Made by a program: the position numbers and the translations under genes. 64,000 nt of DNA from Geodermatophilus sabuli. Lineage in GTDB: Bacteria; Actinomycetota; Actinomycetes; Mycobacteriales; Geodermatophilaceae. The notes under the pieces were generated by a model. It searched no databases. It was not told the origin of the DNA and saw only the letters and a program-made list of their open reading frames with translations. Positions 1 through 64,000 of this stretch are shown here, piece after piece. Positions within the stretch are counted from its first letter, which is position 1. The number at the start of each line of letters is the position of its first letter. The DNA is taken from contig NZ_JAAGWF010000008.1 of assembly GCF_010686765.1 (NCBI RefSeq), positions 310,001-374,000 of the forward strand, read 5' to 3'.

Positions 1-768
1 AGCGGGCTGCTGCTCGCCGTCCTCACCGCTGCGCAGGTGTTCGCGGTCGCGGCCGGGGTGTCGTTGCTCGCCGTCCCGGTGCTGCGGTTCGGGCTGCCCG
101 AGCGACCGGCGCGGCGCACCGCGCGCGTAGGACCGCGCGAGACCTGGCGGGGCAACCGCGCCCTGCTCCGCGGTCGGCACACCCGTGCGCTGCTGGTCGC
201 GCTCTGCCTGCCCAACGGGCTGGTGGTGGGGTGCGAGGCACTGTTCGTGCCGTACGCCGGGGACCGGGCCGGCTGGCTGCTCGCGGCCGCTGCGCTCGGC
301 ATGATGACCGGTGACCTGCTGGTCGGCCGGGTGCTCACCGCGGAGGGGCGCCGCCGCACCAACACCGCCCTGCGGCTGCTGCTCGCCGCACCGTTCCTGG
401 CCTTCGCGCTCGAGCCGCCTGTGCCGGTCGCCGTCCTGCTGGTCGGGCTCGCCACTGCGGGCTACGGCGCGTCGCTCGCCCAGCAGGAGTGGCTGGTGGC
501 CGTCAGCCCGGCCGAGCTGCGCGGGCAGGTGCTGGGTCTGGAGTCGTCGGCGCGGATGACCGCCCAGGGGCTGGGCGCCGTGCTCGCCGGCGCCCTGGCC
601 GACGTCGTCTCCGTGGCGCCGGCGATGGCGGCGCTCGCTGCGGCGTCCCTGGCGGTGTCGCTGCTGCTCATCCGCCCCCTGGCACGGGTCGCGGCCTGCG
701 TCCGGACCGCACCGGTGCGGACGACGTCCGGATCCGTCGCTGCGGGACGTCGGCGCCCGCGCGCCTGA
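1..768 (+). CDS. MFS transporter, C-terminal part (5' end outside window)
   Basis: The frame is open from base 1, so the gene begins upstream; about 255 residues are visible. The sequence is a run of hydrophobic helices separated by short basic loops (for example the RRTNTALR loop), ending in a basic alanine-rich tail. This is the C-terminal half of a 12-helix major facilitator protein, probably an exporter of the inner membrane. The GTG at 37 is only an internal codon. No substrate can be read from the sequence. It ends 49 bases before the next gene, which has its own promoter. Confidence 0.75.
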   Translation, partial: SGLLLAVLTAAQVFAVAAGVSLLAVPVLRFGLPERPARRTARVGPRETWRGNRALLRGRHTRALLVALCLPNGLVVGCEALFVPYAGDRAGWLLAAAALGMMTGDLLVGRVLTAEGRRRTNTALRLLLAAPFLAFALEPPVPVAVLLVGLATAGYGASLAQQEWLVAVSPAELRGQVLGLESSARMTAQGLGAVLAGALADVVSVAPAMAALAAASLAVSLLLIRPLARVAACVRTAPVRTTSGSVAAGRRRPRA

Positions 769-782
769 CCTGCGGTTTCGAC

Positions 783-811
783 TTGAGAGGCAGCCGTTTC
801 CCGGCTAGGAT
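783..811 (+). promoter_or_regulatory. Promoter of the DUF222/HNH gene
   Basis: TTGAGA at 783-788 and TAGGAT at 806-811 are separated by 17 bases, a good vegetative-sigma match. The -10 box ends 6 bases before the ATG at 818, so the transcript should be leaderless. Confidence 0.6.
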
Positions 812-817
812 TCGTAC

Positions 818-1987
818 ATGTGTTCGAGCGTGCCGGGTGGGGATCCGCTCGATGACCTGGCCGCCGCGCTGGCGGAGCGGAACCGGCTGGACGCCCGGCT
901 GGCGCGGTCGGTGCGCGCCGCCGAGAACGAGCAGGCGGCGCAGCGCGACGGGTTGGCTTCGATGACGTCGTGGTTGCGCGGGCACTGCCGCGTCTCGGCG
1001 GCAGAGGCCGCGCGGCTGGTGCGCAACGGCCGGGCGCTGGAACACCTGCCGGCGCTGGCGGAGGCGCACGATGCCGGGCTGGTCACCGCCGAGCAGGTGG
1101 CGGTGGCGGCGCGGGCGGTCACTCCTGAACGGTTGGTCGCGGCCGCCGAGCAGGGGGTGGACCTCGTGCGGATCGACGCGGTGTTCACCGGGGTGGCGGT
1201 CGAGCAGCCGCACGCCGACCTGGTCCAGGTCGTCCAGCGCTACGTCGACGACCTGGAGCCCGACGGACCGGAGCCCGACCCCACGGAAGGGCGGGCGCTC
1301 ACCCTGTCGAAGCACGCGGACGGATCGCTGTCCTTCCGCGGGCACCTGGACGCGGTCGGTGGGGAGCGGCTGCAGGCGGCCCTCGAGCCGTTCGTCCAGG
1401 CCGGCCGCCCCGCCGGTGACGAGCGCACCCGCGCGCAGCGGCTCGGGGACGGCCTCGTGCAGCTCGCCGACTACGCGCTGGCAACCGGCGGCCTGCCGGT
1501 CCTGCGCTCGCGCAAGCCGCAGGTCGCCGTGGTGGTGGCCTTGACCGACCTCGTCGACCCGGCCACCGGCGAGAACGTCGGCCGCATGGGCTTCGGCGCC
1601 ACCATCTCGGCGGCCCGCGCGCGCTGGCTGGCCTGCGACGGGGCCATCTCCCGCGTCGTCTTCGGTCCCGACGGCGCGCCGCTGGACCTCGGCCGTGAGC
1701 AGCGCCTCGTCGACCGCTACGTCCGGCGGGCGGCCGAGCTGCGCGACGGCTGCTGCGTGTTCGCCGGCTGCGGAGCCCCGACCCACTGGTGCGACGTCCA
1801 CCACGTGATCCACTGGCTGGACGGCGGCGAGACGAGTCTCGAGAACTCGGCGCTCCTCTGCGAACGTCACCACACCCAGGTGCACCACGGCTTCCGCGTC
1901 GAGCGACAACCCACCGGCACGTGGCGGACGTACCGGCCGGACGGCAGCGAGGTCATCGTTCCCCCAGCACTCGCCCCGGCGGCCTGA
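818..1987 (+). CDS. DUF222 domain HNH endonuclease-like protein
   Basis: 389 residues. The first ~250 residues form the alanine/arginine-rich helical DUF222 domain (also called 13E12 repeat family), followed by a C-terminal HNH nuclease domain around residues 315-355 with CDVHHVIHW and a downstream ERHH. Multi-copy families of these proteins are typical of actinobacteria, and their role is unsettled; nuclease activity is inferred from the intact HNH histidines. The ATG is preferred because a promoter lies directly before it. The gene is alone, followed by ychF after 24 bases. Confidence 0.85.
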   Translation: MCSSVPGGDPLDDLAAALAERNRLDARLARSVRAAENEQAAQRDGLASMTSWLRGHCRVSAAEAARLVRNGRALEHLPALAEAHDAGLVTAEQVAVAARAVTPERLVAAAEQGVDLVRIDAVFTGVAVEQPHADLVQVVQRYVDDLEPDGPEPDPTEGRALTLSKHADGSLSFRGHLDAVGGERLQAALEPFVQAGRPAGDERTRAQRLGDGLVQLADYALATGGLPVLRSRKPQVAVVVALTDLVDPATGENVGRMGFGATISAARARWLACDGAISRVVFGPDGAPLDLGREQRLVDRYVRRAAELRDGCCVFAGCGAPTHWCDVHHVIHWLDGGETSLENSALLCERHHTQVHHGFRVERQPTGTWRTYRPDGSEVIVPPALAPAA

Positions 1988-1997
1988 TCGGGGGCCG

Positions 1998-2003
1998 TAC
2001 CCT
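1998..2003 (+). promoter_or_regulatory. -10 box before ychF
   Basis: TACCCT ends 8 bases before the GTG at 2012, the spacing expected of a leaderless transcript. No clear -35 box was found, and no Shine-Dalgarno sequence precedes the GTG. Confidence 0.35.
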
Positions 2004-2011
2004 GGACTCCC

Positions 2012-3085
2012 GTGAGTCTCACCATCGGCATCGTCGGGCTGCCCAATGTCGGCAAGTCGACGCTGTTCAACGCGCTGACCAAGAACGACGTCCTGGCGGC
2101 GAACTACCCGTTCGCCACCATCGAGCCGAACGTCGGCGTGGTGGGGGTGCCCGACCCCCGGCTGGGCAAGCTGGCCGGGATCTTCGGGTCGCAGAAGATC
2201 ATCCCGGCGACCGTCTCCTTCGTGGACATCGCCGGCATCGTCCGCGGCGCGTCCGAGGGGGCTGGCCTGGGCAACAAGTTCCTGGCCAACATCCGCGAGA
2301 GCGACGCCATCTGCCAGGTGATCCGGGTCTTCACCGACCCCGACGTGGTGCACGTCGACGGCAAGGTCAGCCCCGCCGACGACATCGAGACGATCAACAC
2401 CGAGCTCCTCCTGGCCGACCTCCAGACGCTGGAGAAGGCCATCCCGCGGCTGGAGAAGGAGATGCGCAAGGACAAGGAGCGCTCCGCCCTGCACGCTGCC
2501 GCCGTCGATGCGCAGAAGGTCCTGGACGAGGGCAGGACGCTCTTCGCCGCCGGGATCGACCCCGCGCCGCTGCGCGAGCTCGGTCTCATGACCACCAAGC
2601 CGTTCCTCTACGTCTTCAACGTCGACGAGGAGGAGTTGGGCAACGAGGAGCTCATCTCGGAGCTGCGCGGCATGGTCGCCCCGGCCGAGGCGATCCTCAT
2701 GGACGCCAAGATCGAGTCGGAGCTCGCCGAGCTGCCCGCCGAGGAGGCTGCCGAGCTGCTGGCCGGGATCGGCCAGGACGAGCCCGGTCTCGACCAGCTC
2801 GCCCGCGTCGGTTTCGCCACCCTGGGCCTGCAGACCTACCTGACCGCCGGCCCCAAGGAGGCCCGCGCCTGGACCATCCCGGTGGGGGCAACCGCCCCGC
2901 AGGCGGCCGGCGTCATCCACACCGACTTCCAGCGCGGCTTCATCAAGGCCGAGATCGTCTCCTACGACCAGCTGGTCGAGGCGGGGTCGATGCAGGAGGC
3001 CAAGTCGAGGGGCTGGGTCCGCATGGAGGGCAAGGAGTACGTCATGCAGGACGGCGACGTCGTGGAGTTCCGCTTCAACGTGTGA
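2012..3085 (+). CDS. ychF: Redox-regulated ATPase/GTPase YchF (OLA1 family)
   Basis: 357 residues, the normal family length. G1 motif GLPNVGKST lies at residues 9-17, the G3 region [14 protein letters not shown] near 70, then the family's helical insertion, and a C-terminal TGS domain ending [10 protein letters not shown]. YchF binds ATP in preference to GTP, associates with ribosomes and acts in stress adaptation (family knowledge). The start GTG gives [15 protein letters not shown] directly at the N terminus as in homologues; there is no ribosome site, only a -10-like box. Confidence 0.95.
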
Positions 3086-3117
3086 CACGACCCATTCCTG
3101 CCGGTCAGCTGCCTGCG

Positions 3118-3139
3118 GGGCTCCTCCAAGCCGGAGCCC
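3118..3139 (+). terminator. Hairpin after ychF
   Basis: GGGCTCC at 3118-3124 pairs with GGAGCCC at 3133-3139 around an 8-base loop, 33 bases after the ychF stop. No T tract follows, as is common in high-GC actinobacteria. The remaining stretch to 3325 shows no gene. Confidence 0.4.
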
Positions 3140-3325
3140 GGCGAACGCGCACAGTGCGGCGAACGGTCGGAAGACCGGGTCGGCCGCCTCGAGGGCGGCC
3201 CCCACCTGCGGCCGGCCGCCGCTCGGGTCGGCAAGACCTCCACGCCGGCCTTGCGCAGCGGCCCGACGTGGCCGTCGGACAATCCGCTCCTGGAACCTCT
3301 CCGTCGCCCGGTGTGTCCACGGCTG

Positions 3326-3862
3326 TTACGAGGGGTGACCCTCCTCGGTCTCGGCCCCGCGACGGTGCCAGCGGCTCCGCATTGTCACCGTCGTTCCGTG
3401 CGGACGCGTCGTGACAGTGGTGTGGACCAGGGCCCTCATCATCGCCAGGCCGCGTCCTCGGTACGAAGGGGACCTCGGCTGCTGCCATCCTCCGTGATCC
3501 TGGACGACAACGGTGACTTGTTCGTCGTCGATGTGACTGGAGACGTCGAAGAACGGTTCCGTCGGCTGCTGAGCGTGCTCGACCGCGTTGTTGGCCGCCT
3601 CGCTGGCGGCCAGGAGCAGGTCCTCGGTCTCGTCGTGAGACAACGCAGTCTTCCTGCGGAGGCAGTCGCGCAGCCGCTGGCGCATCACGCGGACGGAAAT
3701 CAGAACGGAAGGAAGGCGCCAAGCCTCGCGCCGGTCGTCCGGGGATGGCTCCCTGTTCACTGGGGAGTCGGCGCCGGTGGGGTTCTCTGGCGGCTCGTCC
3801 GAGACGGTTTGCTCGTCAGCTGTTGTCGCGCTGACCGAAGGGGAGTTGCTGTACGCGCTCAC
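3326..3862 (-). CDS. RsbW-like ATP-binding anti-sigma factor / serine kinase
   Basis: About 178 residues from the GTG at 3862. The C-terminal two thirds is a HATPase_c domain of the RsbW/SpoIIAB type: N box LAASEAANNAVEHA, a G1-like VVVQDHGGW and a G2-like GRGLAMMRALV. The first ~50 residues are polar and unstructured. Such proteins bind and inhibit a stress sigma factor or phosphorylate an anti-anti-sigma protein; neither partner is encoded next to it. The GTG at 3862 follows GGGAAG and is preferred over an upstream in-frame GTG at 3898 with no ribosome site. A stress-sigma-like promoter lies upstream. Confidence 0.75.
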   Translation of the reverse strand: MSAYSNSPSVSATTADEQTVSDEPPENPTGADSPVNREPSPDDRREAWRLPSVLISVRVMRQRLRDCLRRKTALSHDETEDLLLAASEAANNAVEHAQQPTEPFFDVSSHIDDEQVTVVVQDHGGWQQPRSPSYRGRGLAMMRALVHTTVTTRPHGTTVTMRSRWHRRGAETEEGHPS

Positions 3863-3931
3863 GGCCGTCTTCCCAGAACGTTGAGGTCGGCGCGGCACCA
3901 GATGGAACGACTGGTTCCGATACTGGGGTGC

Positions 3932-3955
3932 TACCCCGCCGCCGTCACGGAAAAC
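3932..3955 (-). promoter_or_regulatory. Sigma-B/sigma-F-like promoter before the RsbW-like gene
   Basis: On the minus strand GTTT (3952-3955), 15 bases, then GGGTA (3932-3936). This matches the GTTT-N14-17-GGGTA pattern of actinobacterial general-stress sigma factors, in the right place for the gene starting at 3862. A perfect repeat GGAAC-N5-GTTCC at 3904-3918 lies between it and the gene. Confidence 0.45.
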
Positions 3956-4169
3956 TGGTCTGGCTGCACCTGTCCCTGTCTGGTCTGCGGCCGCCTGCGG
4001 TGCACCGCCCAGTCTTGGTCCAACGCACCCAGTGGTGGCAGTTCTCCTTTCGGCGGGCCACGAGTGCGACAGCCGCGCCGTGTGCGGCCAGGTGGCGGGC
4101 CGTGGCTTCGCCGATGCCGCTGCTCGCGCCGGTGACGAGGGCGACGGTGCCGGTCAGCTTCGAGGTCAT
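3945..4169 (-). pseudogene. Truncated short-chain dehydrogenase (N-terminal stump)
   Basis: An ATG at 4169 with a well placed AGGAGG opens a frame whose first ~42 residues are a perfect Rossmann start: LVTGASSGIGEATARHLAAH followed by VALVARRKE. After about base 4041 the frame runs into unrelated sequence (CHHWVRWTKTGRC) and stops at 3945. The NNAG and YxxxK parts of an SDR are missing from the window, so this is the undeleted 5' end of a second SDR gene. It sits 44 bases downstream of the complete SDR gene and would share its transcript. Confidence 0.75.
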
Positions 4170-4213
4170 GGGTGTGGTCGCCTCCTGCAGATGGTCGAGT
4201 GGGCGGTGCCGGG

Positions 4214-5068
4214 TCAGGCGTTGGCGGGGGCGCCGTCGTGCACCAGCGAGCTGGACAGGTCGCGGTGGGCGTCGGCCTGGTCGAGCAGCTGCTGTGCCTT
4301 CTGCTCGAAGGCGGCGATGGCATCGGCGCCGGCGGCCCAGCGCAGCGGCGGCTCGTCGGAGTCGGTGAGCTCGACCAGGGCGCGAGCGAGCTTGACGGGG
4401 TCGCCGCTCTGCTGGCCGTTCATGCCGCGCCAGGCGGTGACGGTCTGCCGGGTGCGCTCGGCGTAGTCGTCGATCGTCGGCTCCGGGTAGCGGGTGGAGT
4501 CCTCGGTGAGCAGTTCGGTGCGGAAGAAGCCGGGCTCGACCAGCATCGTGCCGATGCCGTAGGGCGCGACCTCCGGCGTCAGCGACTCACTCCAGCCCTC
4601 CAGGGCGAACTTCGACGCGGCGTAGGCGGAGGTGAACTCGCCCCCGGTGATGCCGGCTGAGGAGCTGAAGGTCACCACGAGTCCGGAGCGCTGGGCGCGC
4701 ATGACCGGCAGCACGGCGCGGGTGACGTTCAGCGGGCCGAACAGGTTGGTCTCGATCTGGGCCCGGAAGTCCTCGGAGGTGATCTCCTCGAAGAAGCCCG
4801 CGTAGAAGTTGCCCGCGTTGTTGACCAGGACGTCGATCCGACCGAACCGCTGCACGGCGGCGTCGACCGCGGCGGCGACGCTGGCGGGGTCAGTGACGTC
4901 CAGGGCGACGGCCAGCAGATCCTCGTGCGTACCGAGCGCCGCGGTGACCCGGTCGGGGTCGCGGCCGGTGGCCACGACCCCGTGCCCGGCATCCAGAGCG
5001 GCGCGGGCGATGTCGATGCCCATGCCCCGGCCGGCGCCGGTGACGAGCCAGAACTTCTTGTCAGTCAT
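4214..5068 (-). CDS. SDR family oxidoreductase
   Basis: 284 residues. The cofactor motif TGAGRGMG is at residues 10-17, NNAG near 87-90, and the catalytic Ser plus YAASK around 140-160, so this is a complete classical SDR; GRD after the second strand suggests NADP preference (inference). The C-terminal extension past residue 240 resembles SDRs that reduce hydrophobic ketones. It is transcribed divergently from the XRE regulator at 5250, a common regulator-target arrangement, and is followed by the stump of another SDR. Confidence 0.9.
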   Translation of the reverse strand: MTDKKFWLVTGAGRGMGIDIARAALDAGHGVVATGRDPDRVTAALGTHEDLLAVALDVTDPASVAAAVDAAVQRFGRIDVLVNNAGNFYAGFFEEITSEDFRAQIETNLFGPLNVTRAVLPVMRAQRSGLVVTFSSSAGITGGEFTSAYAASKFALEGWSESLTPEVAPYGIGTMLVEPGFFRTELLTEDSTRYPEPTIDDYAERTRQTVTAWRGMNGQQSGDPVKLARALVELTDSDEPPLRWAAGADAIAAFEQKAQQLLDQADAHRDLSSSLVHDGAPANA

Positions 5069-5196
5069 GTGAGTGCAGTCCCTCGGTCTCGAACGAGCGG
5101 GTGGCGAGGCGCCGCCCGCGGCTGTGGGCAGTCGGTCGAACTCGCTGTGACCGAGGAAACGCCGGTCGGCGACGCGGTGGGAGAGCCTGCTGTGAG

Positions 5197-5216
5197 GGGG
5201 TACTGGCAGGGACCCC
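5197..5216. promoter_or_regulatory. Inverted repeat in the SDR/XRE divergent promoter region
   Basis: GGGGT (5197-5201) and ACCCC (5212-5216) flank ten bases. It lies 21 bases upstream of the -10 box TAGCCT (5237-5242), over the place of a -35 box for the XRE gene, so it is a candidate operator for that regulator. Confidence 0.4.
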
Positions 5217-5236
5217 TACGCGGGTCTCGACGGACC

Positions 5237-5242
5237 TAGCCT
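5237..5242 (+). promoter_or_regulatory. -10 box of the XRE regulator gene (leaderless)
   Basis: TAGCCT followed by 7 bases and the GTG start at 5250; no ribosome-binding site precedes the GTG, so the transcript is probably leaderless. Confidence 0.5.
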
Positions 5243-5249
5243 CGTTGTC

Positions 5250-6158
5250 GTGGACACCCGCAAGGACCTGCGCGAGTTCCTGACCACGCGCCGGGCGAGG
5301 ATCACGCCGCAGCAGGCCGGATCACCCACCTACGGTGGGCGGCGGCGGGTGCCCGGACTCCGCCGCGAAGAGCTGGCGCTGCTCGCCGGCGTGAGCGTCG
5401 AGTACTACACGCGCCTGGAGCGCGGCAACGCCAACGGCGTCTCCGACAGCGTGCTGGAGGCGCTGGTCCGGGTTCTGCAGCTCGATGACGCTGAGCGCGC
5501 GCACCTCTACGGCCTCACCCGTGGGGCGACGACGGCCGCCCGCGCTCGCCGCCGTCCGGCCCGACCAGCCGTCCGCCCGAGCGTGCAGCAACTGCTCGGC
5601 GCGATGAGCGACGTCCCGGCGTTCGTGCAGAACGGCCGGCTCGACGTCCCCGCCGCCAACCCACTTGCCCGCGCGCTGTACGCCGACCTGTTCGACGACG
5701 CCGGACCCGGCAGCGCCGGCCGGGCGCCGAACCACGCCCGCTACGCGTTCCTCGACCCGCGCGCCACCGACTTCTACCCCGACTGGAACCGGGTCGCCGC
5801 CGACATCGTGTCCCAGCTGCGCGCCGAAGCCGGCCGCACCCCCGACGACCGAGAGCTCAACCAGCTCATCGGCGAGCTGACCACCCGCAGCACACAGTTC
5901 AGCACCCTCTGGGCCACGCACGACGTCCGCTGGCACACCACCGGCACGAAGCGCTTCCACCACCGGGTCGTCGGTGACCTCTGCCTGACCTACGAGGGGT
6001 TGGCGCTCACTGCCGATCCGGGGCAGACGCTCATCACCTTCACCGCTGAGCCCGGGTCGCCCTCGCAGCAGGCGCTGACCTTCCTCGCCAGCTGGGCCAC
6101 GTCGGACGGACAGCGGCCGGCTGCCTGCGAGAGGACGAAGGACGACCACACGACCTGA
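5250..6158 (+). CDS. XRE family regulator with MmyB-like ligand domain
   Basis: 302 residues. N-terminal helix-turn-helix at about 30-75 (RRREELALLAGVS pattern, here GLRREELALLAGVSVEYYTR), then a linker and the MmyB-like PAS-related domain from ~100 to 280 with the usual NPLARALYADL and DWNRVAADIV segments. Members of this family repress an adjacent oxidoreductase gene and respond to a small hydrophobic ligand (established for some relatives). Divergent from the SDR gene. The GTG is chosen because a -10 box lies 7 bases before it. Confidence 0.9.
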   Translation: MDTRKDLREFLTTRRARITPQQAGSPTYGGRRRVPGLRREELALLAGVSVEYYTRLERGNANGVSDSVLEALVRVLQLDDAERAHLYGLTRGATTAARARRRPARPAVRPSVQQLLGAMSDVPAFVQNGRLDVPAANPLARALYADLFDDAGPGSAGRAPNHARYAFLDPRATDFYPDWNRVAADIVSQLRAEAGRTPDDRELNQLIGELTTRSTQFSTLWATHDVRWHTTGTKRFHHRVVGDLCLTYEGLALTADPGQTLITFTAEPGSPSQQALTFLASWATSDGQRPAACERTKDDHTT

Positions 6159-6790
6159 CCGTTGCCGCGACGGACCTCATCGCTCGGTGGACAGGGTCCG
6201 TCGTACCGAGGGCACCGCGAGGTCCCTCGGCAAGCAGGGCCGGACGGCACGCCCGACCGCATGGACGCCAGTCAACACACCGGCAACGGACTTCCGTTCC
6301 AGCCGACTGACGGCCAATGCCGTCCGATGATGAACGCCCTGGCCAACGGGCACTTCCCCCTGCAGCCAACGACGGCCGAGCACGCCATTGACGTTCCGCT
6401 TCAACGTGAGATGCAGCCTGCTCCTGCAGGTCAGCAGCCCCAGGACGCCGCGCCCCCAGGCCTGCGCCGCGACCGGACCGCGCCTCCCAGGCAGCCCTGT
6501 GGACGAGCCGGACTCCAGGACGAGAAGCGCTCGGCGGTCATGCCTGACGAGGGATCCGCAGGTCGCTCCCGCTGAGGGTGCTGACGAGCCTCCAGGTGCA
6601 CGTCACCACGAACTGCAGACCCGAGGTGCGGGAGGTGTGTGCCACTTCGTCCTGCGCTTCTGCAACAGCCCGCCACGTCCAGGTCGGTACCTCCTCGCCG
6701 CGCTCGGGGTCCAGAGAGGCGCGTGGCGGTCAGGCGCTGTTCATGTCACACGGAAGTCACCTGCGGGGACCGCGGGAGCAACACGCACGC
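6159..6790. other. Long intergenic region before the ammonium transporter
   Basis: No convincing gene is visible in these ~630 bases; open frames here have no homology I recognise and irregular codon use. Bases 6393-6408 repeat 16 bases from the end of ychF (3067-3082), and similarity continues weakly for about 26 more bases. GTCAC repeats occur around 6745-6765. Confidence 0.4.
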
Positions 6791-6829
6791 CGTCTACTGC
6801 TGCCGAACAGCGACCACTGTCAGTAGACG
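6791..6829 (+). promoter_or_regulatory. Inverted repeat in the amt leader
   Basis: CGTCTACTG (6791-6799) is a perfect inverted copy of CAGTAGACG (6821-6829), leaving a 21-base loop. The right arm abuts the ribosome site (GAAAGG) of the transporter gene, so a stem here could affect translation, or the repeat could be a protein operator. Confidence 0.45.
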
Positions 6830-6840
6830 AAAGGTGTGCC

Positions 6841-8202
6841 GTGGACGTCGGCAGCACTGCATTCATCCTCGCCGCCACCATGGCGGTCGCACTCATGGTC
6901 CCGGGCCTCGCGCTCTTCTACGGCGGCATGGTCGGGTCCCGCTCGGTCCTCAACATGATCATGATGGTCTTCGGAGCCGTAGCGGTCGTCGGCGTCCTGT
7001 GGACCCTCTTCGGCTTCTCCGCGGTCTTCGGGAACAGCTACGGCGGCCTGGGTCTGCTGGGGGACGTCACCGAGTACCTCGGCCTCGGCGACGTCGTGGC
7101 CGGGGACGAGGCGGCCGCCCTGCCGCCGGCGCTGGTCGCGGTGTTCCAGGCCTTGTTCGCCGTCATCACGACCGCGCTCATCGCCGGCGCGGTGTCCGAC
7201 CGCGTCCGCTTCGGCCCCTGGCTGCTGTTCACCGGGCTCTGGGCGGCGCTGGTCTACTTCCCGGTCGCCCACTGGGTGTTCGCCTTCGATTCGGCCGACG
7301 GCAGCGTCCAGGGCGGCTGGATCGCCAACACCCTCGGCGCGGTCGACTTCGCCGGCGGCACCGCCGTCCACATCAACGCGGGCGTCGCCGCCCTCGCCCT
7401 CGTGCTGGTGGTGGGCAAGCGCACCGGCTGGCCCCGGCAGGCCCGGCCGAACAACCTGCCCCTCGTCGCCCTCGGCGCCGGCATCCTCTGGTTCGGGTGG
7501 TTCGGCTTCAACGGCGGGTCCGCCCTGGCCGCGGGCAACAGCGCCTCGGTCGTCATGCTCACGACGTTCAACGCCACCTGCGCGGCGATCCTCGCCTGGC
7601 TCCTGGTCGAGCGGCTGCGCGACGGGCACGCCACCACCCTCGGCGGCATGTCCGGCGCCATCGCGGGGCTCGTCGCCATCACCCCGGCCTGCGGCGCGGT
7701 CACTCCCCTGGGGGCCCTGGCCGTGGGCGCCATCGCCGGTGCGGTCTGCCCGCTGGCCATCACGCTGAAGTACCGCTTCGGCTACGACGACGCTCTCGAC
7801 GTCGTCGGCGTCCACCTCGTCGGGGGCGTCGTCGGCACCCTGCTGGTCGGCCTGTTCGGCTCGGCCGAGGCGCCCAGCGGCAAGGCGGGCCTGTTCTACG
7901 GCGGCGGGTTCGGGCTCCTCGGCACGCAGGCCGTCGCCGTCGTGGCGGTGGTCGGTTACTCGTTCCTCGTCAGCCTGCTGATCGCCCTCGTCGTCAAGCA
8001 CACGGTGGGCCTGCGGGCGTCGAAGGAGGGCGAGCTCGCCGGTCACGACCTGACCGAGCACGCCGAGGTCGCCTACGACCTCGAGGGCGGCGTGCACACC
8101 CCGGGCAGCGGCCCGACCCCCGAGGCGGTCATCGCCTCGGCCGAACGGCTGGTCGCCGGCTCCGTGGCGGCCCCTCGCACCGGGAGCGGCACGCCGGGCT
8201 GA
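6841..8202 (+). CDS. amt: Ammonium/methylammonium transporter (Amt family)
   Basis: 453 residues from GTG 6841, which follows GAAAGG by 6 bases; the frame is open far upstream but without Amt sequence. Eleven membrane helices typical of the trimeric Amt channel: VPGLALFYGGMV near residue 20, the FAGGTAVHINAG signature near 170, and conserved pore histidines in that segment and in DVVGVHLVGG near 325. The tail after 400 is cytoplasmic and acidic. It imports ammonium and, in many bacteria, methylammonium. It is followed by a strong terminator and faces the methylated-amine genes, which suits nitrogen supply from amines. Confidence 0.93.
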   Translation: MDVGSTAFILAATMAVALMVPGLALFYGGMVGSRSVLNMIMMVFGAVAVVGVLWTLFGFSAVFGNSYGGLGLLGDVTEYLGLGDVVAGDEAAALPPALVAVFQALFAVITTALIAGAVSDRVRFGPWLLFTGLWAALVYFPVAHWVFAFDSADGSVQGGWIANTLGAVDFAGGTAVHINAGVAALALVLVVGKRTGWPRQARPNNLPLVALGAGILWFGWFGFNGGSALAAGNSASVVMLTTFNATCAAILAWLLVERLRDGHATTLGGMSGAIAGLVAITPACGAVTPLGALAVGAIAGAVCPLAITLKYRFGYDDALDVVGVHLVGGVVGTLLVGLFGSAEAPSGKAGLFYGGGFGLLGTQAVAVVAVVGYSFLVSLLIALVVKHTVGLRASKEGELAGHDLTEHAEVAYDLEGGVHTPGSGPTPEAVIASAERLVAGSVAAPRTGSGTPG

Positions 8203-8217
8203 CGGCCCACGGACGGC

Positions 8218-8250
8218 GGAGGCCGGTCCCGCACCGCGGGGCCGGCCTCC
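8218..8250. terminator. Strong bidirectional terminator hairpin
   Basis: A 15-base-pair stem (8218-8232 with 8236-8250, one T-G wobble, GGAGGCCGG against CCGGCCTCC at the base) around a 3-base loop. It lies between the convergent amt and XRE-cupin genes and could end both transcripts. Confidence 0.75.
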
Positions 8251-8272
8251 GACACGTCCGGGGCGAGGGGCC

Positions 8273-8887
8273 TCAGGCCAGGTGGCCGTAGGCCGTCACG
8301 CTGAGGAAGCGGACCGGGAGCTCGACGAGCTCGACCGGGCCGTGCGGTCCCTCGCCGTCGAAGACGAGGGAGTCGCCGGCGCGCATCTCGTAGCGCGCTT
8401 CACCGTGCCCGTAGACCAGGACCCCCTCCAGCATGTGCAGGAACTCCGTCCCCGGGTGCTGGAAGAGCGGGAACACCTCACTGGCCTCGGTGAGGGTGAC
8501 CAGGAGCGGCTCGAGCCGCTTGTGCTCGCCCCGCAGGGACCCCAGCAGTTGGTAGAGGTGCCCGACGTTGCTGCCGCGGCGGACGATCTGCGACCCTTGC
8601 CCGGCAGGCGTGAAGACGGCCTCTCGCTCGGCGTCGATGCCCCGGAACAGCGCGGTGACCGGCACCGCGAGCGCCTCTGCGAGACGGGCGAGGCTCGACA
8701 GGCTGCACGAGGTCTGCGCGTTCTCGATCTTCGACAGCATGGCCTTGCTCATGCCGGTCAGCCGGGCCAGCTCCGCCAGCGAGATGCCCTGGGCGAGCCG
8801 GAACTCCCGGACCCGCAGCGCGATGACGTCCTCGAGATGGCCGCTCGGTGCGTCGTCCTGTGCACCGGGACCGGGGGAGACCTCCAC
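8273..8887 (-). CDS. XRE-cupin transcriptional regulator (PuuR-like)
   Basis: About 204 residues from GTG 8887. Helix-turn-helix at ~25-75 (RVREFRLAQGISLAELARLTGMSKAMLSKIE) and a C-terminal cupin at ~125-200 (QHPGTEFLHMLEGVLVYGHG, with GDSLVFDGEGPHGP). This architecture is found in PuuR and related regulators that sense amines or amino acids. It is divergent from the cupin-dmm operon and is the best candidate to bind the TTCAC-N4-GTGAA sites found before that operon and before the glutamine-synthetase-like gene. The exact start is uncertain because the frame remains open upstream. Confidence 0.85.
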   Translation of the reverse strand: MEVSPGPGAQDDAPSGHLEDVIALRVREFRLAQGISLAELARLTGMSKAMLSKIENAQTSCSLSSLARLAEALAVPVTALFRGIDAEREAVFTPAGQGSQIVRRGSNVGHLYQLLGSLRGEHKRLEPLLVTLTEASEVFPLFQHPGTEFLHMLEGVLVYGHGEARYEMRAGDSLVFDGEGPHGPVELVELPVRFLSVTAYGHLA

Positions 8888-8976
8888 CCGGCGAGCGTAG
8901 GTCGGCTGCGCTCGGCCGAACCGCCCGGCGACGAGAACGTAACGGACGGGTAACCCGAAGGAGGGTCCACCGCTCG

Positions 8977-8982
8977 TAGCCT
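8977..8982 (+). promoter_or_regulatory. -10 box of the cupin-dmm operon
   Basis: TAGCCT, 37 bases before the ATG at 9020. The operator-like sequence at 8987-9000 starts 4 bases after it, over the expected transcription start, an arrangement suited to repression. No convincing -35 box. Confidence 0.4.
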
Positions 8983-8986
8983 CCGT

Positions 8987-9000
8987 TTCACCCCAGTGGA
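8987..9000 (+). promoter_or_regulatory. Operator-like repeat, cupin-dmm promoter
   Basis: TTCAC-CCCA-GTGGA, an inverted repeat with one mismatch. The same element, TTCAC-GCCA-GTGAA, occurs before the glutamine-synthetase-like gene at 11998-12011. In both cases GTAAC lies 36-37 bases upstream of the element and GGAGGACCC precedes the start codon. Confidence 0.55.
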
Positions 9001-9019
9001 CGACTTCCCAGGAGGACCC

Positions 9020-9376
9020 ATGCCCGTCACCGGCACGATCGGCCACGTCACCGGGGGCTCGCTGAAGCTGCCCAGCATGGAGGTGGAGGGGGTGCGCGCG
9101 CACATCGGTGACGTCTTCGCCAACCCCGGCGGGGCGGCGATCTCCAGTGGCTTCTTCGAGCTCTTCGCCGGCGCGCCGCTCGACTACGAGTACACCTACG
9201 ACGAGATGAAGGTCGTCGTCGAGGGCGAGTTCCACCTCACCGACCTCGACTCGGGTCAGCAGGTCGTCGCGCGGCCGAAGGACGTCCTGTACTTCCCCGC
9301 CGGCTCGCGGATCCGCTTCGAGACGCCGGATCGGGCGCTGGGCTTCTACACCGGCCACCGTTCCTTCGCCCCCTGA
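9020..9376 (+). CDS. Small cupin protein (EutQ/DUF861-like)
   Basis: 118 residues forming one cupin domain: strands around FELFAGAPLDYEYTYDEMKVVVEGEF and the second motif with PKDVLYFPAGSRIRFE. AGGAGG lies 5-10 bases before the ATG. It opens the dmm operon and is 6 bases from the next gene. Related cupins accompany amine-utilisation genes; whether it binds metal or the amine, or acts as an enzyme, is unknown. The usual metal histidines are mostly replaced here (Tyr and Asp in the first motif), so a structural or sensing role is possible. Confidence 0.8.
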   Translation: MPVTGTIGHVTGGSLKLPSMEVEGVRAHIGDVFANPGGAAISSGFFELFAGAPLDYEYTYDEMKVVVEGEFHLTDLDSGQQVVARPKDVLYFPAGSRIRFETPDRALGFYTGHRSFAP

Positions 9377-9382
9377 CCGGCC

Positions 9383-9895
9383 GTGGGAGCAGAACACACG
9401 AGCGTCCCGCGCTGGCCGGCCGCCGCGCCGGGCGTGGACCCCGTCGGCCGGACCGTCTCGGTGCTCGGCTTCGGGGACCCGGGCCGGGCGATCGTCCACG
9501 ACTGGGCCGCCGCCACGCCGGCCGGGCGGCTCACCTGGTGTGTCGTCGCGGAGCGGGCCGACGACGCGACGCTGACCGCGCTGGCCGCGCAGGTGCGGAC
9601 CGCCCGGGTCGGCTGGCGGCTGATGCTCGCCGGGCCCGAGGTCGACGTGCTCGCCGCCCGCGCGGTCGCCACCGGCCTCGGCCTCCTCGACGCGGAGATC
9701 CGGACGGCGGTGACCGGCGCGGACCACAAGCGCGTCTCCTGCCCGCACTGCCGCGTCATCACCGAGGCGGAGGTGCCGGTCGGTGCCGAGGTGCCCTGCC
9801 GGGGGTGCGCGCGGCGACTGCACGTGTACGCGCACGTCTCCCGGCGCACCGGGGCCTACCTGGGGTTCATGGCCGACGCGGAGGAGATCGCGTGA
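9383..9895 (+). CDS. dmmA: Dimethylamine monooxygenase subunit DmmA-like
   Basis: 170 residues. The N-terminal ~115 residues are a Rossmann-like domain (VSVLGFGDPGRAIVHDW, WRLMLAGPEVDVLAARA) and the C terminus is a zinc ribbon with Cys120, Cys123, Cys139 and Cys142 (CPHC, CRGC), the known layout of the DmmA family. Dimethylamine monooxygenase oxidises dimethylamine to methylamine and formaldehyde. Its stop overlaps the start of the reductase gene (GTGA), so the subunits are translationally coupled. Confidence 0.85.
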   Translation: MGAEHTSVPRWPAAAPGVDPVGRTVSVLGFGDPGRAIVHDWAAATPAGRLTWCVVAERADDATLTALAAQVRTARVGWRLMLAGPEVDVLAARAVATGLGLLDAEIRTAVTGADHKRVSCPHCRVITEAEVPVGAEVPCRGCARRLHVYAHVSRRTGAYLGFMADAEEIA

Positions 9896-10869
9896 CCGCC
9901 GTCCTGCCCGCACGGCCCGCGACCACGCCGGGCGAGGTCCCGGAGCTGCTGCTCGAGGTCGCGGCCGTCGCGCACGCCGCCGACGGCGTCCGGGCCCTCA
10001 CCCTCCGGCACCCCGACGGCGCCCCGTTGCCCGGCTACGCACCCGGCAGCCACGTGGTGCTCACCTGCGGGGACCGGCGCAACGCCTACTCGCTGACCGG
10101 GGAGGGTGCGCCAGGGGAGGCGTACCGGATCTCGGTGCTGCTCCGCCCCGACGGCCGGGGCGGCTCCGCGTTCGTGCACGGCCTGGCCGTCGGCGACCGG
10201 CTGGCCGTCTCCTGGCCGCGCAGCGCCTTCGCCCCGGTCGCGACGGCGCGGCACCACGTGCTCGTCGCGGGGGGCATCGGGATCACCCCGATGCTGTCGC
10301 ACGCCCGGGCCGCGGTCCGCTGGGGTCGCTCCTTCGAGCTGGTCTACGGCCACCGGCCGGGTGCAGGTGCGCACCGCGAGGAGGTGGCGGCCGTCTGCGG
10401 GGAGCGCCTCACCGTGCACGAGTCGACGCCGGGCATGCTCGACGCCGTCGCCGCGGTGCTCGCCGACCGGCCGATCGGCACGCACGTCTACGTCTGCGGT
10501 CCGGCGCCGCTCATCGACTTCGTCGAGCGGACTGCGGAGGAGCTGGGGTGGCCGGCCGAACGCGTGCACGCCGAGCGGTTCTCCGCCGATCTCGATCCCG
10601 GGGAGCCGTTCACCGCGCACCTGTCCCGCTCCGGCGTCCGGGTGCCCGTCCCTCCGGGCGTCAGCCTGCTCGCGGCGCTGGAGGGCGCCGGGGTCGCCGT
10701 CCCCAGCACGTGCCGCCAGGGCGTCTGCGGGGAGTGCCGAGTCGCGGTGGTCTCCGGTCGCCCGCTGCACCGCGATCTCTACCTCTCCGAGGCCGAGCGC
10801 TCCGCCGGCGACGCGGTCATGTGCTGCGTCTCGCGCAGCCTCGACGACCACCTGGGGCTGGACCTGTGA
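9892..10869 (+). CDS. dmmB: Dimethylamine monooxygenase reductase subunit (PDR/VanB family)
   Basis: 325 residues. A flavin-binding barrel (RNAYSLTGE at about 60), an NAD domain (VAGGIGITPMLSH near 125 and YVCGPAP near 200) and a C-terminal plant-type [2Fe-2S] domain with Cys274, Cys279, Cys282 and a fourth Cys at 311/312. This is the phthalate-dioxygenase-reductase architecture that passes electrons from NAD(P)H to the oxygenase. Overlaps both neighbours by four bases (GTGA). Confidence 0.9.
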   Translation: MTAVLPARPATTPGEVPELLLEVAAVAHAADGVRALTLRHPDGAPLPGYAPGSHVVLTCGDRRNAYSLTGEGAPGEAYRISVLLRPDGRGGSAFVHGLAVGDRLAVSWPRSAFAPVATARHHVLVAGGIGITPMLSHARAAVRWGRSFELVYGHRPGAGAHREEVAAVCGERLTVHESTPGMLDAVAAVLADRPIGTHVYVCGPAPLIDFVERTAEELGWPAERVHAERFSADLDPGEPFTAHLSRSGVRVPVPPGVSLLAALEGAGVAVPSTCRQGVCGECRVAVVSGRPLHRDLYLSEAERSAGDAVMCCVSRSLDDHLGLDL

Positions 10870-11837
10870 CCACGACGCTGCCGCCGCGGGTGGCCCGCTT
10901 CCCGTTCCCCTTCCCGGCCGAGACCTACCGTTACGCGACCAACGTCGAGCCGGCCCGCCGCCCCGTGCGAACCGCCGGGGGGACCTGGGGCGAGCACGTC
11001 GTCGACGTCGACGACGACTACGCCCTCGATATCGCGCTCCGCCGTGCGGTGCTGGCCGCCGACCCCACCCGGTGCGCGCAGCTGCCGCACATGCGCGTCG
11101 CCGCCTGGGACGCGCTGACCACGCTCCTCCCGGAGCTCGCGGCCATCCGTCCGGACGTGGTGGCGCTGCACCGGCGCGGCGACCGGTGGCAGTGGCGCAA
11201 CGACCTGCTCGGGACCTCGTCGTCCTTCGTCCTCGGTGACGACGACTCGGTCCCCGGCGGTCCGCTGGCCTTCCTCGGCAGCCAGGTGCAGGAGGACGTC
11301 GTCCTGCTCGACCAGCGCGAGGGATCGCTGTGGGCCGACGCCGGGCTGGTCACCTTCGCCGCCGACTGGTCGCTCGGGTTCGACGTCGGCATGCGCTTCC
11401 AGGAGGTCCACGGGCCGGTGCCCCGGGTCCACGAGAGCGGGGTGGTCGCCCGCGCCGAGCAGTTCCTCATGCGCCTGCAGCCCGGCGACGCCTACCGCCG
11501 GACCAACTGGACGATGACCGTGGACCGGCGCCTGGACACCTCCACGGAGACCTATCCGGACTGGGGACGGGACCGGAGGCTGGTGGTCGACGATCCCGCG
11601 CTGCCTGACCGGCTGCACCTGCGGGTGGAGGTGCAGCACCTGCTGCGCCTCGGCGTCTCGAACGCCGTCTGCTTCCTCATCCGCACCCACCTGCTGTCCC
11701 TGCGGGAGCTCGCGACCGTCCCCGAGTGGCGGCGGAGGACGGCCGCCGTGCTCTCCGAGCTACCCGACGACATGGCCGCCTACAAGGGCATCGAGCGCTA
11801 CCGGCACGCCGCGGCCAGCTGGCTGGCCGGCGGCTGA
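10866..11837 (+). CDS. dmmC: Heme-dependent oxidative N-demethylase (DUF3445), dimethylamine monooxygenase subunit
   Basis: 323 residues, all one DUF3445 domain. It begins FPFPFPAETYRYATNVEP, as family members do, and carries the conserved LGTSSSFVLGDD, LVTFAADWSLGFDVG, and FLMRLQPGDAYRRTNWTM segments. The family (HODM) uses heme to remove a methyl group from secondary amines. As third gene of a coupled dmm set, it is the probable catalytic subunit. A hairpin follows four bases after the stop. Confidence 0.88.
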   Translation: MTTTLPPRVARFPFPFPAETYRYATNVEPARRPVRTAGGTWGEHVVDVDDDYALDIALRRAVLAADPTRCAQLPHMRVAAWDALTTLLPELAAIRPDVVALHRRGDRWQWRNDLLGTSSSFVLGDDDSVPGGPLAFLGSQVQEDVVLLDQREGSLWADAGLVTFAADWSLGFDVGMRFQEVHGPVPRVHESGVVARAEQFLMRLQPGDAYRRTNWTMTVDRRLDTSTETYPDWGRDRRLVVDDPALPDRLHLRVEVQHLLRLGVSNAVCFLIRTHLLSLRELATVPEWRRRTAAVLSELPDDMAAYKGIERYRHAAASWLAGG

Positions 11838-11841
11838 CCCC

Positions 11842-11866
11842 CGACGGCCCGACCTTCGGCCCGTCG
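11842..11866 (+). terminator. Hairpin after the dmm operon
   Basis: Two 11-base arms (11842-11852 and 11856-11866) pair with one mismatch around a 3-base loop; a second, weaker CCCGCC/GGCGGG hairpin follows. This separates the dmm genes from the next operon, which therefore needs its own promoter. Confidence 0.5.
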
Positions 11867-11976
11867 TCCCGCCCCGGGACGGCGGGCCGCCGTCGTGTCA
11901 CGCGGGTGCCCGGCCCGTGCGACAGGAGGAAACAGGGATCTCCCCGGGCGGTCATCCCGCGGTAACACGCAGCCTG

Positions 11977-12011
11977 TTCACTCCGAGGTGACAGAGATTC
12001 ACGCCAGTGAA
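11977..12011 (+). promoter_or_regulatory. Operator-like repeats before the glutamine-synthetase-like gene
   Basis: TTCAC-GCCA-GTGAA at 11998-12011 is a perfect inverted repeat matching the element before the cupin-dmm operon. A second, looser copy TTCAC-N6-GTGAC lies at 11977-11992. TGTTCACT (11975-11982) is also the exact inverse of AGTGAACA (12006-12013), so the two sites could be bound together. Confidence 0.55.
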
Positions 12012-12035
12012 CACCGCGCAGTCCTGGGAGGACCC

Positions 12036-13394
12036 GTGTCGCTCACCGCCACCCGCCCCGAGGCCCCGCCTGCGCCGGTCGAGCTGCCCTCCGGAGGTGA
12101 GCTGGCCCGCCGAGCCCGCGCTGACGGCATCGAGTTCGTCATGGCGCTGTTCGTCGACCTGACCGGCAAGCCGTGCGCCAAGCTGGTCCCGGTCGAGGCG
12201 GTCGAGGAGCTCGAGAGCGAGGGTGTCGGCTTCGCCGGCTACGCGGTCGGCGCGATGGGGCAGGAGCCCAGCGACCCCGACCTCATGGCGATCCCCGATC
12301 CGTCGTCCTACATGCCGGTGCCCTTCATCCGGCCGGGCCTGGCGATCGTGCACTGCGATCCGCACGTCGAGGGCCGGCCCTGGCCCTACGCGCCCCGGGT
12401 CCTGCTCAAGGCCCAGCTGGCCCGCGCGGCGGAGCTGGGCCTCGAGCTCAAGGTCGGCGCCGAGGTCGAGTACTTCCTCGTCGAGCGCGGCCCGGACGGT
12501 GCGCTGCGGCCGGCGGACCCGAAGGACACCGCGGCCCGGCCCTGCTACGACGCCCGCGGGCTGACCCGCATGTACGACCACCTGACCGAGGTGTCGAAGG
12601 CGATCAACTCGCTGGGCTGGGGCAACTACGCCAACGACCACGAGGACGGCAACGGCCAGTTCGAGCAGAACTTCGCCTACGCCGACGCCCTGACCACCGC
12701 CGACCGGGTGGTCACCCTCCGGTACCTGCTGTCGGTGCTGGCCGAGCAGCGCGGCATGACCGCGACGTTCATGGGCAAGCCGTTCACCGACCGGACCGGC
12801 AGCGGGCTGCACATGCACCTCTCGCTGTGGCGCGGCGGCGAGCCGGCCTTCCCCGACGCGGCCGACCCCCGTGGCCTCGGCCTCTCATCCCTGGCCTACT
12901 CCTTCGTCGCCGGCCTGATCGAGCACGCCTGCGGCCTGCAGGCGGTGCTCGCGCCGACGGTGAACGCCTACAAGCGGACCGGCGCGAGCTCCACGCGGTC
13001 CGGCGCGACGTGGTCCCCGCGCGCGGCGTCCTACGGCGGCAACGACCGCACCCACCTGCTCCGCGTGCCCGACGGCAACCGCGTCGAGCTGCGCGGCGGC
13101 GACGGCTCGGCCAACCCCTACCTCGCCGCCGCGGCGGCACTCGCCGCCGGTTTGGACGGGGTGCGCCGCGGCCTGGACCCCGGTGACCCCGGCGCCACCA
13201 CCAGCAGTCCGCTGCCGCCGACGCTGCTGCACGCCGTCGAGGCGCTGCAGGCCGACCCGGTCGTCGCCGCGGCCCTGGACGCGGCCGGACCCGGGGTCTG
13301 CGAGTACTTCGCCGGCCTCAAGCGCGAGGAGTTCTTCGAGTGGCACGGGCAGGTGACCCCCTGGGAGGTCGACCGCTACGTGACCGCCTTCTGA
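12036..13394 (+). CDS. Glutamine synthetase-like ligase, probable gamma-glutamylmethylamide synthetase (GlnT/GMAS type)
   Basis: 452 residues from GTG 12036, which follows GGGAGG by 6 bases; sequence upstream in frame is not family-like. It has the catalytic glutamine-synthetase fold: KVGAEVEYFLVE with the metal glutamates, the ANDHEDGNGQFEQNF segment, GSGLHMHLSLW, TVNAYKR and RVELRGGDGSANPY. Such short 'type III' enzymes next to N-methylglutamate synthase subunits join glutamate and methylamine using ATP. Ordinary glutamine synthesis cannot be excluded from sequence alone, but the next four genes support the methylamine role. Confidence 0.8.
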   Translation: MSLTATRPEAPPAPVELPSGGELARRARADGIEFVMALFVDLTGKPCAKLVPVEAVEELESEGVGFAGYAVGAMGQEPSDPDLMAIPDPSSYMPVPFIRPGLAIVHCDPHVEGRPWPYAPRVLLKAQLARAAELGLELKVGAEVEYFLVERGPDGALRPADPKDTAARPCYDARGLTRMYDHLTEVSKAINSLGWGNYANDHEDGNGQFEQNFAYADALTTADRVVTLRYLLSVLAEQRGMTATFMGKPFTDRTGSGLHMHLSLWRGGEPAFPDAADPRGLGLSSLAYSFVAGLIEHACGLQAVLAPTVNAYKRTGASSTRSGATWSPRAASYGGNDRTHLLRVPDGNRVELRGGDGSANPYLAAAAALAAGLDGVRRGLDPGDPGATTSSPLPPTLLHAVEALQADPVVAAALDAAGPGVCEYFAGLKREEFFEWHGQVTPWEVDRYVTAF

Positions 13395-13426
13395 CCCGAC
13401 CGACCGACGAGAGGAACCGTCCTGCG

Positions 13427-14320
13427 ATGTGCGGGATCGTCGGGCTCCACCTTCGGGAGCCCTCCCTGTACCCCCGGCTCGGCGAGCTGCTGACCGGCAT
13501 GCTGTGCCAGGTCACCGAGCGCGGTCCGGACTCCGCCGGCGTCGCCGTCTACGGCGACCCCCGGTGGTCGCCGCCCGGTGAGGCGTCGGTCTCGCTGCTC
13601 ACCGGCGCCCGCACGGCCGACGACGTCGCCGCCGCCGTCCGCGTCCTCCTGCCCGAGGCGGGGGTCGTGGACGCCGGCCAGACGCTGGTCGTCCACGCCG
13701 CCGCGCCCCCCGACGCCCTCGTCTCGGCCGTCCGCGACGCCGTCCCCGGTGCCGTGGTCACCGGAGCGGGGGAGGAGGTCGCCGTCCTCAAGGGCGTCGG
13801 GCACCCGCAGTCCCTGGCCGCCGAGTTCGGCCTGCCGGCCGCGCAGGGCTGGCAGGGCGTGGCGCACACGCGGATGGCCACCGAGTCGGCGGTCACCCCC
13901 GCGCACTGCCACCCCTTCTCCGTCGGGACCGACCAGTGCCTGGTGCACAACGGCTCCTTCGCCAACCACGCCACCATCCGCCGCGAACTGCGGGCCGCGG
14001 GTGCGGCCTTCGACAGCGACAACGACTCCGAGGTCGGTGCCCGTTTCGTCGCCGCACAGCTGGCCGCCGGGTACGACCTGGAGAAGTCGCTGAAGCTGCT
14101 GTGCGAGCGCTTCGACGGCTTCTACACGCTGCTGGTCAGCACCCGCGACAGCTTCGCCGTCGTCCGCGACGCCATCGCGTGCAAGCCCGCCGTCGTCGCC
14201 GAGACGCCGCTGTGGGTCGCGATGGCGTCGGAGTACCGCGCCCTGGCCGGCCTGCCCGGCGTCGAGGCCGCACGCATCTTCGAGCCCGAGCCGGAAGAGG
14301 TCTACGCATGGCAGCGCTGA
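13427..14320 (+). CDS. mgsA: Class II glutamine amidotransferase subunit of N-methylglutamate synthase (MgsA/GlxB-like)
   Basis: 297 residues. The start is fixed by MCGIVGL, whose Cys2 is the N-terminal nucleophile; GAGGA lies upstream. The Ntn-hydrolase core shows GWQGVAHTRMATES near 145, HPFSVGTDQCLVHNGSFANH near 165 and DNDSEVGARF near 205. In N-methylglutamate synthase the three separate subunits correspond to the domains of glutamate synthase; this one takes the amide side of the substrate. It overlaps the next gene by 13 bases. Confidence 0.87.
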   Translation: MCGIVGLHLREPSLYPRLGELLTGMLCQVTERGPDSAGVAVYGDPRWSPPGEASVSLLTGARTADDVAAAVRVLLPEAGVVDAGQTLVVHAAAPPDALVSAVRDAVPGAVVTGAGEEVAVLKGVGHPQSLAAEFGLPAAQGWQGVAHTRMATESAVTPAHCHPFSVGTDQCLVHNGSFANHATIRRELRAAGAAFDSDNDSEVGARFVAAQLAAGYDLEKSLKLLCERFDGFYTLLVSTRDSFAVVRDAIACKPAVVAETPLWVAMASEYRALAGLPGVEAARIFEPEPEEVYAWQR

Positions 14321-15027
14321 GCACGTCCGACGTCGCGGTGGAGCCGGCCGTCGTCGACCTCTCCTTCACCGGCGTGCGCGAGCTCAACGCGGCCCTGCAC
14401 GCCCCGGACGTCGCGGACAAGGCGTCCGCGTGGCGGGTCACCTCGCCCGCCGGGCGGCACAGCATCGCCGTCGGGCTCGACGCAGAGGTCGACGTCCGCA
14501 TCGAGGGGCACGTCGGCTACTACTGCGCCGGCATGAACCAGCTGGCGACGGTGACCGTCGAGGGCAACGCCGGAGTCGGCGTGGCCGAGAACATGATGAG
14601 CGGCACGGTGCGGGTCCGCGGCAACGCCTCCCAGTCGGCCGGGGCGACGGCGCACGGCGGCCTGCTCGTGGTCGAGGGGTCGGCCTCGGCCCGCTGCGGC
14701 ATCTCGATGAAGGGCGTGGACATCGTCGTCGGCGGCGACGTCGGCCACATGAGCGCGTTCATGGGCCAGGCCGGCCGGCTGGTCGTCTGCGGCGACGCCG
14801 GCGACGCCCTCGGCGACTCCGTCTACGAGGCCCGGATCTACGTCGCCGGAGCGGTGAAGAGCCTCGGCGCTGACTGCGTCGAGAAGGAGGTGCGGCCCGA
14901 GCACCTGGCCGAGCTCGCCGGCCTGCTGCACGCGGCCGGCATCGACGCCGACGCGACGTCCTTCCGGCGCTACGGCTCGGCCCGCCGTCTCTACAACTTC
15001 CACGTCGACAACGCCTCGGCGTACTGA
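14308..15027 (+). CDS. mgsB: GXGXG-domain subunit of N-methylglutamate synthase (MgsB/GlxC-like)
   Basis: 239 residues. The middle is the right-handed beta-helix of the glutamate-synthase C-terminal (GXGXG) domain, with regularly spaced GNAGVGVAENMMSGTVRVRGNAS and GGDVGHMSAFMGQAG turns. In glutamate synthase this part is structural and shapes the ammonia tunnel. Start ATG 14308 lies inside the end of the preceding gene, indicating translational coupling; nine bases separate it from the next gene. Confidence 0.87.
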   Translation: MAALSTSDVAVEPAVVDLSFTGVRELNAALHAPDVADKASAWRVTSPAGRHSIAVGLDAEVDVRIEGHVGYYCAGMNQLATVTVEGNAGVGVAENMMSGTVRVRGNASQSAGATAHGGLLVVEGSASARCGISMKGVDIVVGGDVGHMSAFMGQAGRLVVCGDAGDALGDSVYEARIYVAGAVKSLGADCVEKEVRPEHLAELAGLLHAAGIDADATSFRRYGSARRLYNFHVDNASAY

Positions 15028-15036
15028 GGGGGAGCA

Positions 15037-16341
15037 GTGCTCAGGGAATCCGCGACCTTCGACCGCGCCACCATCGCCGAGATCCAGCGCGCCGCCGAGA
15101 CCGGCATCTACGACATCCGCGGCGGCGGCGCCAAGCGCCGCGTCCCGCACTTCGACGACCTGCTCTTCCTGGGCGCGAGCATGTCCCGGTACCCGCTCGA
15201 GGGCTACCGCGAGCGCTGCGACACCGACGTCGTCCTCGGTGACCGCCACGCCACCTACCCGCTGCACCTGTCGACCCCCGTGACCATCGCCGGCATGAGC
15301 TTCGGCGCCCTGTCGGGCCGCGCGAAGGAGGCACTGGGCCGCGGGGCCAGCGAGGTGGGTACGAGCACCACCACCGGCGACGGCGGCATGACGCCCGAGG
15401 AGCGCGGACAGTCCAAGCACCTCGTCTACCAGTACCTGCCCTCCCGTTACGGCATGAACCCCGACCACCTGCGGGCAGCGGACGCCATCGAGGTCGTCCT
15501 CGGGCAGGGCGCCAAGCCCGGTGGCGGCGGCATGCTCCTCGGCCAGAAGATCACCGAGCGGGTGGCCGGGATGCGCACCCTGCCCATGGGCGTCGACCAG
15601 CGCAGCGCCTGCCGGCACCCCGACTGGACAGGTCCCGACGACCTGGAGATCAAGATCGGTGAACTCCGCGAGATCACCGACTGGGAGAAGCCGATCTACG
15701 TCAAGATCGGTGCCAGCCGCACCTACTACGACGTGAAACTGGCGGCCAAGGCCGGCGCCGACGTCATCGTGCTCGACGGCATGCAGGGCGGCACCGCGGC
15801 CACGCAGGACGTCTTCATCGAGCACGTCGGCATCCCGACGCTCGCGGCGCTGCCGCAGGCGGTGCAGGCGCTGCAGGAGGAGGGGCTGCACCGGCAGGTG
15901 CAGCTGGTCGTCTCGGGCGGCATCCGCAACGGCGCCGACGTCGCCAAGTGCATGGCGCTGGGTGCCGACGCCGTCGCCATCGGGACGGCGGCGCTGGTCG
16001 CCCTGGGCGACAACTCCCCGCACCTCGACGAGGAGTACCGGGCGCTGGGCTCGGCGGCCGGCTTCTACGACGACTGGCAGGCCGGCCGCGACCCGGCAGG
16101 CATCACGACGCAGGACGACGAGCTCGCGGCCCGACTCGACCCGGTCGCCGGCGGCCGGCGGCTGGCCAACCTCATCCGCGTCATGACCATGGAGGCACAG
16201 GTGATCGCCCGGGCCTGCGGCAAGGCGCACCTGCACTCGCTGGAGCCCGAGGACCTGGTGGCGCTCACCATCGAGGCCGCCGCGATGGCCCGGGTGCCGC
16301 TGGCGGGCACGTCGTGGATCCCCGGGCAGGGCGGGCTGTGA
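15037..16341 (+). CDS. mgsC: FMN-binding synthase subunit of N-methylglutamate synthase (MgsC/GlxD-like)
   Basis: 434 residues from GTG 15037 behind GGGGGAG. It is the FMN-binding TIM barrel of glutamate synthase: PVTIAGMSFGALSGRAKEALGRGA near 85, TTTGDGGMTPEE near 110, KIGASRTYYDVKLAAKAGADVIVLDGMQGGTAA near 225-260 and VSGGIRNGADVAKCMALGADAVAIGTA near 290-315. This subunit would make N-methylglutamate from the methylamide product. Its stop overlaps the GTG of the oxidase gene. Confidence 0.9.
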   Translation: MLRESATFDRATIAEIQRAAETGIYDIRGGGAKRRVPHFDDLLFLGASMSRYPLEGYRERCDTDVVLGDRHATYPLHLSTPVTIAGMSFGALSGRAKEALGRGASEVGTSTTTGDGGMTPEERGQSKHLVYQYLPSRYGMNPDHLRAADAIEVVLGQGAKPGGGGMLLGQKITERVAGMRTLPMGVDQRSACRHPDWTGPDDLEIKIGELREITDWEKPIYVKIGASRTYYDVKLAAKAGADVIVLDGMQGGTAATQDVFIEHVGIPTLAALPQAVQALQEEGLHRQVQLVVSGGIRNGADVAKCMALGADAVAIGTAALVALGDNSPHLDEEYRALGSAAGFYDDWQAGRDPAGITTQDDELAARLDPVAGGRRLANLIRVMTMEAQVIARACGKAHLHSLEPEDLVALTIEAAAMARVPLAGTSWIPGQGGL

Positions 16342-17438
16342 AGGTCGACGTCGCCGTCGTCGGCGCCGGCCTCATGGGCGCGGCGACGGCGTGGCAGCTC
16401 GCCCGGCGCGGGGTGTCCGTGGCCCTGGTCGAGGCGTTCGACGCGGGGCACGTGCACGGCAGCTCGCACGGCACGTCCCGCATCGTGCGCCGCGCCTACG
16501 CCGACCCGTTCTGGGTGCGCCTGACCGGCCGCGCGTACGACGCCTGGGCCGAGGCCGAGGACGACACCGGCACGGCACTGCTGCGCACCACCGGCGGCCT
16601 CGACACCGGCGCCCGCCGCGACCCCGTGGGGCTGGCCCGGCTGATGGCCGCCGAGGGCGTGCCGCACGAGCTGCTGACGGCGGGAGAGGCGGAGGCCCGC
16701 TGGCCGGGGATGCGCTTCGACGGCTCGGTCCTCTTCCACCCCGAGGGAGCCGTGCTCGACGCCGACGCCGCGGTCGCCGCCTGGGTGCGGCGCGTGCGCG
16801 AGCTCCGCGGGACCGTGCTCGAGCGCACCCGCGTGCTCGCCGTGGAACCCGACGGAGGCGGCGCGCGGGTGGTCACCGACGGGCCCGAGCTGGCGGCGGG
16901 CAGCGTCGTCGTCGCGGCCGGGCCGTGGCTCCCGGAGCTGCCGCTCGGCCTCCCGCTCCCACCCCTCACCGTGACCCAGCAGCAGGTCTTCCACTTCCGG
17001 CAGCTCGACCCCGCCGCCGTCTGGCCGACGTTCGTGCACAAGGGCGACCTGCAGCTGTTCGGCCTGCCCTCCGGCGCCGACGGCGGCCCGCGCCCGGCGG
17101 TGAAGGTCGCCCAGCACGACGGTGGCCGGCCGACGACGGCGTCCACCCGGGACGGCGTGGTCGACCCGGCCTCGCGTGAGCGGGTCACCGCTTTCGTGCG
17201 GGCGTGGCTGCCCGGCCTCGAACCGGAGCCCATCGCGCAGGGCAGTTGCCTGTACACCGTCACCCCGGACGAGGACTTCGTGCTCGACCGAGTCGGCCCC
17301 GTCGTCGTCGCGTCACCGTGCTCCGGGCACGGCGCCAAGTTCGCCGCCCTGATCGGTCGCATGGCCGCCGCCCTCGCCCTCGGCGAGGCGGAGCCAGAAC
17401 CGAGGTTCGCGCTGAGCCGGGTGGGCTCACTCGTGTGA
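16338..17438 (+). CDS. FAD-dependent N-methyl amino acid oxidase (MSOX/MTOX family), candidate N-methylglutamate oxidase
   Basis: 366 residues, close to monomeric sarcosine oxidase (~390). The dinucleotide motif VVGAGLMGAATAWQLARRG is at residues 6-24; Cys304 in GSCLYTVTPDEDFVLD sits where monomeric sarcosine and N-methyltryptophan oxidases link FAD covalently; SPCSGHGAKFA follows as in the family. It overlaps mgsC by four bases and closes the operon. The position makes N-methylglutamate the likely substrate, giving glutamate, formaldehyde and hydrogen peroxide, in place of the usual four-subunit dehydrogenase (inference). Confidence 0.82.
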   Translation: MKVDVAVVGAGLMGAATAWQLARRGVSVALVEAFDAGHVHGSSHGTSRIVRRAYADPFWVRLTGRAYDAWAEAEDDTGTALLRTTGGLDTGARRDPVGLARLMAAEGVPHELLTAGEAEARWPGMRFDGSVLFHPEGAVLDADAAVAAWVRRVRELRGTVLERTRVLAVEPDGGGARVVTDGPELAAGSVVVAAGPWLPELPLGLPLPPLTVTQQQVFHFRQLDPAAVWPTFVHKGDLQLFGLPSGADGGPRPAVKVAQHDGGRPTTASTRDGVVDPASRERVTAFVRAWLPGLEPEPIAQGSCLYTVTPDEDFVLDRVGPVVVASPCSGHGAKFAALIGRMAAALALGEAEPEPRFALSRVGSLV

Positions 17439-17510
17439 CGGGGCTCCCGTCGACCAGCCGGACCTCGGCGAGGCGCGACGCCGACCTGCCGCCCCGGACC
17501 GCTCCGGCGG

Positions 17511-18380
17511 TCACCGACGCAGCTCCGCGACCTGGTCCAGCCGGCCCAGCTTGTGCGGGTTGCGCATCGCGTACAGCCGGGTGATCCGGCCGTCCTCGAC
17601 GACGAAGGTGATCGCCGTGTCGAACTCGCCGCCCGCGTCGATCCGGGCGGCGACGGCGCCGTTGACCAGGGGGGTGGTGATCTCCACGTGGGGCGCGAAC
17701 GACGCGAAGCGGGCGAGCGCGTTGGCCACCCGCGCCCTGCCCGTGACCGGACGCCGGGCGGCGGGCGCCAGGCCCCCGCTGTCCGCGACCACCACGACGT
17801 CGGGCGCGAGCACGTCCATCAGCCCCTGCACGTCGCCCGCGGTGACCGCGGCGAGGAACCGGTCCACGACGCGCTGCTGCTCGGCGCGGCTCACCGTCAC
17901 CCGGGGACGCCGAGCGGCGACGTGCTCACGTGCCCGGTGCGCGATCTGCCGGACCGCTGCACCCGACTTGCCCACGGCCTCGGCGATCTCGTCGTAGGGC
18001 ACGTCGAACACCTCGTGCAGCACGAGGACGGCCCGCTCGGTCGGGTTCAGCGTCTCCAGCACGGTGAGCATCGCGATCGAGACGCTCTCGGCGAGTTCGA
18101 CGTCCTCGGCGACGTCCGGGCTGGTGAGCAGCGGCTCGGGCAGCCACTCCCCGACGTAGTCCTCGCGGCGGCGGGCCAGCGTGCGCAGCCGGTTGAGCGC
18201 CTGGCGGGTGACGATCCGGACCAGGTAGGCCCGCGGGTCGCGCACCGCCGGCTGGTCGACCTCGGCCCACCGCAGCCAGGTCTCCTGCACCACGTCGTCG
18301 GCGTCGGCGGCCGAGCCGAGCATCTCGTAGGCGACGGTGAACAGCAGGCTGCGGTGGGCGGTGAACGGGTCGTCGGTCAT
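17511..18380 (-). CDS. sigJ: ECF sigma factor, SigJ/ECF41 type
   Basis: 289 residues. Sigma region 2 at ~8-70 (ADDVVQETWLRW), region 4 at ~105-165 (LNPTERAVLVLHEVFDVPYDEIAEAVGKSGAAVRQ) and a SnoaL/NTF2-like C-terminal domain. The ECF41 hallmarks are present: WLPEP at 79-83, DSGGLAPAARRPV in place of the DGGGK motif, and NPHKL at 274-278. In this group the C-terminal domain both inhibits and supports the sigma factor, so no anti-sigma gene is needed. The ATG overlaps the stop of the upstream gene (ATGA). Confidence 0.92.
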   Translation of the reverse strand: MTDDPFTAHRSLLFTVAYEMLGSAADADDVVQETWLRWAEVDQPAVRDPRAYLVRIVTRQALNRLRTLARRREDYVGEWLPEPLLTSPDVAEDVELAESVSIAMLTVLETLNPTERAVLVLHEVFDVPYDEIAEAVGKSGAAVRQIAHRAREHVAARRPRVTVSRAEQQRVVDRFLAAVTAGDVQGLMDVLAPDVVVVADSGGLAPAARRPVTGRARVANALARFASFAPHVEITTPLVNGAVAARIDAGGEFDTAITFVVEDGRITRLYAMRNPHKLGRLDQVAELRR

Positions 18381-18970
18381 GCCGGGGCGAGGCCGTTCCG
18401 CGCGGCGCTCGCGAGCGGTGGCAGGCCGCAGGACGCCGAGAACTCCTGCGACCGGATGCCCAGTGCGACGTTGCTCCGGGCGGTGAGGTTCATCGCCCCG
18501 ACCCGGGCGGTGAGCTCCAGGAGGGCCGGCGCCCCGAGCTCGTCGAGCAGAGCGGCCGACATCTCGTCGGTCACGGTCAGTGGGGTCTGGCACATCGCCT
18601 CGGCGTACTCCATGACCCTCCGCTCCAGCGGTGTGAACACCTCCGACTGCCGCCAGCGCGGCACCTCCCGCGCCTTCGCCTCGTCGAGCCCGCGGTTGTG
18701 CGACATGAAGTAGTGGAGGTCCAGGCAGAAGCTGCAGCCGACGGCGCCGGCCGCGGCCATCGTCGCCAACGACGCCAGGTCCGGGTCGAGCCGGTTCCAC
18801 GACTCACTGCGGCGGCCGAACCTCATCATGTCCTTGAGCAGGGCCGGGTAGTGCCACATGACCCCGGCGGCATCCGGCACCTGCCCGAGCATCCTGCGGC
18901 TCATCGCCTTCAGCAGGGTCCCGTAGATGCCGGTGATCTCGGTCGCGGGGACCCGGGTGGTGGTCGTCAT
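18377..18970 (-). CDS. Carboxymuconolactone decarboxylase family protein, ECF41 partner
   Basis: 197 residues, AhpD/CMD fold. The redox-type motif CSFC at residues 79-82 with His86 (CLDLHYF) is intact, as in alkylhydroperoxidase-like members. A GGAGG lies before ATG 18970. CMD-family genes are one of the three standard partners ('COE') whose promoters are the main targets of ECF41 sigma factors. Here it is first in the operon with the sigma factor second, and its promoter carries an ECF41-like sequence. Peroxide or thiol chemistry is inferred. Confidence 0.88.
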   Translation of the reverse strand: MTTTTRVPATEITGIYGTLLKAMSRRMLGQVPDAAGVMWHYPALLKDMMRFGRRSESWNRLDPDLASLATMAAAGAVGCSFCLDLHYFMSHNRGLDEAKAREVPRWRQSEVFTPLERRVMEYAEAMCQTPLTVTDEMSAALLDELGAPALLELTARVGAMNLTARSNVALGIRSQEFSASCGLPPLASAARNGLAPA

Positions 18971-19005
18971 GGCTCCTCCGAACTCGGTCGTGGTCTCCCC
19001 ATGGA

Positions 19006-19032
19006 GACACCGGCCGCGACCTGCACGTGACA
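19006..19032 (-). promoter_or_regulatory. ECF41-type promoter of the CMD-sigJ operon
   Basis: On the minus strand TGTCACG (19026-19032), 16 bases, then TGTC (19006-19009). The known ECF41 target is TGTCACA-N16-CGTC, so the -35 half differs only in its last base and the -10 half by one base. It lies 36 bases upstream of the CMD start, supporting autoregulation. Confidence 0.65.
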
Positions 19033-19210
19033 CCTCGCCGGGCGTGATGGCGGTCGGGTCCGCCGCGTGCCACCATGGGCCGGCCGGCGCTGGACCCCGA
19101 CCGGGGGAACCCGCCGGCCCCGACCCCGCGAGTCGGTCCACCTCGGGCGCCGGCCCGGCAGTCCGCTGCCGATTCCCCGCCCGAGACGCCGCAGCTCGCG
19201 TGAGGACCGC

Positions 19211-19954
19211 ATGACCGCCACGACCCCACGGCCGCCGTCGCCCTGGCCGGGCTCCCGGCACGAGACCGAGCACCGGTGGCAACTGGACGGCGTCCGCACG
19301 CTGGCCGAAGCCGCCGGCGCCCTGCGGTCGCTCGCGGCCGAGCTGCGGGCGGCGCACGCCGCCGGCTGGGCGCTGGCCGGACACATGACCGACGGGCACC
19401 TGCTGGCCACCCGTCCCTCTCGGCGCCGGCGAGCGCAGCAGGTCGTGGGTCCGCCGCCGACGCCGGAGGGTGGCCGGTGGGCGGTGCCGAGCTGGCGGCT
19501 GCGCGTGGTCGACGAGGCACCGGTCCCCGGCGAGGAGGCGCTGCACCTCGACGTCGCCGTCCGGACGCCGGTGGTGGCGTGGAGCGGCGCCGGGCTCCAG
19601 CAGGTGAGCGGTCCAGCGGTGTCCCCTGACCTCCTCCTCGAGCTGGGCCGGCAGGTGACGGCGGCCGAGGTCGGGCACCGCCGGTGGGGCGTCGCGCCGG
19701 CCCGGGTCGGGCCGAACGCGGATCTGGTGGCCGACGGCAGCGCACTGCGCATCCACGCCGTCGAGGGCGGTGCGCTCGTCCGGACGCTGGAGGCCCTGAC
19801 TTTCCGGCACGCCGCGGACGGGGCTCCCTCGCTGCTGGACGCGGCGGCGGCCTACGAGCGGGCGGCCCGGACCGCCGAGCTCATGACCACGGCCGGCGGG
19901 CGGCTCCTCGGCGTGGACGACGGCCTGCTCGGCGTCGGGTACGCCCGCGGATGA
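19211..19954 (+). CDS. Hypothetical protein
   Basis: 247 residues from ATG 19211; the frame is open from 19067 but that extension is rich in Pro, Arg and Gly and unlike the rest. I do not recognise a family. The protein is soluble, with an alpha-helical N-terminal part (LAEAAGALRSLAAELRAAHAAGW) and a central segment with a basic RPSRRRRAQ loop. It overlaps the following alpha/beta hydrolase gene by four bases (ATGA), so the two are probably made together. Confidence 0.65.
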   Translation: MTATTPRPPSPWPGSRHETEHRWQLDGVRTLAEAAGALRSLAAELRAAHAAGWALAGHMTDGHLLATRPSRRRRAQQVVGPPPTPEGGRWAVPSWRLRVVDEAPVPGEEALHLDVAVRTPVVAWSGAGLQQVSGPAVSPDLLLELGRQVTAAEVGHRRWGVAPARVGPNADLVADGSALRIHAVEGGALVRTLEALTFRHAADGAPSLLDAAAAYERAARTAELMTTAGGRLLGVDDGLLGVGYARG

Positions 19955-20838
19955 GCGCGGCGAGCCGCCGCCCCGGGTCCGCGCCCACGACGCTGACCTA
20001 CCGCGGCCCTGACGGAGCGGTCCTGCACGGCGACGTGCTCGGCCCGGCCGCGGCGCCTCCGCTGATCGTGCTGGCCGGTGGCGCGGCGGCCCATCCGGCC
20101 TACCTCGGGGACCTCGCCGGGCTCGGTGCGCGGCACCGGCTGGTCGTGCCCCACCTGCGCGGAGTGGGCCGGTCCAGCGCCGTCGACCTCGGTCACCGGG
20201 GCTCCCGATGGCGTCAGGCAGAGGACGTCGACCGGCTCCGGGCCCACCTCGGTCTCGAGCGGTGCACCCTGGTCGCCCACTCGGCCGGCACGCGCCTGGC
20301 GATCGCCTACGCCGCCCGGTTCCCGGCCCGGCTGGCTGGGCTCGTCCTGATCACACCACCGGCGGAGTACCTGGTCGACGTCCCCTCGGACGTGCCCCGG
20401 CTGAGGGCCGCCCGGCTGGGCGAGCCGTCGTTCGCGGCGGCCATCGTGGCCGACGACGCCGGCCCGGACGCCGGCACCGACGAGGCCTTCACCTCATGGC
20501 GGCACGCCACCGCACCGCTCGGCTACGCGCGGTGGGACGAGACGACGCAGGCGCACGCCGTCTCCACCCGGTTCCACCTGGCCGCCGCTCGCGCCTTCCT
20601 CGCCGGCGATCCACCGGCCGACCTCCCCGCGTCGTTGGGGGCGGTGCAGGCTCCGGTCCTGGTCGTCGCCGGCGCGCAGGACGTCGTCACCGGCGTCGAC
20701 CCCGTGCTGGCCGTGGCCGATGTCTTCCCGCGCGGTCGGGTGGCCGTGGTCGAGGACTGCGGCCACCACCCCTGGGTCGAGCAGCCCGCCGCGTTCCGAG
20801 CCGCGGTCGACGGCTTCCTCGACCGGTGCGCGGGGTGA
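19951..20838 (+). CDS. Alpha/beta hydrolase
   Basis: 295 residues. The nucleophile motif is LVAHSAGTRLA (Ser near 112), with the acid in VVAGAQDVV near 240 and the histidine in DCGHHPWVEQP near 270, a full catalytic triad. An oxyanion strand VLAGGAAAHPAYLGDL precedes it. The sequence resembles proline-iminopeptidase/epoxide-hydrolase-like serine hydrolases; the substrate is unknown. Coupled to the upstream hypothetical protein through an ATGA overlap. Confidence 0.85.
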   Translation: MSAASRRPGSAPTTLTYRGPDGAVLHGDVLGPAAAPPLIVLAGGAAAHPAYLGDLAGLGARHRLVVPHLRGVGRSSAVDLGHRGSRWRQAEDVDRLRAHLGLERCTLVAHSAGTRLAIAYAARFPARLAGLVLITPPAEYLVDVPSDVPRLRAARLGEPSFAAAIVADDAGPDAGTDEAFTSWRHATAPLGYARWDETTQAHAVSTRFHLAAARAFLAGDPPADLPASLGAVQAPVLVVAGAQDVVTGVDPVLAVADVFPRGRVAVVEDCGHHPWVEQPAAFRAAVDGFLDRCAG

Positions 20839-20971
20839 CGGTGGGCGCCGCCGTCCCGGACCGGAGCACGGGCGAGGGGCCGTCCTGGCGCTGCGTCACG
20901 GCGCGACGGGGATCTGCGCTGGTGGTGCGCCCATGGTGCGCGCCACGCCGGTGGCGGTGTCACCGTCGGGC

Positions 20972-21637
20972 ATGTCCATCCGGGGAGCACGCCTGGGGCC
21001 GGCGCTCGTCGTCGCGGCTCTGCTCCTGTGCGGCTGCGCCGCCCTGGAGGGGGAGGGCCGGCTGGTCGCCGGCTCCAGCCGCCTGACGGTCGTGCCCGCC
21101 CCGGCTCCCTTCGACCGGTCCCCGTCCGCCCCCGCGTCCTCGTCCGCCCCCGCGCCACCCGATCCGGCGGCTCCGGACCCGGCGGCTCCGGACCCGGCCG
21201 CCCCCGACCCGGCCGCCCCCGACCCCGCGGCACCCGATCCGGCGGCGTCGGACGCGGACGGGGTCGACGCGGCGGACCTGGAGGAGGCCGCCGAGGCCGC
21301 CACCGTCACCGAGTCCCCGATGGCGCTGGCCTGCGCCGACGTGGTCGGGGCACTCACCGACGCGGTCGTCCGCTACGAGGCCGTCGCGCTCGCCGAAGGC
21401 GCCAGTGGGGGCGACCGCACGGCCGCCGCGGCGGACATGCGGGCGTCATGGCAGGAGGCGCGGGCGGCGGCGGACCGGGTGGGTGCCGGGCTGCCCGCCG
21501 CCGCCGCCCCGGCCCTGACCGCCGTCACCGTCCTGCACGACGGGCTGGCGACCCGGGCGATCCTCGACGAGAGCGACGCCGACCAGTGGCGGGACGCCCG
21601 GGAGGCCCTGCAGGACTGGTGCCGCGCGCGGAGCTGA
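20972..21637 (+). CDS. Putative lipoprotein with DPAAP repeats
   Basis: 221 residues from ATG 20972; an in-frame ATG at 20933 would add 13 residues. The N terminus is a lipoprotein signal: RGAR, a hydrophobic stretch and LLCGC, with Cys near residue 20 as the lipidation site. Residues ~64-93 are six DPAAP/S repeats encoded by a 15-base tandem repeat. The C-terminal ~120 residues are a helical bundle with one Cys pair (LACADVVGAL and QDWCRARS). Function unknown; the repeats look like a spacer lifting the domain off the membrane. Confidence 0.7.
   Translation: MSIRGARLGPALVVAALLLCGCAALEGEGRLVAGSSRLTVVPAPAPFDRSPSAPASSSAPAPPDPAAPDPAAPDPAAPDPAAPDPAAPDPAASDADGVDAADLEEAAEAATVTESPMALACADVVGALTDAVVRYEAVALAEGASGGDRTAAAADMRASWQEARAAADRVGAGLPAAAAPALTAVTVLHDGLATRAILDESDADQWRDAREALQDWCRARS
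21161..21250 (+). repeat. 15-base tandem repeat (six units) coding DPAAP
   Basis: Six copies of a 15-base unit with consensus GACCCGGCGGCYCCG, including synonymous differences, inside the lipoprotein gene. Unit number could vary between strains. Confidence 0.8.
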
Positions 21638-21654
21638 GCCCCGGCGAGCGGGCC

Positions 21655-21972
21655 TCAGGCGGCGACGGGGTGGTGGTGGCAACGCCCGCCGGAGGTGGCC
21701 CGGGCCGCGCACGGCGTACCGGCCTTCGTCCGGCCACCGTTGTCGCCGCAGCGAGCCGGCGCCGCCGGCTGCTCGACGGCCGGTGCGGTCGCCATCGGGC
21801 GGGTGAAGGGGAGGACGACGCCGTCGCTGTCGGCGGCGGGCGGGGCCGACGGCAGGGCTGCGACGGCACGGGTCGCGGACGCGCGACGGTCGACGAGACG
21901 GTGCAGGACCGTCGTGACGGTCGCACCGGCGGTGAAGGCGGCGAGGGCGGTGGCCACGTGGCTGGAGCGCAT
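21655..21972 (-). CDS. Small membrane-anchored protein with C-terminal Cys/His motif
   Basis: 105 residues from ATG 21972, which has GAGGAGG directly upstream; an earlier in-frame start adds 13 residues without a ribosome site. Residues ~4-22 are a membrane anchor (HVATALAAFTAGATVTTVL). After a variable linker the last ~32 residues read RCGDNGGRTKAGTPCAAR then GRCHHHP, a small Cys/His motif (C...TK.G.PC...C..H) seen in short DUF5763-like proteins, probably metal-binding. Function unknown. Confidence 0.65.
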   Translation of the reverse strand: MRSSHVATALAAFTAGATVTTVLHRLVDRRASATRAVAALPSAPPAADSDGVVLPFTRPMATAPAVEQPAAPARCGDNGGRTKAGTPCAARATSGGRCHHHPVAA

Positions 21973-22106
21973 GCCTCCTCTATCGGCGGTCCGCGGGCGC
22001 CGGTGGAACACCGCCGGGACCCGTCGGCAGGCGTCACCGGCGCGCGGCGGGGGTAGCGCCGACTCGACGGTGTCCAGCGGGGATCCCGTGACGAGGGAGA
22101 GAAGCG

Positions 22107-22922
22107 ATGACCACCAAGGTGGAGAAGTCGATCCAGGTCGACGTGCCGGTGAACCAGGCCTACAACCAGTGGACGCAGTTCGAGGACTTCCCGCACTTCA
22201 TGGGCGGGGTCCAGGAGGTCCGCCAGCTCGACGACCAGCGTCTCCACTGGGTCGCCGAGATCGCCGGCGTCCGCCGGCAGTGGGAGGCGACCATCCTCGA
22301 GCAGGTCCCGGACCAGAAGGTCGCCTGGGCGGCGACGTCGGGCGCGACCAACGCCGGTGCGGTCCGGTTCCAGCCCGCCGGTGCGTCCTCGACGATCGTG
22401 TACCTGGAGCTCGAGTACGAGCCCGAGGGCATCGTGGAGCAGGTGGGCGACAAGCTCGGCATCGTCGAGCGGCAGGTCACGTCCGACCTCGAGCGGTTCA
22501 AGGCGCTCATCGAGGACGAGGGCTACGCCACCGGTGCCTGGCGGGGCTCGGTCAACGAGCACCTCGACGTGGGCACGCCGGGTGTGGGTGCGGCCTTCGG
22601 CTCGGAGGGGGACAGCGGCAAGGCCGGGTTGTCGGCGAAGACCGTCGTCGCCGGTGTCGCGGCGGTGGCCGGTGTCGCGGCGGCCGGTGTGGCCGCGGCC
22701 GCCTCGTCGGGCGGTCAGGAGGCGGAGCAGCCCCGCGAGGTGACGCAGCCGCAGGAGGTCGCCGTCGTCCCGCAGCCGCCCGCCGACGCGATCGTCCGGG
22801 ACGACGTCCTGGTCGAGGAGTCCAGCCCGGAGGGCTACGTCGCCTCCGGGTCCACGGAGGGCGTCGAGAAGGGCGTCACCGGTTCCGGTGACGACCCCAT
22901 GATCGGAGGCGGCAGCCGCTGA
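22107..22922 (+). CDS. SRPBCC family protein
   Basis: 271 residues. Residues 1-150 are a START-like SRPBCC domain (KVEKSIQVDVPVNQAYNQWTQFEDFPHFMGGVQEVRQLDD) of the cyclase/dehydrase type that binds hydrophobic ligands. After it, residues ~180-205 are a repetitive hydrophobic Ala/Val/Gly stretch that could be a membrane helix, followed by an acidic, Pro/Gln-rich tail. GAGGGAGAGAAG precedes the ATG. Homologues in actinobacteria are annotated only as SRPBCC proteins; no substrate can be given. Confidence 0.8.
   Translation: MTTKVEKSIQVDVPVNQAYNQWTQFEDFPHFMGGVQEVRQLDDQRLHWVAEIAGVRRQWEATILEQVPDQKVAWAATSGATNAGAVRFQPAGASSTIVYLELEYEPEGIVEQVGDKLGIVERQVTSDLERFKALIEDEGYATGAWRGSVNEHLDVGTPGVGAAFGSEGDSGKAGLSAKTVVAGVAAVAGVAAAGVAAAASSGGQEAEQPREVTQPQEVAVVPQPPADAIVRDDVLVEESSPEGYVASGSTEGVEKGVTGSGDDPMIGGGSR
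22648..22704 (+). repeat. Short imperfect repeats coding AGVAA
   Basis: GCCGGTGTCGCGGCG recurs three times with small changes inside the SRPBCC gene and encodes the AGVAAVAGVAAAGVAAAA hydrophobic stretch. Confidence 0.55.
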
Positions 22923-22995
22923 TCCCACGGTCGGTGGGGGAGGGGGTAACGCCTCCTCCCCCCGACCCGCCCCGGCGGTCTGCCAGGGTGAGCGC

Positions 22996-23673
22996 GTGGA
23001 CACGCTGACGATCGGTGGACGGACCGTCGACCGCGCCGGGGCGCGCGCGTTCGCCCGCCGCCACCTCACCGACGGCGTCGGCTGGGGCTATCCCTCCTAC
23101 GACGGCTTCGACGCGGCCGGCGCCCTCGGCCCCCTGGTGGACGGCGACTTCCTGGCCCCCGTGCTGCTCGGCGTCCCCCGGCTGGCCGTCGCCACGTACG
23201 AGGCCCTGCAACGGGTACGGCCGGTCCTCCAGTCCGCGCTCGACGACCTCCCACCGGAGTTGTCCCTGCTCGACGCGCGACCGGCCGACTTCCGGCTCCT
23301 CGCCCGGCTGTTCGCCGTCCTCGACGGCCCCGGGATGGGTGGTGTGCGGGGCACCGTGCTGGCGGCGGTGCTGCACCGGAAGCGGCCCCGGTTCATCCCG
23401 CTCCACGACGAACGGGTCCGCAGCGTGTACCAGGAGGGGGCGGGCGCCCCCGTCCCCCCGATGACGGGCAGGTCGTGGGCAGACTTCTCCACGGTCTTCG
23501 CGCAGGCGGTCCGGACCGACCTGGAGCGGGAACTGCCGTTCTGGGAGGTCGTCGCCGGCTTCGCCGCCGGACCGGGCATCAGCCCGCTGCGGGCACTCGA
23601 CGTCGTCGCCTGGTGGGCCGGTGCGCCGGCCGGCGGGCGGCCGGACGGGGACGGCGACACCCCGGCGGGCTGA
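22996..23673 (+). CDS. DUF6308-like protein
   Basis: 225 residues from GTG 22996. The segment RKRPRFIPLHDERVRSVY near residue 130 is characteristic of the DUF6308 family of actinobacteria, as is the N-terminal YPSYDGFD followed by VLLGVPRLAVATYEAL. The family has a helical fold and no known function. The final ~20 residues are Gly/Pro-rich. It precedes ppk2 by 47 bases on the same strand. Confidence 0.65.
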   Translation: MDTLTIGGRTVDRAGARAFARRHLTDGVGWGYPSYDGFDAAGALGPLVDGDFLAPVLLGVPRLAVATYEALQRVRPVLQSALDDLPPELSLLDARPADFRLLARLFAVLDGPGMGGVRGTVLAAVLHRKRPRFIPLHDERVRSVYQEGAGAPVPPMTGRSWADFSTVFAQAVRTDLERELPFWEVVAGFAAGPGISPLRALDVVAWWAGAPAGGRPDGDGDTPAG

Positions 23674-23720
23674 GCCGAGTCGGGTTGCCGCCGCGCCCGG
23701 GCGGGCCGATCCTCCGCTGC

Positions 23721-24557
23721 ATGGCAGCAGCCCGTGCATCCGCGCCCTCCGTCGAGGAGGCGCCGCAGTCGACCGCCAAGGTGGACAACGCCTACTACGA
23801 GGAGGAGCTGGCCCGGCTCCAGGTCGAGCTGGTCAAGCAGCAGGAGTACATCCGCGCGACGGGGCAGCGGGTCGTCGTGGTCTTCGAGGGCCGGGACGCG
23901 GCCGGGAAGGGCGGGGCGATCCAGCGGATCACCGAGACGCTCAACCCGCGGGCGGCCCGCGTGGTCGCCCTCGCCGCCCCCACGGAGCGCGAGAAGGGGC
24001 AGTGGTACTTCCAGCGCTACGTCCCGCACCTGCCGGCACGCGGCGAGATGGTCCTGTTCGACCGGTCCTGGTACAACCGCGCCGGCGTCGAGCGGGTCAT
24101 GGGCTTCTGCACCGACGAGGAGTACGAGGAGTTCCTGCGCTCCTGCCCGGAGTTCGAGCGCATGCTCGTGCGCAGCGGCATCACGGTCATCAAGTACTGG
24201 TTCTCGGTCAGCGACACCGAGCAGGAGAAGCGCTTCCAGGCGCGGCTCAAGGACCCGACCAAGCGCTGGAAGCTCAGCCCGATGGACCTCGAGGCCCGCA
24301 ACCGGTGGGTCGACTTCTCGCGCGCCAAGGACGCCATGTTCGCCGTCACGGACATCCCCGAGGCGCCGTGGTGGGTCGTCGAGGCCGAGGTCAAGAAGCG
24401 GGCCCGCCTCAACGTGATCCACCACCTGCTGGCCCAGGTGCCGTACGAGGACCTGACCCCGGAGGCGCCGACCCTGCCGCCCCGCCCACCGGTCCACGAC
24501 GACTACGTCCGGCCACCCAAGGAGAGCCAGAACATCATCCCCGACGTCGTGCCCTGA
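23721..24557 (+). CDS. ppk2: Polyphosphate kinase 2
   Basis: 278 residues from ATG 23721. Walker A GRDAAGKGG at 57-65, Walker B FDRSWYNRAGVERV near 112-125 and the lid module KRWKLSPMDLEAR near 190 are all present, as in single-domain (class I) PPK2 enzymes. These use polyphosphate to phosphorylate ADP or GDP. The first 20 residues are a variable Ala/Ser leader. It is likely monocistronic; a small CCCCGGCCGGGG palindrome follows the stop. Confidence 0.95.
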   Translation: MAAARASAPSVEEAPQSTAKVDNAYYEEELARLQVELVKQQEYIRATGQRVVVVFEGRDAAGKGGAIQRITETLNPRAARVVALAAPTEREKGQWYFQRYVPHLPARGEMVLFDRSWYNRAGVERVMGFCTDEEYEEFLRSCPEFERMLVRSGITVIKYWFSVSDTEQEKRFQARLKDPTKRWKLSPMDLEARNRWVDFSRAKDAMFAVTDIPEAPWWVVEAEVKKRARLNVIHHLLAQVPYEDLTPEAPTLPPRPPVHDDYVRPPKESQNIIPDVVP

Positions 24558-24590
24558 CCCCGGCCGGGGCCGCCTGCGGTCGATCTGACG

Positions 24591-24851
24591 TCAGGCGCCG
24601 AGCTCCTCCAGCGCGACCGCCACCCGGACCCGCGCCACCAGGACGTCCGTCCGGCCGGATGCCACGTGGCGGGCGAGCACGGCGGCGGCCCGCAGGAGCT
24701 CGGGCACCGTCATCGGCCGGCCGCTCCCGATCCGCCGCATCACCTCGTCGAGGTCCAGCCCGGCCGGCTCCCGGTACCGGCACGGGCCGCCGGTGCGGCG
24801 GGACGGATCGCGGACCCTGCCGTCCGCGGTGTGGGTGCACGTGGCGTTCAC
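24591..24851 (-). CDS. Small hypothetical protein
   Basis: 86 residues from GTG 24851, with GGGAG 11-12 bases upstream. The first 30 residues hold two cysteines (NATCTHTADG, GPCRYREP); the rest is amphipathic helix (LDLDEVMRRIGSGRPMTVPELLRAAAVLARH). I do not recognise a family. The convergent position after ppk2 and normal codon bias make it a plausible but unproven gene. Confidence 0.45.
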   Translation of the reverse strand: MNATCTHTADGRVRDPSRRTGGPCRYREPAGLDLDEVMRRIGSGRPMTVPELLRAAAVLARHVASGRTDVLVARVRVAVALEELGA

Positions 24852-25005
24852 GATCGCTGGCTCCCCGCTCTCCCCGGTGCTCGTCAGGTCTTCGTCGTGA
24901 GCACCGGATCCGGATGCGGGGACGGGCGTCGTCTCCCGGAGGCGGCCAGACGACTGCCCGGGCTAGCCTCGCCGCGACCGCGGAGCCACCGGAGAGGGAG
25001 CAGCC

Positions 25006-26406
25006 ATGGACGCCGGCGCGGACACACTCCAGAAGGCGCTGCAGGTCAACCTCGACCCCCGGTGGTACGGCACCATCGCCGAGATCGGCGCCGGCCAGGA
25101 GGTCGCCCGGTGGTTCTTCCGGGCCGGCGGAGCGGCCGGCACCGTCGCCAAGACGATGTCGGCCTACGACATGGCGGTCAGCGACGCCGTCTACGGCAAG
25201 TCGGACCGCTACGTCTCCAAGGGCCGGCTGCAGGCGATGCTCGACCACGAGTTCCAGCTCAACGTCGACCGGCTCGGCGACGACCGCGGCGACGACACGG
25301 CGTTCTTCGCCTTCGCCGACACCGTCGTCGCCCGCAGCTACCGCGGCGGGAACGAGTGCCACGGCTGGATGGGCGTGAAGTTCCAGTCCCACCCCCGCGA
25401 CGAGCCCAGCCAGGTCGTCGTCCACGTGCGGATGCTCGACGACGAGGCGGCGTTGCAGCAGGAGGCGCTGGGCGTGGTGGGGGTGAACCTGCTGCACGCC
25501 GCCTTCTTCCAGCACCACCAGCCCGAGGTCCTCGTCGAGAGCCTGCTCGACCGGCTCACCACCGGCCGGATCGAGATCGACCTGATCGAGCTGACCGGGA
25601 TCGAGTTCCGGACGGTGGACAACCGGCTGATGGCCCTCAAGCTCGTGCAGACCGGGCTGAGCGGCGCGGCGATGTTCGGTCCCGACCGGAAGGTCCTGCA
25701 GCCCAGCGAGGTGCTGCGGAAGAAGGCGATCCTCGTCGAGCGGGGCAGCTTCCGCCCGCCCACGGTCGTCAACATCGACATGCTGGAGGCGGCGCGCGCC
25801 CGGTTCGAGACCGACCCCGCGGTCGCCGGACGCGAGATCCTGCTCCTCACCGAGTTGACGATGGCCAACCTGCGCGCCGGGAGCGACGTCGTCGACCGGA
25901 GGGACTTCCTCGCCCGGGCGGACCTGCTGGCCGCGTGCGGCATGACCGTGCTCATCTCCGACTACCTGGCCTACCACCGGCTCGCCGCCTACCTGGCCTG
26001 GCGCACCGACGGCCGGATCGGGATGGTCATGGGGCTGCCCAGCCTCATCGACCTCTTCGACGAGACCACGCACGCCGACCTGCCCGGCGGCATCCTGGAG
26101 AGCTTCGGACGGCTGCTCAAGAACGACCTGAAGCTGTTCGTCTACCCGATGCTCCGCGACGGCGAGATCACGACGGTCGACACCGTCACCGTCGGCGAGG
26201 AGTTGCAGCCGCTCTACGACTACCTCTCCCGGCGGGGCAGCTTCGTCGGCCTGGACGACTACGAGCCCGACTACCTCCCGATCCTCAGTCGCGACGTGCT
26301 CAGACGGATCCCCACGGACGACGAGTCCTGGACGTCGATGGTGCCGCCCGAGGTCAGCGAGGTGATCAGGAAGCGCGGCTTCTTCGGTTACCAGCGGGCT
26401 CGCTGA
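25006..26406 (+). CDS. Conserved protein of unknown function
   Basis: 466 residues from ATG 25006, after GAGAGGGAG; a TAGCCT box lies at 24964-24969. The protein is soluble, without signal peptide, and evenly folded. Recognisable conserved-looking stretches are RYVSKGRLQAMLDHEFQLNVDR near 65, GFRGNECHGWMG-like (here GGNECHGWMGVKFQ) near 118, and LKLVQTGLSGAAMFGPD near 210. Similar long proteins occur in several phyla, but I cannot name a verified function. It overlaps the convergent DUF1761 gene by 19 bases. Confidence 0.7.
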   Translation: MDAGADTLQKALQVNLDPRWYGTIAEIGAGQEVARWFFRAGGAAGTVAKTMSAYDMAVSDAVYGKSDRYVSKGRLQAMLDHEFQLNVDRLGDDRGDDTAFFAFADTVVARSYRGGNECHGWMGVKFQSHPRDEPSQVVVHVRMLDDEAALQQEALGVVGVNLLHAAFFQHHQPEVLVESLLDRLTTGRIEIDLIELTGIEFRTVDNRLMALKLVQTGLSGAAMFGPDRKVLQPSEVLRKKAILVERGSFRPPTVVNIDMLEAARARFETDPAVAGREILLLTELTMANLRAGSDVVDRRDFLARADLLAACGMTVLISDYLAYHRLAAYLAWRTDGRIGMVMGLPSLIDLFDETTHADLPGGILESFGRLLKNDLKLFVYPMLRDGEITTVDTVTVGEELQPLYDYLSRRGSFVGLDDYEPDYLPILSRDVLRRIPTDDESWTSMVPPEVSEVIRKRGFFGYQRAR

Positions 26407-26801
26407 CGCCGCGTCCCGCCGACGATCGCCGAGACGAGCACCAGCTTCGCCAGCCAGTCACCGGCATGGATGGCGGCCTGCTGCCACGGCACCTTCTCGT
26501 GCACCACCGACCCGGTGAGCAGCACGGCCGGGAAGGCGCCCCACAGCAACACACCCAGCCGGACGGCGTCCCGTGGCCCCGCGACGCCGGTGCGATCGGC
26601 CAGGACGGCGACCGCCGCCGCCACCGTGGTGCTGCGCGCCAGCTCGACCGGCAGCACCCAGGCCGGCGGCGCGGAGTCGCCGGCGTAGGCGTCGTCCAGC
26701 TGGGCCAGCGTGCGGCCGAAGGCCGCATACCAGGCGCCGCTGGCCGCGACGGCGGCTCCGGCGGCGGCACCGATCGGCCAGCTGCGCTGCAGGGTGCTCA
26801 C
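26388..26801 (-). CDS. DUF1761 family membrane protein
   Basis: 137 residues from GTG 26801 (GGAGGACCC upstream). Four hydrophobic segments: IGAAAGAAVAASGAWYAAF, LARSTTVAAAVAVLA, LGVLLWGAFPAVLLTGSVV and WLAKLVLVSAIVGG. The WYAAFG start and overall size fit DUF1761, small inner-membrane proteins of unknown function. Its end overlaps the convergent gene before it by 19 bases. Confidence 0.7.
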   Translation of the reverse strand: MSTLQRSWPIGAAAGAAVAASGAWYAAFGRTLAQLDDAYAGDSAPPAWVLPVELARSTTVAAAVAVLADRTGVAGPRDAVRLGVLLWGAFPAVLLTGSVVHEKVPWQQAAIHAGDWLAKLVLVSAIVGGTRRQRARW

Positions 26802-26856
26802 GGGTCCTCCTGGGGGCGGTGTGCGATGCAGGTCAGACCACGGCGCTGCAGCCGGC

Positions 26857-27492
26857 TCATCGGTCGGCCGGCCGATCCCTGAGCAGGTCCAGCACCCGGT
26901 CGCGCGCCAGGTCGGTCGCCGCCGGCACGTGACCGGGCGAGCCGGCCTCGGCGAACCAGTGCCCGCAGCCGGGGTACCGGTGGACGACGACCTCCGCACC
27001 GGCGTCCCGGAAGCCCCCCTCGACGGCCGATCGCTCGTCGTCGGGGAACCACGGGTCGCCCGGGGCCACGTGCAGGTCGACCCGCCGGGTGCGGACGTCG
27101 CTCCCCGACGGTGGCCGGCCGCCGTAGAAGAGGACGAGCTGGTCCGGGTCGGCGGCACCGCGGCCGGACAGCGAGCAGGCGAGGAACGCCCCCAGGGAGA
27201 AGCCCATCGCCGCCCACGGCCGGCCCTCGGCGGCGAGCCCGTCGGCGCACCGCTGGACCGACTCCCTCGTCGCGGGGTCGCCCAGGGCTGCCTGGGCGTG
27301 CTCCTCGGCGTCGGCCTCGGTGGTGGGCAGCGCGCCGCCGAAGAGGTCCGGGACGACGACGCGCCGCCCGGCCGACACCAGCTGGTCGGCCCACCAGTGC
27401 ACCGCCGGTGTCACCCCCCACCAGGGGTGCAGCAGCAGGACGCCGGGCGCACCGGGAGACCCGAGGGTCGTGACCTCAGGGGGACGGCTCAC
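26857..27492 (-). CDS. Dienelactone hydrolase family protein
   Basis: 211 residues from GTG 27492, preceded by GAGGAG. Dienelactone-hydrolase fold: GVLLLHPWWGVTPAVHWWADQL near 18, RRVVVPDLFGG near 45, the nucleophile region MGFSLGAFLA near 97 (a Ser replaces the classical Cys), the acid in GDPWFPDDE near 148 and His in CGHWFAE near 180. The reaction is an ester or lactone hydrolysis of unknown substrate. It runs in the same direction as the SDR upstream (gap about 59 bases) and may share its operon. Confidence 0.82.
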   Translation of the reverse strand: MSRPPEVTTLGSPGAPGVLLLHPWWGVTPAVHWWADQLVSAGRRVVVPDLFGGALPTTEADAEEHAQAALGDPATRESVQRCADGLAAEGRPWAAMGFSLGAFLACSLSGRGAADPDQLVLFYGGRPPSGSDVRTRRVDLHVAPGDPWFPDDERSAVEGGFRDAGAEVVVHRYPGCGHWFAEAGSPGHVPAATDLARDRVLDLLRDRPADR

Positions 27493-27551
27493 GGCTCCTC
27501 GCCTCCTCGACGCGCCGGGGCCGCCGACCGTACGGGCACCGCCGACGCCGG

Positions 27552-28298
27552 TCACCGCCCGCCCGCGACGTCGAGGATCGACCCGGTCACGTACGACGAC
27601 TCCGCGGACAGCAGCCAGGCCACGCTCGCGGCGACCTCCTCGGGCTCTCCACCCCGGCCCATGGGCACCGACGGTGCCAGCCGGTCCACCCGGCCCGGCT
27701 CACCGCCGGACGCGTGGATGTCGGTCCGGATGAGTCCCGGCCGGACGGCGTTGACGCGGATCCGGTCCGCGGCGACCTCCTTCGCCAGGCCGACGGTGAG
27801 GGCGTCGACGCCCGCCTTCGCCGCCGCGTAGTCCACGTACTCCTCCGGGCCACCCAGGACGGCCGCCCGGGAGGACACGTTCACGATCGCGCCGCCGGAC
27901 CCACCCCACCGGGTCGACATGGCCCGGACCGCCGCACGGGCGCACAGGATGGCCCCGACCAGGTTGACCGCGACGGTGCGCTCCACGCGGGCGGCCTCGA
28001 GGTCCTCCACCCGGGACTGCCGGCCGAGGCTGCCGGCGTTGTTCACCAGCCCCCGCACCGGCCCGAGCTCGGTGGCGGCGGCGAAGAGGGCGGTCACGTC
28101 GGACTCGCGGGACACGTCCGCGCGGACCACGGCGGTGCGCGCGCCGGCGTCCCGGCACGCGGCGGCGACCCGTGCGGCGGCGTCCTCGCGGCTGGTCCAG
28201 GACAGGCAGACGTCCCAGCCGTCGCGGGCCAGGCGCAGGCACGTGGCGGCACCGATGCCCCGGCCACCCCCGGTCACGACGCACACCCCCTGGCTCAT
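27552..28298 (-). CDS. SDR family oxidoreductase (FabG-like)
   Basis: 248 residues. TGGGRGIG at residues 9-16, NNAG near 90, Ser in VNVSSRA near 142 and the YAAAK pair near 158 make a complete classical SDR; ending VTGSILDVAGGR is typical of FabG-like members. GGAGG lies before ATG 28298. Substrate unknown. It is followed on the same strand by the dienelactone-hydrolase-like gene. Confidence 0.9.
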   Translation of the reverse strand: MSQGVCVVTGGGRGIGAATCLRLARDGWDVCLSWTSREDAAARVAAACRDAGARTAVVRADVSRESDVTALFAAATELGPVRGLVNNAGSLGRQSRVEDLEAARVERTVAVNLVGAILCARAAVRAMSTRWGGSGGAIVNVSSRAAVLGGPEEYVDYAAAKAGVDALTVGLAKEVAADRIRVNAVRPGLIRTDIHASGGEPGRVDRLAPSVPMGRGGEPEEVAASVAWLLSAESSYVTGSILDVAGGR

Positions 28299-28409
28299 CG
28301 CGTCTCCCTCCTCCCGGGTGCCGGGCAGGTCGCCGGCGGGCAGCCGTGCCGACCGTCGACAGTCTCGCGGTCCTGCCCCCCCGGGCCGGACGTCGGGCAC
28401 GCTTCCCGC

Positions 28410-28688
28410 ATGAGCGACACCGCGCAGACCGCGCTGACCGTCGTCTGCCATCTCGTGGCGGTATCGGCTCAGCTGGCCGGGCTGGCCCTCCTCGCCAGGG
28501 AGCGGCGGCGGACCGGCACCGCCCTCCGCCGGTGGAGCGAGGCCACACCCGGAGCGCCGGACCCGGCGGCGGACCGGACGGCGCTCGTCGAGGCGCTGCG
28601 GGGCAACTCCTTCGACCGGAGCAGCGCCATCGTGCTCTTGGCGGTCGGGTTCGGAGCCGCCGCGCTGGGCCACCTCATCGGCCTCTGA
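28410..28688 (+). CDS. Small membrane protein
   Basis: 92 residues. Two membrane helices (LTVVCHLVAVSAQLAGLALLA at ~9-29 and SAIVLLAVGFGAAALGHLIGL at the C terminus) flank a basic, polar loop RERRRTGTALRRW. No known family. There is no clear ribosome site; the transcript may be leaderless. A GGGGATCCCC palindrome follows the stop. Confidence 0.6.
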   Translation: MSDTAQTALTVVCHLVAVSAQLAGLALLARERRRTGTALRRWSEATPGAPDPAADRTALVEALRGNSFDRSSAIVLLAVGFGAAALGHLIGL

Positions 28689-28772
28689 GGGGATCCCCCG
28701 ACGCGGACGACCGGGGTCGGACCAGGGCGTTCCCCGATGGTCCCGGCGTCCGCCGGGCGACAGGCTCCTCCC

Positions 28773-29108
28773 ATGACAACCAGCGTGCCTCCCACCCCTC
28801 CGTCGTTCGAGAAGCCGGTCGCTCCCCAGCCGGGCGGCCGGCCCCAGCTGCGCCGCAGCGGCACCGACCGGCTGGCCGGCGGCGTCTGCGGCGGCCTCGC
28901 CGAGTACAGCGGCATCGACAGCCTGCTGTGGCGGGTCGGCTTCGTCGGGCTCACCCTCGCCGGCGGCGCGGGCGTCCTCGTCTACCTGCTGCTGTGGGTG
29001 CTCATGCCCCCGGCCCCGGTCGCCGCAGACGCCGGCCGCAGCCCTCTCGACCAGCTCGCCGGCCGGCTGCACGACGCGATCACCCGCCTGACCTCTCCGC
29101 GGACCTGA
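28773..29108 (+). CDS. PspC domain protein
   Basis: 111 residues from ATG 28773. After a Pro-rich ~40-residue lead, residues 41-95 are a PspC domain: LRRSGTDRLAGGVCGGLAEYSGID, then a membrane helix VGFVGLTLAGGAGVLVYLLLWVLMP. PspC-domain proteins respond to envelope stress and bind partner proteins at the membrane. It stands alone; broken sequences follow directly behind it. Confidence 0.88.
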   Translation: MTTSVPPTPPSFEKPVAPQPGGRPQLRRSGTDRLAGGVCGGLAEYSGIDSLLWRVGFVGLTLAGGAGVLVYLLLWVLMPPAPVAADAGRSPLDQLAGRLHDAITRLTSPRT

Positions 29109-29180
29109 CGTCGAGCGGGCGATGACCGAGGGCCTGCAGCCACCCCTCAGGCCTGCGCGACGCCGGACGGTGCCCCGACG

Positions 29181-29471
29181 CGGTGCCACGGCTCGTATCC
29201 AGGCGCGGCGGACAGGTCCACCCACGGCGTCCTCGGATGGCGGCGCGACCACCCCGCGACGTCCATCGACGTCGACATCCGTCGCGTGCGCGGACGCGAC
29301 GACGTCTGGGTCGTCGAGCTGGGCAGCCGCTACGAGGACGGGCCGTGGTCGTTCGGCGTCGACGTCCTCGAGCTCCGCGGGGAGCCGGTGTCCCGGGAGA
29401 CGGTCCACGTCACGGAGGGGTGGCCGGCACCGGAGTGGCGGGCCGCCTGGCGGGCGGCGCCTCCCGGCTGA
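29181..29471 (+). pseudogene. C-terminal fragment of an NTF2/SnoaL-like protein
   Basis: A frame open from 29109 has no start codon before GTG 29286, yet it encodes family-like sequence well upstream of that GTG (GWRRDHPATSIDVDIRRVRG). The part VWVVELGSRYEDGPWSFGVDVLEL then RETVHVTEGWPAPEWRAAW is the second half of an NTF2-like fold protein. The N-terminal helices are missing, so this is a decayed gene, not a working one, unless it starts at GTG 29286 as a 61-residue product. Confidence 0.6.
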
Positions 29472-29613
29472 CCCGAGATCGCGCAACGGCCGGTGCATCG
29501 CTACGGTTGCCAGTGGCTACAGCATGATCACCGGCTGTGGAGGCATGAGGGGCTGGCGTCGTCCGCGCGGCCGACGGCGTGATCGGAGACGGCACGGGGG
29601 GAACGGAGTGCTG

Positions 29614-29691
29614 ATGTCGACCCACGAACGCCCCGACCGGTCCGGCGGCCCCGGGACGGCCACGTCCGCCGACTCCCCGCTGGTCGGCTGA
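29614..29691 (+). CDS. 25-residue open frame before the flavohemoglobin gene
   Basis: ATG 29614 with GGAG 8 bases upstream opens a 25-codon frame (MSTHERPDRSGG to SADSPLVG). The end resembles the first residues of long PAS/GGDEF sensor proteins of this group of organisms, so it may be the stump of such a gene; a leader peptide is the alternative. It ends 37 bases before the flavohemoglobin start. Confidence 0.3.
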   Translation: MSTHERPDRSGGPGTATSADSPLVG

Positions 29692-29728
29692 CCGCCCCAT
29701 CCGAGCTCCCAGCTCCCGAGGAGGGTGC

Positions 29729-30868
29729 GTGGACATCCCTGCGATGCGGGCCAACTTCAGCAAGGCGGCAGCGGCCGGCGACGAGGCGCCCCTGTACTTC
29801 TACTCCCACCTGTTCCTGACCCACCCCGACACGCGGCAGCTGTTCCCGCTGTCGATGGCCCACCAGCGCGACCGGCTGTTCTCGGCCCTCGGTGAGGTCG
29901 TGGCGCGGGTGGACGACCTGGACTCGCTCGTGCCGATCCTGCAGGAACTCGGCCGCGACCACCGCAAGTTCGGCACGGTCGCCGAGCACTACCCGGCCGT
30001 GGGCGCCAGCCTGCTGGCCACCCTGCAGCACTTCGACGACGGCTGGAACGCCCAGCTCGCGCACGACTGGACGGCGGCCTACCAGCTGGTCGCGAAGGTC
30101 ATGATCGAGGCGGCCGACGAGGCCGCGGACCAGCCCGCCTGGTGGGAGGCCGACGTCGTGGCGCACGAGCGCCGCACCATCGACATCGCCGTCCTCCGGA
30201 TCACGCCGCGGGAGCCCTTCGAGCACCGGCCGGGCCAGTCGATCTCCCTGGAGACCGACATCCGGCCCAAGCTGTGGCGCTACTACTCGCCGGCCAACGC
30301 CCGTCGTCCCGACGGGACGCTGGACATCCACGTCAAGGCGCGCGACGGCGGCCCGGTCAGCACCGCGCTGGTGCGCCGGGTGGGCGTCGGCGACGTGCTC
30401 CGCCTCGGCCCCCCGATGGGGCACCTGACCTTCGACGCCGGGTCCGACCGGGACCTGCTGCTCGTGGCCGGGGGCATGGGGCTGGCGCCGCTCAAGGCGG
30501 TCGTGGACGAGGTCGCCCGGAACGGGCCTCCTCGCCGGGTCGACCTCTTCGTCGGCGCCCGCCTGGAGGACCAGTTCTACGACCGGGCCGACCTGCAGCG
30601 GCTCGAGCAGGAGCACCCCTGGCTGACCGTCACCCTCGCCGTCTCCGACGACAAGGAGTCCGCGCTGGAGCAGGGAGACGTCGGGGACGTCGTCATGCGG
30701 CACGGCCCCTGGCTGAGCCGGGACGCCTACGTCGCCGGCCCGGCCGTCATGGTGGAGGACACCGTCGCCCGGCTGGTCGGTCACGGCGTCCGGCGAGAAC
30801 GCATCCGTACCGAGGTCTTCGCCCCCAGCCGACCGGGGCCCAGTGTTGACGGAGAGGTGACCGAATGA
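29729..30868 (+). CDS. Flavohemoglobin (globin-FAD-NAD reductase)
   Basis: 379 residues from GTG 29729 behind GAGGAGGG. Globin domain at ~1-130 with the proximal histidine in LGRDHRKFG (near 80), then an FAD barrel with RYYSPAN near 190 and an NAD(P) domain with VAGGMGLAPL near 250 and YVAGPAVMVEDT near 340. The family removes nitric oxide with oxygen. The LGRDHRKFG sequence places it with the actinobacterial, mycobacterial-type flavohemoglobins rather than the E. coli Hmp group. It overlaps the DivIVA-like gene by four bases (ATGA). Confidence 0.92.
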   Translation: MDIPAMRANFSKAAAAGDEAPLYFYSHLFLTHPDTRQLFPLSMAHQRDRLFSALGEVVARVDDLDSLVPILQELGRDHRKFGTVAEHYPAVGASLLATLQHFDDGWNAQLAHDWTAAYQLVAKVMIEAADEAADQPAWWEADVVAHERRTIDIAVLRITPREPFEHRPGQSISLETDIRPKLWRYYSPANARRPDGTLDIHVKARDGGPVSTALVRRVGVGDVLRLGPPMGHLTFDAGSDRDLLLVAGGMGLAPLKAVVDEVARNGPPRRVDLFVGARLEDQFYDRADLQRLEQEHPWLTVTLAVSDDKESALEQGDVGDVVMRHGPWLSRDAYVAGPAVMVEDTVARLVGHGVRRERIRTEVFAPSRPGPSVDGEVTE

Positions 30869-31632
30869 CCAGCGACGAGCACGAGGCCGGCGCCGGCGAC
30901 CGGCGGATCTCGCCGGCCGACCTGCACCACGTGCGGTTCACCCGGGCCACCATGCTGCGCCCCGGGTACAGCGACACCGAGGTCGACCACTTCCTGTACC
31001 GGGTCGCCGACGAGCTGACCCGGTTGCACGCGGAGAAGGCTGCCCTGCGCGACCGGGTGCGCACCCTGCAGTCCCAGCTCGACGACGTCCCGGCCGACGT
31101 GGCGCCCAGCGACCAGGCGGTGCTGCTCCTGGCCACCGCGCAGCAGACGGCCGACAGCTACGTGGCCGAGGCCGAGGACTTCAGCCGGCAGATGACCAGC
31201 GACGCCCGCGCGCAGTACGAGGAGCAGCTGCGCCGCGCACGCGAGAGCGCCGGCGCGATCATCCAGGCGGCCCAGGAGGCGGCGGCCCGGATGGTCGGCG
31301 GTGGCCCCGCCGTCGTGTCGGCCGAGCCGCGGGAGCGGACGACGCAGGAACTCGAGGAGCAGGTGGCCTACCTCAAGGCGTTCGGGCAGGCCTGCCGCAC
31401 GCAGCTGCGCGCCTACCTGGAGGCGCTGCTCACCGACGTGGAGACCGAGTGGGGCCGCGCCGACCCCGCCTCGCTGATCCAGGCGCCCCTGCGGGCGCCG
31501 GCCCAGCGGGCGCCGCAGGGCGGTGGCGGGACGACGGCGCTGAACGTGGCCCGCGAGGTGCCGCTGGACGACGGGCCGGGCGGCGACGCGGCGGCCGGCG
31601 AGGGTGGGGTGGAGGTCGCCGTCCGGCGCTGA
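30865..31632 (+). CDS. DivIVA domain protein
   Basis: 255 residues. Residues ~12-60 are a DivIVA N-terminal domain (ISPADLHHVRFTRATMLRPGYSDTEVDHFLYRVADELTRL), followed by long coiled coil (EKAALRDRVRTLQSQLDD, EDFSRQMTSDARAQYEEQLRRARES) and a flexible Gly/Ala-rich tail. DivIVA/Wag31-type proteins sit at cell poles or septa through membrane curvature; this is a paralogue, not the ftsZ-linked Wag31. The start codon is inside the stop of the flavohemoglobin gene. Confidence 0.88.
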   Translation: MTSDEHEAGAGDRRISPADLHHVRFTRATMLRPGYSDTEVDHFLYRVADELTRLHAEKAALRDRVRTLQSQLDDVPADVAPSDQAVLLLATAQQTADSYVAEAEDFSRQMTSDARAQYEEQLRRARESAGAIIQAAQEAAARMVGGGPAVVSAEPRERTTQELEEQVAYLKAFGQACRTQLRAYLEALLTDVETEWGRADPASLIQAPLRAPAQRAPQGGGGTTALNVAREVPLDDGPGGDAAAGEGGVEVAVRR

Positions 31633-31701
31633 CACCGCGGGGGGCACCATCGCCGGGCGGTGGCCACGCCGGTCGCCGCTGACCCGAGGAGGTCCCCGCC
31701 C

Positions 31702-32613
31702 GTGGAGCTGCGGCACCTGCGCTACTTCGTGGCGGTCGCCTCGGAGCTGCACTTCCGCCGGGCGGCGCACAAGCTGCACATCGTCCAGCCGGCACTGAGC
31801 AAGTCGATCAGCGCGCTGGAACACGAGCTGGGCGTGCAGCTCCTCGACCGGGACCGCCGTGGGGTGAGCCTGACCGAGGCCGGGCGGGTCTTCCTCGGCG
31901 AGGCCGTCGAGGTGCTCGCCCGGGCCGACGGCGCGGTCGACCGGGCCCGGGCGGTCACCCGCGGAGAGGTCGGCCGGCTCAGCATCGGGTTCATCCAGCC
32001 CGCGCTCGCCGACCTGCTGCCCCGGTCGCTGCGGGTCTTCCGCCGGCACCACCCCGGCGTGGTCCTGGCGTTGAGCGAGGCCACCAGCCGGACGGCGATC
32101 GAGCGGATCACCGACGGGACCCTCCACCTGGCCTTCACCCGGCTCCCGGTCGCGCCGCGGCCGGACCTCCGCACCGAGGTGGTCAGCGAGGAGCCCGTGC
32201 TGGTCGTCGTCCCCCGCGGCCACCGGTTCGCCGAGCGGCCCGAGGTACGCCTCGCCGACCTGGCCGACGAGGAGGTCATCCTCATCGACCGCGCGGTGGA
32301 GCCCGAACTGCACGACTACTACGTCGCGGCGTGCACCGGCGCCGGCTTCAGCCCCCGGGTGGCGCACGAGGTGAGCAGCACGTCGATCGCGATCGGCCTG
32401 GTGGCCGGGGGACTGGGCGTCGCGTTCGCGCCGGCGTCCTCCCGGCTGGCCGCGCAGGGAGGGGTGGCCTACGTCCCCCTCGCCGAGGGCGGCCTGTCGC
32501 TGACGATGGGCGCGCTGTGGCACGCGGACCCCGGCCCGCCGGTGCTGGCCAACTTCCTCCGGCTACGTCCCTGGGCCGACCCACCGGAGCCGGACGTGCA
32601 TGCCGAGAAGTGA
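31702..32613 (+). CDS. LysR family transcriptional regulator
   Basis: 303 residues from GTG 31702 with GAGGAGG upstream. Winged helix at 1-60 (ELRHLRYFVAVASELHFRRAAHKLHIVQPALSKSISALE) and a LysR substrate-binding domain from ~90. The regulator precedes the acyl-CoA-dehydrogenase-like gene on the same strand with a 108-base gap that holds two ATCACCGG-like repeats (32614 onward), which may be its binding sites. Effector unknown. Confidence 0.93.
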   Translation: MELRHLRYFVAVASELHFRRAAHKLHIVQPALSKSISALEHELGVQLLDRDRRGVSLTEAGRVFLGEAVEVLARADGAVDRARAVTRGEVGRLSIGFIQPALADLLPRSLRVFRRHHPGVVLALSEATSRTAIERITDGTLHLAFTRLPVAPRPDLRTEVVSEEPVLVVVPRGHRFAERPEVRLADLADEEVILIDRAVEPELHDYYVAACTGAGFSPRVAHEVSSTSIAIGLVAGGLGVAFAPASSRLAAQGGVAYVPLAEGGLSLTMGALWHADPGPPVLANFLRLRPWADPPEPDVHAEK

Positions 32614-32668
32614 TCACCGCGGCCCGGGTGCCTATCACCGGGGCATCGTCGTCGGCGCGATCGGTCCC

Positions 32669-32674
32669 TACATT
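32669..32674 (+). promoter_or_regulatory. Possible -10 box of the flavoprotein gene
   Basis: TACATT, 48 bases before ATG 32722. TGATCACCG at 32614 and CTATCACCGG near 32632 upstream are repeated half-sites in the position expected for LysR regulation. Confidence 0.3.
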
Positions 32675-32721
32675 CATGTGGCGGCGCACACACTGGCGCG
32701 CCGACGGGTGGAGGGCGGGAC

Positions 32722-33903
32722 ATGACGACGGTGCAGCAGCAGCCGGCCGGGGCGACGGCGACGCCGTTCGAGGCCGCCGAGGTCCTCCGTGCCGCCGAGG
32801 GTCTGTTCGACCTCGTCGACGGGCACGGGGCCGAGAACGACCGCACCGGGCGCATCGCCGAGCCGGTCATCGAGGAGCTGTACCGGGTCGGGGCGGTCTC
32901 GGGGTTCACGCCGCGCGAGCTGGGCGGGGCGGAGATGACCCCCCGGCAGCTGATGGACCTCTACCGCACGCTGTCCTACGCCGACCCCTCCACCGGGTGG
33001 GTGACCATGGCACTGGCCATGGTCACCGGCCTCGCCGGCGCCTTCTTCGACGAGGACACCGCCCGCGAGTTGTTCGCCACCCCGCGCCTGGGCATCGCCG
33101 GCCAGGGCACCCGGCCCGGGCGGGCGGTCCCGGTCGACGGCGGTCACCGGCTCACCGGCGAGTGGGCGTTCGCCTCCGGGATCAAGCACGCCACCCACCT
33201 GCACACCGCCGCGGCGGACACCGAGACCGGCCAGACGCGCTTCTTCATCGTGCCGGTCGAGCAGGTCACGCTGATCGAGAACTGGGACGTGCTGGGCCTG
33301 CGCGGGACCGGCAGCATCGACTACACGCTGTCCGACCACTTCGTCCCGATCACCTACAGCTACCCGTCGCTGAGCACCGAGCCGGTGACCGGAGGCGACC
33401 TCTACCGGATCGGCATCGGCAACTACGCCAGCCTCAACCACGGGCCCTGGGCCCTGGGCGTCGGCCGGCGACTGCTCGACGAGCTCGCGGCCGTCGTCCG
33501 CGCGAAGACCGGCCGCCCCGGGGCGGCCACCGACACCGCCGCGTTCGCCGAGCACTACGCGAAGGCCGAGGTGCAGCTGCGCGCCGCCCAGGCGCTCCTC
33601 TACGAGGTGTGGGCGGAGATCGAGGACGTGCTCGCCCGGGGAGGGTCGATCCCGCTGCGCCTGGAGACCCTCAACCGGGTGGCGCTGAACAACGCGACGT
33701 TCTCGGTCGCCGAGATCGCCCAGTTCGTCTACGTGTCCGTCGGCAGCGAGGCGCTGCGCAACGGCGTCGTCCAGCGGCTGTTCCGGGACGTGCACGGCGG
33801 CACCCAGCACATCTCCTCATCCCCGCTGGTCCTGCAGTCCGCCGGACGGGAGCTGGCCGGGCTGGCCGAGGGGAAGCGCTGGGTGCACTTCGCCCTGAAG
33901 TGA
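32722..33903 (+). CDS. Acyl-CoA dehydrogenase-fold flavoprotein (monooxygenase-type)
   Basis: 393 residues, in the acyl-CoA dehydrogenase superfamily. Conserved parts are the N-terminal helical domain (GFTPRELGGAEMTPRQLMDLYRTLSYADPSTGWV), the mid strand domain (LTGEWAFASGIKHATHL, WDVLGLRGTGSIDYTL) and the C-terminal helices ending RDVHGGTQHISSS. The last motif and the lack of an obvious catalytic Glu suit the two-component flavin monooxygenases (SfnB/DszC/HpaH-like), not fatty-acid oxidation; this split is inferred. It follows LysR and precedes a binding lipoprotein. Confidence 0.8.
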   Translation: MTTVQQQPAGATATPFEAAEVLRAAEGLFDLVDGHGAENDRTGRIAEPVIEELYRVGAVSGFTPRELGGAEMTPRQLMDLYRTLSYADPSTGWVTMALAMVTGLAGAFFDEDTARELFATPRLGIAGQGTRPGRAVPVDGGHRLTGEWAFASGIKHATHLHTAAADTETGQTRFFIVPVEQVTLIENWDVLGLRGTGSIDYTLSDHFVPITYSYPSLSTEPVTGGDLYRIGIGNYASLNHGPWALGVGRRLLDELAAVVRAKTGRPGAATDTAAFAEHYAKAEVQLRAAQALLYEVWAEIEDVLARGGSIPLRLETLNRVALNNATFSVAEIAQFVYVSVGSEALRNGVVQRLFRDVHGGTQHISSSPLVLQSAGRELAGLAEGKRWVHFALK

Positions 33904-33908
33904 CCCGT

Positions 33909-33957
33909 CATTCCGAAGCGCGGAACTTCCACGCGCTGCGTTGCGCAGCTCGGAATG
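33909..33957. promoter_or_regulatory. Nested inverted repeats between the flavoprotein and binding-protein genes
   Basis: CATTCCGA (33909-33916) is the exact inverse of TCGGAATG (33950-33957). Inside lie TTCCG-N5-CGGAA (33911-33925) and the hairpin GCTGCG-TTG-CGCAGC (33935-33949). This may be a terminator, a protein site, or both. Confidence 0.45.
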
Positions 33958-34020
33958 GTGACCTACGTTACAGCGCGGCCCTCGCCGGGGCCCGCACCCG
34001 AACGACTCCCGAGGAGAAGC

Positions 34021-35022
34021 ATGAAGTCGTCGAGATCCGCATGGGCCGCCGTGACCGCGGGGGTGCTCATGCTCAGCGCCGCCTGCGGCGGGTCCGACGA
34101 CGGCGACTCGCCGGACGCCGCGGCCACCTCGAGCGCCTCCGGTGACGGTGGCCTGACCACCCTCACCATGGCCGAGACGCCGGGTGGCCCGTTCTCCTTC
34201 GTCGCCTACGGCGTCCAGCGGGGGCACTTCGAGGACGAGGGCATCGACCTGCAGGCGCGGGTGAACCCGGCCGGCGGCACCGCCACCGTGCCGGCGCTCG
34301 TGCAGGGCGACATGGACGTGCTCGGCCTGGACCTGGTCTCGGCCATCACCAGCATCGGCCGCGGCCTGCCCATCAAGATGGTCGCCGCCGGCAGCGCGAC
34401 GTCCGAGGAGGCCGACGGCGACTTCGCCGCGGTGCTCGTGCGGGCCGACAGCCCCATCCAGGGGCCGGAGGACCTCGAGGGCATCCGGATGGGGGTCAAC
34501 GCGCTGCGCAACGTCAACGACCTGGCCATCGGCGACATCCGCGACGACCAGGGCTTCGCGGAGGACGCGATCAGCCCGGTGGAGCTGCCCTTCCCGGAGA
34601 TCCTCGCCGCCATCGACCGCGGCGACGTCGACGCCGGCATCCTCATCGAGCCGTTCGCGACCATCGGCCAGAACCAGGGGCTGCGCGTCGTCCACCGGCC
34701 GTGGTGGGGGATCGAGCCCGGCCTGCAGATCGGCACGATGGTCATGACCGACGAGACCGTGGCGGCCAACCCGGACGTCGTCGAGGCCTTCGGGCGGGCC
34801 GTGCAGGCGACCGCCGACGACATCCGCGAGGACCCCGCGTCCTTCCGTGCCGCGCTGCCCGAGTTGATCGAGCTCGACCCGGCTCTGGCCGAGAGGATCA
34901 ACCTCATCCAGTGGCGCGGTAAGAACGACACGGAGTCGATCCAGACCTTCGGCGAGCGCATGGTCAAGTACGGCCTGCTCGAGGAGGAGATCGACTACGA
35001 CGAGGCGATCCTCGACGACTGA
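34021..35022 (+). CDS. ABC substrate-binding lipoprotein (SsuA/TauA/NMT1 type)
   Basis: 333 residues. Lipoprotein signal: KSSRSAWAAVTAGVLMLSAAC with LSAAC as lipobox, then a Ser/Asp-rich linker. The mature part is an NMT1-like periplasmic binding fold (GGPFSFVAYGVQRGHFEDEGIDLQ, GVNALRNVNDLAIGD, GDVDAGILIEPFATIGQ). Relatives bind sulfonates, taurine, nitrate or thiamine precursors. GAGGAG precedes the ATG. No permease or ATPase gene is adjacent. The window has a second such orphan at 40383. Confidence 0.9.
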   Translation: MKSSRSAWAAVTAGVLMLSAACGGSDDGDSPDAAATSSASGDGGLTTLTMAETPGGPFSFVAYGVQRGHFEDEGIDLQARVNPAGGTATVPALVQGDMDVLGLDLVSAITSIGRGLPIKMVAAGSATSEEADGDFAAVLVRADSPIQGPEDLEGIRMGVNALRNVNDLAIGDIRDDQGFAEDAISPVELPFPEILAAIDRGDVDAGILIEPFATIGQNQGLRVVHRPWWGIEPGLQIGTMVMTDETVAANPDVVEAFGRAVQATADDIREDPASFRAALPELIELDPALAERINLIQWRGKNDTESIQTFGERMVKYGLLEEEIDYDEAILDD

Positions 35023-35031
35023 CGGCCCGCT

Positions 35032-35061
35032 CCCCGGTGCGTCCGTCGCGCCGCACCGGGG
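35032..35061 (+). terminator. Hairpin after the first binding-protein gene
   Basis: CCCCGGTGCG (35032-35041) pairs perfectly with CGCACCGGGG (35052-35061) around a 10-base loop, ten bases after the stop codon. Confidence 0.55.
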
Positions 35062-35089
35062 CGAGGCCGTCCCCGACGAGGGGAGCACG

Positions 35090-35962
35090 ATGACGACGAC
35101 AGCCACCGGCCTGCCGACCGGCGGCCCGCAGCTGGTCGACGTCCCGGCGCCGGACGGCGTCCTGCTGCAGGGGATGCTGCTGCCCCCGCCGGCCGACGGC
35201 GGGCGGGCGGCCCTGCTGCACGTGCACGGCAAGGGCGGCAACTTCTACTCCGGCCCGTCGCGGACGCTCCCGCCACTGCTGGCCCCCGACCGCTTCGTGC
35301 ACCTGTCGCTGAACCTGCGCTGCCACGACCTCGCCTACAGCCGGCTCGGCGACGCCGCCGGGATCGCGACCGGCGCGGAGGCCGCGTACGGCGGCATGTG
35401 GGAGCGGCTGGCCGACGGACCGGTCGACATCCGCGCCGGGGTCGACTGGCTGCGCGAGCGGACCGGTCTGCCGGTCGTCGTCGTCGCCCACTCGGCCGGG
35501 GGCTACTTCCTCGGCGACTGGGCGCCGGGGCCGGGGGAGGTGGCGGGGAGGGTCTTCCTCTCCCCGCTGACCTCGGTGCGGTTCCCCCTGTCGGCGTGGT
35601 TCGCCGACGACGCCGCGCTGGACCGGGCGCGGCTGCGGGCCGAGGAGCTGGTCGCCCGCGGCCAGGGCCACCTGCTGCTGCCGGTGCCCGCCTGGTACTT
35701 CGCCATCTCCGCCGAGTCGTTCCTCGAGCGGCTGGCCGAGCGTCCCGACCGCTGGCTGCAGGGCTGCAACGCCTCGCCGTCCCCGCTGCTGATGCTGTGG
35801 GGCGGCGCGGAGACGCGGGCAGCAGCCTGGCGGGAGCTCTTCGACCGGCTCGACGTCGACGACCGGACCGCCGTCGAGGTCCCCGGCGCCGGCCACGAGT
35901 ACGGCGGCGCCGAGGCCGCCGTCGCCGCCCACGTGACCGGCTTCGTCGACGCCCACCTCTGA
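35090..35962 (+). CDS. Alpha/beta hydrolase
   Basis: 290 residues. HVHGKGGNFYSGP near 42 forms the oxyanion region; the nucleophile elbow is VVAHSAGGYFLGDW near 140; MLWGGAETRAAAW and GAGHEYGGAE give the acid and histidine. It resembles DUF1749-like hydrolases. GAGGGGAGCACG precedes the ATG. It follows the binding-protein gene on the same strand beyond a hairpin, so it could belong to the same LysR-linked set at a lower level of expression. Confidence 0.8.
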   Translation: MTTTATGLPTGGPQLVDVPAPDGVLLQGMLLPPPADGGRAALLHVHGKGGNFYSGPSRTLPPLLAPDRFVHLSLNLRCHDLAYSRLGDAAGIATGAEAAYGGMWERLADGPVDIRAGVDWLRERTGLPVVVVAHSAGGYFLGDWAPGPGEVAGRVFLSPLTSVRFPLSAWFADDAALDRARLRAEELVARGQGHLLLPVPAWYFAISAESFLERLAERPDRWLQGCNASPSPLLMLWGGAETRAAAWRELFDRLDVDDRTAVEVPGAGHEYGGAEAAVAAHVTGFVDAHL

Positions 35963-35971
35963 CCGCGGCTC

Positions 35972-37216
35972 TCAGGCGGTCGGGTCGGACACCACGGCGA
36001 GGAACAGCGGCGAGCGGGTCCGCGTGTCGGTCAGCAGGAAGAGGAAGGGCCGGTCGAACACGACCGTCCGGCGCGGCGCCCGCGCCGACACCGCCATGGC
36101 CACGCCGGTCGCGGCGGCGGCCTCGGTGCCCCGCTCGTCCACGCGCAGGTACGTCTTCTGCACCACCTGGGAGATCTCCAGCCCCGGCCGGCCGAGCGCC
36201 GACCAGTCGCCCTGCAGCGGGAGCCCCAGCCGGGTCAGGGGGCCGAGCAGGTCGTGCGACTGCTCGAGGTGCATCGTCGGCAGGCTCACGTCGACCTCCT
36301 CCGGCGAGGCGGCGGCGAGGTCGGTCAACAGCGCCCCGTCGACGGCGCACGGGTCGGTGTCCTCCGGTGGCAGGACGGCGACGGCGGCCAGCGTGCCGTC
36401 CCGGTAGGGCAGCTCGACGGCCTCCCAGCCGGCGATCCGGTGCGCGGTGCCGGAGCCGCCGCGCATCATGCCGACCGTCACCGCGCCCGACGGAGCGGCG
36501 AAGCGGGCCTCCGTGGTGCCGGTGAACGGGGTCGCCCACCGCGCCCGCAGGTGGACTGCGTTGGTCAGCACGACGGCGGTCGACGCCGGCAGCGGATCGT
36601 CGAAGAGGCCGCGGATGAGCCCGGCGGTGTCCTCCTCGACCGTCTCGTCGATCGCCGCGGTGGCCGCCCGCGGGTCCTCGGCGAAGTCCAGGGACCGCAC
36701 CTCGGCGGCGAAGGCTGTCGCGAGGTCGTCGAGGTAACGCCGGTCGGGGTGCAGTCCCGAGGCGGTCCACAGCCGGTTGCTCACCCGCAGGGCGTCGGGC
36801 GCGTCGTCGTCGTCCGGGTCCGCGTCGGAGCGCAGGGCGGAGAGCGCGCCGGTGTGGTCGCGCAGCGCGGCGGCCACGTCCGGTGACCACTCGGGGAGGT
36901 GCAGCAGGGCGCCGAGGTCCACGGCGGTCCGCCCCGTCGCGGCGGGGTGCAGCAGGGCGAGGGCCTGCGCGGCCGAGGTGGGGGACAGCAGCAGGGTGCC
37001 GCCGGCCCGTCCCGCGCAGATCTCCCGCACCAGGTCGACGCCGAAGGCGGTCTGCGCCGCGGCGACGTCGGTGGCGGTCAGGTCACCGCGAGCGAGCTCG
37101 GACGCCGTGCCGCGGTGCACGACGGCGGTGGCGCCGGTGCTGTCGCACATGGCCAGCGCCAGGGCGGCGGCGGCCGCGACGACCAGCCGCGGCCCGCGCC
37201 ACGGACCAGACCCCAC
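35972..37216 (-). CDS. Serpin (serine protease inhibitor), secreted
   Basis: 414 residues from GTG 37216 behind AGGAGG. N-terminal signal sequence (RLVVAAAAALALAMC) ends at a Cys, but Met at -1 is not a normal lipobox, so simple secretion is as likely. The serpin fold is complete: NRLWTASGLHPDRRYLD, TNAVHLRARWATPF, VELPYRDGTLAAVAVLPP, and the hinge DERGTEAAAATG near 373-385, which is the type needed for inhibition. Counting from the hinge Gly as P15, the reactive bond would fall at Val-Ser/Ala (P1 Ser). It would trap an extracellular serine protease; the target is unknown. Confidence 0.9.
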   Translation of the reverse strand: MGSGPWRGPRLVVAAAAALALAMCDSTGATAVVHRGTASELARGDLTATDVAAAQTAFGVDLVREICAGRAGGTLLLSPTSAAQALALLHPAATGRTAVDLGALLHLPEWSPDVAAALRDHTGALSALRSDADPDDDDAPDALRVSNRLWTASGLHPDRRYLDDLATAFAAEVRSLDFAEDPRAATAAIDETVEEDTAGLIRGLFDDPLPASTAVVLTNAVHLRARWATPFTGTTEARFAAPSGAVTVGMMRGGSGTAHRIAGWEAVELPYRDGTLAAVAVLPPEDTDPCAVDGALLTDLAAASPEEVDVSLPTMHLEQSHDLLGPLTRLGLPLQGDWSALGRPGLEISQVVQKTYLRVDERGTEAAAATGVAMAVSARAPRRTVVFDRPFLFLLTDTRTRSPLFLAVVSDPTA

Positions 37217-37468
37217 CCGGCACCTCCTCCGACCCCGGACCCACCCGGCTGCGCCGATCGTCGTGCCGGCGGACCATCCGCCGCAAGGCCGCCCGCCCGG
37301 GCCGCCCGGCCCCGACCGCGTCGGGAGAGGGATTCGTCAAGGCCATTCCGCACTCGGCGCAATCGTTCAGCGGAAAGCGGAAAGAGCCATTCCGTCATGG
37401 CCGTCCGGGGAAGTCACTGATTGGCTCCGGGGAGAACTCCCACCGACGTCCGGAGGAATGCACCCGCC
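37217..37468. other. Divergent regulatory region, serpin/clpP
   Basis: About 250 bases between divergent genes. The right half is less GC-rich than its surroundings. GCCATTCCG occurs at 37342-37350 and again near 37386-37394, and GCGGAAA is directly repeated between them. These look like binding sites, but no known operator could be assigned. Confidence 0.4.
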
Positions 37469-38083
37469 ATGACCGCTCCGTCCCCGCGCCTGGCCACCGC
37501 CCCCGCGAGCCTCCCCGACTCGGTGTACGAACGGCTGCTGGGGGAGCGGATCGTCTTCCTGGGCAGCCAGGTCGACGACGACATCGCCAACCAGCTGGCG
37601 GCGCAGATGCTCCTGCTCTCGGCCGAGGACGCGCGCCGCGACATCCACCTCTACATCAACTCGCCGGGCGGCTCGGTGTCGGCCGGGATGGCGCTCTACG
37701 ACACCATGCAGTTCATCGACTGCGACGTCGCCACCTACGCCATGGGGATGGCCGCGTCGATGGGGCAGTTCCTGCTCGCGGCCGGCACCGCCGGGAAGCG
37801 GTACGCCCTGCCGCACGCGCGGATCATGATGCACCAGCCCTCCGCGGGCCTCGGCGGCACGGAGTCCGACGTCACCATCCAGGCCGACATGCTGCGCCGG
37901 CTCAAGCGGCAGCTCACCGAGCTGCAGGCTCGCCACACCGGGCAGACCGTCGAGCGGATCGAGCAGGACGCCGACCGCGACCGGTGGTTCACCGCGGCCG
38001 AGGCGCGCGACTACGGCTTCGTCGACCACGTCATCAGCTCCGCGGCCGCCCTGCCGGCCGGCGACGACCCGCTCACCGCCTGA
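37469..38083 (+). CDS. clpP: ATP-dependent Clp protease proteolytic subunit (solitary ClpP)
   Basis: 204 residues from ATG 37469, GGAGGA 11 bases upstream. The catalytic serine is in GMAASMGQFLL near 100, the histidine in ARIMMHQPSAG near 125 and the aspartate in QDADRDRWF near 175, so it is active-looking. No second clpP, clpX or trigger-factor gene is next to it, unlike the usual actinobacterial clpP1-clpP2 operon; it is therefore a third, separate copy (inference). It faces the serpin gene across a shared regulatory region. Confidence 0.93.
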   Translation: MTAPSPRLATAPASLPDSVYERLLGERIVFLGSQVDDDIANQLAAQMLLLSAEDARRDIHLYINSPGGSVSAGMALYDTMQFIDCDVATYAMGMAASMGQFLLAAGTAGKRYALPHARIMMHQPSAGLGGTESDVTIQADMLRRLKRQLTELQARHTGQTVERIEQDADRDRWFTAAEARDYGFVDHVISSAAALPAGDDPLTA

Positions 38084-38102
38084 CGAGCCGACCTGGGCCG
38101 GC

Positions 38103-39371
38103 TCAACCGGCGGCGGCGTCCTCCGGGACGTCGGTGAGCCGCCACGGCCGGACGACGAGCACCAGGACGGCGATCGCCAGGACCAGCGCGGTGACGATGA
38201 CGGTGCCCATCGCCGCCGCGTCGTTGCCGAGCAGGCCGACGAAGGGAGCCACGGCCGCGCCGACGCCGAACTGGACCGCGCCCAGCAGGGCCGCCGCCGC
38301 ACCAGCCGCCTCGCCGTGCCGGGACAGCGCCAACGCCGGGGCGTTGGGCAGTGCCAGTCCGCCGCAGAACAGCACGGCCCACAGCGGGATCAGGACGCCG
38401 AGCAGGCCGCCGGTACCGGTGAGGGCCAGCACCAGCAGCACCGATCCCGCGATGGTCCCGGCGATCACGCCCGCGACGAGGATCTGGGCCGGCGCCCAGC
38501 GGCGCAGCACGACCGGGTTGAGCTGGGTGGCCGCGATCAGCCAGAACGCGCCGGCGCCGAACAGCAGGCCGAACTGCTGCTCGTCGAGGCCGAACTGGCT
38601 CTGGAAGACGAACGAGGAGCCGGACACGTAGCTGAACAGACCGGCCATCGTCAGGCCGGCGACGAGCACCAGGCCGACGTACGTCCGGTCCTGGAGCAGC
38701 CCCCGGTAGGTCCCCAGCGTGCCGCGGAACCCGCTGGTGCTCCGGCGCTCGGGCGGCAGCGTCTCCCGCAGTCCCCAGGCACCGAAGGCGACCAGGAGCG
38801 CGCCGTAGAGCGCGAGGACGACGAAGATGCCGCGCCACGACGTGAACCGCAGCAGCTCCCCGCCGATGGTCGGGGCCAGCACCGGCGCGGCGCCCAGGAC
38901 GAGGAAGAGCCGGGACAGCATCGTCGCCGCGGCGCGCCCGGTGAACAGGTCACGGACGACGGCCATGGCGATCACCGCACCGGCCGCGCTGCCCACCCCC
39001 TGGAGCACCCGCAGGACGCCGAGGACGCCGATGCTCGGCGCCACCAGCACCAGCAGGGACGCCACCACGTACAGCGCCGTCCCGGCCAGCAGCGGGCGGC
39101 GCCGGCCCAGCGCGTCGGACAGGGGCCCGAGCACCAGCTGGCCCGCGGCCAGGCCCAGCAGCGTGCCGGTCAGGGTGAGCTGGACGGTGGCCGAGGTGGT
39201 GGCGAGGTCGTCGGTGATGGTCGGCAGCGCCGGCAGGTACATGTCGATCGTGAGGGGTCCGAGGGCGACGAACGCGCCGAGGACGAGGGCCAGCAGTGCG
39301 CGGCTCCGCGCACCGACGGGCGGAGCTGTCGGTGGGGCGAGGCGCGTGGGGTGGCTCTGCGTGGCGGTCAC
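38103..39371 (-). CDS. Bcr/CflA family multidrug MFS exporter
   Basis: 422 residues with twelve membrane segments. The Bcr/CflA signature is clear: PLTIDMYLPALPTITDDLATTSATVQLTLTGTLLGLAAGQL near 40-80, GPLSDALGRRRPLL near 83 as motif A, and RVLQGVGSAAGAVIAMAVVRDLF near 122. Members expel drugs such as bicyclomycin, or small metabolites. It converges on clpP and is divergent from the LURP-one-like gene 180 bases away. Confidence 0.92.
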   Translation of the reverse strand: MTATQSHPTRLAPPTAPPVGARSRALLALVLGAFVALGPLTIDMYLPALPTITDDLATTSATVQLTLTGTLLGLAAGQLVLGPLSDALGRRRPLLAGTALYVVASLLVLVAPSIGVLGVLRVLQGVGSAAGAVIAMAVVRDLFTGRAAATMLSRLFLVLGAAPVLAPTIGGELLRFTSWRGIFVVLALYGALLVAFGAWGLRETLPPERRSTSGFRGTLGTYRGLLQDRTYVGLVLVAGLTMAGLFSYVSGSSFVFQSQFGLDEQQFGLLFGAGAFWLIAATQLNPVVLRRWAPAQILVAGVIAGTIAGSVLLVLALTGTGGLLGVLIPLWAVLFCGGLALPNAPALALSRHGEAAGAAAALLGAVQFGVGAAVAPFVGLLGNDAAAMGTVIVTALVLAIAVLVLVVRPWRLTDVPEDAAAG

Positions 39372-39550
39372 GGGGTCCTTCGATCAGGGGAGCGTCGGGC
39401 GGGGCCTCCGTCGGCCGCGTACGTGGACCGACAAGTCCGCCCACCCGCCGTCCATTCCTCCTGGTGGCGTGGGGAGGAACACCCGCCGCTCGCCTCGGGT
39501 GGGTCACGATGGGTCCTCGCCGCCGCCCCGACCGCTACGGAGACCCAGCC

Positions 39551-40171
39551 GTGACCACACCCCCCGCGTCCCAGCCGCCGGCCGCGATGGTCGTGCCCGC
39601 CTTCTTCGTCAAACAGCGGATCACCCTCATGGTCAACCGGTACGAGATCCTGGCCGCCGACCCCGACGGCACCGAGGGCCAGTTGCTGGCCCTGGCCGAG
39701 CAGAAGCGGATGAAGCTCAAGGAGGAGGTGGTCTTCTACTCCGACGCCACCAAGAGCCGCGCGGTGTTCTCGTTCAAGGCCCGCCAGCGGCTCGACGTGC
39801 GCGCCGAGCACGACGTCTACGACGAGCACGGCGTGGCCCTGGGCATGTTCCGCAAGCAGTTCGGCGCGAGCCTGCTGCGCTCCACCTGGGACCTGTCGGT
39901 GCCGGGACTGGAGGCCGTCGGCCGCGAGCGCCGACCGGTCATCGCCGTCCTCCGGCGGGTCTGGGACCTGATCCCCTACCTCGGCGACGTCTGGGTGCCC
40001 TTCGTCTTCCACTTCGACTTCGTCGACACCGCGACCGGCGCGACGGTCCTGGTCAGCGAGCGGCAGAAGGCCGTCCGCGACCGGTACTCGGTGACCGTGC
40101 CGGACCCGCGGGTGGACTTCCGCGTCGCCGCCTGCATGGCCGTCGCGCTGGACGCGCTGCAGAGCCGCTGA
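39551..40171 (+). CDS. LURP-one-related / scramblase-like protein
   Basis: 206 residues from GTG 39551; an open frame continues upstream without family sequence. The protein has the LOR (tubby-like) beta-barrel pattern: VKQRITLMVNRYEILA at the start, LKEEVVFYSDATKSRAVFSFKARQRLDVRAEHDVYDEHG in the middle and FHFDFVDTATG with ERQKAVRDRYSV at the end. Bacterial members are soluble and of unknown function. It probably has its own promoter. Confidence 0.8.
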   Translation: MTTPPASQPPAAMVVPAFFVKQRITLMVNRYEILAADPDGTEGQLLALAEQKRMKLKEEVVFYSDATKSRAVFSFKARQRLDVRAEHDVYDEHGVALGMFRKQFGASLLRSTWDLSVPGLEAVGRERRPVIAVLRRVWDLIPYLGDVWVPFVFHFDFVDTATGATVLVSERQKAVRDRYSVTVPDPRVDFRVAACMAVALDALQSR

Positions 40172-40269
40172 CCGGCGGCGGACCGGTTCGGGCGGGCCCT
40201 CGGCGGCCGTCGCGGCGCTCCACGTCCCGTGCCGGTGCCCACCGTGACCGTCGGCAACGGCATGGCCGG

Positions 40270-40298
40270 TTGACGCTGTGACTGCCCTCACCTAGCGT
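40270..40298 (+). promoter_or_regulatory. Promoter of the second binding-protein gene
   Basis: TTGACG (40270-40275) and TAGCGT (40293-40298) with a 17-base spacer, one of the best vegetative promoters in the window. It leaves a leader of about 80 bases before ATG 40383. Confidence 0.6.
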
Positions 40299-40382
40299 CC
40301 CGTCCGGAAAGCGCCCGCGTGTTCGGATGGCGCACGCGCGGTCGTGATCCGCTCCGTCACCGCACCACCTCGAGGAGAACTG

Positions 40383-41405
40383 ATGCGCAGCTCGACCGCG
40401 TCCACCGGGCGCCGGCTGGTGCCGCTCGCCGCCGCACTGGCACTGGTGCTCAGCGCCTGCGGCGACGACGGCGGGGACACCGGCGGCGGCGACGCCGCAG
40501 CCGGGAGCAGCAGCGGCGGCGCCGGGGAGACGCAGACCGTCGAGGTCGGCATCATCCCGGTCAGCGACGTGGCGATCCTCTACCTGGGGCAGGAGCAGGG
40601 CTTCTTCGCCGACCGCGGCATCGAGCTCAACTTCAACTTCGGCCAGGGTGGTGCCGCGCTGGTCCCGGCCGTCGTCTCCGGCGAGTACGCCTTCGGCTTC
40701 AGCGGCATCACCTCGATCCTGCAGGCCCGTGAGGAGGGCCTCCCGGTCACCGCGATCGCACCGACCTCGTGGAGCAACGGCGAGGTGGGCGGCCAGATCA
40801 ACGCCCTCATCGGCAACGACCCCGCGATCCAGGACGCCGGTGACCTCGAGGGCCGCACGATCGCCCTGAACATCCTCAACAGCCAGGTGGAGGCCCTCGC
40901 CCGCAACTCGGTCGAGGTCAACGGCGGCAACCCCGACAACGTCAACTTCGTCGAGATGTCCCTGCCCGACGCGGTCACCGCGCTGGGCAGCGGCGATGTC
41001 GACGCCTTCGTCTGCGGCGAGCCGTTCTGCACCCTGGCGCTCGACGCCGGCGGCCGCGTCATCGCCGACAACTGGCTCGACCTCGTCCCCGACGGCGTGG
41101 GCATGTCCGGCGTCTACTTCACGACCGAGCAGCAGATCGAGGCCGACCCCGAGCTGTTCGCCGGCATCCAGGAGGCGATCCTCGAGTCGCTGGACTACTC
41201 CCGCGAGCACCCGGACGAGTGGCGGGCGCAGATCACCGAGTACACCGAGACCGACCCGGCCCTGGTCGCGCGGATCACGATGCCCCTGTTCAAGTCCGAG
41301 TACACCGAGGAGGAGTACCAGGTCGCCCCGAACAAGGCCAAGGAGTACGGGATCCTCGACGAGGTGCCCGCGGCCGACGAGTTCTTCTGGGAGCCCTCCA
41401 GCTGA
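40383..41405 (+). CDS. ABC substrate-binding lipoprotein (NMT1/TauA type)
   Basis: 340 residues. The signal RRLVPLAAALALVLSAC has lipobox LSAC at residues ~23-26, followed by a Gly/Asp/Ser linker. Binding fold: VEVGIIPVSDVAILYLGQEQGFFADRGIELNFNF, GEYAFGFSGITSILQAREEGLPVTAIA, GDVDAFVCGEPFCTLALD. Two cysteines in CGEPFC could form a disulfide in the pocket region. GAGGAG precedes the ATG. No transporter permease or ATPase is adjacent; the next gene is a CmcJ-like oxygenase beyond a perfect palindrome. Confidence 0.9.
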   Translation: MRSSTASTGRRLVPLAAALALVLSACGDDGGDTGGGDAAAGSSSGGAGETQTVEVGIIPVSDVAILYLGQEQGFFADRGIELNFNFGQGGAALVPAVVSGEYAFGFSGITSILQAREEGLPVTAIAPTSWSNGEVGGQINALIGNDPAIQDAGDLEGRTIALNILNSQVEALARNSVEVNGGNPDNVNFVEMSLPDAVTALGSGDVDAFVCGEPFCTLALDAGGRVIADNWLDLVPDGVGMSGVYFTTEQQIEADPELFAGIQEAILESLDYSREHPDEWRAQITEYTETDPALVARITMPLFKSEYTEEEYQVAPNKAKEYGILDEVPAADEFFWEPSS

Positions 41406-41421
41406 CCCCGGCCGAGCACGA

Positions 41422-41459
41422 ACGCATCGCCCGCGGCCGATCGGCCGCGGGCGATGCGT
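41422..41459. terminator. 38-base perfect palindrome
   Basis: ACGCATCGCCCGCGGCCGA is followed directly by its exact reverse complement, giving a 19+19 palindrome with no loop bases. It starts 16 bases after a stop codon, which fits a transcription terminator without T tract; as DNA it is also a perfect dyad that a protein could bind. Confidence 0.7.
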
Positions 41460-41576
41460 GTCCCGGGCCCGGTCCTGGCCGCTCTTCCGCGGGGCGGGAC
41501 GCCCGGTGACCGCGCCGGGCGGCCGCCGCAGACTCGGGCCGTCCGGGTGCGACCCGGCCCGAGAGAGGCGACGACC

Positions 41577-42434
41577 ATGACGCAGACCCCCGCGGCCGAG
41601 CGGACGACCGCCGTGCAGGCCGAGCTGAGCTACCTCGCCCCGGGCTCGACGGTGCTGCGCCGGTTCACCGCACCCGGCAACAGCGTGAACACCGGGCGGT
41701 ACGAGACCCACGTCGTCCCGATCCGCGACGGCCGGCCGGTGCAGGACGAGTTCAGCGTCGAGGTGAACGGGTTCCGGATCGCCCGGCACGTCAGCGCCGT
41801 CACCGACTTCACCGACAAGGCCGAGGTGGACGCCGTCTACGTGCCCGAGGTGCTCGACTTCGTCCGGGAGCAGCTCGGCGCCGACCAGGTCGCCTCCCGC
41901 GGCTGGGTGCTGCGGCGGTCGGCTGCCCCGGGGGAGAACGCCTCGCAGCCCCAGGCCGGTCTGGTGCACATCGACTACGCACCCCAGGGCTTCGACGACA
42001 TGGCCGCGGCCGTCTACGCCGAGCACTTCCCGGACGGTCCCGGGTACAGCCGGGCGGTGGCGACCAGCACCTGGCGGGTCTTCAGCCCCGCGCCGCAGGA
42101 CTGGCCGCTGGCGCTGTGCGACTTCCGCAGCGTCGCCCCGGACGACGGCATCCCCAACACCCTCTACTTCGTCGACGAGATCCCCGAGGACCCCTTCGGC
42201 CCGGTCGACGGGCTGCGGAAGGTCACGAGCGGCTCGGAGTTCGTCGTCAACCCCGCCCACGAGTGGTGGTACTTCCCGGACATGACGCGCGACGAGGTGC
42301 TGTTCTTCGTCTTCCACGACACCGACCACGGCCGGGCCTGGCGGGTGCCGCACTCGGCGTTCGCCGACCCCACCGTGGAGGCGACCGCGCCCCGGCACAG
42401 CATCGAGTTCCGCACCTTCGCCTTCTTCCGCTGA
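41577..42434 (+). CDS. CmcJ/NvfI family oxygenase-like protein
   Basis: 285 residues from ATG 41577. The C-terminal HEWWYFPDMTRDEVLFFVFHDTDHG and APRHSIEFRTFAFF are the hallmark of the CmcJ/AsaB/NvfI family, whose members hydroxylate, desaturate or rearrange small molecules using iron and 2-oxoglutarate, or act as isomerases. The N-terminal TAVQAELSYLAPGSTVLRRFTAPG and QDEFSVEVNGFRIARH are also typical. No biosynthetic partners are adjacent, so the substrate is unknown; a catabolic role with the preceding binding protein is possible. Confidence 0.82.
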   Translation: MTQTPAAERTTAVQAELSYLAPGSTVLRRFTAPGNSVNTGRYETHVVPIRDGRPVQDEFSVEVNGFRIARHVSAVTDFTDKAEVDAVYVPEVLDFVREQLGADQVASRGWVLRRSAAPGENASQPQAGLVHIDYAPQGFDDMAAAVYAEHFPDGPGYSRAVATSTWRVFSPAPQDWPLALCDFRSVAPDDGIPNTLYFVDEIPEDPFGPVDGLRKVTSGSEFVVNPAHEWWYFPDMTRDEVLFFVFHDTDHGRAWRVPHSAFADPTVEATAPRHSIEFRTFAFFR

Positions 42435-42474
42435 CCCCGGGACCGGTGGCGGGCGGCGTCGGTCCGGCGCGGGC

Positions 42475-43503
42475 TCAGCCCGGTGCCGACGCGGCGGTGC
42501 GGCGGGCGATCCGGGCGCCTGCGCGGACGAGGTCGGCGACGGTGGACGCGGTCGTCGTGCTGCGGATGCCCAGGCCGCGGGCGGCGTCCGGGGTCAGGGC
42601 CACCTGGCCGGCGCACACGTGGACGGGCCGCCCGGCCGCCCGTCGCAGCACCCCGGAGACGACCTTGCCGTGGGCGCTCTGCTCGTCCAGGCGCCCCTCG
42701 CCGGTGATGACCGCCTCGACCCCCTCGAGTGCGGCGTCGAACCCGACGGCGTCCAGCACGCGGTCGATGCCGGAGGTGAGCTCGGCGCCGAAGAAGGCCC
42801 ACAGGCCGCCCGCGAGCCCACCGGCCGCCCCGGTGCGGGGCACGCCACGCGGGTCCCGGGGATAGCCGTCCGCCCGGCTGTGCAGGCGTCCGGTGAGCCG
42901 GTCGACGGCGTCGGGGGCGGCGCCCTTCTGCGGGCCGAAGACCCTGGCGGCGTCCTCGAAGGGCGTCGTCACGTCGCTGAGGACGACCAGCTCGGCGCCG
43001 CGCAGGCCGCCGGCCTCGAGGATGGCCTGGGCGGCGTCGTAGCCGCCGTCGGTGGTCGCGCTGCCCCCGCACGCGACGAGGACGGTGCGGGCGCCCTGGG
43101 CCACGGCCCGCGCGATGAGCTGCCCGGTCCCGCGGCTGCTGGCCCGCTCGGCGTCCCGCCGGTCCTCGGGCACCAGTGGCAGTCCGCTCGCCGCCGCGAC
43201 GTCCACGACGGCGGTGCGGCCGTCGGCCAGCAGGGCCGAGCGGGCCTCCACCTCCTCGCCCAGGGGCCCGCTGACCCGCGCCGTGACCCACCGGCCGCCG
43301 AGCGCGTCGAGGAGGGTCTCGGCGGTGCCCTCGCCGCCGTCGGCCAGCGGCAGGACGACGGCCGACCCGCCGCCCTGCGCCACCCCCCGCGCGAGGGCGA
43401 GAGCGGCCTCGCGGGCGGTGAACGTCCCCTTGAACGAGTCGGGGCAGACGAGCAGCCGCGGGGACGGCGGTGTGCCGGTGCCGGCCGTGGGTCCGGTGGT
43501 CAC
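42475..43503 (-). CDS. glxK: Glycerate kinase
   Basis: 342 residues from GTG 43503, overlapping the stop of the upstream gene (GTGA). Typical type-1 glycerate kinase: LLVCPDSFKGTFTAREAALALARG near 20, VLPLADGGEGTAETL near 52, VACGGSATTDGGYDAAQAILEAG near 145 and ITGEGRLDEQSAHGKV near 280. It phosphorylates D-glycerate to phosphoglycerate using ATP. The pairing with an acetoacetate-decarboxylase-like gene is unusual. Confidence 0.92.
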   Translation of the reverse strand: MTTGPTAGTGTPPSPRLLVCPDSFKGTFTAREAALALARGVAQGGGSAVVLPLADGGEGTAETLLDALGGRWVTARVSGPLGEEVEARSALLADGRTAVVDVAAASGLPLVPEDRRDAERASSRGTGQLIARAVAQGARTVLVACGGSATTDGGYDAAQAILEAGGLRGAELVVLSDVTTPFEDAARVFGPQKGAAPDAVDRLTGRLHSRADGYPRDPRGVPRTGAAGGLAGGLWAFFGAELTSGIDRVLDAVGFDAALEGVEAVITGEGRLDEQSAHGKVVSGVLRRAAGRPVHVCAGQVALTPDAARGLGIRSTTTASTVADLVRAGARIARRTAASAPG

Positions 43504-44393
43504 CGTGGTCCGGTGGCGACGGGGCGGGCGCAGAGGTCCAGCGGCGGGGTGCCCGGGTGGCGGACGGTGCAGCGGCCGGACTCCCGGTCGGCACCCCGGT
43601 GGCCGGGGTGGTCCCGGGCCGGGCCGATCGGGCGTCCCGGCGGCAGCAGGCTCCGGTGCTCGAGGTAGTCGAACACCACCAGCGGTGCGGAGGAGACGTC
43701 CATCGCCCGCAGCTCACGGGCCACCGGGTGGTCGCCGAGTTCCAGTCCACCCGCCCGGCGGCCGAGGCCGAGGCGCAGCCGGCCGGCCATCGGCACGACG
43801 GTCTCCAGCAGCTCCCCCTGCCGCGCGGTGTACATCACCGCGGGGCGGCGGTCGGAGAGGACCGGACCCGTGCCCCGGACGCGCAGGGTCAGCACCGTGG
43901 TCGACCCCTCGGCCAGGGTCACCTGCCGCACCGGCCGTTCCTCGGCGAAGTCCATGTCGGCGACGAACTTCGGGAAGCCCCAGAGGGCCCGGCCGGCGTC
44001 GCGCGCCTCGGCGGTCGTGACCGGCAGGTGCAGGACGAACAGCGGGAGCCGACGGCGCAGCAGCGGCAGCAGCCGCGGCGCGGGCCCGCGCGTCACCACG
44101 GCGGCCACGGCCAGCTCCCCGTAGGGCGCGAGCACCCCGGGCGGGTCGTCGGCGGTGGTGACGGCGCGGTAGCGGAAGGCGGCGACGGAGATCAGCGCCC
44201 GGCCGTCGACCCACCGCGCCGGGCGCAGCTCGGGGCTGGGCAGGGCGGCGGCGACCGCCTCGGGGTCGGCGGTGTGCACCGAGGCCAGGCAGGCGTTCTC
44301 GGGGTACCGCAGCGGCAGCCGCAGGACACGGTTCCCCACCTGCGCGGCCGACGTCGCGCCGGCCCACTCGTCGGGGTCGTCCCGGTGCGTCAC
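43500..44393 (-). CDS. Acetoacetate decarboxylase family protein
   Basis: 297 residues from GTG 44393. The ADC-like core spans ~25-235: RYPENACLASVHTADPEAVAAALP, then ALWGFPKFVADMDFAEE near 135-150, where the lysine of GFPK corresponds to the Schiff-base lysine of acetoacetate decarboxylase. The preceding residues are not the usual E-x4 pattern, so the reaction may differ (ADC-like proteins include aldolase-dehydratases). The C-terminal ~50 residues are Pro/Arg-rich and variable. Translationally coupled to glycerate kinase. Confidence 0.8.
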   Translation of the reverse strand: MTHRDDPDEWAGATSAAQVGNRVLRLPLRYPENACLASVHTADPEAVAAALPSPELRPARWVDGRALISVAAFRYRAVTTADDPPGVLAPYGELAVAAVVTRGPAPRLLPLLRRRLPLFVLHLPVTTAEARDAGRALWGFPKFVADMDFAEERPVRQVTLAEGSTTVLTLRVRGTGPVLSDRRPAVMYTARQGELLETVVPMAGRLRLGLGRRAGGLELGDHPVARELRAMDVSSAPLVVFDYLEHRSLLPPGRPIGPARDHPGHRGADRESGRCTVRHPGTPPLDLCARPVATGPR

Positions 44394-44483
44394 GGCGGCC
44401 TCCCTCTCCCGGGTCCGGTCCAGGGTGGCCCCGACCGGCCGCCGGAGCCAGGGGCCGGGCCCCGGCGCGGCGCGGCGCGTCGC

Positions 44484-46790
44484 TCAGGCGTGCCCCGCCA
44501 CCAGCGTCCGGCTCGACCGCTCCTGCGCCAGCCAGGCGGCCAGCTCCGCGGCGGGCACCGGGCGCTGGTGCAGGTAGCCCTGCACGGCGGTGATGCCGGC
44601 CTGCTCGACGAACCGCTGCTGGTCGACGTCCTCCACGCCCTCGGCGACGGTTCCCAGCCCGAGCCGGCCGGCCATCTGGGCGATCGCCTCCAGGACCGCC
44701 TGGTCGGCGACCACCGTGGCCGCGCCGGCGACGAAGGACTTGTCGATCTTCACCACGTCGACCGGCAGGGTGCGCAGCGTGGTCAGCGCCGAGTAGCCGG
44801 TGCCGAAGTCGTCGACCGCCAGACCCACGCCGAGCCGGGAGAGGACGTCCAGGGTCAGCTGGACCGCGGGGGAGTCCAGCACGCTGGACTCGGTGATCTC
44901 GATGATCAGCTGCTTGGGGGCCAGCGCGTACGCGGCCAGGCACTCCCGGACGGCGGTCACGAAGTGGGGGTGGGCCAGCTGCCTGGGCGACGCGTTGACG
45001 TGCACCGCCACCGGCCGGCCGCCGTCGGTCCAGCCGGCCGCGTCGGCGCAGGCCCGGCGCAGCACCTGCTCGCCGATCCGGTTGATGAGGCCCGTCCGTT
45101 CCGCGAGCTCGAGGAAGTCCACCGGGCCGAGCAGCCCGCGGGTCGGGTGTGCCCAGCGCACCAGTGCCTCGACCGCCACGCAGCGGCCGTCGCTCGTGGC
45201 GACGATCGGCTGGTAGTGGACGACGAACTCGCCCCGGCTGGCCGCTCCCCGCAGCTCGAGCTCGAGGGTGGACGGCGCGTCCGCCTCGAGCAGCGCGGGG
45301 GAGAAGGCCTGGACGCGGTTCTTCCCGGCCGCCTTCGCCGCGTACATCGCGATGTCGGCCTGCTGGACGACCCCGGCACCCGACGTCCCGGGTTCGAGGG
45401 CCGCCATGCCCACACTGGCGCCCACCTGGGTGAGCCGGCCGTCGAGGCGGATCGGGGCCGACAGCAGCTCGACGAGGCGGCGGCCGACCTGCTCGGCCTG
45501 CTCCCGGCCGGCGTCGTGCAGCAGGACGCCGAACTCGTCGCCGCCCAGCCGGGCGCAGAGGTCCTCGTCCCGCAGCGCGCCGAGCATGCGGGTGGCCATG
45601 TGCTGGAGCAACTGGTCGCCGGCGGCGTGCCCGAGCGCGTCGTTGACCACCTTGAAGTCGTCGAGGTCGAGGAAGAGCACCCAGGCCGCTCCGGTCCCGC
45701 CGCCGGCGGCCGCGTCGAGTGCGCTGGTGAACGCCGCGCGGTTGGCCAGCCCGGTCAGGTTGTCGGTGCGGGCCTGTGCCTGCAGGTCCCGGTGCGCCTG
45801 GCTGCCGCGCGTGGCCAGGGCGACCTGGTTGTTCATCGACTGGATGGCGGCGACGGCCTCGGCGGGGACGGTGTCCGGTGCGCCGAGCAGCATGTAGCGC
45901 CCGGGGGAGGCGGGCAGTGGCATGCACAGCCACTGCCGGGTGAACCCGCCGGCCGTCCCGAGCAGCCCGGGATCGGTGACCTCCCGGCACTCGTTGGGGA
46001 GGCCTCCGTGGGGCAGGAGGTCCAGCGGCAGCACGTCCAGCGTCCGGTCGAAGTCGCCCACCTGGGCGGCGACGCGCAGGTGCCCGTTCCCGTCGTCCGC
46101 GACGACGGCCACGCGCAGGCCCGGCGTCATGCGGCAGATCTCGGTGGTCGCCGTCCAGCCCTGCAGGCGGATCGCCATCAGGTCGGTCACGCCGACGAGG
46201 CCGGTGCCGAGGGTGAGCAGGGCGGCATCCCGGCCACGGGTCTGCTCCCGGGCGAACAGGCCCAGCGCGAGGTGCCGGGCTCCCACGGCGGTGAGGAGCA
46301 GGACGGGCAGCGCGCCCGCCACGTGGGTGACGTCGGTCGATCCGGACCGGCCGGGCAGCAGACCCCACACCAGCGTGGCGGCCAGCAGGGCCGCGCACAG
46401 CCCGGCGGCGTACCCGGCGACGCGCGCGGTCCGGCCGTACATGACGCGGGACCACAGCGCGGGGAACACCACGCCGAAGGCGACGGGCGGCACCGGGCAG
46501 GCCAGGGCGAAGACCGCCACGGCGAGGACGTCGACGGCGTCGAGGGCCGCCGGCGCGGCCTGCGACCGGTAGCGGACGATCCACGAGGCGGTCAGTGCCA
46601 GGGTGGCGAGCACCAGGAGGGCCGGTCCCCAGGAGGCACCGCCGACCAGCGCCGCCGGGGTGGTCGCGGCGAGGGAGACCAGCGCGATCACGAGGAAGAC
46701 CCAGCGGGTCTGCTCCACCAGGTCGTCGGGCCGGTGCAGACGACGGCGCGCCCGGGCTCGGAGCCACGGCGACGGAGCTGCGGTGCTCAT
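44484..46790 (-). CDS. Membrane GGDEF-EAL protein (diguanylate cyclase/phosphodiesterase)
   Basis: 768 residues from ATG 46790. An N-terminal membrane part with about six helices (VFLVIALVSLAATTPAALVG onward) is followed by a GAF-like region, GGDEF at ~345-500 (ARLGGDEFGVLL) and EAL at ~520-760. The EAL site is complete (VAVEALVRWAHP, VNASPRQL, IEITESS, AVDDFGTGYSAL, VVKIDKSFV, VAEGVED), so phosphodiesterase activity on cyclic di-GMP is expected; both domains look active. Divergent from a second GGDEF-EAL gene 190 bases away. Confidence 0.92.
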   Translation of the reverse strand: MSTAAPSPWLRARARRRLHRPDDLVEQTRWVFLVIALVSLAATTPAALVGGASWGPALLVLATLALTASWIVRYRSQAAPAALDAVDVLAVAVFALACPVPPVAFGVVFPALWSRVMYGRTARVAGYAAGLCAALLAATLVWGLLPGRSGSTDVTHVAGALPVLLLTAVGARHLALGLFAREQTRGRDAALLTLGTGLVGVTDLMAIRLQGWTATTEICRMTPGLRVAVVADDGNGHLRVAAQVGDFDRTLDVLPLDLLPHGGLPNECREVTDPGLLGTAGGFTRQWLCMPLPASPGRYMLLGAPDTVPAEAVAAIQSMNNQVALATRGSQAHRDLQAQARTDNLTGLANRAAFTSALDAAAGGGTGAAWVLFLDLDDFKVVNDALGHAAGDQLLQHMATRMLGALRDEDLCARLGGDEFGVLLHDAGREQAEQVGRRLVELLSAPIRLDGRLTQVGASVGMAALEPGTSGAGVVQQADIAMYAAKAAGKNRVQAFSPALLEADAPSTLELELRGAASRGEFVVHYQPIVATSDGRCVAVEALVRWAHPTRGLLGPVDFLELAERTGLINRIGEQVLRRACADAAGWTDGGRPVAVHVNASPRQLAHPHFVTAVRECLAAYALAPKQLIIEITESSVLDSPAVQLTLDVLSRLGVGLAVDDFGTGYSALTTLRTLPVDVVKIDKSFVAGAATVVADQAVLEAIAQMAGRLGLGTVAEGVEDVDQQRFVEQAGITAVQGYLHQRPVPAAELAAWLAQERSSRTLVAGHA

Positions 46791-46881
46791 CACGGTCCTC
46801 GGGTCGGCGGCAGGACGGCGGTCGTCGTCCCCGGCTCCCATCGACCCCGGGCGCGGCGTCCTGGACGGCAATGGCGGGTGT

Positions 46882-46900
46882 CTCACCCGACGGGGGTGAG
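46882..46900. promoter_or_regulatory. Inverted repeat between the two GGDEF-EAL genes
   Basis: CTCACCC (46882-46888) and GGGTGAG (46894-46900) with a 5-base spacer, in the divergent promoter region. A second small repeat (CTCCC...GGGAG) lies near 46931-46945. Confidence 0.4.
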
Positions 46901-46980
46901 CGGTCCCGGAGCGCCCGCGGCGGGGTGACCTCCCCCGGAGGGAGGGGGCCGGAGTCCTCGCGCTGGAGAGCCGACGGGCA

Positions 46981-49290
46981 GTGGTCGATCCCTGCTGCAT
47001 GGAGCGCTCCTCGACCCGCCGTCGCGCGCGGTCCCCGCACCGGACAGACCGGTCGCTGGGCACCGTCCGGGCGCTGACGGCTGCCCTCCTCCTCGCGTAC
47101 GTGGCCTCGCTGGTGGCCCTGGGGACCGGGGCGACCGGTTCCCTGGCCGTGCTCGCCGGCAGCGGCAAGCTGCTCTTCATCGCCGGCCTGGTGACCGTGC
47201 TCGCCATCCGCGCCGTCAGCTCACCGCGCGACCGGATCGCCTGGGCCTGCTTCGCCGCCGGGGTGGCCTCCTACCTGGCGGGGGCACTGGGACACGAGTT
47301 CTACTACGCGAGCCTGCCGGTGGTCCCGCGGCCGTCCTGGTCGGACCTCGGCTACATGGGCCTCTACCCGCTCGCCTACGTCGGGCTGTTCCGGATGCTG
47401 CGGGCCCGGGTCAGCCGGCTCACCTCCAGCATGTGGCTGGACGGGATCGTCACCGGGCTGACGGCCGCCGCCCTGGCCGCCGCGGTCGCCCTGGGAGCGG
47501 TGCTCCGCATGGCCGAGGGACCGGCCGGCGCCGTCGTCATCGCCGTCGCCTACCCGGTGGCCGACCTGCTGCTGCTCGTGCTCATCGCCGGTGCGCTGGC
47601 GGTGATCGGCCGGGGCGCCGGCGGCGTCTGGTGGTGGGTGACCAGCGGCATGGCGCTGTTCGTCGTCACGGACACCCTCTACGCCTACCAGGTGCTGCAC
47701 GGCAGCTACGTCACCGGCGGACCGCTGGACCTCGGCTGGGGGGTGGCCTTCGCCTGCTTCGGGCTGGCCGCCTGCCAGGCCTCGCGGTCGGGCGGCACCA
47801 CGCGGCTGGAGGGGCTCGGCGCGCTGGCCGTCCCGGGCGTCTGCGCGCTGGCTGCCCTGCTGCTGCTGTTCTTCGGCTACCTGGACGGCGGCGAGCTGCT
47901 GGCCGGGCTGCTCGCGCTGGGCGCCGTCCTCGCCGCGCTGGCCCGCACGGCCCTCACCTTCCGGGACGTCCGCGCGCTGGCCGACAGCCGTCGCCAGGCC
48001 CGGACCGACGAGCTCACCGGTCTGCCCAACCGCCGGCACGTCTTCGAGGCGCTGGCCGCCGTCGACGCCCGGCTCGCGACGGGGGCCGCGACAGCGGTGC
48101 TCGTCGTCGACCTCGACCGCTTCAAGGAGATCAACGACTCCCTCGGGCACGCCGTCGGCGACGCGCTGCTCTGCCAGGTCGGTCCGCGGCTGTCGGCGCA
48201 GCTGCGTGGCGGGGACCTGCTGGCCCGCCTCGGCGGGGACGAGTTCGTCGTCCTCGCCGCCGACCTCGACGACATCGGTGCCGGAGCGCTGGCGCAGCGG
48301 CTGTGCACGGCGCTGAGGGAACCCTTCCGGCTGGGCGGCATGTCGCTGTCCGTGGACGCCAGCATCGGCATCGCGGTGGGGCCGCAGCACTCCCGGTCGG
48401 CGCAGGAGCTGCTGCAGATGGCCGACCTCGCGATGTACTGCGCCAAGGCGAACCGCAGCGGAGCCACCGTCTACGACGAGGAGCGCGACGGCTCGGGACG
48501 CCACCGGCTCGAGGCGGTCGACCAGCTGCGCCGCGCGATCAGCGGCGGCGAGCTGGTGCTCCACCACCAGCCCAAGCTCTCGCTGCAGACCGGGCAGATC
48601 GAGGGCGTCGAGGCGCTGGTGCGCTGGCGGCACCCCACCCGCGGGCTGCTGTACCCCGACGCCTTCATCGAGCTGGCGGAGTCCGCCGGGCTCATGGGCC
48701 CCCTGACGACGGCGGTGGTCGGGCTCGCCCTGGCCCAGCGGCGGGCGTGGGCCGACGCCGGCCGCGACCTGACCGTGGCGGTGAACGTCAGCCCGTCGAA
48801 CCTGGTCGACGAGCACTTCCCCGAGGAGGTCGCCGGCCTGCTCGCCGAGCACGGGGTCCCGCCGACGGCGCTGGTGCTCGAGGTCACCGAGAGCCTCCTG
48901 ATGGAGGACCGGGAACGCGCCGTCCGCGTGCTCGCCCGGCTCCGTGAGGCCGGCGTCGGCGTCTCCATCGACGACTACGGCACCGGCTACTCGAGCCTCG
49001 CCTACCTCGCGGCCCTGCCGGTGACCGAGCTCAAGCTCGACCGCACGTTCGTCGCGGCCATGACCGGCAGCTCGCGGGCGGCGTCCATCGTGACCTCCAC
49101 GCTGCAGCTGGCGCACGCCCTCGGGCTGACGCTCGTCGCCGAGGGTGCCGAGGACCAGGCCACGGTCGACGCGCTGGCGGCCCTGGGCTGCGACGTGGTG
49201 CAGGGCTACCACCTGAGCCGGCCACTGCCGGCGGAGCCGCTCGAGCGCTGGCTGGACGCCCGGCGGGCCCCCGCGGGCGTCGGGGGCTGA
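46981..49290 (+). CDS. Membrane GGDEF-EAL protein (diguanylate cyclase/phosphodiesterase)
   Basis: 769 residues from GTG 46981; ATG 46999 is an equally plausible start. About nine membrane helices fill residues ~30-325 (LTAALLLAYVASLVALGTG onward, with RPSWSDLGYMGLYPLAYVGLF). GGDEF at ~340-500 (DELTGLPNRRHVFEAL, ARLGGDEFVVLA) and EAL at ~515-760 (VEALVRWRHPTRG, VNVSPSNL, LEVTESLL, SIDDYGTGYSSLAYL, KLDRTFV, VAEGAEDQ). All key catalytic residues are present in both domains. The sensory half differs fully from that of the divergent neighbour. Confidence 0.92.
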   Translation: MVDPCCMERSSTRRRARSPHRTDRSLGTVRALTAALLLAYVASLVALGTGATGSLAVLAGSGKLLFIAGLVTVLAIRAVSSPRDRIAWACFAAGVASYLAGALGHEFYYASLPVVPRPSWSDLGYMGLYPLAYVGLFRMLRARVSRLTSSMWLDGIVTGLTAAALAAAVALGAVLRMAEGPAGAVVIAVAYPVADLLLLVLIAGALAVIGRGAGGVWWWVTSGMALFVVTDTLYAYQVLHGSYVTGGPLDLGWGVAFACFGLAACQASRSGGTTRLEGLGALAVPGVCALAALLLLFFGYLDGGELLAGLLALGAVLAALARTALTFRDVRALADSRRQARTDELTGLPNRRHVFEALAAVDARLATGAATAVLVVDLDRFKEINDSLGHAVGDALLCQVGPRLSAQLRGGDLLARLGGDEFVVLAADLDDIGAGALAQRLCTALREPFRLGGMSLSVDASIGIAVGPQHSRSAQELLQMADLAMYCAKANRSGATVYDEERDGSGRHRLEAVDQLRRAISGGELVLHHQPKLSLQTGQIEGVEALVRWRHPTRGLLYPDAFIELAESAGLMGPLTTAVVGLALAQRRAWADAGRDLTVAVNVSPSNLVDEHFPEEVAGLLAEHGVPPTALVLEVTESLLMEDRERAVRVLARLREAGVGVSIDDYGTGYSSLAYLAALPVTELKLDRTFVAAMTGSSRAASIVTSTLQLAHALGLTLVAEGAEDQATVDALAALGCDVVQGYHLSRPLPAEPLERWLDARRAPAGVGG

Positions 49291-49301
49291 CCGCCCGGCG
49301 G

Positions 49302-49838
49302 TCAGGCGGGGATCGGGAAGACCAGCAGCGAGCCGGTCGCCGTCGCCACGGTCTGCCCCGCGGCGTTGCGCACCTCGCCCTCGGCGAAGGCCACCCGGCG
49401 CCCGGGCTTCACCACGGTGCCGACCGCCGTGAGCGGCCCGCTGGTGGCGTGCACCGCACGCAGGTAGTTCACCTTCAGCTCGATGGAGGTGTAGCCGACC
49501 CCGGCGGGCAGGGTGGTGTGCACCGCGCAGCCGACGACGGTGTCGAGCACCGTGCACACCAGCCCGCCGTGGACGACGCCGATCGGGTTGTAGACCGACT
49601 CGTCGACGTCGCAGGTGAACTCGACCCGGCCCTCCTCCAGCGAGGAGATGCCCAGCTGCACGAGCATGGCGATGGGCGGCGGCGGGAGGATGCCGTCGCG
49701 GATCGCCTCCATCGTCTCCAGCCCGGTGCGGACCAGGGCGCCGGCCGCGGTGACCATCGGGTCGTGCCAGGCGACGGTGCGGGTGCGGGGCTCGCCCCAG
49801 CTCTCGGGGGTGGACTCGGTCGTCAGCTCAGCCGTCAT
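49302..49838 (-). CDS. PaaI family thioesterase (hotdog fold)
   Basis: 178 residues from ATG 49838; a GTG 15 bases earlier is possible. The hotdog core is at ~55-175: GRVEFTCDVDESVYNPIGVVHGGLVCTVLDTVVGCAV with the NPIGVVHGG motif whose Asn and Gly line the active site, and GYTSIELKVNYLRAV. It hydrolyses acyl- or aryl-CoA thioesters; the preferred acyl group cannot be read. It lies downstream of the sdh operon on the same strand but beyond a hairpin. Confidence 0.88.
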   Translation of the reverse strand: MTAELTTESTPESWGEPRTRTVAWHDPMVTAAGALVRTGLETMEAIRDGILPPPPIAMLVQLGISSLEEGRVEFTCDVDESVYNPIGVVHGGLVCTVLDTVVGCAVHTTLPAGVGYTSIELKVNYLRAVHATSGPLTAVGTVVKPGRRVAFAEGEVRNAAGQTVATATGSLLVFPIPA

Positions 49839-49914
49839 GACGTCTAGGTTCACACACCGAACCCAGGCTGGCTACCACCGCGCGCGGACTTGTGGCGCCG
49901 AAAGTCCCGGGAGA

Positions 49915-49957
49915 CGACGCCGGCGGGGACCCCCGAGGGGACCCCCGCCCGCCGTCG
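49915..49957 (-). terminator. Terminator-like hairpin after sdhB
   Basis: The arms around 49915-49928 and 49943-49957 pair over about 13 base pairs with a one-base bulge, rich in G and C, 59 bases after the sdhB stop on the minus strand. Confidence 0.45.
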
Positions 49958-50015
49958 GCCCTTCTGCAGGGTCCCGCCGCGAGCTCGCGAGGGGCGGGGG
50001 CAGGAGGGCCCGCTG

Positions 50016-50852
50016 TCAGCTCTTCGGTCGGGCTCCGGCTCGCAGGGCGCCGAGCAGGTCGTGGTTGAGCCGGGAGATGTTCTCCATCGAGATGCCCTTG
50101 GGGCAGGCCGCCGAGCACTCGCCGATGTTGGTGCAGCCCCCGAAGCCCTCGCGGTCCTGCTGGGCGACCATGTTGACCACCCGGTCGTTGCGTTCCGGCT
50201 GGCCCTGCGGCAGCAGCCCCAGGTGGCTGACCTTGGCTGCGGTGAAGAGCATCGACGAGGCGTTCGGGCAGGCCGCCACGCAGGCGCCGCAGCCGATGCA
50301 GGTGGCCGCGTCGAACGCCGCGTCGGCGTCCTTCTTGGGCACCGGGACGGCGTGCGCGTCCGGCGCGGTGCCGGTCGGGACGCTGACGTAGCCGCCCGCC
50401 TGGATGATCCGGTCGAGGGCGCCGCGGTTGACCGCGAGGTCCTTGATGACCGGGAACGCGCTGGCCCGCCACGGCTCGACGTCGATCGTGTCGCCGTCCT
50501 TGAACTTGCGCATGTGCAGCTGGCACGTGGTCGTGCGCCCCGGCGCCGCGACCCCGGCACCGTGCGCGGTGCCGTTGATCATCAGGCCGCAGCTGCCGCA
50601 GATGCCCTCGCGACAGTCGTGGTCGAAGACGACCGGCTCGTCGCCGGAGAGGATCAGCTGCTCGTTGAGGACGTCGAGCATCTCGAGGAAGGACATGTCC
50701 GGGGAGATGTCGGTGACCTCGTACGTCACCATCCTGCCCTTGACCGACGGGCCCTTCTGGCGCCAGATGCGCAGCGTCAGGTTCATGCCGCGCTTCTCGT
50801 CCGCGGGGTTCCCGACGCTGGAGCGCATGGTGCCCTCACGTGTTGCTGTCAC
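50016..50852 (-). CDS. sdhB: Succinate dehydrogenase/fumarate reductase iron-sulfur subunit
   Basis: 278 residues from GTG 50852. [2Fe-2S] site [17 protein letters not shown] near 80-95 with a later TTTCQLHM, and [4Fe-4S]/[3Fe-4S] ligands in [13 protein letters not shown] near 187 and [15 protein letters not shown] near 240. Electrons pass from the flavoprotein to quinone. ATG codons at 50828 and 50786 are alternative starts, but a duplicated segment that keeps GTGA directly after sdhA favours 50852. Confidence 0.93.
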
Positions 50853-50874
50853 TTGTCGCTCCGCTGGATCGTGA

Positions 50875-50892
<18 letters not shown>
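50850..50892 (-). repeat. 26-base-offset duplication at the sdhA/sdhB junction
   Basis: Seventeen bases at 50850-50866 and 50876-50892 are identical but for one base. On the minus strand each copy holds CGGAG, then ACAAGTGA: the first is the sdhA stop region, the second the sdhB start region. Confidence 0.75.
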
Positions 50893-52821
<1,929 letters not shown>

Positions 52822-52834
52822 CGCTGGGGGCTCC

Positions 52835-53539
52835 TCAGTCGACGATGTTGAAGAGGACGGAGAAGGGCACGATCAGGAAGCCGACGGTCAGCAGCGTGGC
52901 GAACGCGATGGCGAAGGCGTTGACCGTCCGCTCGCGACGCTTGTTGCTCTGTCCCAGCGTCTGGGTGGCGCTCCAGATCCCGTGCCGCAGGTGCATGCCC
53001 AGCAGGAGCAGGGCGAGCACGTAGAACGCCGTGATGAACGGGTTCTGGAAGCTGGCCACGAGCCGGTCGTAGGGCGTCGAGTCCGCGCCGTCCGGGTTCA
53101 CCGCGCCGACCGTGAGGTCGAGGATGTGCCAGATGATGAACAGCAGCACGATCACGCCGCCCCAGCGCATGGTCCGGGAGGCGTAGCTCTGGGCCACGGC
53201 CTTCTTGCTGACGTAGCGCTCCGGGCGGGCCCGTCGGGCCTGCCGCCACAGGGAGACCGCCGCCCAGAAGTGCGCGATGACCGCGGCCAGCAGCACGATG
53301 CGGATGATCCACAGCGTCGTCTGCGAGGGGACGGCCGGCTCACCGATCGTGCGGATCCACTCGGAGTAGTGGTTGAAGGACTCGCGGCCCGCGAAGACCT
53401 TCAGGTTCCCGATCATGTGCGCGATCAGGTACAGCACCAAGATGATGCCGCTGACCGCCATCACGACCTTCTTGAAGACCGAGTTGGTCTTCGCGGCCTT
53501 CGGCGTCCTGCGTTGGCCAGAGTGCGTCACCGTCACCAC
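52835..53539 (-). CDS. sdhC: Succinate dehydrogenase cytochrome b558 subunit
   Basis: 234 residues from GTG 53539; GTG 53536 is the next codon. Five membrane helices with histidines suited to bind two hemes: [63 protein letters not shown], and [20 protein letters not shown]. This is the single large anchor of type B succinate:quinone oxidoreductase. A -10 box lies 7 bases before the GTG, so translation is probably leaderless. It begins the sdhCAB operon. Confidence 0.92.
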
Positions 53540-53546
53540 GGCACCA

Positions 53547-53552
53547 AAGCTA
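53547..53552 (-). promoter_or_regulatory. -10 box of the sdhCAB operon (leaderless)
   Basis: On the minus strand TAGCTT is followed by exactly 7 bases and then GTG GTG at 53539. No ribosome site precedes the start codon. A TTGACG lies upstream but at 23 bases, too far for a standard -35. Confidence 0.5.
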
Positions 53553-53696
53553 GGTCGTCGCCGAGGTGACGGCCACGTCAACGCGCGGTGACACGGCTCT
53601 CGTAAGGATGCCCTAACCCGGGCCTGCCGCTACGGTGCGCAGGTCGGTCGCCCGGCGCGGGCGCGGCACACACCCTGCGAGGGGGAGGACGACGAC

Positions 53697-54294
<598 letters not shown>

Positions 54295-54302
<8 letters not shown>

Positions 54303-55008
54303 CGCGGCGCCGCCCCGTGCCTCCCGGGGCGGCTGGCGGGTGGCGACCGTCGCGTCGGTGCAGCGCCCGATCGAGCGGGCCGTGGCGCTGCGGCTCGACG
54401 TCGCCGACCGGATCGACCACCTGCCCGGCCAGCACTACGTCGTCCGGCTGACGGCGCCGGACGGGTACACCGCCCAGCGCTCGTACTCCGTGGCCTCGGC
54501 GCCCGACGACCCGCAGGTCGAGCTCTTCGTCGAGCGGCTGGAGGACGGCGAGGTCTCCACCTACCTCGCCGACGTCGTCGAGCCAGGCGACGTGCTGGAG
54601 GTCCGCGGCCCGATCGGCGGCTGGTTCGTGTGGGACGGCAGCACGCCGGCGTTGCTGGTCGGTGGCGGCACCGGCGTCGTGCCGTTCGTGGCGATGCTGC
54701 GGGCCGCCCGCGACCTCGACCGCACCGACCTGCTGCGGATCGCCGTCTCCACCCGGACGCTGGCCGGCCTGCCCTACGCCGACGAGCTGGTGGCGGCCGG
54801 CGCCCTGGTGATCACCACCCGGGAGCCGCGGGGCATCCGGCCGGCGGGCCGGCTGACCGACGCCGACCTCATCCCGCTCTGGGAACCGGGGCAGACCGCC
54901 TACGTCTGCGGGTCGACCTCCTTCGCGGAGGCGGCCAGCCAGCTGCTGATCGGCATGGGCGTGCCGGCGCCCGCCGTCCGGATCGAGCGGTTCGGCCCCA
55001 GCGGCTGA
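54295..55008 (+). CDS. Ferredoxin-NADP reductase family oxidoreductase
   Basis: 237 residues from GTG 54295, inside the end of the preceding gene. An FAD barrel (PGQHYVVRLTAPDGYTAQRSYSVASAP with RSYS at about 62-65) is followed by an NAD(P) domain (LLVGGGTGVVPFVAML near 118 and YVCGSTSFAEAASQLL near 202). There is no iron-sulfur domain. It presumably reduces the molybdopterin enzyme encoded just upstream, replacing the membrane heme partner of MsrP systems. Confidence 0.87.
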
Positions 55009-55067
55009 GAGAGGACCCGTCCCCCTCACGTCTCGCAGGCTCGACGCGGACCTCCAGACGGGGCCGG

Positions 55068-56351
55068 TCAGCGTCCGACGACCCCCTGGAGGGTGGTGCA
55101 CGCCTCCCGCTCCACGGCGAGCACCTCTGCGGCCTGCGCGGCGAGGCGGTCCAGCTGCGCCAGCCGGTCGGCCTCGGCCAGCTCCAGGCCGTCGGTGAGC
55201 CTCCGGGCCTCCGCGGCCAGCTGCCGCAGCTGGTCGGTCGCCGCACTGCCCTGGTCGAGCAACAGCTCCAGGCGCCGTTCCACGAGCGCCCGGTAGGGGG
55301 CCAGTGGACCGCTCACCGCCTCCTCGGCGATGCCCGCCCACAGCTGCCCGGCCGCGGCGTAGCGGGCGGCGGCCTCGGCCAGTGCCGGCTCGTCGAGGAG
55401 CCCGGCCGCCGTGTCGAGGAAGTCGGCGTACAGCGGCCGCATCGCCCCGGGGGAGGAGAGGTCCGTGGTCAGGCAGTCGTGCAACCGGCGCATCGCCGTC
55501 CCGAACGACGGGCCGCTGGCGAAGCGGCGCGCCCAGCCCGACCTCCCGCGCCGGTCGGCCACCGCGTCGGCCCACTTGGCCAGGCCCCGCAACCCGAAGG
55601 CCCCCGCGAAGGCGTTGGGCATGACGTCCCCGGTGAGGTCGTGCACGGTGACGGCGAGGGCCGCGCGGATCCCCGGGACGACGTCCACCGGTGCCGCCGG
55701 CGGCTCGACGACCAGCATCCGGTGCCTGCTCGCCCGGTGCGCCGCCCGGGCCGCCGCGAACGCCGCCGCGTCGACCGGGGTCGGTGCCAGGCACTCGTCG
55801 TCCAGGAGGACCACCCCGTCCCGGCGACCCAGGACGCCGACCTCGTGCGGCTCGGCGCCCTCGAGGCTGTCGGCCCACACCTGGTAGCCCAGGCCCGCCC
55901 GGTCGACGGTGCAGATCGCGGTCCGCCCGGCGTCGAGGGCGGCGTCGAGGTCGCGGGCCGCCTTCGCCGCGCTGCCGGTCTGCAGCACGCGGTGGGCCAC
56001 CCCCGCCCGCTCCAGCGCGCCGGCCAGGAACGGCCGCGGGTGGATGCGGGGGACGATCGTCATCGTCGGCAGCGCATCGGCGTAGTCGAAGGAGAAGTAC
56101 ATGAAGCCGATGCCGCCGGCCAGGCCCGCCACCACCGGCTCCGCCAACGGGCGGCCGTCGTGGGCGGCGGTGACGCCGGCGGCCCGCAGCGCGTTGGTGA
56201 GCAGCCCGCTGTCGTGGTGCCGGCCACCGCCGGTGACGGGGTGGTCGCCGGCGTCTGCGGGGGAGAGGTTCCGGCGGGCGGTGGTGTACCGCTCGCCGGT
56301 CCGGGCCATGCGGGCGCGGACGGCGGCCTTCAGGTGCTTGTGGGCGGTCAT
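55068..56351 (-). CDS. BtrH N-terminal domain protein (DUF4872-type)
   Basis: 427 residues from ATG 56351. Residues ~40-170 match the BtrH N-terminal domain: GGRHHDSGLLTNALRAAGV, EPVVAGLAGGIGFMYFSFDY and PRIHPRPFLAGALERAGV; the rest fits the linked C-terminal domain (VVLLDDECLAP, SFGTAMRRLHDCLTTD). BtrH is the acyltransferase of butirosin synthesis that moves an acyl chain from a carrier protein to an aminoglycoside. Here there are no antibiotic genes nearby, so the acceptor is unknown. The first 30 residues are basic and helical (HKHLKAAVRARMARTGERYT). Confidence 0.72.
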   Translation of the reverse strand: MTAHKHLKAAVRARMARTGERYTTARRNLSPADAGDHPVTGGGRHHDSGLLTNALRAAGVTAAHDGRPLAEPVVAGLAGGIGFMYFSFDYADALPTMTIVPRIHPRPFLAGALERAGVAHRVLQTGSAAKAARDLDAALDAGRTAICTVDRAGLGYQVWADSLEGAEPHEVGVLGRRDGVVLLDDECLAPTPVDAAAFAAARAAHRASRHRMLVVEPPAAPVDVVPGIRAALAVTVHDLTGDVMPNAFAGAFGLRGLAKWADAVADRRGRSGWARRFASGPSFGTAMRRLHDCLTTDLSSPGAMRPLYADFLDTAAGLLDEPALAEAAARYAAAGQLWAGIAEEAVSGPLAPYRALVERRLELLLDQGSAATDQLRQLAAEARRLTDGLELAEADRLAQLDRLAAQAAEVLAVEREACTTLQGVVGR

Positions 56352-56621
56352 GGGGGCTCCTCCGGCGGCGCGGGCCCCGACCCCACGCGTCGCCGGCCCG
56401 GCCGCAGCAGAGAAGGGGTGGACCAGCTGCCGTTCCGGGCCCCGAGGACATCGATCCCCTCTGCCCTCGCACGGCCGGAGGCGTGGGCAACCGGTCAGAG
56501 GGTGTGGCGTGGGGTCCGCCGGGTCGCACGCTACCGCCCGGTGCGGCCGTACGGGGGGGGTGCCCGGCCGTCGACGGCGCCCGCGTCCGGGCCGCGACGG
56601 GGCAGCGGGAGAATCCCCGGC

Positions 56622-57140
56622 ATGCCGCACGCCGAGGTGACCGCCCAGTCGACCGTCGACGAGCCGCTGCGCGCGCAGCTGCTCGCCTGCTGGACCGACG
56701 TCAGCAACGCCGGCGGCGCGGTCGGGTTCGTCCCGCCGGTGACCGCCGAGGACGTCGCCCCCGTGCTCGACGCGGTGGTCGACCGGGTGCGCGCCGGCCG
56801 GGAGGTGCTCGCGCTGCTCCGGGTGGACGGCGAGCTGGCCGGGTTCGCGGTGCTGTCGCTGTCGATGAGCCCGCTGCGGCGGCACTGGGCCACCGTGCTG
56901 CGGGTGCAGGTGCACCCCGACCGGCAGGGCCAGGGGCTGGGGCGGGCGCTGATGACCGGGGTGCACGACGTCGCCCGGGCGCGCGGACTGGAGTTCCTGC
57001 ACCTCACCGTGCGCGGTGGCACGGGGATCGAGGCCTTCTACCAGGGCCTCGGCTACCGGGAGTTCGGCCGGATGCCCGGCGCGATCCGGGTGGCGCCGGG
57101 GGACGACCGCGACGAGCTGCACCTGACCTGCCGGTTGTGA
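56622..57140 (+). CDS. GNAT family N-acetyltransferase
   Basis: 172 residues from ATG 56622. The acetyl-CoA site is LRVQVHPDRQGQGLGRALMTGVHDVARARG near 103-132 (Q/RxxGxG/A as RQGQGLG), followed by LHLTVRGGTGIEAFYQGLGYREFGRMPG. A complete, stand-alone acetyltransferase with unknown substrate. It is divergent from the BtrH-like gene with about 270 bases between. Confidence 0.88.
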   Translation: MPHAEVTAQSTVDEPLRAQLLACWTDVSNAGGAVGFVPPVTAEDVAPVLDAVVDRVRAGREVLALLRVDGELAGFAVLSLSMSPLRRHWATVLRVQVHPDRQGQGLGRALMTGVHDVARARGLEFLHLTVRGGTGIEAFYQGLGYREFGRMPGAIRVAPGDDRDELHLTCRL

Positions 57141-57170
57141 GGCCCTCGCGACCCATCGGCGGACGGTCGT

Positions 57171-57869
57171 TCAGCCCAGCGGGTCGCGGCCGCCCACGGT
57201 GCCCGTGGAGGAGAGCAGGCCGAGCCGGGCGAACAGCTCCTCGGCGTACCAGCCCTCCTGGGCGGTCCGGGTGACCACCGCGGCGTGCGGCGCCCGGTCG
57301 TAGGCGAAGGAGTTCAGCGCGGCCGAGGAGTCCCAGAGGCTGACCGTGCCCTGCAGCCCGACCGGCGCCTCGCCGATGCCCAGGGCCAGGCGCAGGCCGG
57401 GGCTCGCGTGCAGGTCGGCCGACACCGGCGGCACGGCCCGCCAGAAGGTCACCGCCTTGCGGGCCACGAGCCGCGCGCGGGTGACGGCCACGACCGGCCC
57501 GTCCCAGCGCTGCGGCCACGGCCGGCCGAACGGCTCCTCCTTCGACCACAGCCCGCGGGAGGCCAGCGGCCGCAGGGTCGCCGTCCACTCCTCGTCGGCG
57601 ATGCGCTGCCACCGGCGCCGGACGGCGCTGCCCGCGAACGCCGATGCCGCGTCCGCGTCGTCCCACACCGCGAGCAGTGCCCACCGGCGGGGATCGGCGT
57701 CGCGGACGGTGAACGTCCGCCCGCTGCCGGTGCCCAGCAACTTGGCGAACCGGAGACCCGGGACGTCCCGCAGCGGTCGCCGGTCGGCGGCCATGCGCAG
57801 CAGGGCGGCGGGGACGGCCCGTGCCGGCACGCCCCACACGTGCAGGGTGGCCACCCGTCGCGACGTCAT
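57171..57869 (-). CDS. Spheroidene monooxygenase-like protein (CrtA family)
   Basis: 232 residues from ATG 57869. It shows the CrtA-family pattern: VWGVPARAVPAALLRMAADRR, FAKLLGTGSGRTF, PRRWALLAVWDD, LASRGLWSKEEPFGRP, RARLVARKAVTFWRAVPPVS, and LGIGEAPVGLQGTVSLWDS. CrtA oxidises carotenoids in purple bacteria with heme and oxygen; no carotenoid genes are present here, so only the fold is assigned. It is divergent from the FNT channel gene (110 bases). Confidence 0.75.
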   Translation of the reverse strand: MTSRRVATLHVWGVPARAVPAALLRMAADRRPLRDVPGLRFAKLLGTGSGRTFTVRDADPRRWALLAVWDDADAASAFAGSAVRRRWQRIADEEWTATLRPLASRGLWSKEEPFGRPWPQRWDGPVVAVTRARLVARKAVTFWRAVPPVSADLHASPGLRLALGIGEAPVGLQGTVSLWDSSAALNSFAYDRAPHAAVVTRTAQEGWYAEELFARLGLLSSTGTVGGRDPLG

Positions 57870-57978
57870 GGGCCCAGTCTCCCCGGCCCGCCGACGTGTG
57901 GCCCGGCACCGGCCGGGTAGGCCCGCGCGGTCGCACCCCGCGTCCACGTCGTGGGCCGGCCGTCGGAGAGGAGCCCCG

Positions 57979-58791
57979 GTGGCGCAGTCGGCACGCGAGG
58001 AGCTGGGGCAGTCCGACGCCCCGGTCGAGGACCAGGTCGTCGAGGCGTTCGACCGGATCGTCGACGAGGGCGCCCAGCGGCTGCACCGGTCCTGGCGGGA
58101 GGTGCTGACCACCGGCCTCGCCGGGGGCCTGGAGGTGGCCACGGGGGTGGTCGCGCTCCTCGCCGTCTACACCGAGACGCGCAGCCACCTGCTGGCCGGG
58201 CTGGCGTTCAGCATCGGCTTCGTCGCGCTGATGCTGGCCAAGAGCGAGCTGTTCACCGAGGGCTTCCTGGTGCCGGTGACCGCGGTCGTGGCCGGGCGGG
58301 CCAGTGCCGCGCAGCTCGGGAAGCTGTGGGCCGGCACGCTGATCGCCAACCTGGTCGGCGGCTGGCTGGTGATGTGGCTGGTGGTGCACGCCCTGCCCGA
58401 GCTCGGGACCACCGCCATCGAGTCCGGCCGGACGTTCGTCGAGGCGCCGCTGGACCTGCAGGCCGTCTGCCTGGCGCTGCTCGCCGGCAGCTTCATCACC
58501 CTGATGACCCGGATGCAGCACGGCGCGGACTCCGAGGCCGGCAAGCTCGCGGCCTCGGTCGCCGGCGGCTTCCTGCTCGCCGGGCTGGTGCTGTTCCACT
58601 CCATCCTGGACTCGCTGATCCTCTTCGGCGCCCTGCACGCGGGCGCGCCCTACGGCTACGGTGACTGGCTCGAGTGGTTCTGGTACACCACCCTGCTCAA
58701 CGTCGTCGGCGGGCTGGTCGTGGTCACCTTCCTGCGCCTGGTGCGCAGCAAGGAGCTCATCGAGCGGGAACGGGCCGCCGCGGGCGCCTGA
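57979..58791 (+). CDS. Formate/nitrite transporter family channel
   Basis: 270 residues from GTG 57979 (GGAGAGGAG upstream). Six helices of the FNT fold after a ~45-residue soluble start: EVLTTGLAGGLEVATGVVALLAV, LLAGLAFSIGFVALMLAKSELFTEGFLVPVTAVVAGR, WAGTLIANLVGGWLVMW, and ITLMTRMQHGADSEAGK. FNT channels carry formate, nitrite or hydrosulfide as small anions. The acidic N-terminal extension and the MTRMQHGADS loop put it in the YfdC-like branch, whose substrate is unsettled. Confidence 0.87.
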   Translation: MAQSAREELGQSDAPVEDQVVEAFDRIVDEGAQRLHRSWREVLTTGLAGGLEVATGVVALLAVYTETRSHLLAGLAFSIGFVALMLAKSELFTEGFLVPVTAVVAGRASAAQLGKLWAGTLIANLVGGWLVMWLVVHALPELGTTAIESGRTFVEAPLDLQAVCLALLAGSFITLMTRMQHGADSEAGKLAASVAGGFLLAGLVLFHSILDSLILFGALHAGAPYGYGDWLEWFWYTTLLNVVGGLVVVTFLRLVRSKELIERERAAAGA

Positions 58792-58838
58792 GGCGGCCGC
58801 CCGGCCGAGCCTCCCGCGCGCGCCGCCCCGCGCTGGCC

Positions 58839-59753
58839 ATGCTGTCGCACGTGATCGAGCTCGACGGCCTGACCAAGCAGTACCGCGACCGGGTCGCCGT
58901 CGACGACCTCACCGTCCGTGTCGAGCCCGGCCGGGTGACCGGCTTCCTCGGCCCCAACGGCTCGGGGAAGACGACGACGATGCGCTGCGTCCTCGGTCTG
59001 ACCCGGCCCACCGCCGGGAGCGCCACCGTCCTCGGGGTGCCCTACCGGCAGCTGTCCTGGCCGATGCGGCGGGTCGGCGCGCTCATCGACCCCCGGGCCC
59101 GCCACCCCGGGCGGACCGCCTACCAGCACCTCGCCGTCCTGGCGCAGAGCAACGCCCTGCCCAGCAGCCGGGTCGACGAGGTGGTCGAGCTGGTCGGGCT
59201 GGGCAGCGTCGCGCACGAGCGGGTGCGCGGCTTCTCCCTCGGGATGGGCCAGCGCCTCGGCATCGCCGCGGCGCTGCTCGGCGACCCCGACGTGCTGCTG
59301 CTCGACGAGCCGGTCAACGGGCTGGACCCCGAGGGGATCCGCTGGGTGCGCGAGCTGCTGCGCGGGCTGGCCGCCGAGGGTCGCACGGTGCTGGTCTCCA
59401 GCCACCTCATGAGCGAGATGGAGGACACCGCCGACCACCTCGTCGTCCTCGGCCGCGGCCGGCTGCTGGCCGACGTCTCCGTCGCCGAGCTGCTCGGTGC
59501 GCACGCCGCCGTCCGGGTGCGCAGTCCCGAGGCGCCGCTGCTGTCGGTGGCGCTGCGGTCGGCCGGCGCACACGTCGCCCTCGAGCTGGACGGCGCGCTG
59601 CGGGTGGAGGGGCTGGACGCGGCTGCCGTCGGCGACGTCGCGTTCTCCGCGGGCGTGCGCGTGCACGAGCTCACCCGGGTGGTCGCCTCGCTGGAGGCGG
59701 CCTACCTGGAGCTGGCCGGCGGGGACGTCGAGTACCGGGCGGGTGCCGCGTGA
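58839..59753 (+). CDS. ABC transporter ATP-binding protein
   Basis: 304 residues from ATG 58839. Walker A GPNGSGKTTT near 38-47, signature FSLGMGQRLGIAAALL (a variant of LSGGQ) near 134, Walker B VLLLDEPVNGLDPEG near 155 and the His loop VSSHLMSEM near 186. The region after 215 is the usual DrrA-type C-terminal domain. It pairs with the permease encoded immediately after it (GTGA overlap) as an exporter of the DrrAB type. Confidence 0.93.
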   Translation: MLSHVIELDGLTKQYRDRVAVDDLTVRVEPGRVTGFLGPNGSGKTTTMRCVLGLTRPTAGSATVLGVPYRQLSWPMRRVGALIDPRARHPGRTAYQHLAVLAQSNALPSSRVDEVVELVGLGSVAHERVRGFSLGMGQRLGIAAALLGDPDVLLLDEPVNGLDPEGIRWVRELLRGLAAEGRTVLVSSHLMSEMEDTADHLVVLGRGRLLADVSVAELLGAHAAVRVRSPEAPLLSVALRSAGAHVALELDGALRVEGLDAAAVGDVAFSAGVRVHELTRVVASLEAAYLELAGGDVEYRAGAA

Positions 59754-60499
59754 GGGCCGGCGTCCCGGTGCGGGCGGTGCTGCGCAGCGAGTGGACCAAG
59801 CTCGCGTCCGTGCGCTCGACGTGGTGGTGCGCCGCCGTCTACCTCGTCGTGGTCGCGGCGTTCGGCTGGCTGGCGGCGGCGAGCACCCCGACGGCGGTGC
59901 GGCCGGACCTCGCGGTGGGGGTGGCGCTGACCGGGTTCGGCTTCGGCCAGCTGGTGCTGGTGGTGCTCGGCGTCCTGGCCGTCAGCGCCGAGTTCGCCAC
60001 CGGCTCGGCGCTGGTGTCGCTGACCGCGGTGCCGCGCCGCTCCCGGTTGCTGGTGGCCAAGACCGTCGTCGTGGCCACCTGGGCGGCGCTGCTCACCGCG
60101 GTCCTGGCGGTGGTCTGCTGGCTGGCCGCCCGCACGCTCACCGCGGTCCCCGGCGGGATCCCGCTGACCGCCCCCGGCGTCCTGCGCGCGCTCGGCCTGC
60201 AGGTGGCGGGCGCGGCGCTGCTCACCGTGCTGGCCGTGGGGCTGGGCGCGGTGCTGCGGTCCAGCGCCGGCGGGGTCGGCGTGGGGGTCGCGCTGGTGTT
60301 CATGCTGCCGCCGCTGCTGGCCCTCGCCGGTGGGGTGGTGGCCTCGCGGGCGTCGCAGGCGCTGCCGGCGCTGCGGGTGGGGGAGGACCCGTTCCTCGCC
60401 GTCCCGACCACCTGGCCGGTGGGGCTGGTCGTGTGCGGCGCGTGGGCGGTGGGCGCCTGGGCGATCGGCGCGGTGCTGCTCGAGCGCCGCGACGTCTAG
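59750..60499 (+). CDS. ABC transporter permease
   Basis: 249 residues from GTG 59750. Six membrane helices; the start VRAVLRSEWTKLASVRSTWW is the hallmark of actinobacterial ABC-2 type permeases, followed by FGQLVLVVLGVLAVSAEFATGSALVSLTAVPRRSRLLVAK. Forms the membrane part of an exporter with the preceding ATPase. It converges with the DUF1990 gene, overlapping by four bases. Confidence 0.9.
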   Translation: MRAGVPVRAVLRSEWTKLASVRSTWWCAAVYLVVVAAFGWLAAASTPTAVRPDLAVGVALTGFGFGQLVLVVLGVLAVSAEFATGSALVSLTAVPRRSRLLVAKTVVVATWAALLTAVLAVVCWLAARTLTAVPGGIPLTAPGVLRALGLQVAGAALLTVLAVGLGAVLRSSAGGVGVGVALVFMLPPLLALAGGVVASRASQALPALRVGEDPFLAVPTTWPVGLVVCGAWAVGAWAIGAVLLERRDV

Positions 60500-61041
60500 G
60501 CCCGGGTCGCCTGTCGGATGGCCGAGAGGTAGCGCGCCGTGGCCAGCCGCTGGACGGCGGTGCTGACCGGGCCGCCCAGCCGGGCCAGCGGCGAGGCCAG
60601 CCGGGCGAACACCCGCAGCGCGAAGACGACGTCCCCCGAGGGCGTCAGCCGGACGACGAACGCCTCCTCCCCGCTCTCCGGGTGTCCGGGCAGCGTCCCG
60701 TAGGCGAAGCCCCGCTCGTTGCCGGTGGTCTGCGCCCACACCACCCGGCACGGGATGTCGTAGCCGAGCCGGGGCAGTCCCGCGGTGAGGACGACGACGG
60801 TGCCCGGCTCGGTCGCCGGTCCGGTCGCCCGCACCCGGAGCCCGACGCCGCGCTGGGCCCGCCAGTCGAACACCGCGGCGGCGGCCCGTTCGAGGTCGGC
60901 CGTCCCCGAGCCGACGACGACCGAGCGCTCGACGTGGTCGTACCCGGCGGGCAGCTCGGCGTCCCGGGTCGCCCCGACCTCGGCGTAGGTGAACGGGACG
61001 TCGGTGAGGTCGACGGGGTCGGGAGCGCGCAGGATGCCCAT
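60496..61041 (-). CDS. DUF1990 family protein
   Basis: 181 residues. DUF1990 sequence runs through the whole protein: PFTYAEVGATRDAELPAGYDHVERSVVVGSG, VFDWRAQRGVGLRV, RVVWAQTTGNERGFAYGTLPGHPESGEEAFVV and FARLASPLARLGGP. The family adopts a START-like fold in bacteria and plants, with no known biochemical role. It stands alone, between the convergent ABC permease gene and the divergent HipA-like kinase gene. Confidence 0.85.
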   Translation of the reverse strand: MGILRAPDPVDLTDVPFTYAEVGATRDAELPAGYDHVERSVVVGSGTADLERAAAAVFDWRAQRGVGLRVRATGPATEPGTVVVLTAGLPRLGYDIPCRVVWAQTTGNERGFAYGTLPGHPESGEEAFVVRLTPSGDVVFALRVFARLASPLARLGGPVSTAVQRLATARYLSAIRQATRA

Positions 61042-61086
61042 CCCGCGAGTGTCCCCGGCCGCGCCGCCGGTAGATTCCGCCCCACT

Positions 61087-61941
61087 GTGCTGCCCGCCGT
61101 CACCGCCACCCGCTACGTCACCCCGCTGCGCGAGGGTGGCTCGCTGCCGGGGCTCATGGAGGCCGACGACCTGGGCACCTACGTGGTGAAGTGGCGGGCC
61201 GCGGGACAGGGCGTCAAGGTGCTGGTCGCCGAGGTGGTGTGCGGTGAGCTGGCCCGGGCGCTGTCCTTGCCGGTGCCCGCGCTGGTCACCGTCGACGTCG
61301 CGCCGGAGCTGGCGGTGGGGGAGCCCGACGTCGAGGTGCAGGAGCTGCTGCAGCGCTCGGCCGGCACCAACCTCGGGCTGGACTACCTCCCGGGCGCGCT
61401 GGACTTCGAGGCCGGCGTCGGGGAGGTCGGCCCCGAGCTCGCCGGTCGGGTGCTGTGGTTCGACGCGCTGGTCGGCAACGTGGACCGCTCCTGGCGGAAC
61501 CCGAACATGCTGTTCTGGCACGACCGGCTGCAGCTGATCGACCACGGCGCCGCGCTGACCTTCCACCACAACTGGCCCGGGGCCCCCGCGGCGGTGGCCC
61601 GGCCCTACGACGCCGGTCAGCACGCGCTCGTCGAGTGCGAGCCGGACGTCCGGTCCGCGGACGCGGCCCTGGCACCACGGGTGACCGCCGACCTGCTCGC
61701 CGGCGTCCTGGCGCTGGTCCCTGACGCCTGGCTCGAGGGTCCCGCGCCCGACGAGCCGCCGTCCGCCGTTCGCCGCCGCTACACAGAGCAGCTGCTCGCC
61801 CGGCTGGCCGCCCGGGGGTCCTGGCTGCCGCAGCTGGTGGCCACCGCGGCCGCCGGTGGCTCGCGCCGACGGGCCCCCCGCGGGGAGAACCGGCCCTCGT
61901 GGCTGGGTCCGCCGCCGCCCGAGGGGATCCGCCAGCGGTGA
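61087..61941 (+). CDS. Short HipA-family kinase
   Basis: 284 residues from GTG 61087. It is a HipA-like kinase core without the N-terminal HipA subdomain (full HipA is ~440). Nucleotide-binding part YVVKWRAAGQGVKVLVAEVVCGELARAL near 30-57, catalytic loop LVGNVDRSWRNPNMLFW near 128-144 with Asp and Asn, and metal motif LIDHGAAL near 150. The start is preceded by TAGATT 10 bases away. It overlaps the DUF3037 gene by four bases, so the pair is probably one functional unit; the kinase target is unknown. Confidence 0.83.
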   Translation: MLPAVTATRYVTPLREGGSLPGLMEADDLGTYVVKWRAAGQGVKVLVAEVVCGELARALSLPVPALVTVDVAPELAVGEPDVEVQELLQRSAGTNLGLDYLPGALDFEAGVGEVGPELAGRVLWFDALVGNVDRSWRNPNMLFWHDRLQLIDHGAALTFHHNWPGAPAAVARPYDAGQHALVECEPDVRSADAALAPRVTADLLAGVLALVPDAWLEGPAPDEPPSAVRRRYTEQLLARLAARGSWLPQLVATAAAGGSRRRAPRGENRPSWLGPPPPEGIRQR

Positions 61942-62330
61942 GCCGGGAGACCTTCGAGTACGCCGTCCTGCGCGTGGTGCCCCGGGTCGACCGGGGCGAG
62001 TCGCTCAACGCCGGCGTCCTCGTCTACTGCCGGCAGCGGGACTACCTGGGTTCCCGGGTGCACCTCGACGTGGACCGGCTGCGCGCCCTCGACCCAACTG
62101 CCGACGCCGCCGCGATCCGCCGCGCGCTGCAGGCGGCCGCCGACGTGTGCGCCGCCGACCCGGTCTCCGGCGCGGCCGGCCGGGAGGCGCTGGGCTCGCG
62201 TTTCCGCTGGCTGACCGCGCCGCGCAGCACCGTCGTCCAGCCGGGACCGGTGCACACCGGGCTGACCGCGGACCCCGACGCCGAGGCCGACCGGCTCCTG
62301 CGCCTGCTGGTCCTGCCCGTCGAGGGCTGA
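61938..62330 (+). CDS. DUF3037 protein
   Basis: 130 residues from GTG 61938. FEYAVLRVVPRVDRGESLNAGVLVYC at the start is the diagnostic DUF3037 motif. This domain is regularly found directly after short HipA-like kinases, as here, with overlapping start and stop codons (GTGA). Its biochemical role is unknown; an antitoxin or adaptor role has been supposed for such pairs, which this sequence cannot decide. Confidence 0.87.
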   Translation: MSRETFEYAVLRVVPRVDRGESLNAGVLVYCRQRDYLGSRVHLDVDRLRALDPTADAAAIRRALQAAADVCAADPVSGAAGREALGSRFRWLTAPRSTVVQPGPVHTGLTADPDAEADRLLRLLVLPVEG

Positions 62331-62345
62331 CGGGCAGGGGCCCTC

Positions 62346-62639
62346 TCAGCCGGGGAAGAGGGCGTCGATCCGCCGGGCCAGGTCGAGGTCGAGCTGGCTG
62401 ACGCCGCCGGCCGAGTGGCTGACCACCGTGAGGTGCACGGTGCGCCAGCGCAGGTCGACGTCGGGGTGGTGGTCCATCGACTCGGCGACGAAGCCGATCC
62501 GCACGATGGCGGCGACGGCGTCGGCGAAGGTCGGCAGCTTCACGCTGCGGGTCAGCCCGTCGGTGCCGCCGGACCACAGCGGCAGGTCCGGCAGGGCGGC
62601 GGTCAGCTCGTCGGGGGTCAGCTTCGGCGGTCGGGGCAT
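62346..62639 (-). CDS. phhB: 4a-hydroxytetrahydrobiopterin dehydratase (PCD/DCoH)
   Basis: 97 residues, standard size. The pterin-binding motif ESMDHHPDVDLRWRTVHLTVVSHSAGG contains the catalytic histidines, near residues 54-80. It dehydrates the carbinolamine pterin produced by aromatic amino acid hydroxylases; many genomes have it without those hydroxylases, where it serves in cofactor (molybdopterin) or moonlighting roles. It runs the same way as cysH but is separated by a repeat. Confidence 0.92.
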   Translation of the reverse strand: MPRPPKLTPDELTAALPDLPLWSGGTDGLTRSVKLPTFADAVAAIVRIGFVAESMDHHPDVDLRWRTVHLTVVSHSAGGVSQLDLDLARRIDALFPG

Positions 62640-62664
62640 CGTCCGATTCTCGCCCCATGGCCTC

Positions 62665-62734
62665 GTTCCCGGGACCCGCGGCGTGCCCAGCACGTCGTTG
62701 TTCCCGGGACCCGCGGCGTGCGCAGCACGTCGTT
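62665..62734. repeat. Two tandem 35-base repeats
   Basis: Units 62665-62699 and 62700-62734 start GTTCCCGGGACCCGCGGCGT and differ at one base. They occupy the gap between cysH and the pterin dehydratase gene, where no coding sequence is visible. Confidence 0.8.
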
Positions 62735-62799
62735 CAACGGCCTCGGTGCAGGGTCCTCGCGCGAGCGGAGGGGCAGCGAGGTCCTCTCGGGGCCCCTCG

Positions 62800-63510
62800 T
62801 CAGGTGTGCAGGCCGCACTCGGTCTTGCCGAGACCGACCCAGCGGCCGGCGCGCGGGTCCTCGCCCGGGGCGACCGGACGGGTACAGGGTGCGCAGCCGA
62901 TCGAGCTGTAACCGATCTCCTGCAGCGGGTTGACCGGCACCTGGTGCGCGGCGACGTAGCGGTCGACGTCGTCCTGGGTCCAGGCGGCGAGCGGGTTGAC
63001 CTTGATCATCTCCCGCTTCGCGTCCCACTCGACGACCCGCGTGCCGGCCCGGCTGGGCGACTCGTCGCGGCGGACCCCGGAGCCCCAGGCCACGTAGCCC
63101 GACAGCGCCTGTGCGAGCGGCCGCACCTTGCGCAGCGAGCAGCACAGGTCGGGGTCCCGCTCGTGCAGCCGCGGGCCGTGCTCCGCGTCCTGCTCGGCCA
63201 CGGTCTGCTCCGGCCTCACGTTCACCAGCGTGATCGGCAGGACGCTCGTGATCCAGTCGCGGGTGCCGATGGTCTCGGCGAAGTGGTAGCCGGTGTCGAG
63301 GAAGACCACGTGGACGCCGGGCACCGCCTCGCTCGCCAGGTGGGACAGCAGCCCGTCGGCCATCGAGGACGTGATCGCGAAGTCGTCGCCGAAGGTGTCG
63401 CCAGCCCAGCGCAGCACGGTGAGGGCCTGCTCGACGGGGTCGGCGATGTCGGCGAACCAGCCGTCGGCGGCCTGCGCGAGCAGCGGTGTCGGGCGGAGGG
63501 CGATCGTCAT
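62800..63510 (-). CDS. cysH: Phosphoadenylyl/adenylyl-sulfate reductase
   Basis: 236 residues from ATG 63510. Fold of the PAPS/APS reductases (FAITSSMADGLLSHLA, VVFLDTGYHFAET). Cysteine pairs DLCCSLRKVRPL near 126 and YSSIGCAPCTRP near 205 bind a [4Fe-4S] cluster, and the C-terminal GKTECGLHT carries the catalytic cysteine; this set marks the assimilatory APS-reducing type. The ATG overlaps the stop of the small zinc-ribbon gene. Confidence 0.95.
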   Translation of the reverse strand: MTIALRPTPLLAQAADGWFADIADPVEQALTVLRWAGDTFGDDFAITSSMADGLLSHLASEAVPGVHVVFLDTGYHFAETIGTRDWITSVLPITLVNVRPEQTVAEQDAEHGPRLHERDPDLCCSLRKVRPLAQALSGYVAWGSGVRRDESPSRAGTRVVEWDAKREMIKVNPLAAWTQDDVDRYVAAHQVPVNPLQEIGYSSIGCAPCTRPVAPGEDPRAGRWVGLGKTECGLHT

Positions 63511-63677
63511 GGGTGCTGGACTCCTGTTCCGGTCAACCGGACGGTGAAGGTCCGAAGGCAGGCAGCGCAGTGCCACTCGCCGCCGTCCCCGTGCGGGGTC
63601 AGCTCCTCGTCGCCGCAGTACGGGCAGTGGAACACCGGCAGCTGCCGGGCCCTTCCCGTGACCGACGGCTCGCTCAC
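63507..63677 (-). CDS. 56-residue zinc-ribbon protein in the sulfate operon
   Basis: 56 residues from GTG 63677 (start VSEPSVTGRARQLPVFHCPY). Two CxxC pairs, CPYC near 18-21 and CAAC near 39-42, form a rubredoxin-like zinc ribbon with a FTVRL strand behind it. Its GTG overlaps the sulfite-reductase stop and its TGA overlaps the cysH ATG, so all three genes are translationally coupled. A role in metal or thiol handling for the reductases is inferred from position only. Confidence 0.8.
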   Translation of the reverse strand: MSEPSVTGRARQLPVFHCPYCGDEELTPHGDGGEWHCAACLRTFTVRLTGTGVQHP

Positions 63678-64000
63678 AGCAACCAGTCCTCCTCGGCGCG
63701 GGCGACGTAGTGCGCGAACGACTCGCCGGGCGTCCGGCGCTCGGCGAAGCCGCGCAGGACGCGCTCGCAGTAGTCGGCGGTCTCGGCCTTGGTCACCTTG
63801 TGGCCGCGGAACTTGCGGCCGAAGGTGGCCTCCACGCCGAGGTGCCCGCCGAGGTGGACCTGGAAGCCCTCGACCATCTCGCCGTTCGCGTCCCGGACCA
63901 TCGATCCCTTGAACCCGATGTCCGCGGTCTGGAACCGGGCGCAGCTGTTCGGGCAGCCGTTGACGTTGATGCCGATCGGCACGTCGAAGTCCGGCAGCCG
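63674..64000 (-). CDS. Nitrite/sulfite reductase, C-terminal part (5' end outside window)
   Basis: The last ~108 residues are visible; the frame is open to base 64000. NVNGCPNSCARFQTADIGFKG supplies the second CxxxC of the siroheme/[4Fe-4S] site, and the C terminus is the third conserved domain. With cysH downstream it is best read as assimilatory ferredoxin-type sulfite reductase, reducing sulfite to sulfide. Nitrite reductase is less likely in this operon. Confidence 0.85.
   Translation of the reverse strand, partial: RLPDFDVPIGINVNGCPNSCARFQTADIGFKGSMVRDANGEMVEGFQVHLGGHLGVEATFGRKFRGHKVTKAETADYCERVLRGFAERRTPGESFAHYVARAEEDWLL

Follow-up and report, generated by a model that had tools for sequence, protein, structure and literature searches.

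The gene cluster

The window analysed here is a 64,000-nucleotide stretch of the Geodermatophilus sabuli genome (contig NZ_JAAGWF010000008.1, positions 310,001 to 374,000). Gene products were assigned by using Pfam and NCBIfam profile searches (Table 1), and the matches confirmed the content given in the original prediction: dmmA, dmmB and a DUF3445 gene, a glutamine synthetase (GS)-like ligase, three mgs subunits, and an MSOX-like oxidase, with an Amt transporter upstream of the cluster. The DmmA, DmmB, and DUF3445/HODM genes occur together, as for a dimethylamine monooxygenase, and the domains and relatives of the three mgs products identify a three-subunit N-methylglutamate synthase (MgsABC).

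Table 1. Genes of the cluster and its flank, with window coordinates
Feature	Position	Strand	Profile matches
Amt-family ammonium/methylammonium transporter	6388..8202	+	PF00909 5.9e-113 over residues 158-563; TIGR00836 above cut-off
XRE-cupin regulator, divergent	8273..8887	-	HTH_3/HTH_31 and Cupin_2
EutQ-like cupin, 118 aa	9020..9376	+	PF06249 1.1e-10
DmmA-like subunit, dimethylamine monooxygenase	9383..9895	+	PF22289 2.5e-13; NF041259 6.8e-33, 113 bits (cut-off 60)
DmmB-like reductase subunit with 2Fe-2S domain	9892..10869	+	PF22290 5e-17; Fer2 1.2e-13
Haem-dependent oxidative N-demethylase-like subunit (DUF3445, now HODM_asu-like)	10866..11837	+	PF11927 4e-61
gmaS, gamma-glutamylmethylamide synthetase	12036..13394	+	TIGR03105, 601 bits (cut-off 470)
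mgsA, N-methylglutamate synthase amidotransferase-like subunit (class-II)	13427..14320	+	GATase_6 2e-15
mgsB, GXGXG subunit	14308..15027	+	PF01493 1.9e-10
mgsC, glutamate-synthase-like FMN subunit	15037..16341	+	Glu_synthase PF01645 5.5e-91
DAO/MSOX-like single-chain oxidase (family A), 366 aa, proposed N-methylglutamate oxidase	16338..17438	+	

From dmmA to the oxidase, genes overlap at 4 of 7 junctions (dmmA/dmmB, dmmB/HODM, mgsA/mgsB, and mgsC/oxidase, the last by 4 bp), with gaps of 198 bp between HODM and gmaS, 32 bp between gmaS and mgsA, and 9 bp between mgsB and mgsC (starts checked); the earlier description of the genes as nearly all overlapping is therefore a little strong. The first gene downstream of the oxidase is of the sigma-70/SnoaL type and lies on the opposite strand. 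The true start of Amt is probably downstream of its first start codon, and amt was present in 34 of the 69 loci compared, the window counted. Homologues of the XRE-cupin regulator adjoin mgs clusters of types A and B (defined below) and of the proteobacterial type; the regulator itself falls within the segment covered by the original prediction, which does not name it. Given that mgsC was absent from all 17 same-genus genomes listed, the cluster is accessory.

As in the window, DmmA-like, DmmB-like reductase, and DUF3445 genes form one overlapping block in DmmDABC/haem-dependent oxidative N-demethylase systems; the window differs in its actinobacterial host and in the joining of this block to gmaS-mgsABC-oxidase.

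The PDB entries closest to GmaS were 7cql, which is listed as a type III glutamate-ammonia ligase and is the GmaS described in PMC7948447, and 9qur, a glutamate-methylamine ligase. Residues K49, A67, E210, and W326 were matched by eye to Lys30, Ala48, Glu186, and Trp300 of RhGmaS in that paper, with numbering shifted by 20 residues as deduced from the Pro292-Trp300 loop, and on these active-site residues the ligase is of the GmaS type rather than a GS.

The single-chain oxidase

The best PDB match of the oxidase was 7exs (1.7e-52), with MSOX at 1.3e-40. Its predicted structure (pLDDT 88.6) has the DAO fold and was compared using Foldseek, giving TMq values of 0.89 to 7exs, about 0.90 to MSOX, and 0.88 to MTOX, with identities of 26-36% to 7exs, MSOX, NikD, and MTOX. 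Scores fell under the cut-offs of two curated NCBIfam models, PRK11259 for N-methyltryptophan oxidase (241.6 bits against 257) and TIGR01377 for monomeric sarcosine oxidase (221.4 against 479.65). The protein shares fold, length, FAD motif, covalent-FAD cysteine, and catalytic Arg/His/Lys with the MSOX/MTOX/NikD family, and differs in its low identity, clade-specific changes, and a tree position outside the MSOX+MTOX branch. By its sequence it is kin to MSOX and MTOX at the family level and belongs to neither named subfamily.

MSOX residues R49, R52, H45, K265, C315, and K348 are identical across all 19 mgs-linked oxidases. C304 of the oxidase aligns with C315, the covalent-FAD cysteine; the FAD is probably bound covalently. 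K256 aligns with MSOX K265, the O2-activating lysine, and R51 and K334 align with R52 and K348, the binders of the substrate carboxylate. With these residues retained, peroxide and free formaldehyde are likely products. Clade-specific substitutions (MSOX numbers) are F347 to A, F342 to C, A340 to S, F256 to L, and E247 to K. K235 (Glu in MSOX and MTOX) occurs in 17/19 linked oxidases and H219 in 18/19; the use of active-site residues as proof of a gamma-carboxylate site was dropped, and these two are candidates only.

A first tree (19 of 21 clade members linked to mgs) suggested a clade exclusive to mgs clusters; this was abandoned after wider sampling, in which 19 of 29 members were linked and 10 were not (long-branched row L105 was left out of the wider tree). 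Three unlinked members adjoin proline dehydrogenase or aldehyde dehydrogenase genes and a GntR regulator, one of them also a proline racemase, and the clade is thus not specific to N-methylglutamate (NMG). Among 36 genomes with an A-like protein (E<=1e-65), mgsC was missing from 27. Because the clade includes unlinked members, we can only infer the specificity of the oxidase for NMG.

Search for Mgd-type genes in the genome

The NMG route normally ends with the four-subunit N-methylglutamate dehydrogenase (mgdABCD). Loci of this type (Methyloversatilis, Methylocella, and Pseudomonas C5pp) have gmaS, mgsABC, and the pathway logic in common with the window, proteobacterial MgsC copies are 81-85% identical to that of the window, and amt and an XRE-cupin regulator are likewise frequent neighbours. 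The last step differs: one MSOX-type chain without a folate domain is found in the window instead of four SoxBDAG-like subunits.

The prediction that the window lacks mgd genes held, as the genome's single SoxD is on another contig and none of its 14 GCV_T matches is on the contig of the window; no SoxD-, SoxA-, or SoxG-type partner subunit was found in the window beside the oxidase. A whole-genome search for mgdABCD, set beforehand as a test of refutation, returned one soxBDAG operon only, of sarcosine-type sequence and in a betaine-type locus (glyA-soxB-D-A-G-DMGDH-like-sdaA, next to a Rieske oxygenase that resembles GbcA most but scores below the cut-off of the GbcA model). Its SoxB is 77% identical to the crystallised sarcosine oxidase 1vrq, compared to 42-46% to 26 mgs-linked MgdA proteins. 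On this basis the assignment of soxBDAG as MgdABCD was dropped, and with its only SoxD in a sarcosine-type operon the genome does not present MgdABCD as the last enzyme. That the operon might have a side activity on NMG counts against the proposed route.

All 12 actinobacterial SoxB proteins of an order-wide survey were of the sarcosine type, 11 being 73-90% identical to that of the window genome. Of the 37 mgs+ genomes in the order survey, 25 had no SoxD, three of the seven A carriers among them. SoxD was also missing from 30/40 named Actinobacteria and from 7/18 A-type genomes of both surveys together; it was present in 10/10 proteobacterial controls (sampled from 26 mgd-bearing loci).

Distribution of flavoproteins among mgs clusters

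Two families of single-chain flavoprotein were followed: A, which is MSOX-like, and B, a different, uncharacterised DAO family nearest to proline-dehydrogenase and SoxB beta chains. Within 10 kb of mgsC, a single-chain flavoprotein was found at 37 of 40 named actinobacterial loci (11 A, 26 B), and an mgd-type operon or mgd-type SoxB match at none of the 40. Conversely, 26/40 named proteobacterial loci carried mgd-type genes and 0/40 carried A or B, using a family B threshold of 45% identity (locus L165 gave a weak family B match at 27%). Fisher tests were run on this contrast.

Across the order, linked A, or B anywhere in the genome, was found in 36 of 37 mgs+ genomes, and mgsC was followed by an A-type oxidase in seven, from five families. 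Eight Actinobacteria at first lacking a nearby A or B (five from the order survey, three named) carried B (seven) or A (one) elsewhere in the genome. The sole exception (G283), in which MgsC is only 56% identical and the GS-like match 35%, was retained in denominators. The proposed single-chain ending is therefore no peculiarity of the window and is general among the actinobacterial mgs+ genomes examined, bar this outlier; with 7/37 order genomes and 11/40 named loci, a one-off linkage of oxidase and mgs was discarded.

The MgsC of the window is up to 96% identical to those of sister clusters, and forms one branch with five others (95-96% identical to it); of these six, four go with B and two, the window among them, with A. 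In the family of the window, A and B replace one another from one near-identical mgs cluster to the next. On a Streptomyces plasmid, mgsC and an A-type oxidase are followed by S-(hydroxymethyl)mycothiol dehydrogenase. No dmm genes were found in the sequence available for the 18 other A-type loci (L072 starts at mgsC, its upstream side being outside view), so the full dimethylamine-to-glutamate layout with A was seen only in the window.

Proposed route and alternatives

We consider it likely (probability roughly 0.8) that the cluster encodes a complete dimethylamine-to-glutamate route closed by a single FAD oxidase acting on NMG with O2. Dmm/HODM would convert dimethylamine to methylamine and formaldehyde, GmaS would join methylamine to glutamate at the expense of ATP, and MgsABC would transfer the methylamino group to 2-oxoglutarate, yielding NMG. 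The 366-residue oxidase would then demethylate NMG to glutamate, consuming O2 and water and giving off formaldehyde and H2O2, one chain doing the job of four-chain MgdABCD. As it has no folate (GCV_T) domain, formaldehyde should be released free and dealt with by a mycothiol-dependent formaldehyde dehydrogenase, a homologue of which (75% identical) is encoded elsewhere in the genome. The proposal of one oxidase in place of Mgd is supported by gene linkage and swapping, the lack of Mgd-type genes, conserved residues, and fold; its substrate, flavinylation, acceptor, and release of free formaldehyde are predicted from sequence. The open-access literature searched yielded no description of an N-methylglutamate oxidase made of a single chain.

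The enzyme could instead close the pathway by dehydrogenation, with a quinone or other acceptor in place of O2 taking the electrons. Many DAO-family proteins are dehydrogenases, as is MgdABCD, and residues alone are no proof of O2 reactivity; however, the lysine at the presumed O2 site is invariant among the linked oxidases and the gene that follows is no electron-transfer partner, which makes this unlikely. Somewhat less likely again, the ligase, synthase, and oxidase may serve ethylamine or another alkylamine, with the oxidase cleaving N-alkylglutamates. The clade does have members in other loci, and Rhodovulum GmaS accepts ethylamine and others (PMC7948447), but its lowest Km there is for methylamine, the window adds a dimethylamine monooxygenase, which yields methylamine, and the GmaS of the window retains the four residues read.

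Least likely, and very improbable in our judgement, is that soxBDAG encodes the true N-methylglutamate dehydrogenase, with sarcosine or some other N-methyl amino acid as the substrate of the MSOX-like protein. The operon does exist, and the methylamine islands of Mycobacterium sp. 141/155, with a gma-mgsABC cluster as in the window, had their last step assigned to distant mgdABCD homologues by McTaggart et al. 2015 (PMC5023230); in contrast, the clusters of the other mycobacteria surveyed here carry a family B flavoprotein by mgsC. Against it stand the surroundings of soxBDAG, the sarcosine-type SoxB, and the many mgs+ genomes without SoxD.

Implications

Many relatives seem to end the pathway as the window would, using one of two interchangeable single-gene enzymes. 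More broadly, the actinobacterial NMG pathway probably ends in a single-chain flavoprotein from A or B sharing one slot, with the folate-linked, four-chain Mgd being proteobacterial and Gram-positive "mgdABCD" being sarcosine oxidases. If true, the NMG pathway, a main bacterial methylamine route, would have a different last enzyme across much of a phylum; its by-products would be peroxide and free formaldehyde as opposed to folate-bound carbon, and oxygen would be strictly needed at the last step of the A type. Pathway annotations would need correction in mycobacteria, nocardiae, streptomycetes, and related groups, and for engineering the use of methylamine or N-methylglutamate, A and B would be two small candidates, each a single chain.

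Gene cluster in the window

The cluster begins with amt and a divergently oriented XRE-cupin regulator, followed in order by a EutQ-like cupin, dmmA, dmmB, the DUF3445/HODM subunit, gmaS, mgsA, mgsB, mgsC and an MSOX-like oxidase; the stop codon of mgsC and the start codon of the oxidase overlap. MgsA, MgsB and MgsC were named from their domains (GATase_6, GXGXG and Glu_synthase) and gene order; the named MgsC nearest to the window's came from a Modestobacter, which makes Geodermatophilaceae the probable family of the window. The closest PDB entries to GmaS were the glutamate-methylamine ligase 9qur and 7cql, a gamma-glutamylmethylamide synthetase described in PMC7948447, and the residues that this paper uses to distinguish GmaS from glutamine synthetase are retained. 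The EutQ-like cupin adjoins methylated-amine monooxygenase genes here and at several other loci, and PMC5023230 also comments on such a cupin. The XRE-cupin protein, likely a pathway-specific regulator, and its homologues accompany mgs clusters of the A and B types described below and of the proteobacterial type. Tandem dmm-type sets lie near gmaS-mgsABC in five loci (L073, L085, L093, L133 and L139), and a Peptidase M20-family protein, which may release amine upstream of the N-methylglutamate (NMG) pathway, recurs near mgs clusters.

Locations of the features discussed (C, contigs of the window's genome; L, compared loci)
Feature	Location	Context
Window	C60:310001-374000	
XRE-cupin regulator	window 8273-8887	
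EutQ-like cupin	window 9020-9376	
MSOX-like oxidase (366 residues)	window 16338-17438	3' of mgsC
Peptidase M20-family protein	L072:2968-4182	also in 11 other loci (3 family A, 9 family B in all)
Oxidase-clade member	L203:8768-9928	proline dehydrogenase, aldehyde dehydrogenase, proline racemase, GntR regulator
Oxidase-clade member	L202:8926-10080	proline dehydrogenase, GntR regulator
Oxidase-clade member	L208:8971-10068	aldehyde dehydrogenase, GntR regulator
Vanillate/3-O-methylgallate O-demethylase	L011:15952-17373	GCV_T-domain match
GcvT	C11:32165-32935	score identical to C17 match
GcvT	C17:13197-13967	score identical to C11 match

Search for mgd-type genes

The original prediction placed a single-chain oxidase where the four-subunit N-methylglutamate dehydrogenase (mgdABCD) would act, and a genome-wide check for mgdABCD was in its favour: the sole SoxD of the genome (completeness 99.99%) lies in a sarcosine-type operon, glyA-soxB-soxD-soxA-soxG-DMGDH-like-sdaA. 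The Rieske oxygenase adjoining glyA was most similar to GbcA, with a score below the GbcA model cut-off, and these genes together suggest a route from betaine to serine. The SoxB of this operon shared 77% identity with 1vrq, a heterotetrameric sarcosine oxidase of known crystal structure, versus 42-46% with 26 mgs-linked proteobacterial MgdA, which, with the betaine-type neighbours, argued against this soxBDAG being MgdABCD; by sequence and context it is a predicted sarcosine oxidase. A side activity of this enzyme on NMG is possible. Fourteen GCV_T-domain matches on contigs C1, C11, C15, C16, C17 and C74 were read as much folate-linked demethylation in this genome; the pair with identical scores is perhaps a duplicated or redundant assembly stretch.

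SoxD (PF04267) was absent in 25 of 37 mgsC-bearing genomes of the order, in 30 of 40 named Actinobacteria (genome completeness not stated) and in 7 of 18 genomes with the A-type oxidase from both surveys, and was detected in all 10 mgd-bearing proteobacterial controls (taken from 26). SoxB typing covered the SoxD-bearing genomes of the order survey: in the 11 others it was of the sarcosine type (73-90% to the window genome's, 74-78% to 1vrq, 43-46% to an MgdA).

The open-access literature gave nothing on an N-methylglutamate oxidase by name and, among the matches listed, no single-chain end enzyme for NMG. In the parts available, PMC5023230 describes gma-mgsABC in two Mycobacterium strains and assigns the last step to distant mgdABCD homologues, and PMC3160333 assigns soxBDAG paralogues in SAR11, mentioning monomeric sarcosine oxidase only beside betaine genes.

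Survey of mgsC loci

mgsC was found in 37 of 397 genomes of the order (E ≤ 1e-90), and in none of the 17 same-genus genomes listed at that threshold. Neighbourhoods comprised 36 stretches around mgsC plus the window. The A-type (MSOX-like) oxidase followed mgsC in 7 of 37, window included, with an intervening regulator gene in L099 and a gap of about 550 bp in L072. In 24 the same slot held a different single-chain flavoprotein, termed family B (24-30% identical to SoxB); five further genomes carried B elsewhere, two of these within the fetched stretch. The single outlier, G283 (MgsC 56%), had neither linked A nor B; an MSOX-like gene (29%) lies nearby on the other strand.

The named set comprised the best 80 of 560 mgsC loci from named-genome contigs (A match, E ≤ 1e-8; B, ≥ 45% and SoxB, ≥ 40% identity; distance 10 kb, with some stretches shortened by contig ends). 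The 40 actinobacterial loci gave A in 11, B in 26, neither within 10 kb in 3 and mgd-type in none; the 40 proteobacterial loci gave mgd-type in 26, neither in 14 and A or B in none. This agrees with the order survey, with which some genomes are shared, and Fisher values overstate independence because related genomes are counted as separate cells. The three actinobacterial genomes with neither had B elsewhere (two) or an unlinked A (one, 48%). The 14 proteobacterial loci would fit a distant mgd, as in Pseudomonas C5pp, where the available text of PMC8292978 places mgd 37.7 kb from gmaS-mgsABC.

Family B

Family B (L084, L070, L073 and 47 further loci; motif TGKSSGIVRCHYGVSSLAAM) is a single-chain DAO-family flavoprotein, mostly directly 3' of mgsC, with 1y56_B and SoxB chains as closest PDB entries. 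It is nearly confined to mgsC-bearing genomes (29 of the 31 B-bearing among 397). Since Leu and Gly align at the MSOX Lys265 and Cys315 columns, family B may act as a dehydrogenase and not use O2 as an oxidase would.

The gene DISPLACEMENT test used an MgsC tree of 95 rows (quick method, SH-aLRT support only, many weak forks). Rows linked to mgd formed one side of a branch (93). At least six A/B changes were needed, and starred branches forced two of them. The window's own family shows this most clearly: a branch (99) unites the window's MgsC with five that are 95-96% identical, and of these six, four are paired with B and two with A, so either oxidase family would be fed by nearly the same upstream enzymes.

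Oxidase clade and predicted products

MSOX-type enzymes consume O2 and form H2O2 and formaldehyde. No methylene-folate would be made on the oxidase chain because a GCV_T domain is absent. An S-(hydroxymethyl)mycothiol dehydrogenase gene, found in 4 of 69 compared loci, lies directly 3' of the oxidase on a Streptomyces plasmid; a 75% identical copy in the window's genome is on a different contig.

The window oxidase scored slightly below the NCBIfam N-methyltryptophan oxidase (MTOX) cut-off and far below that for monomeric sarcosine oxidase. Its AlphaFold2 model (12 sequences, pLDDT 88.6, pTM 0.89) best matched sarcosine oxidases, NikD and MTOX. The key MSOX residues H45, R49, R52, K265, C315 and K348 were conserved in 19 of 19 linked A proteins; H269 was retained in 15, Y317 was retained in 15 and replaced by Phe in 4, and Y254 was retained in 14 and replaced by Phe in 5. 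Among the group-distinguishing positions are A333, where all 22 outside rows have Phe, as well as C328, S326, L243, H219 and K235; MSOX and MTOX have Glu at the last of these. This change of charge, together with the smaller residues around K348, could accommodate a substrate with a longer, acidic side chain.

All 19 linked proteins fell in one clade of 29 (100/100), and the smallest starred set with the window oxidase held nine rows, all linked (98/95). Three of the ten unlinked members adjoin proline-catabolic or aldehyde dehydrogenase genes and may serve N-methylproline demethylation in stachydrine catabolism. Five others, one family, had no mgs, gmaS or dmm matches within the examined stretches; one (L210) is flanked by helicase and peptidase genes. 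Linked and unlinked members together, the clade resembles a group of oxidases for N-methyl amino acids, in which one line would serve NMG.
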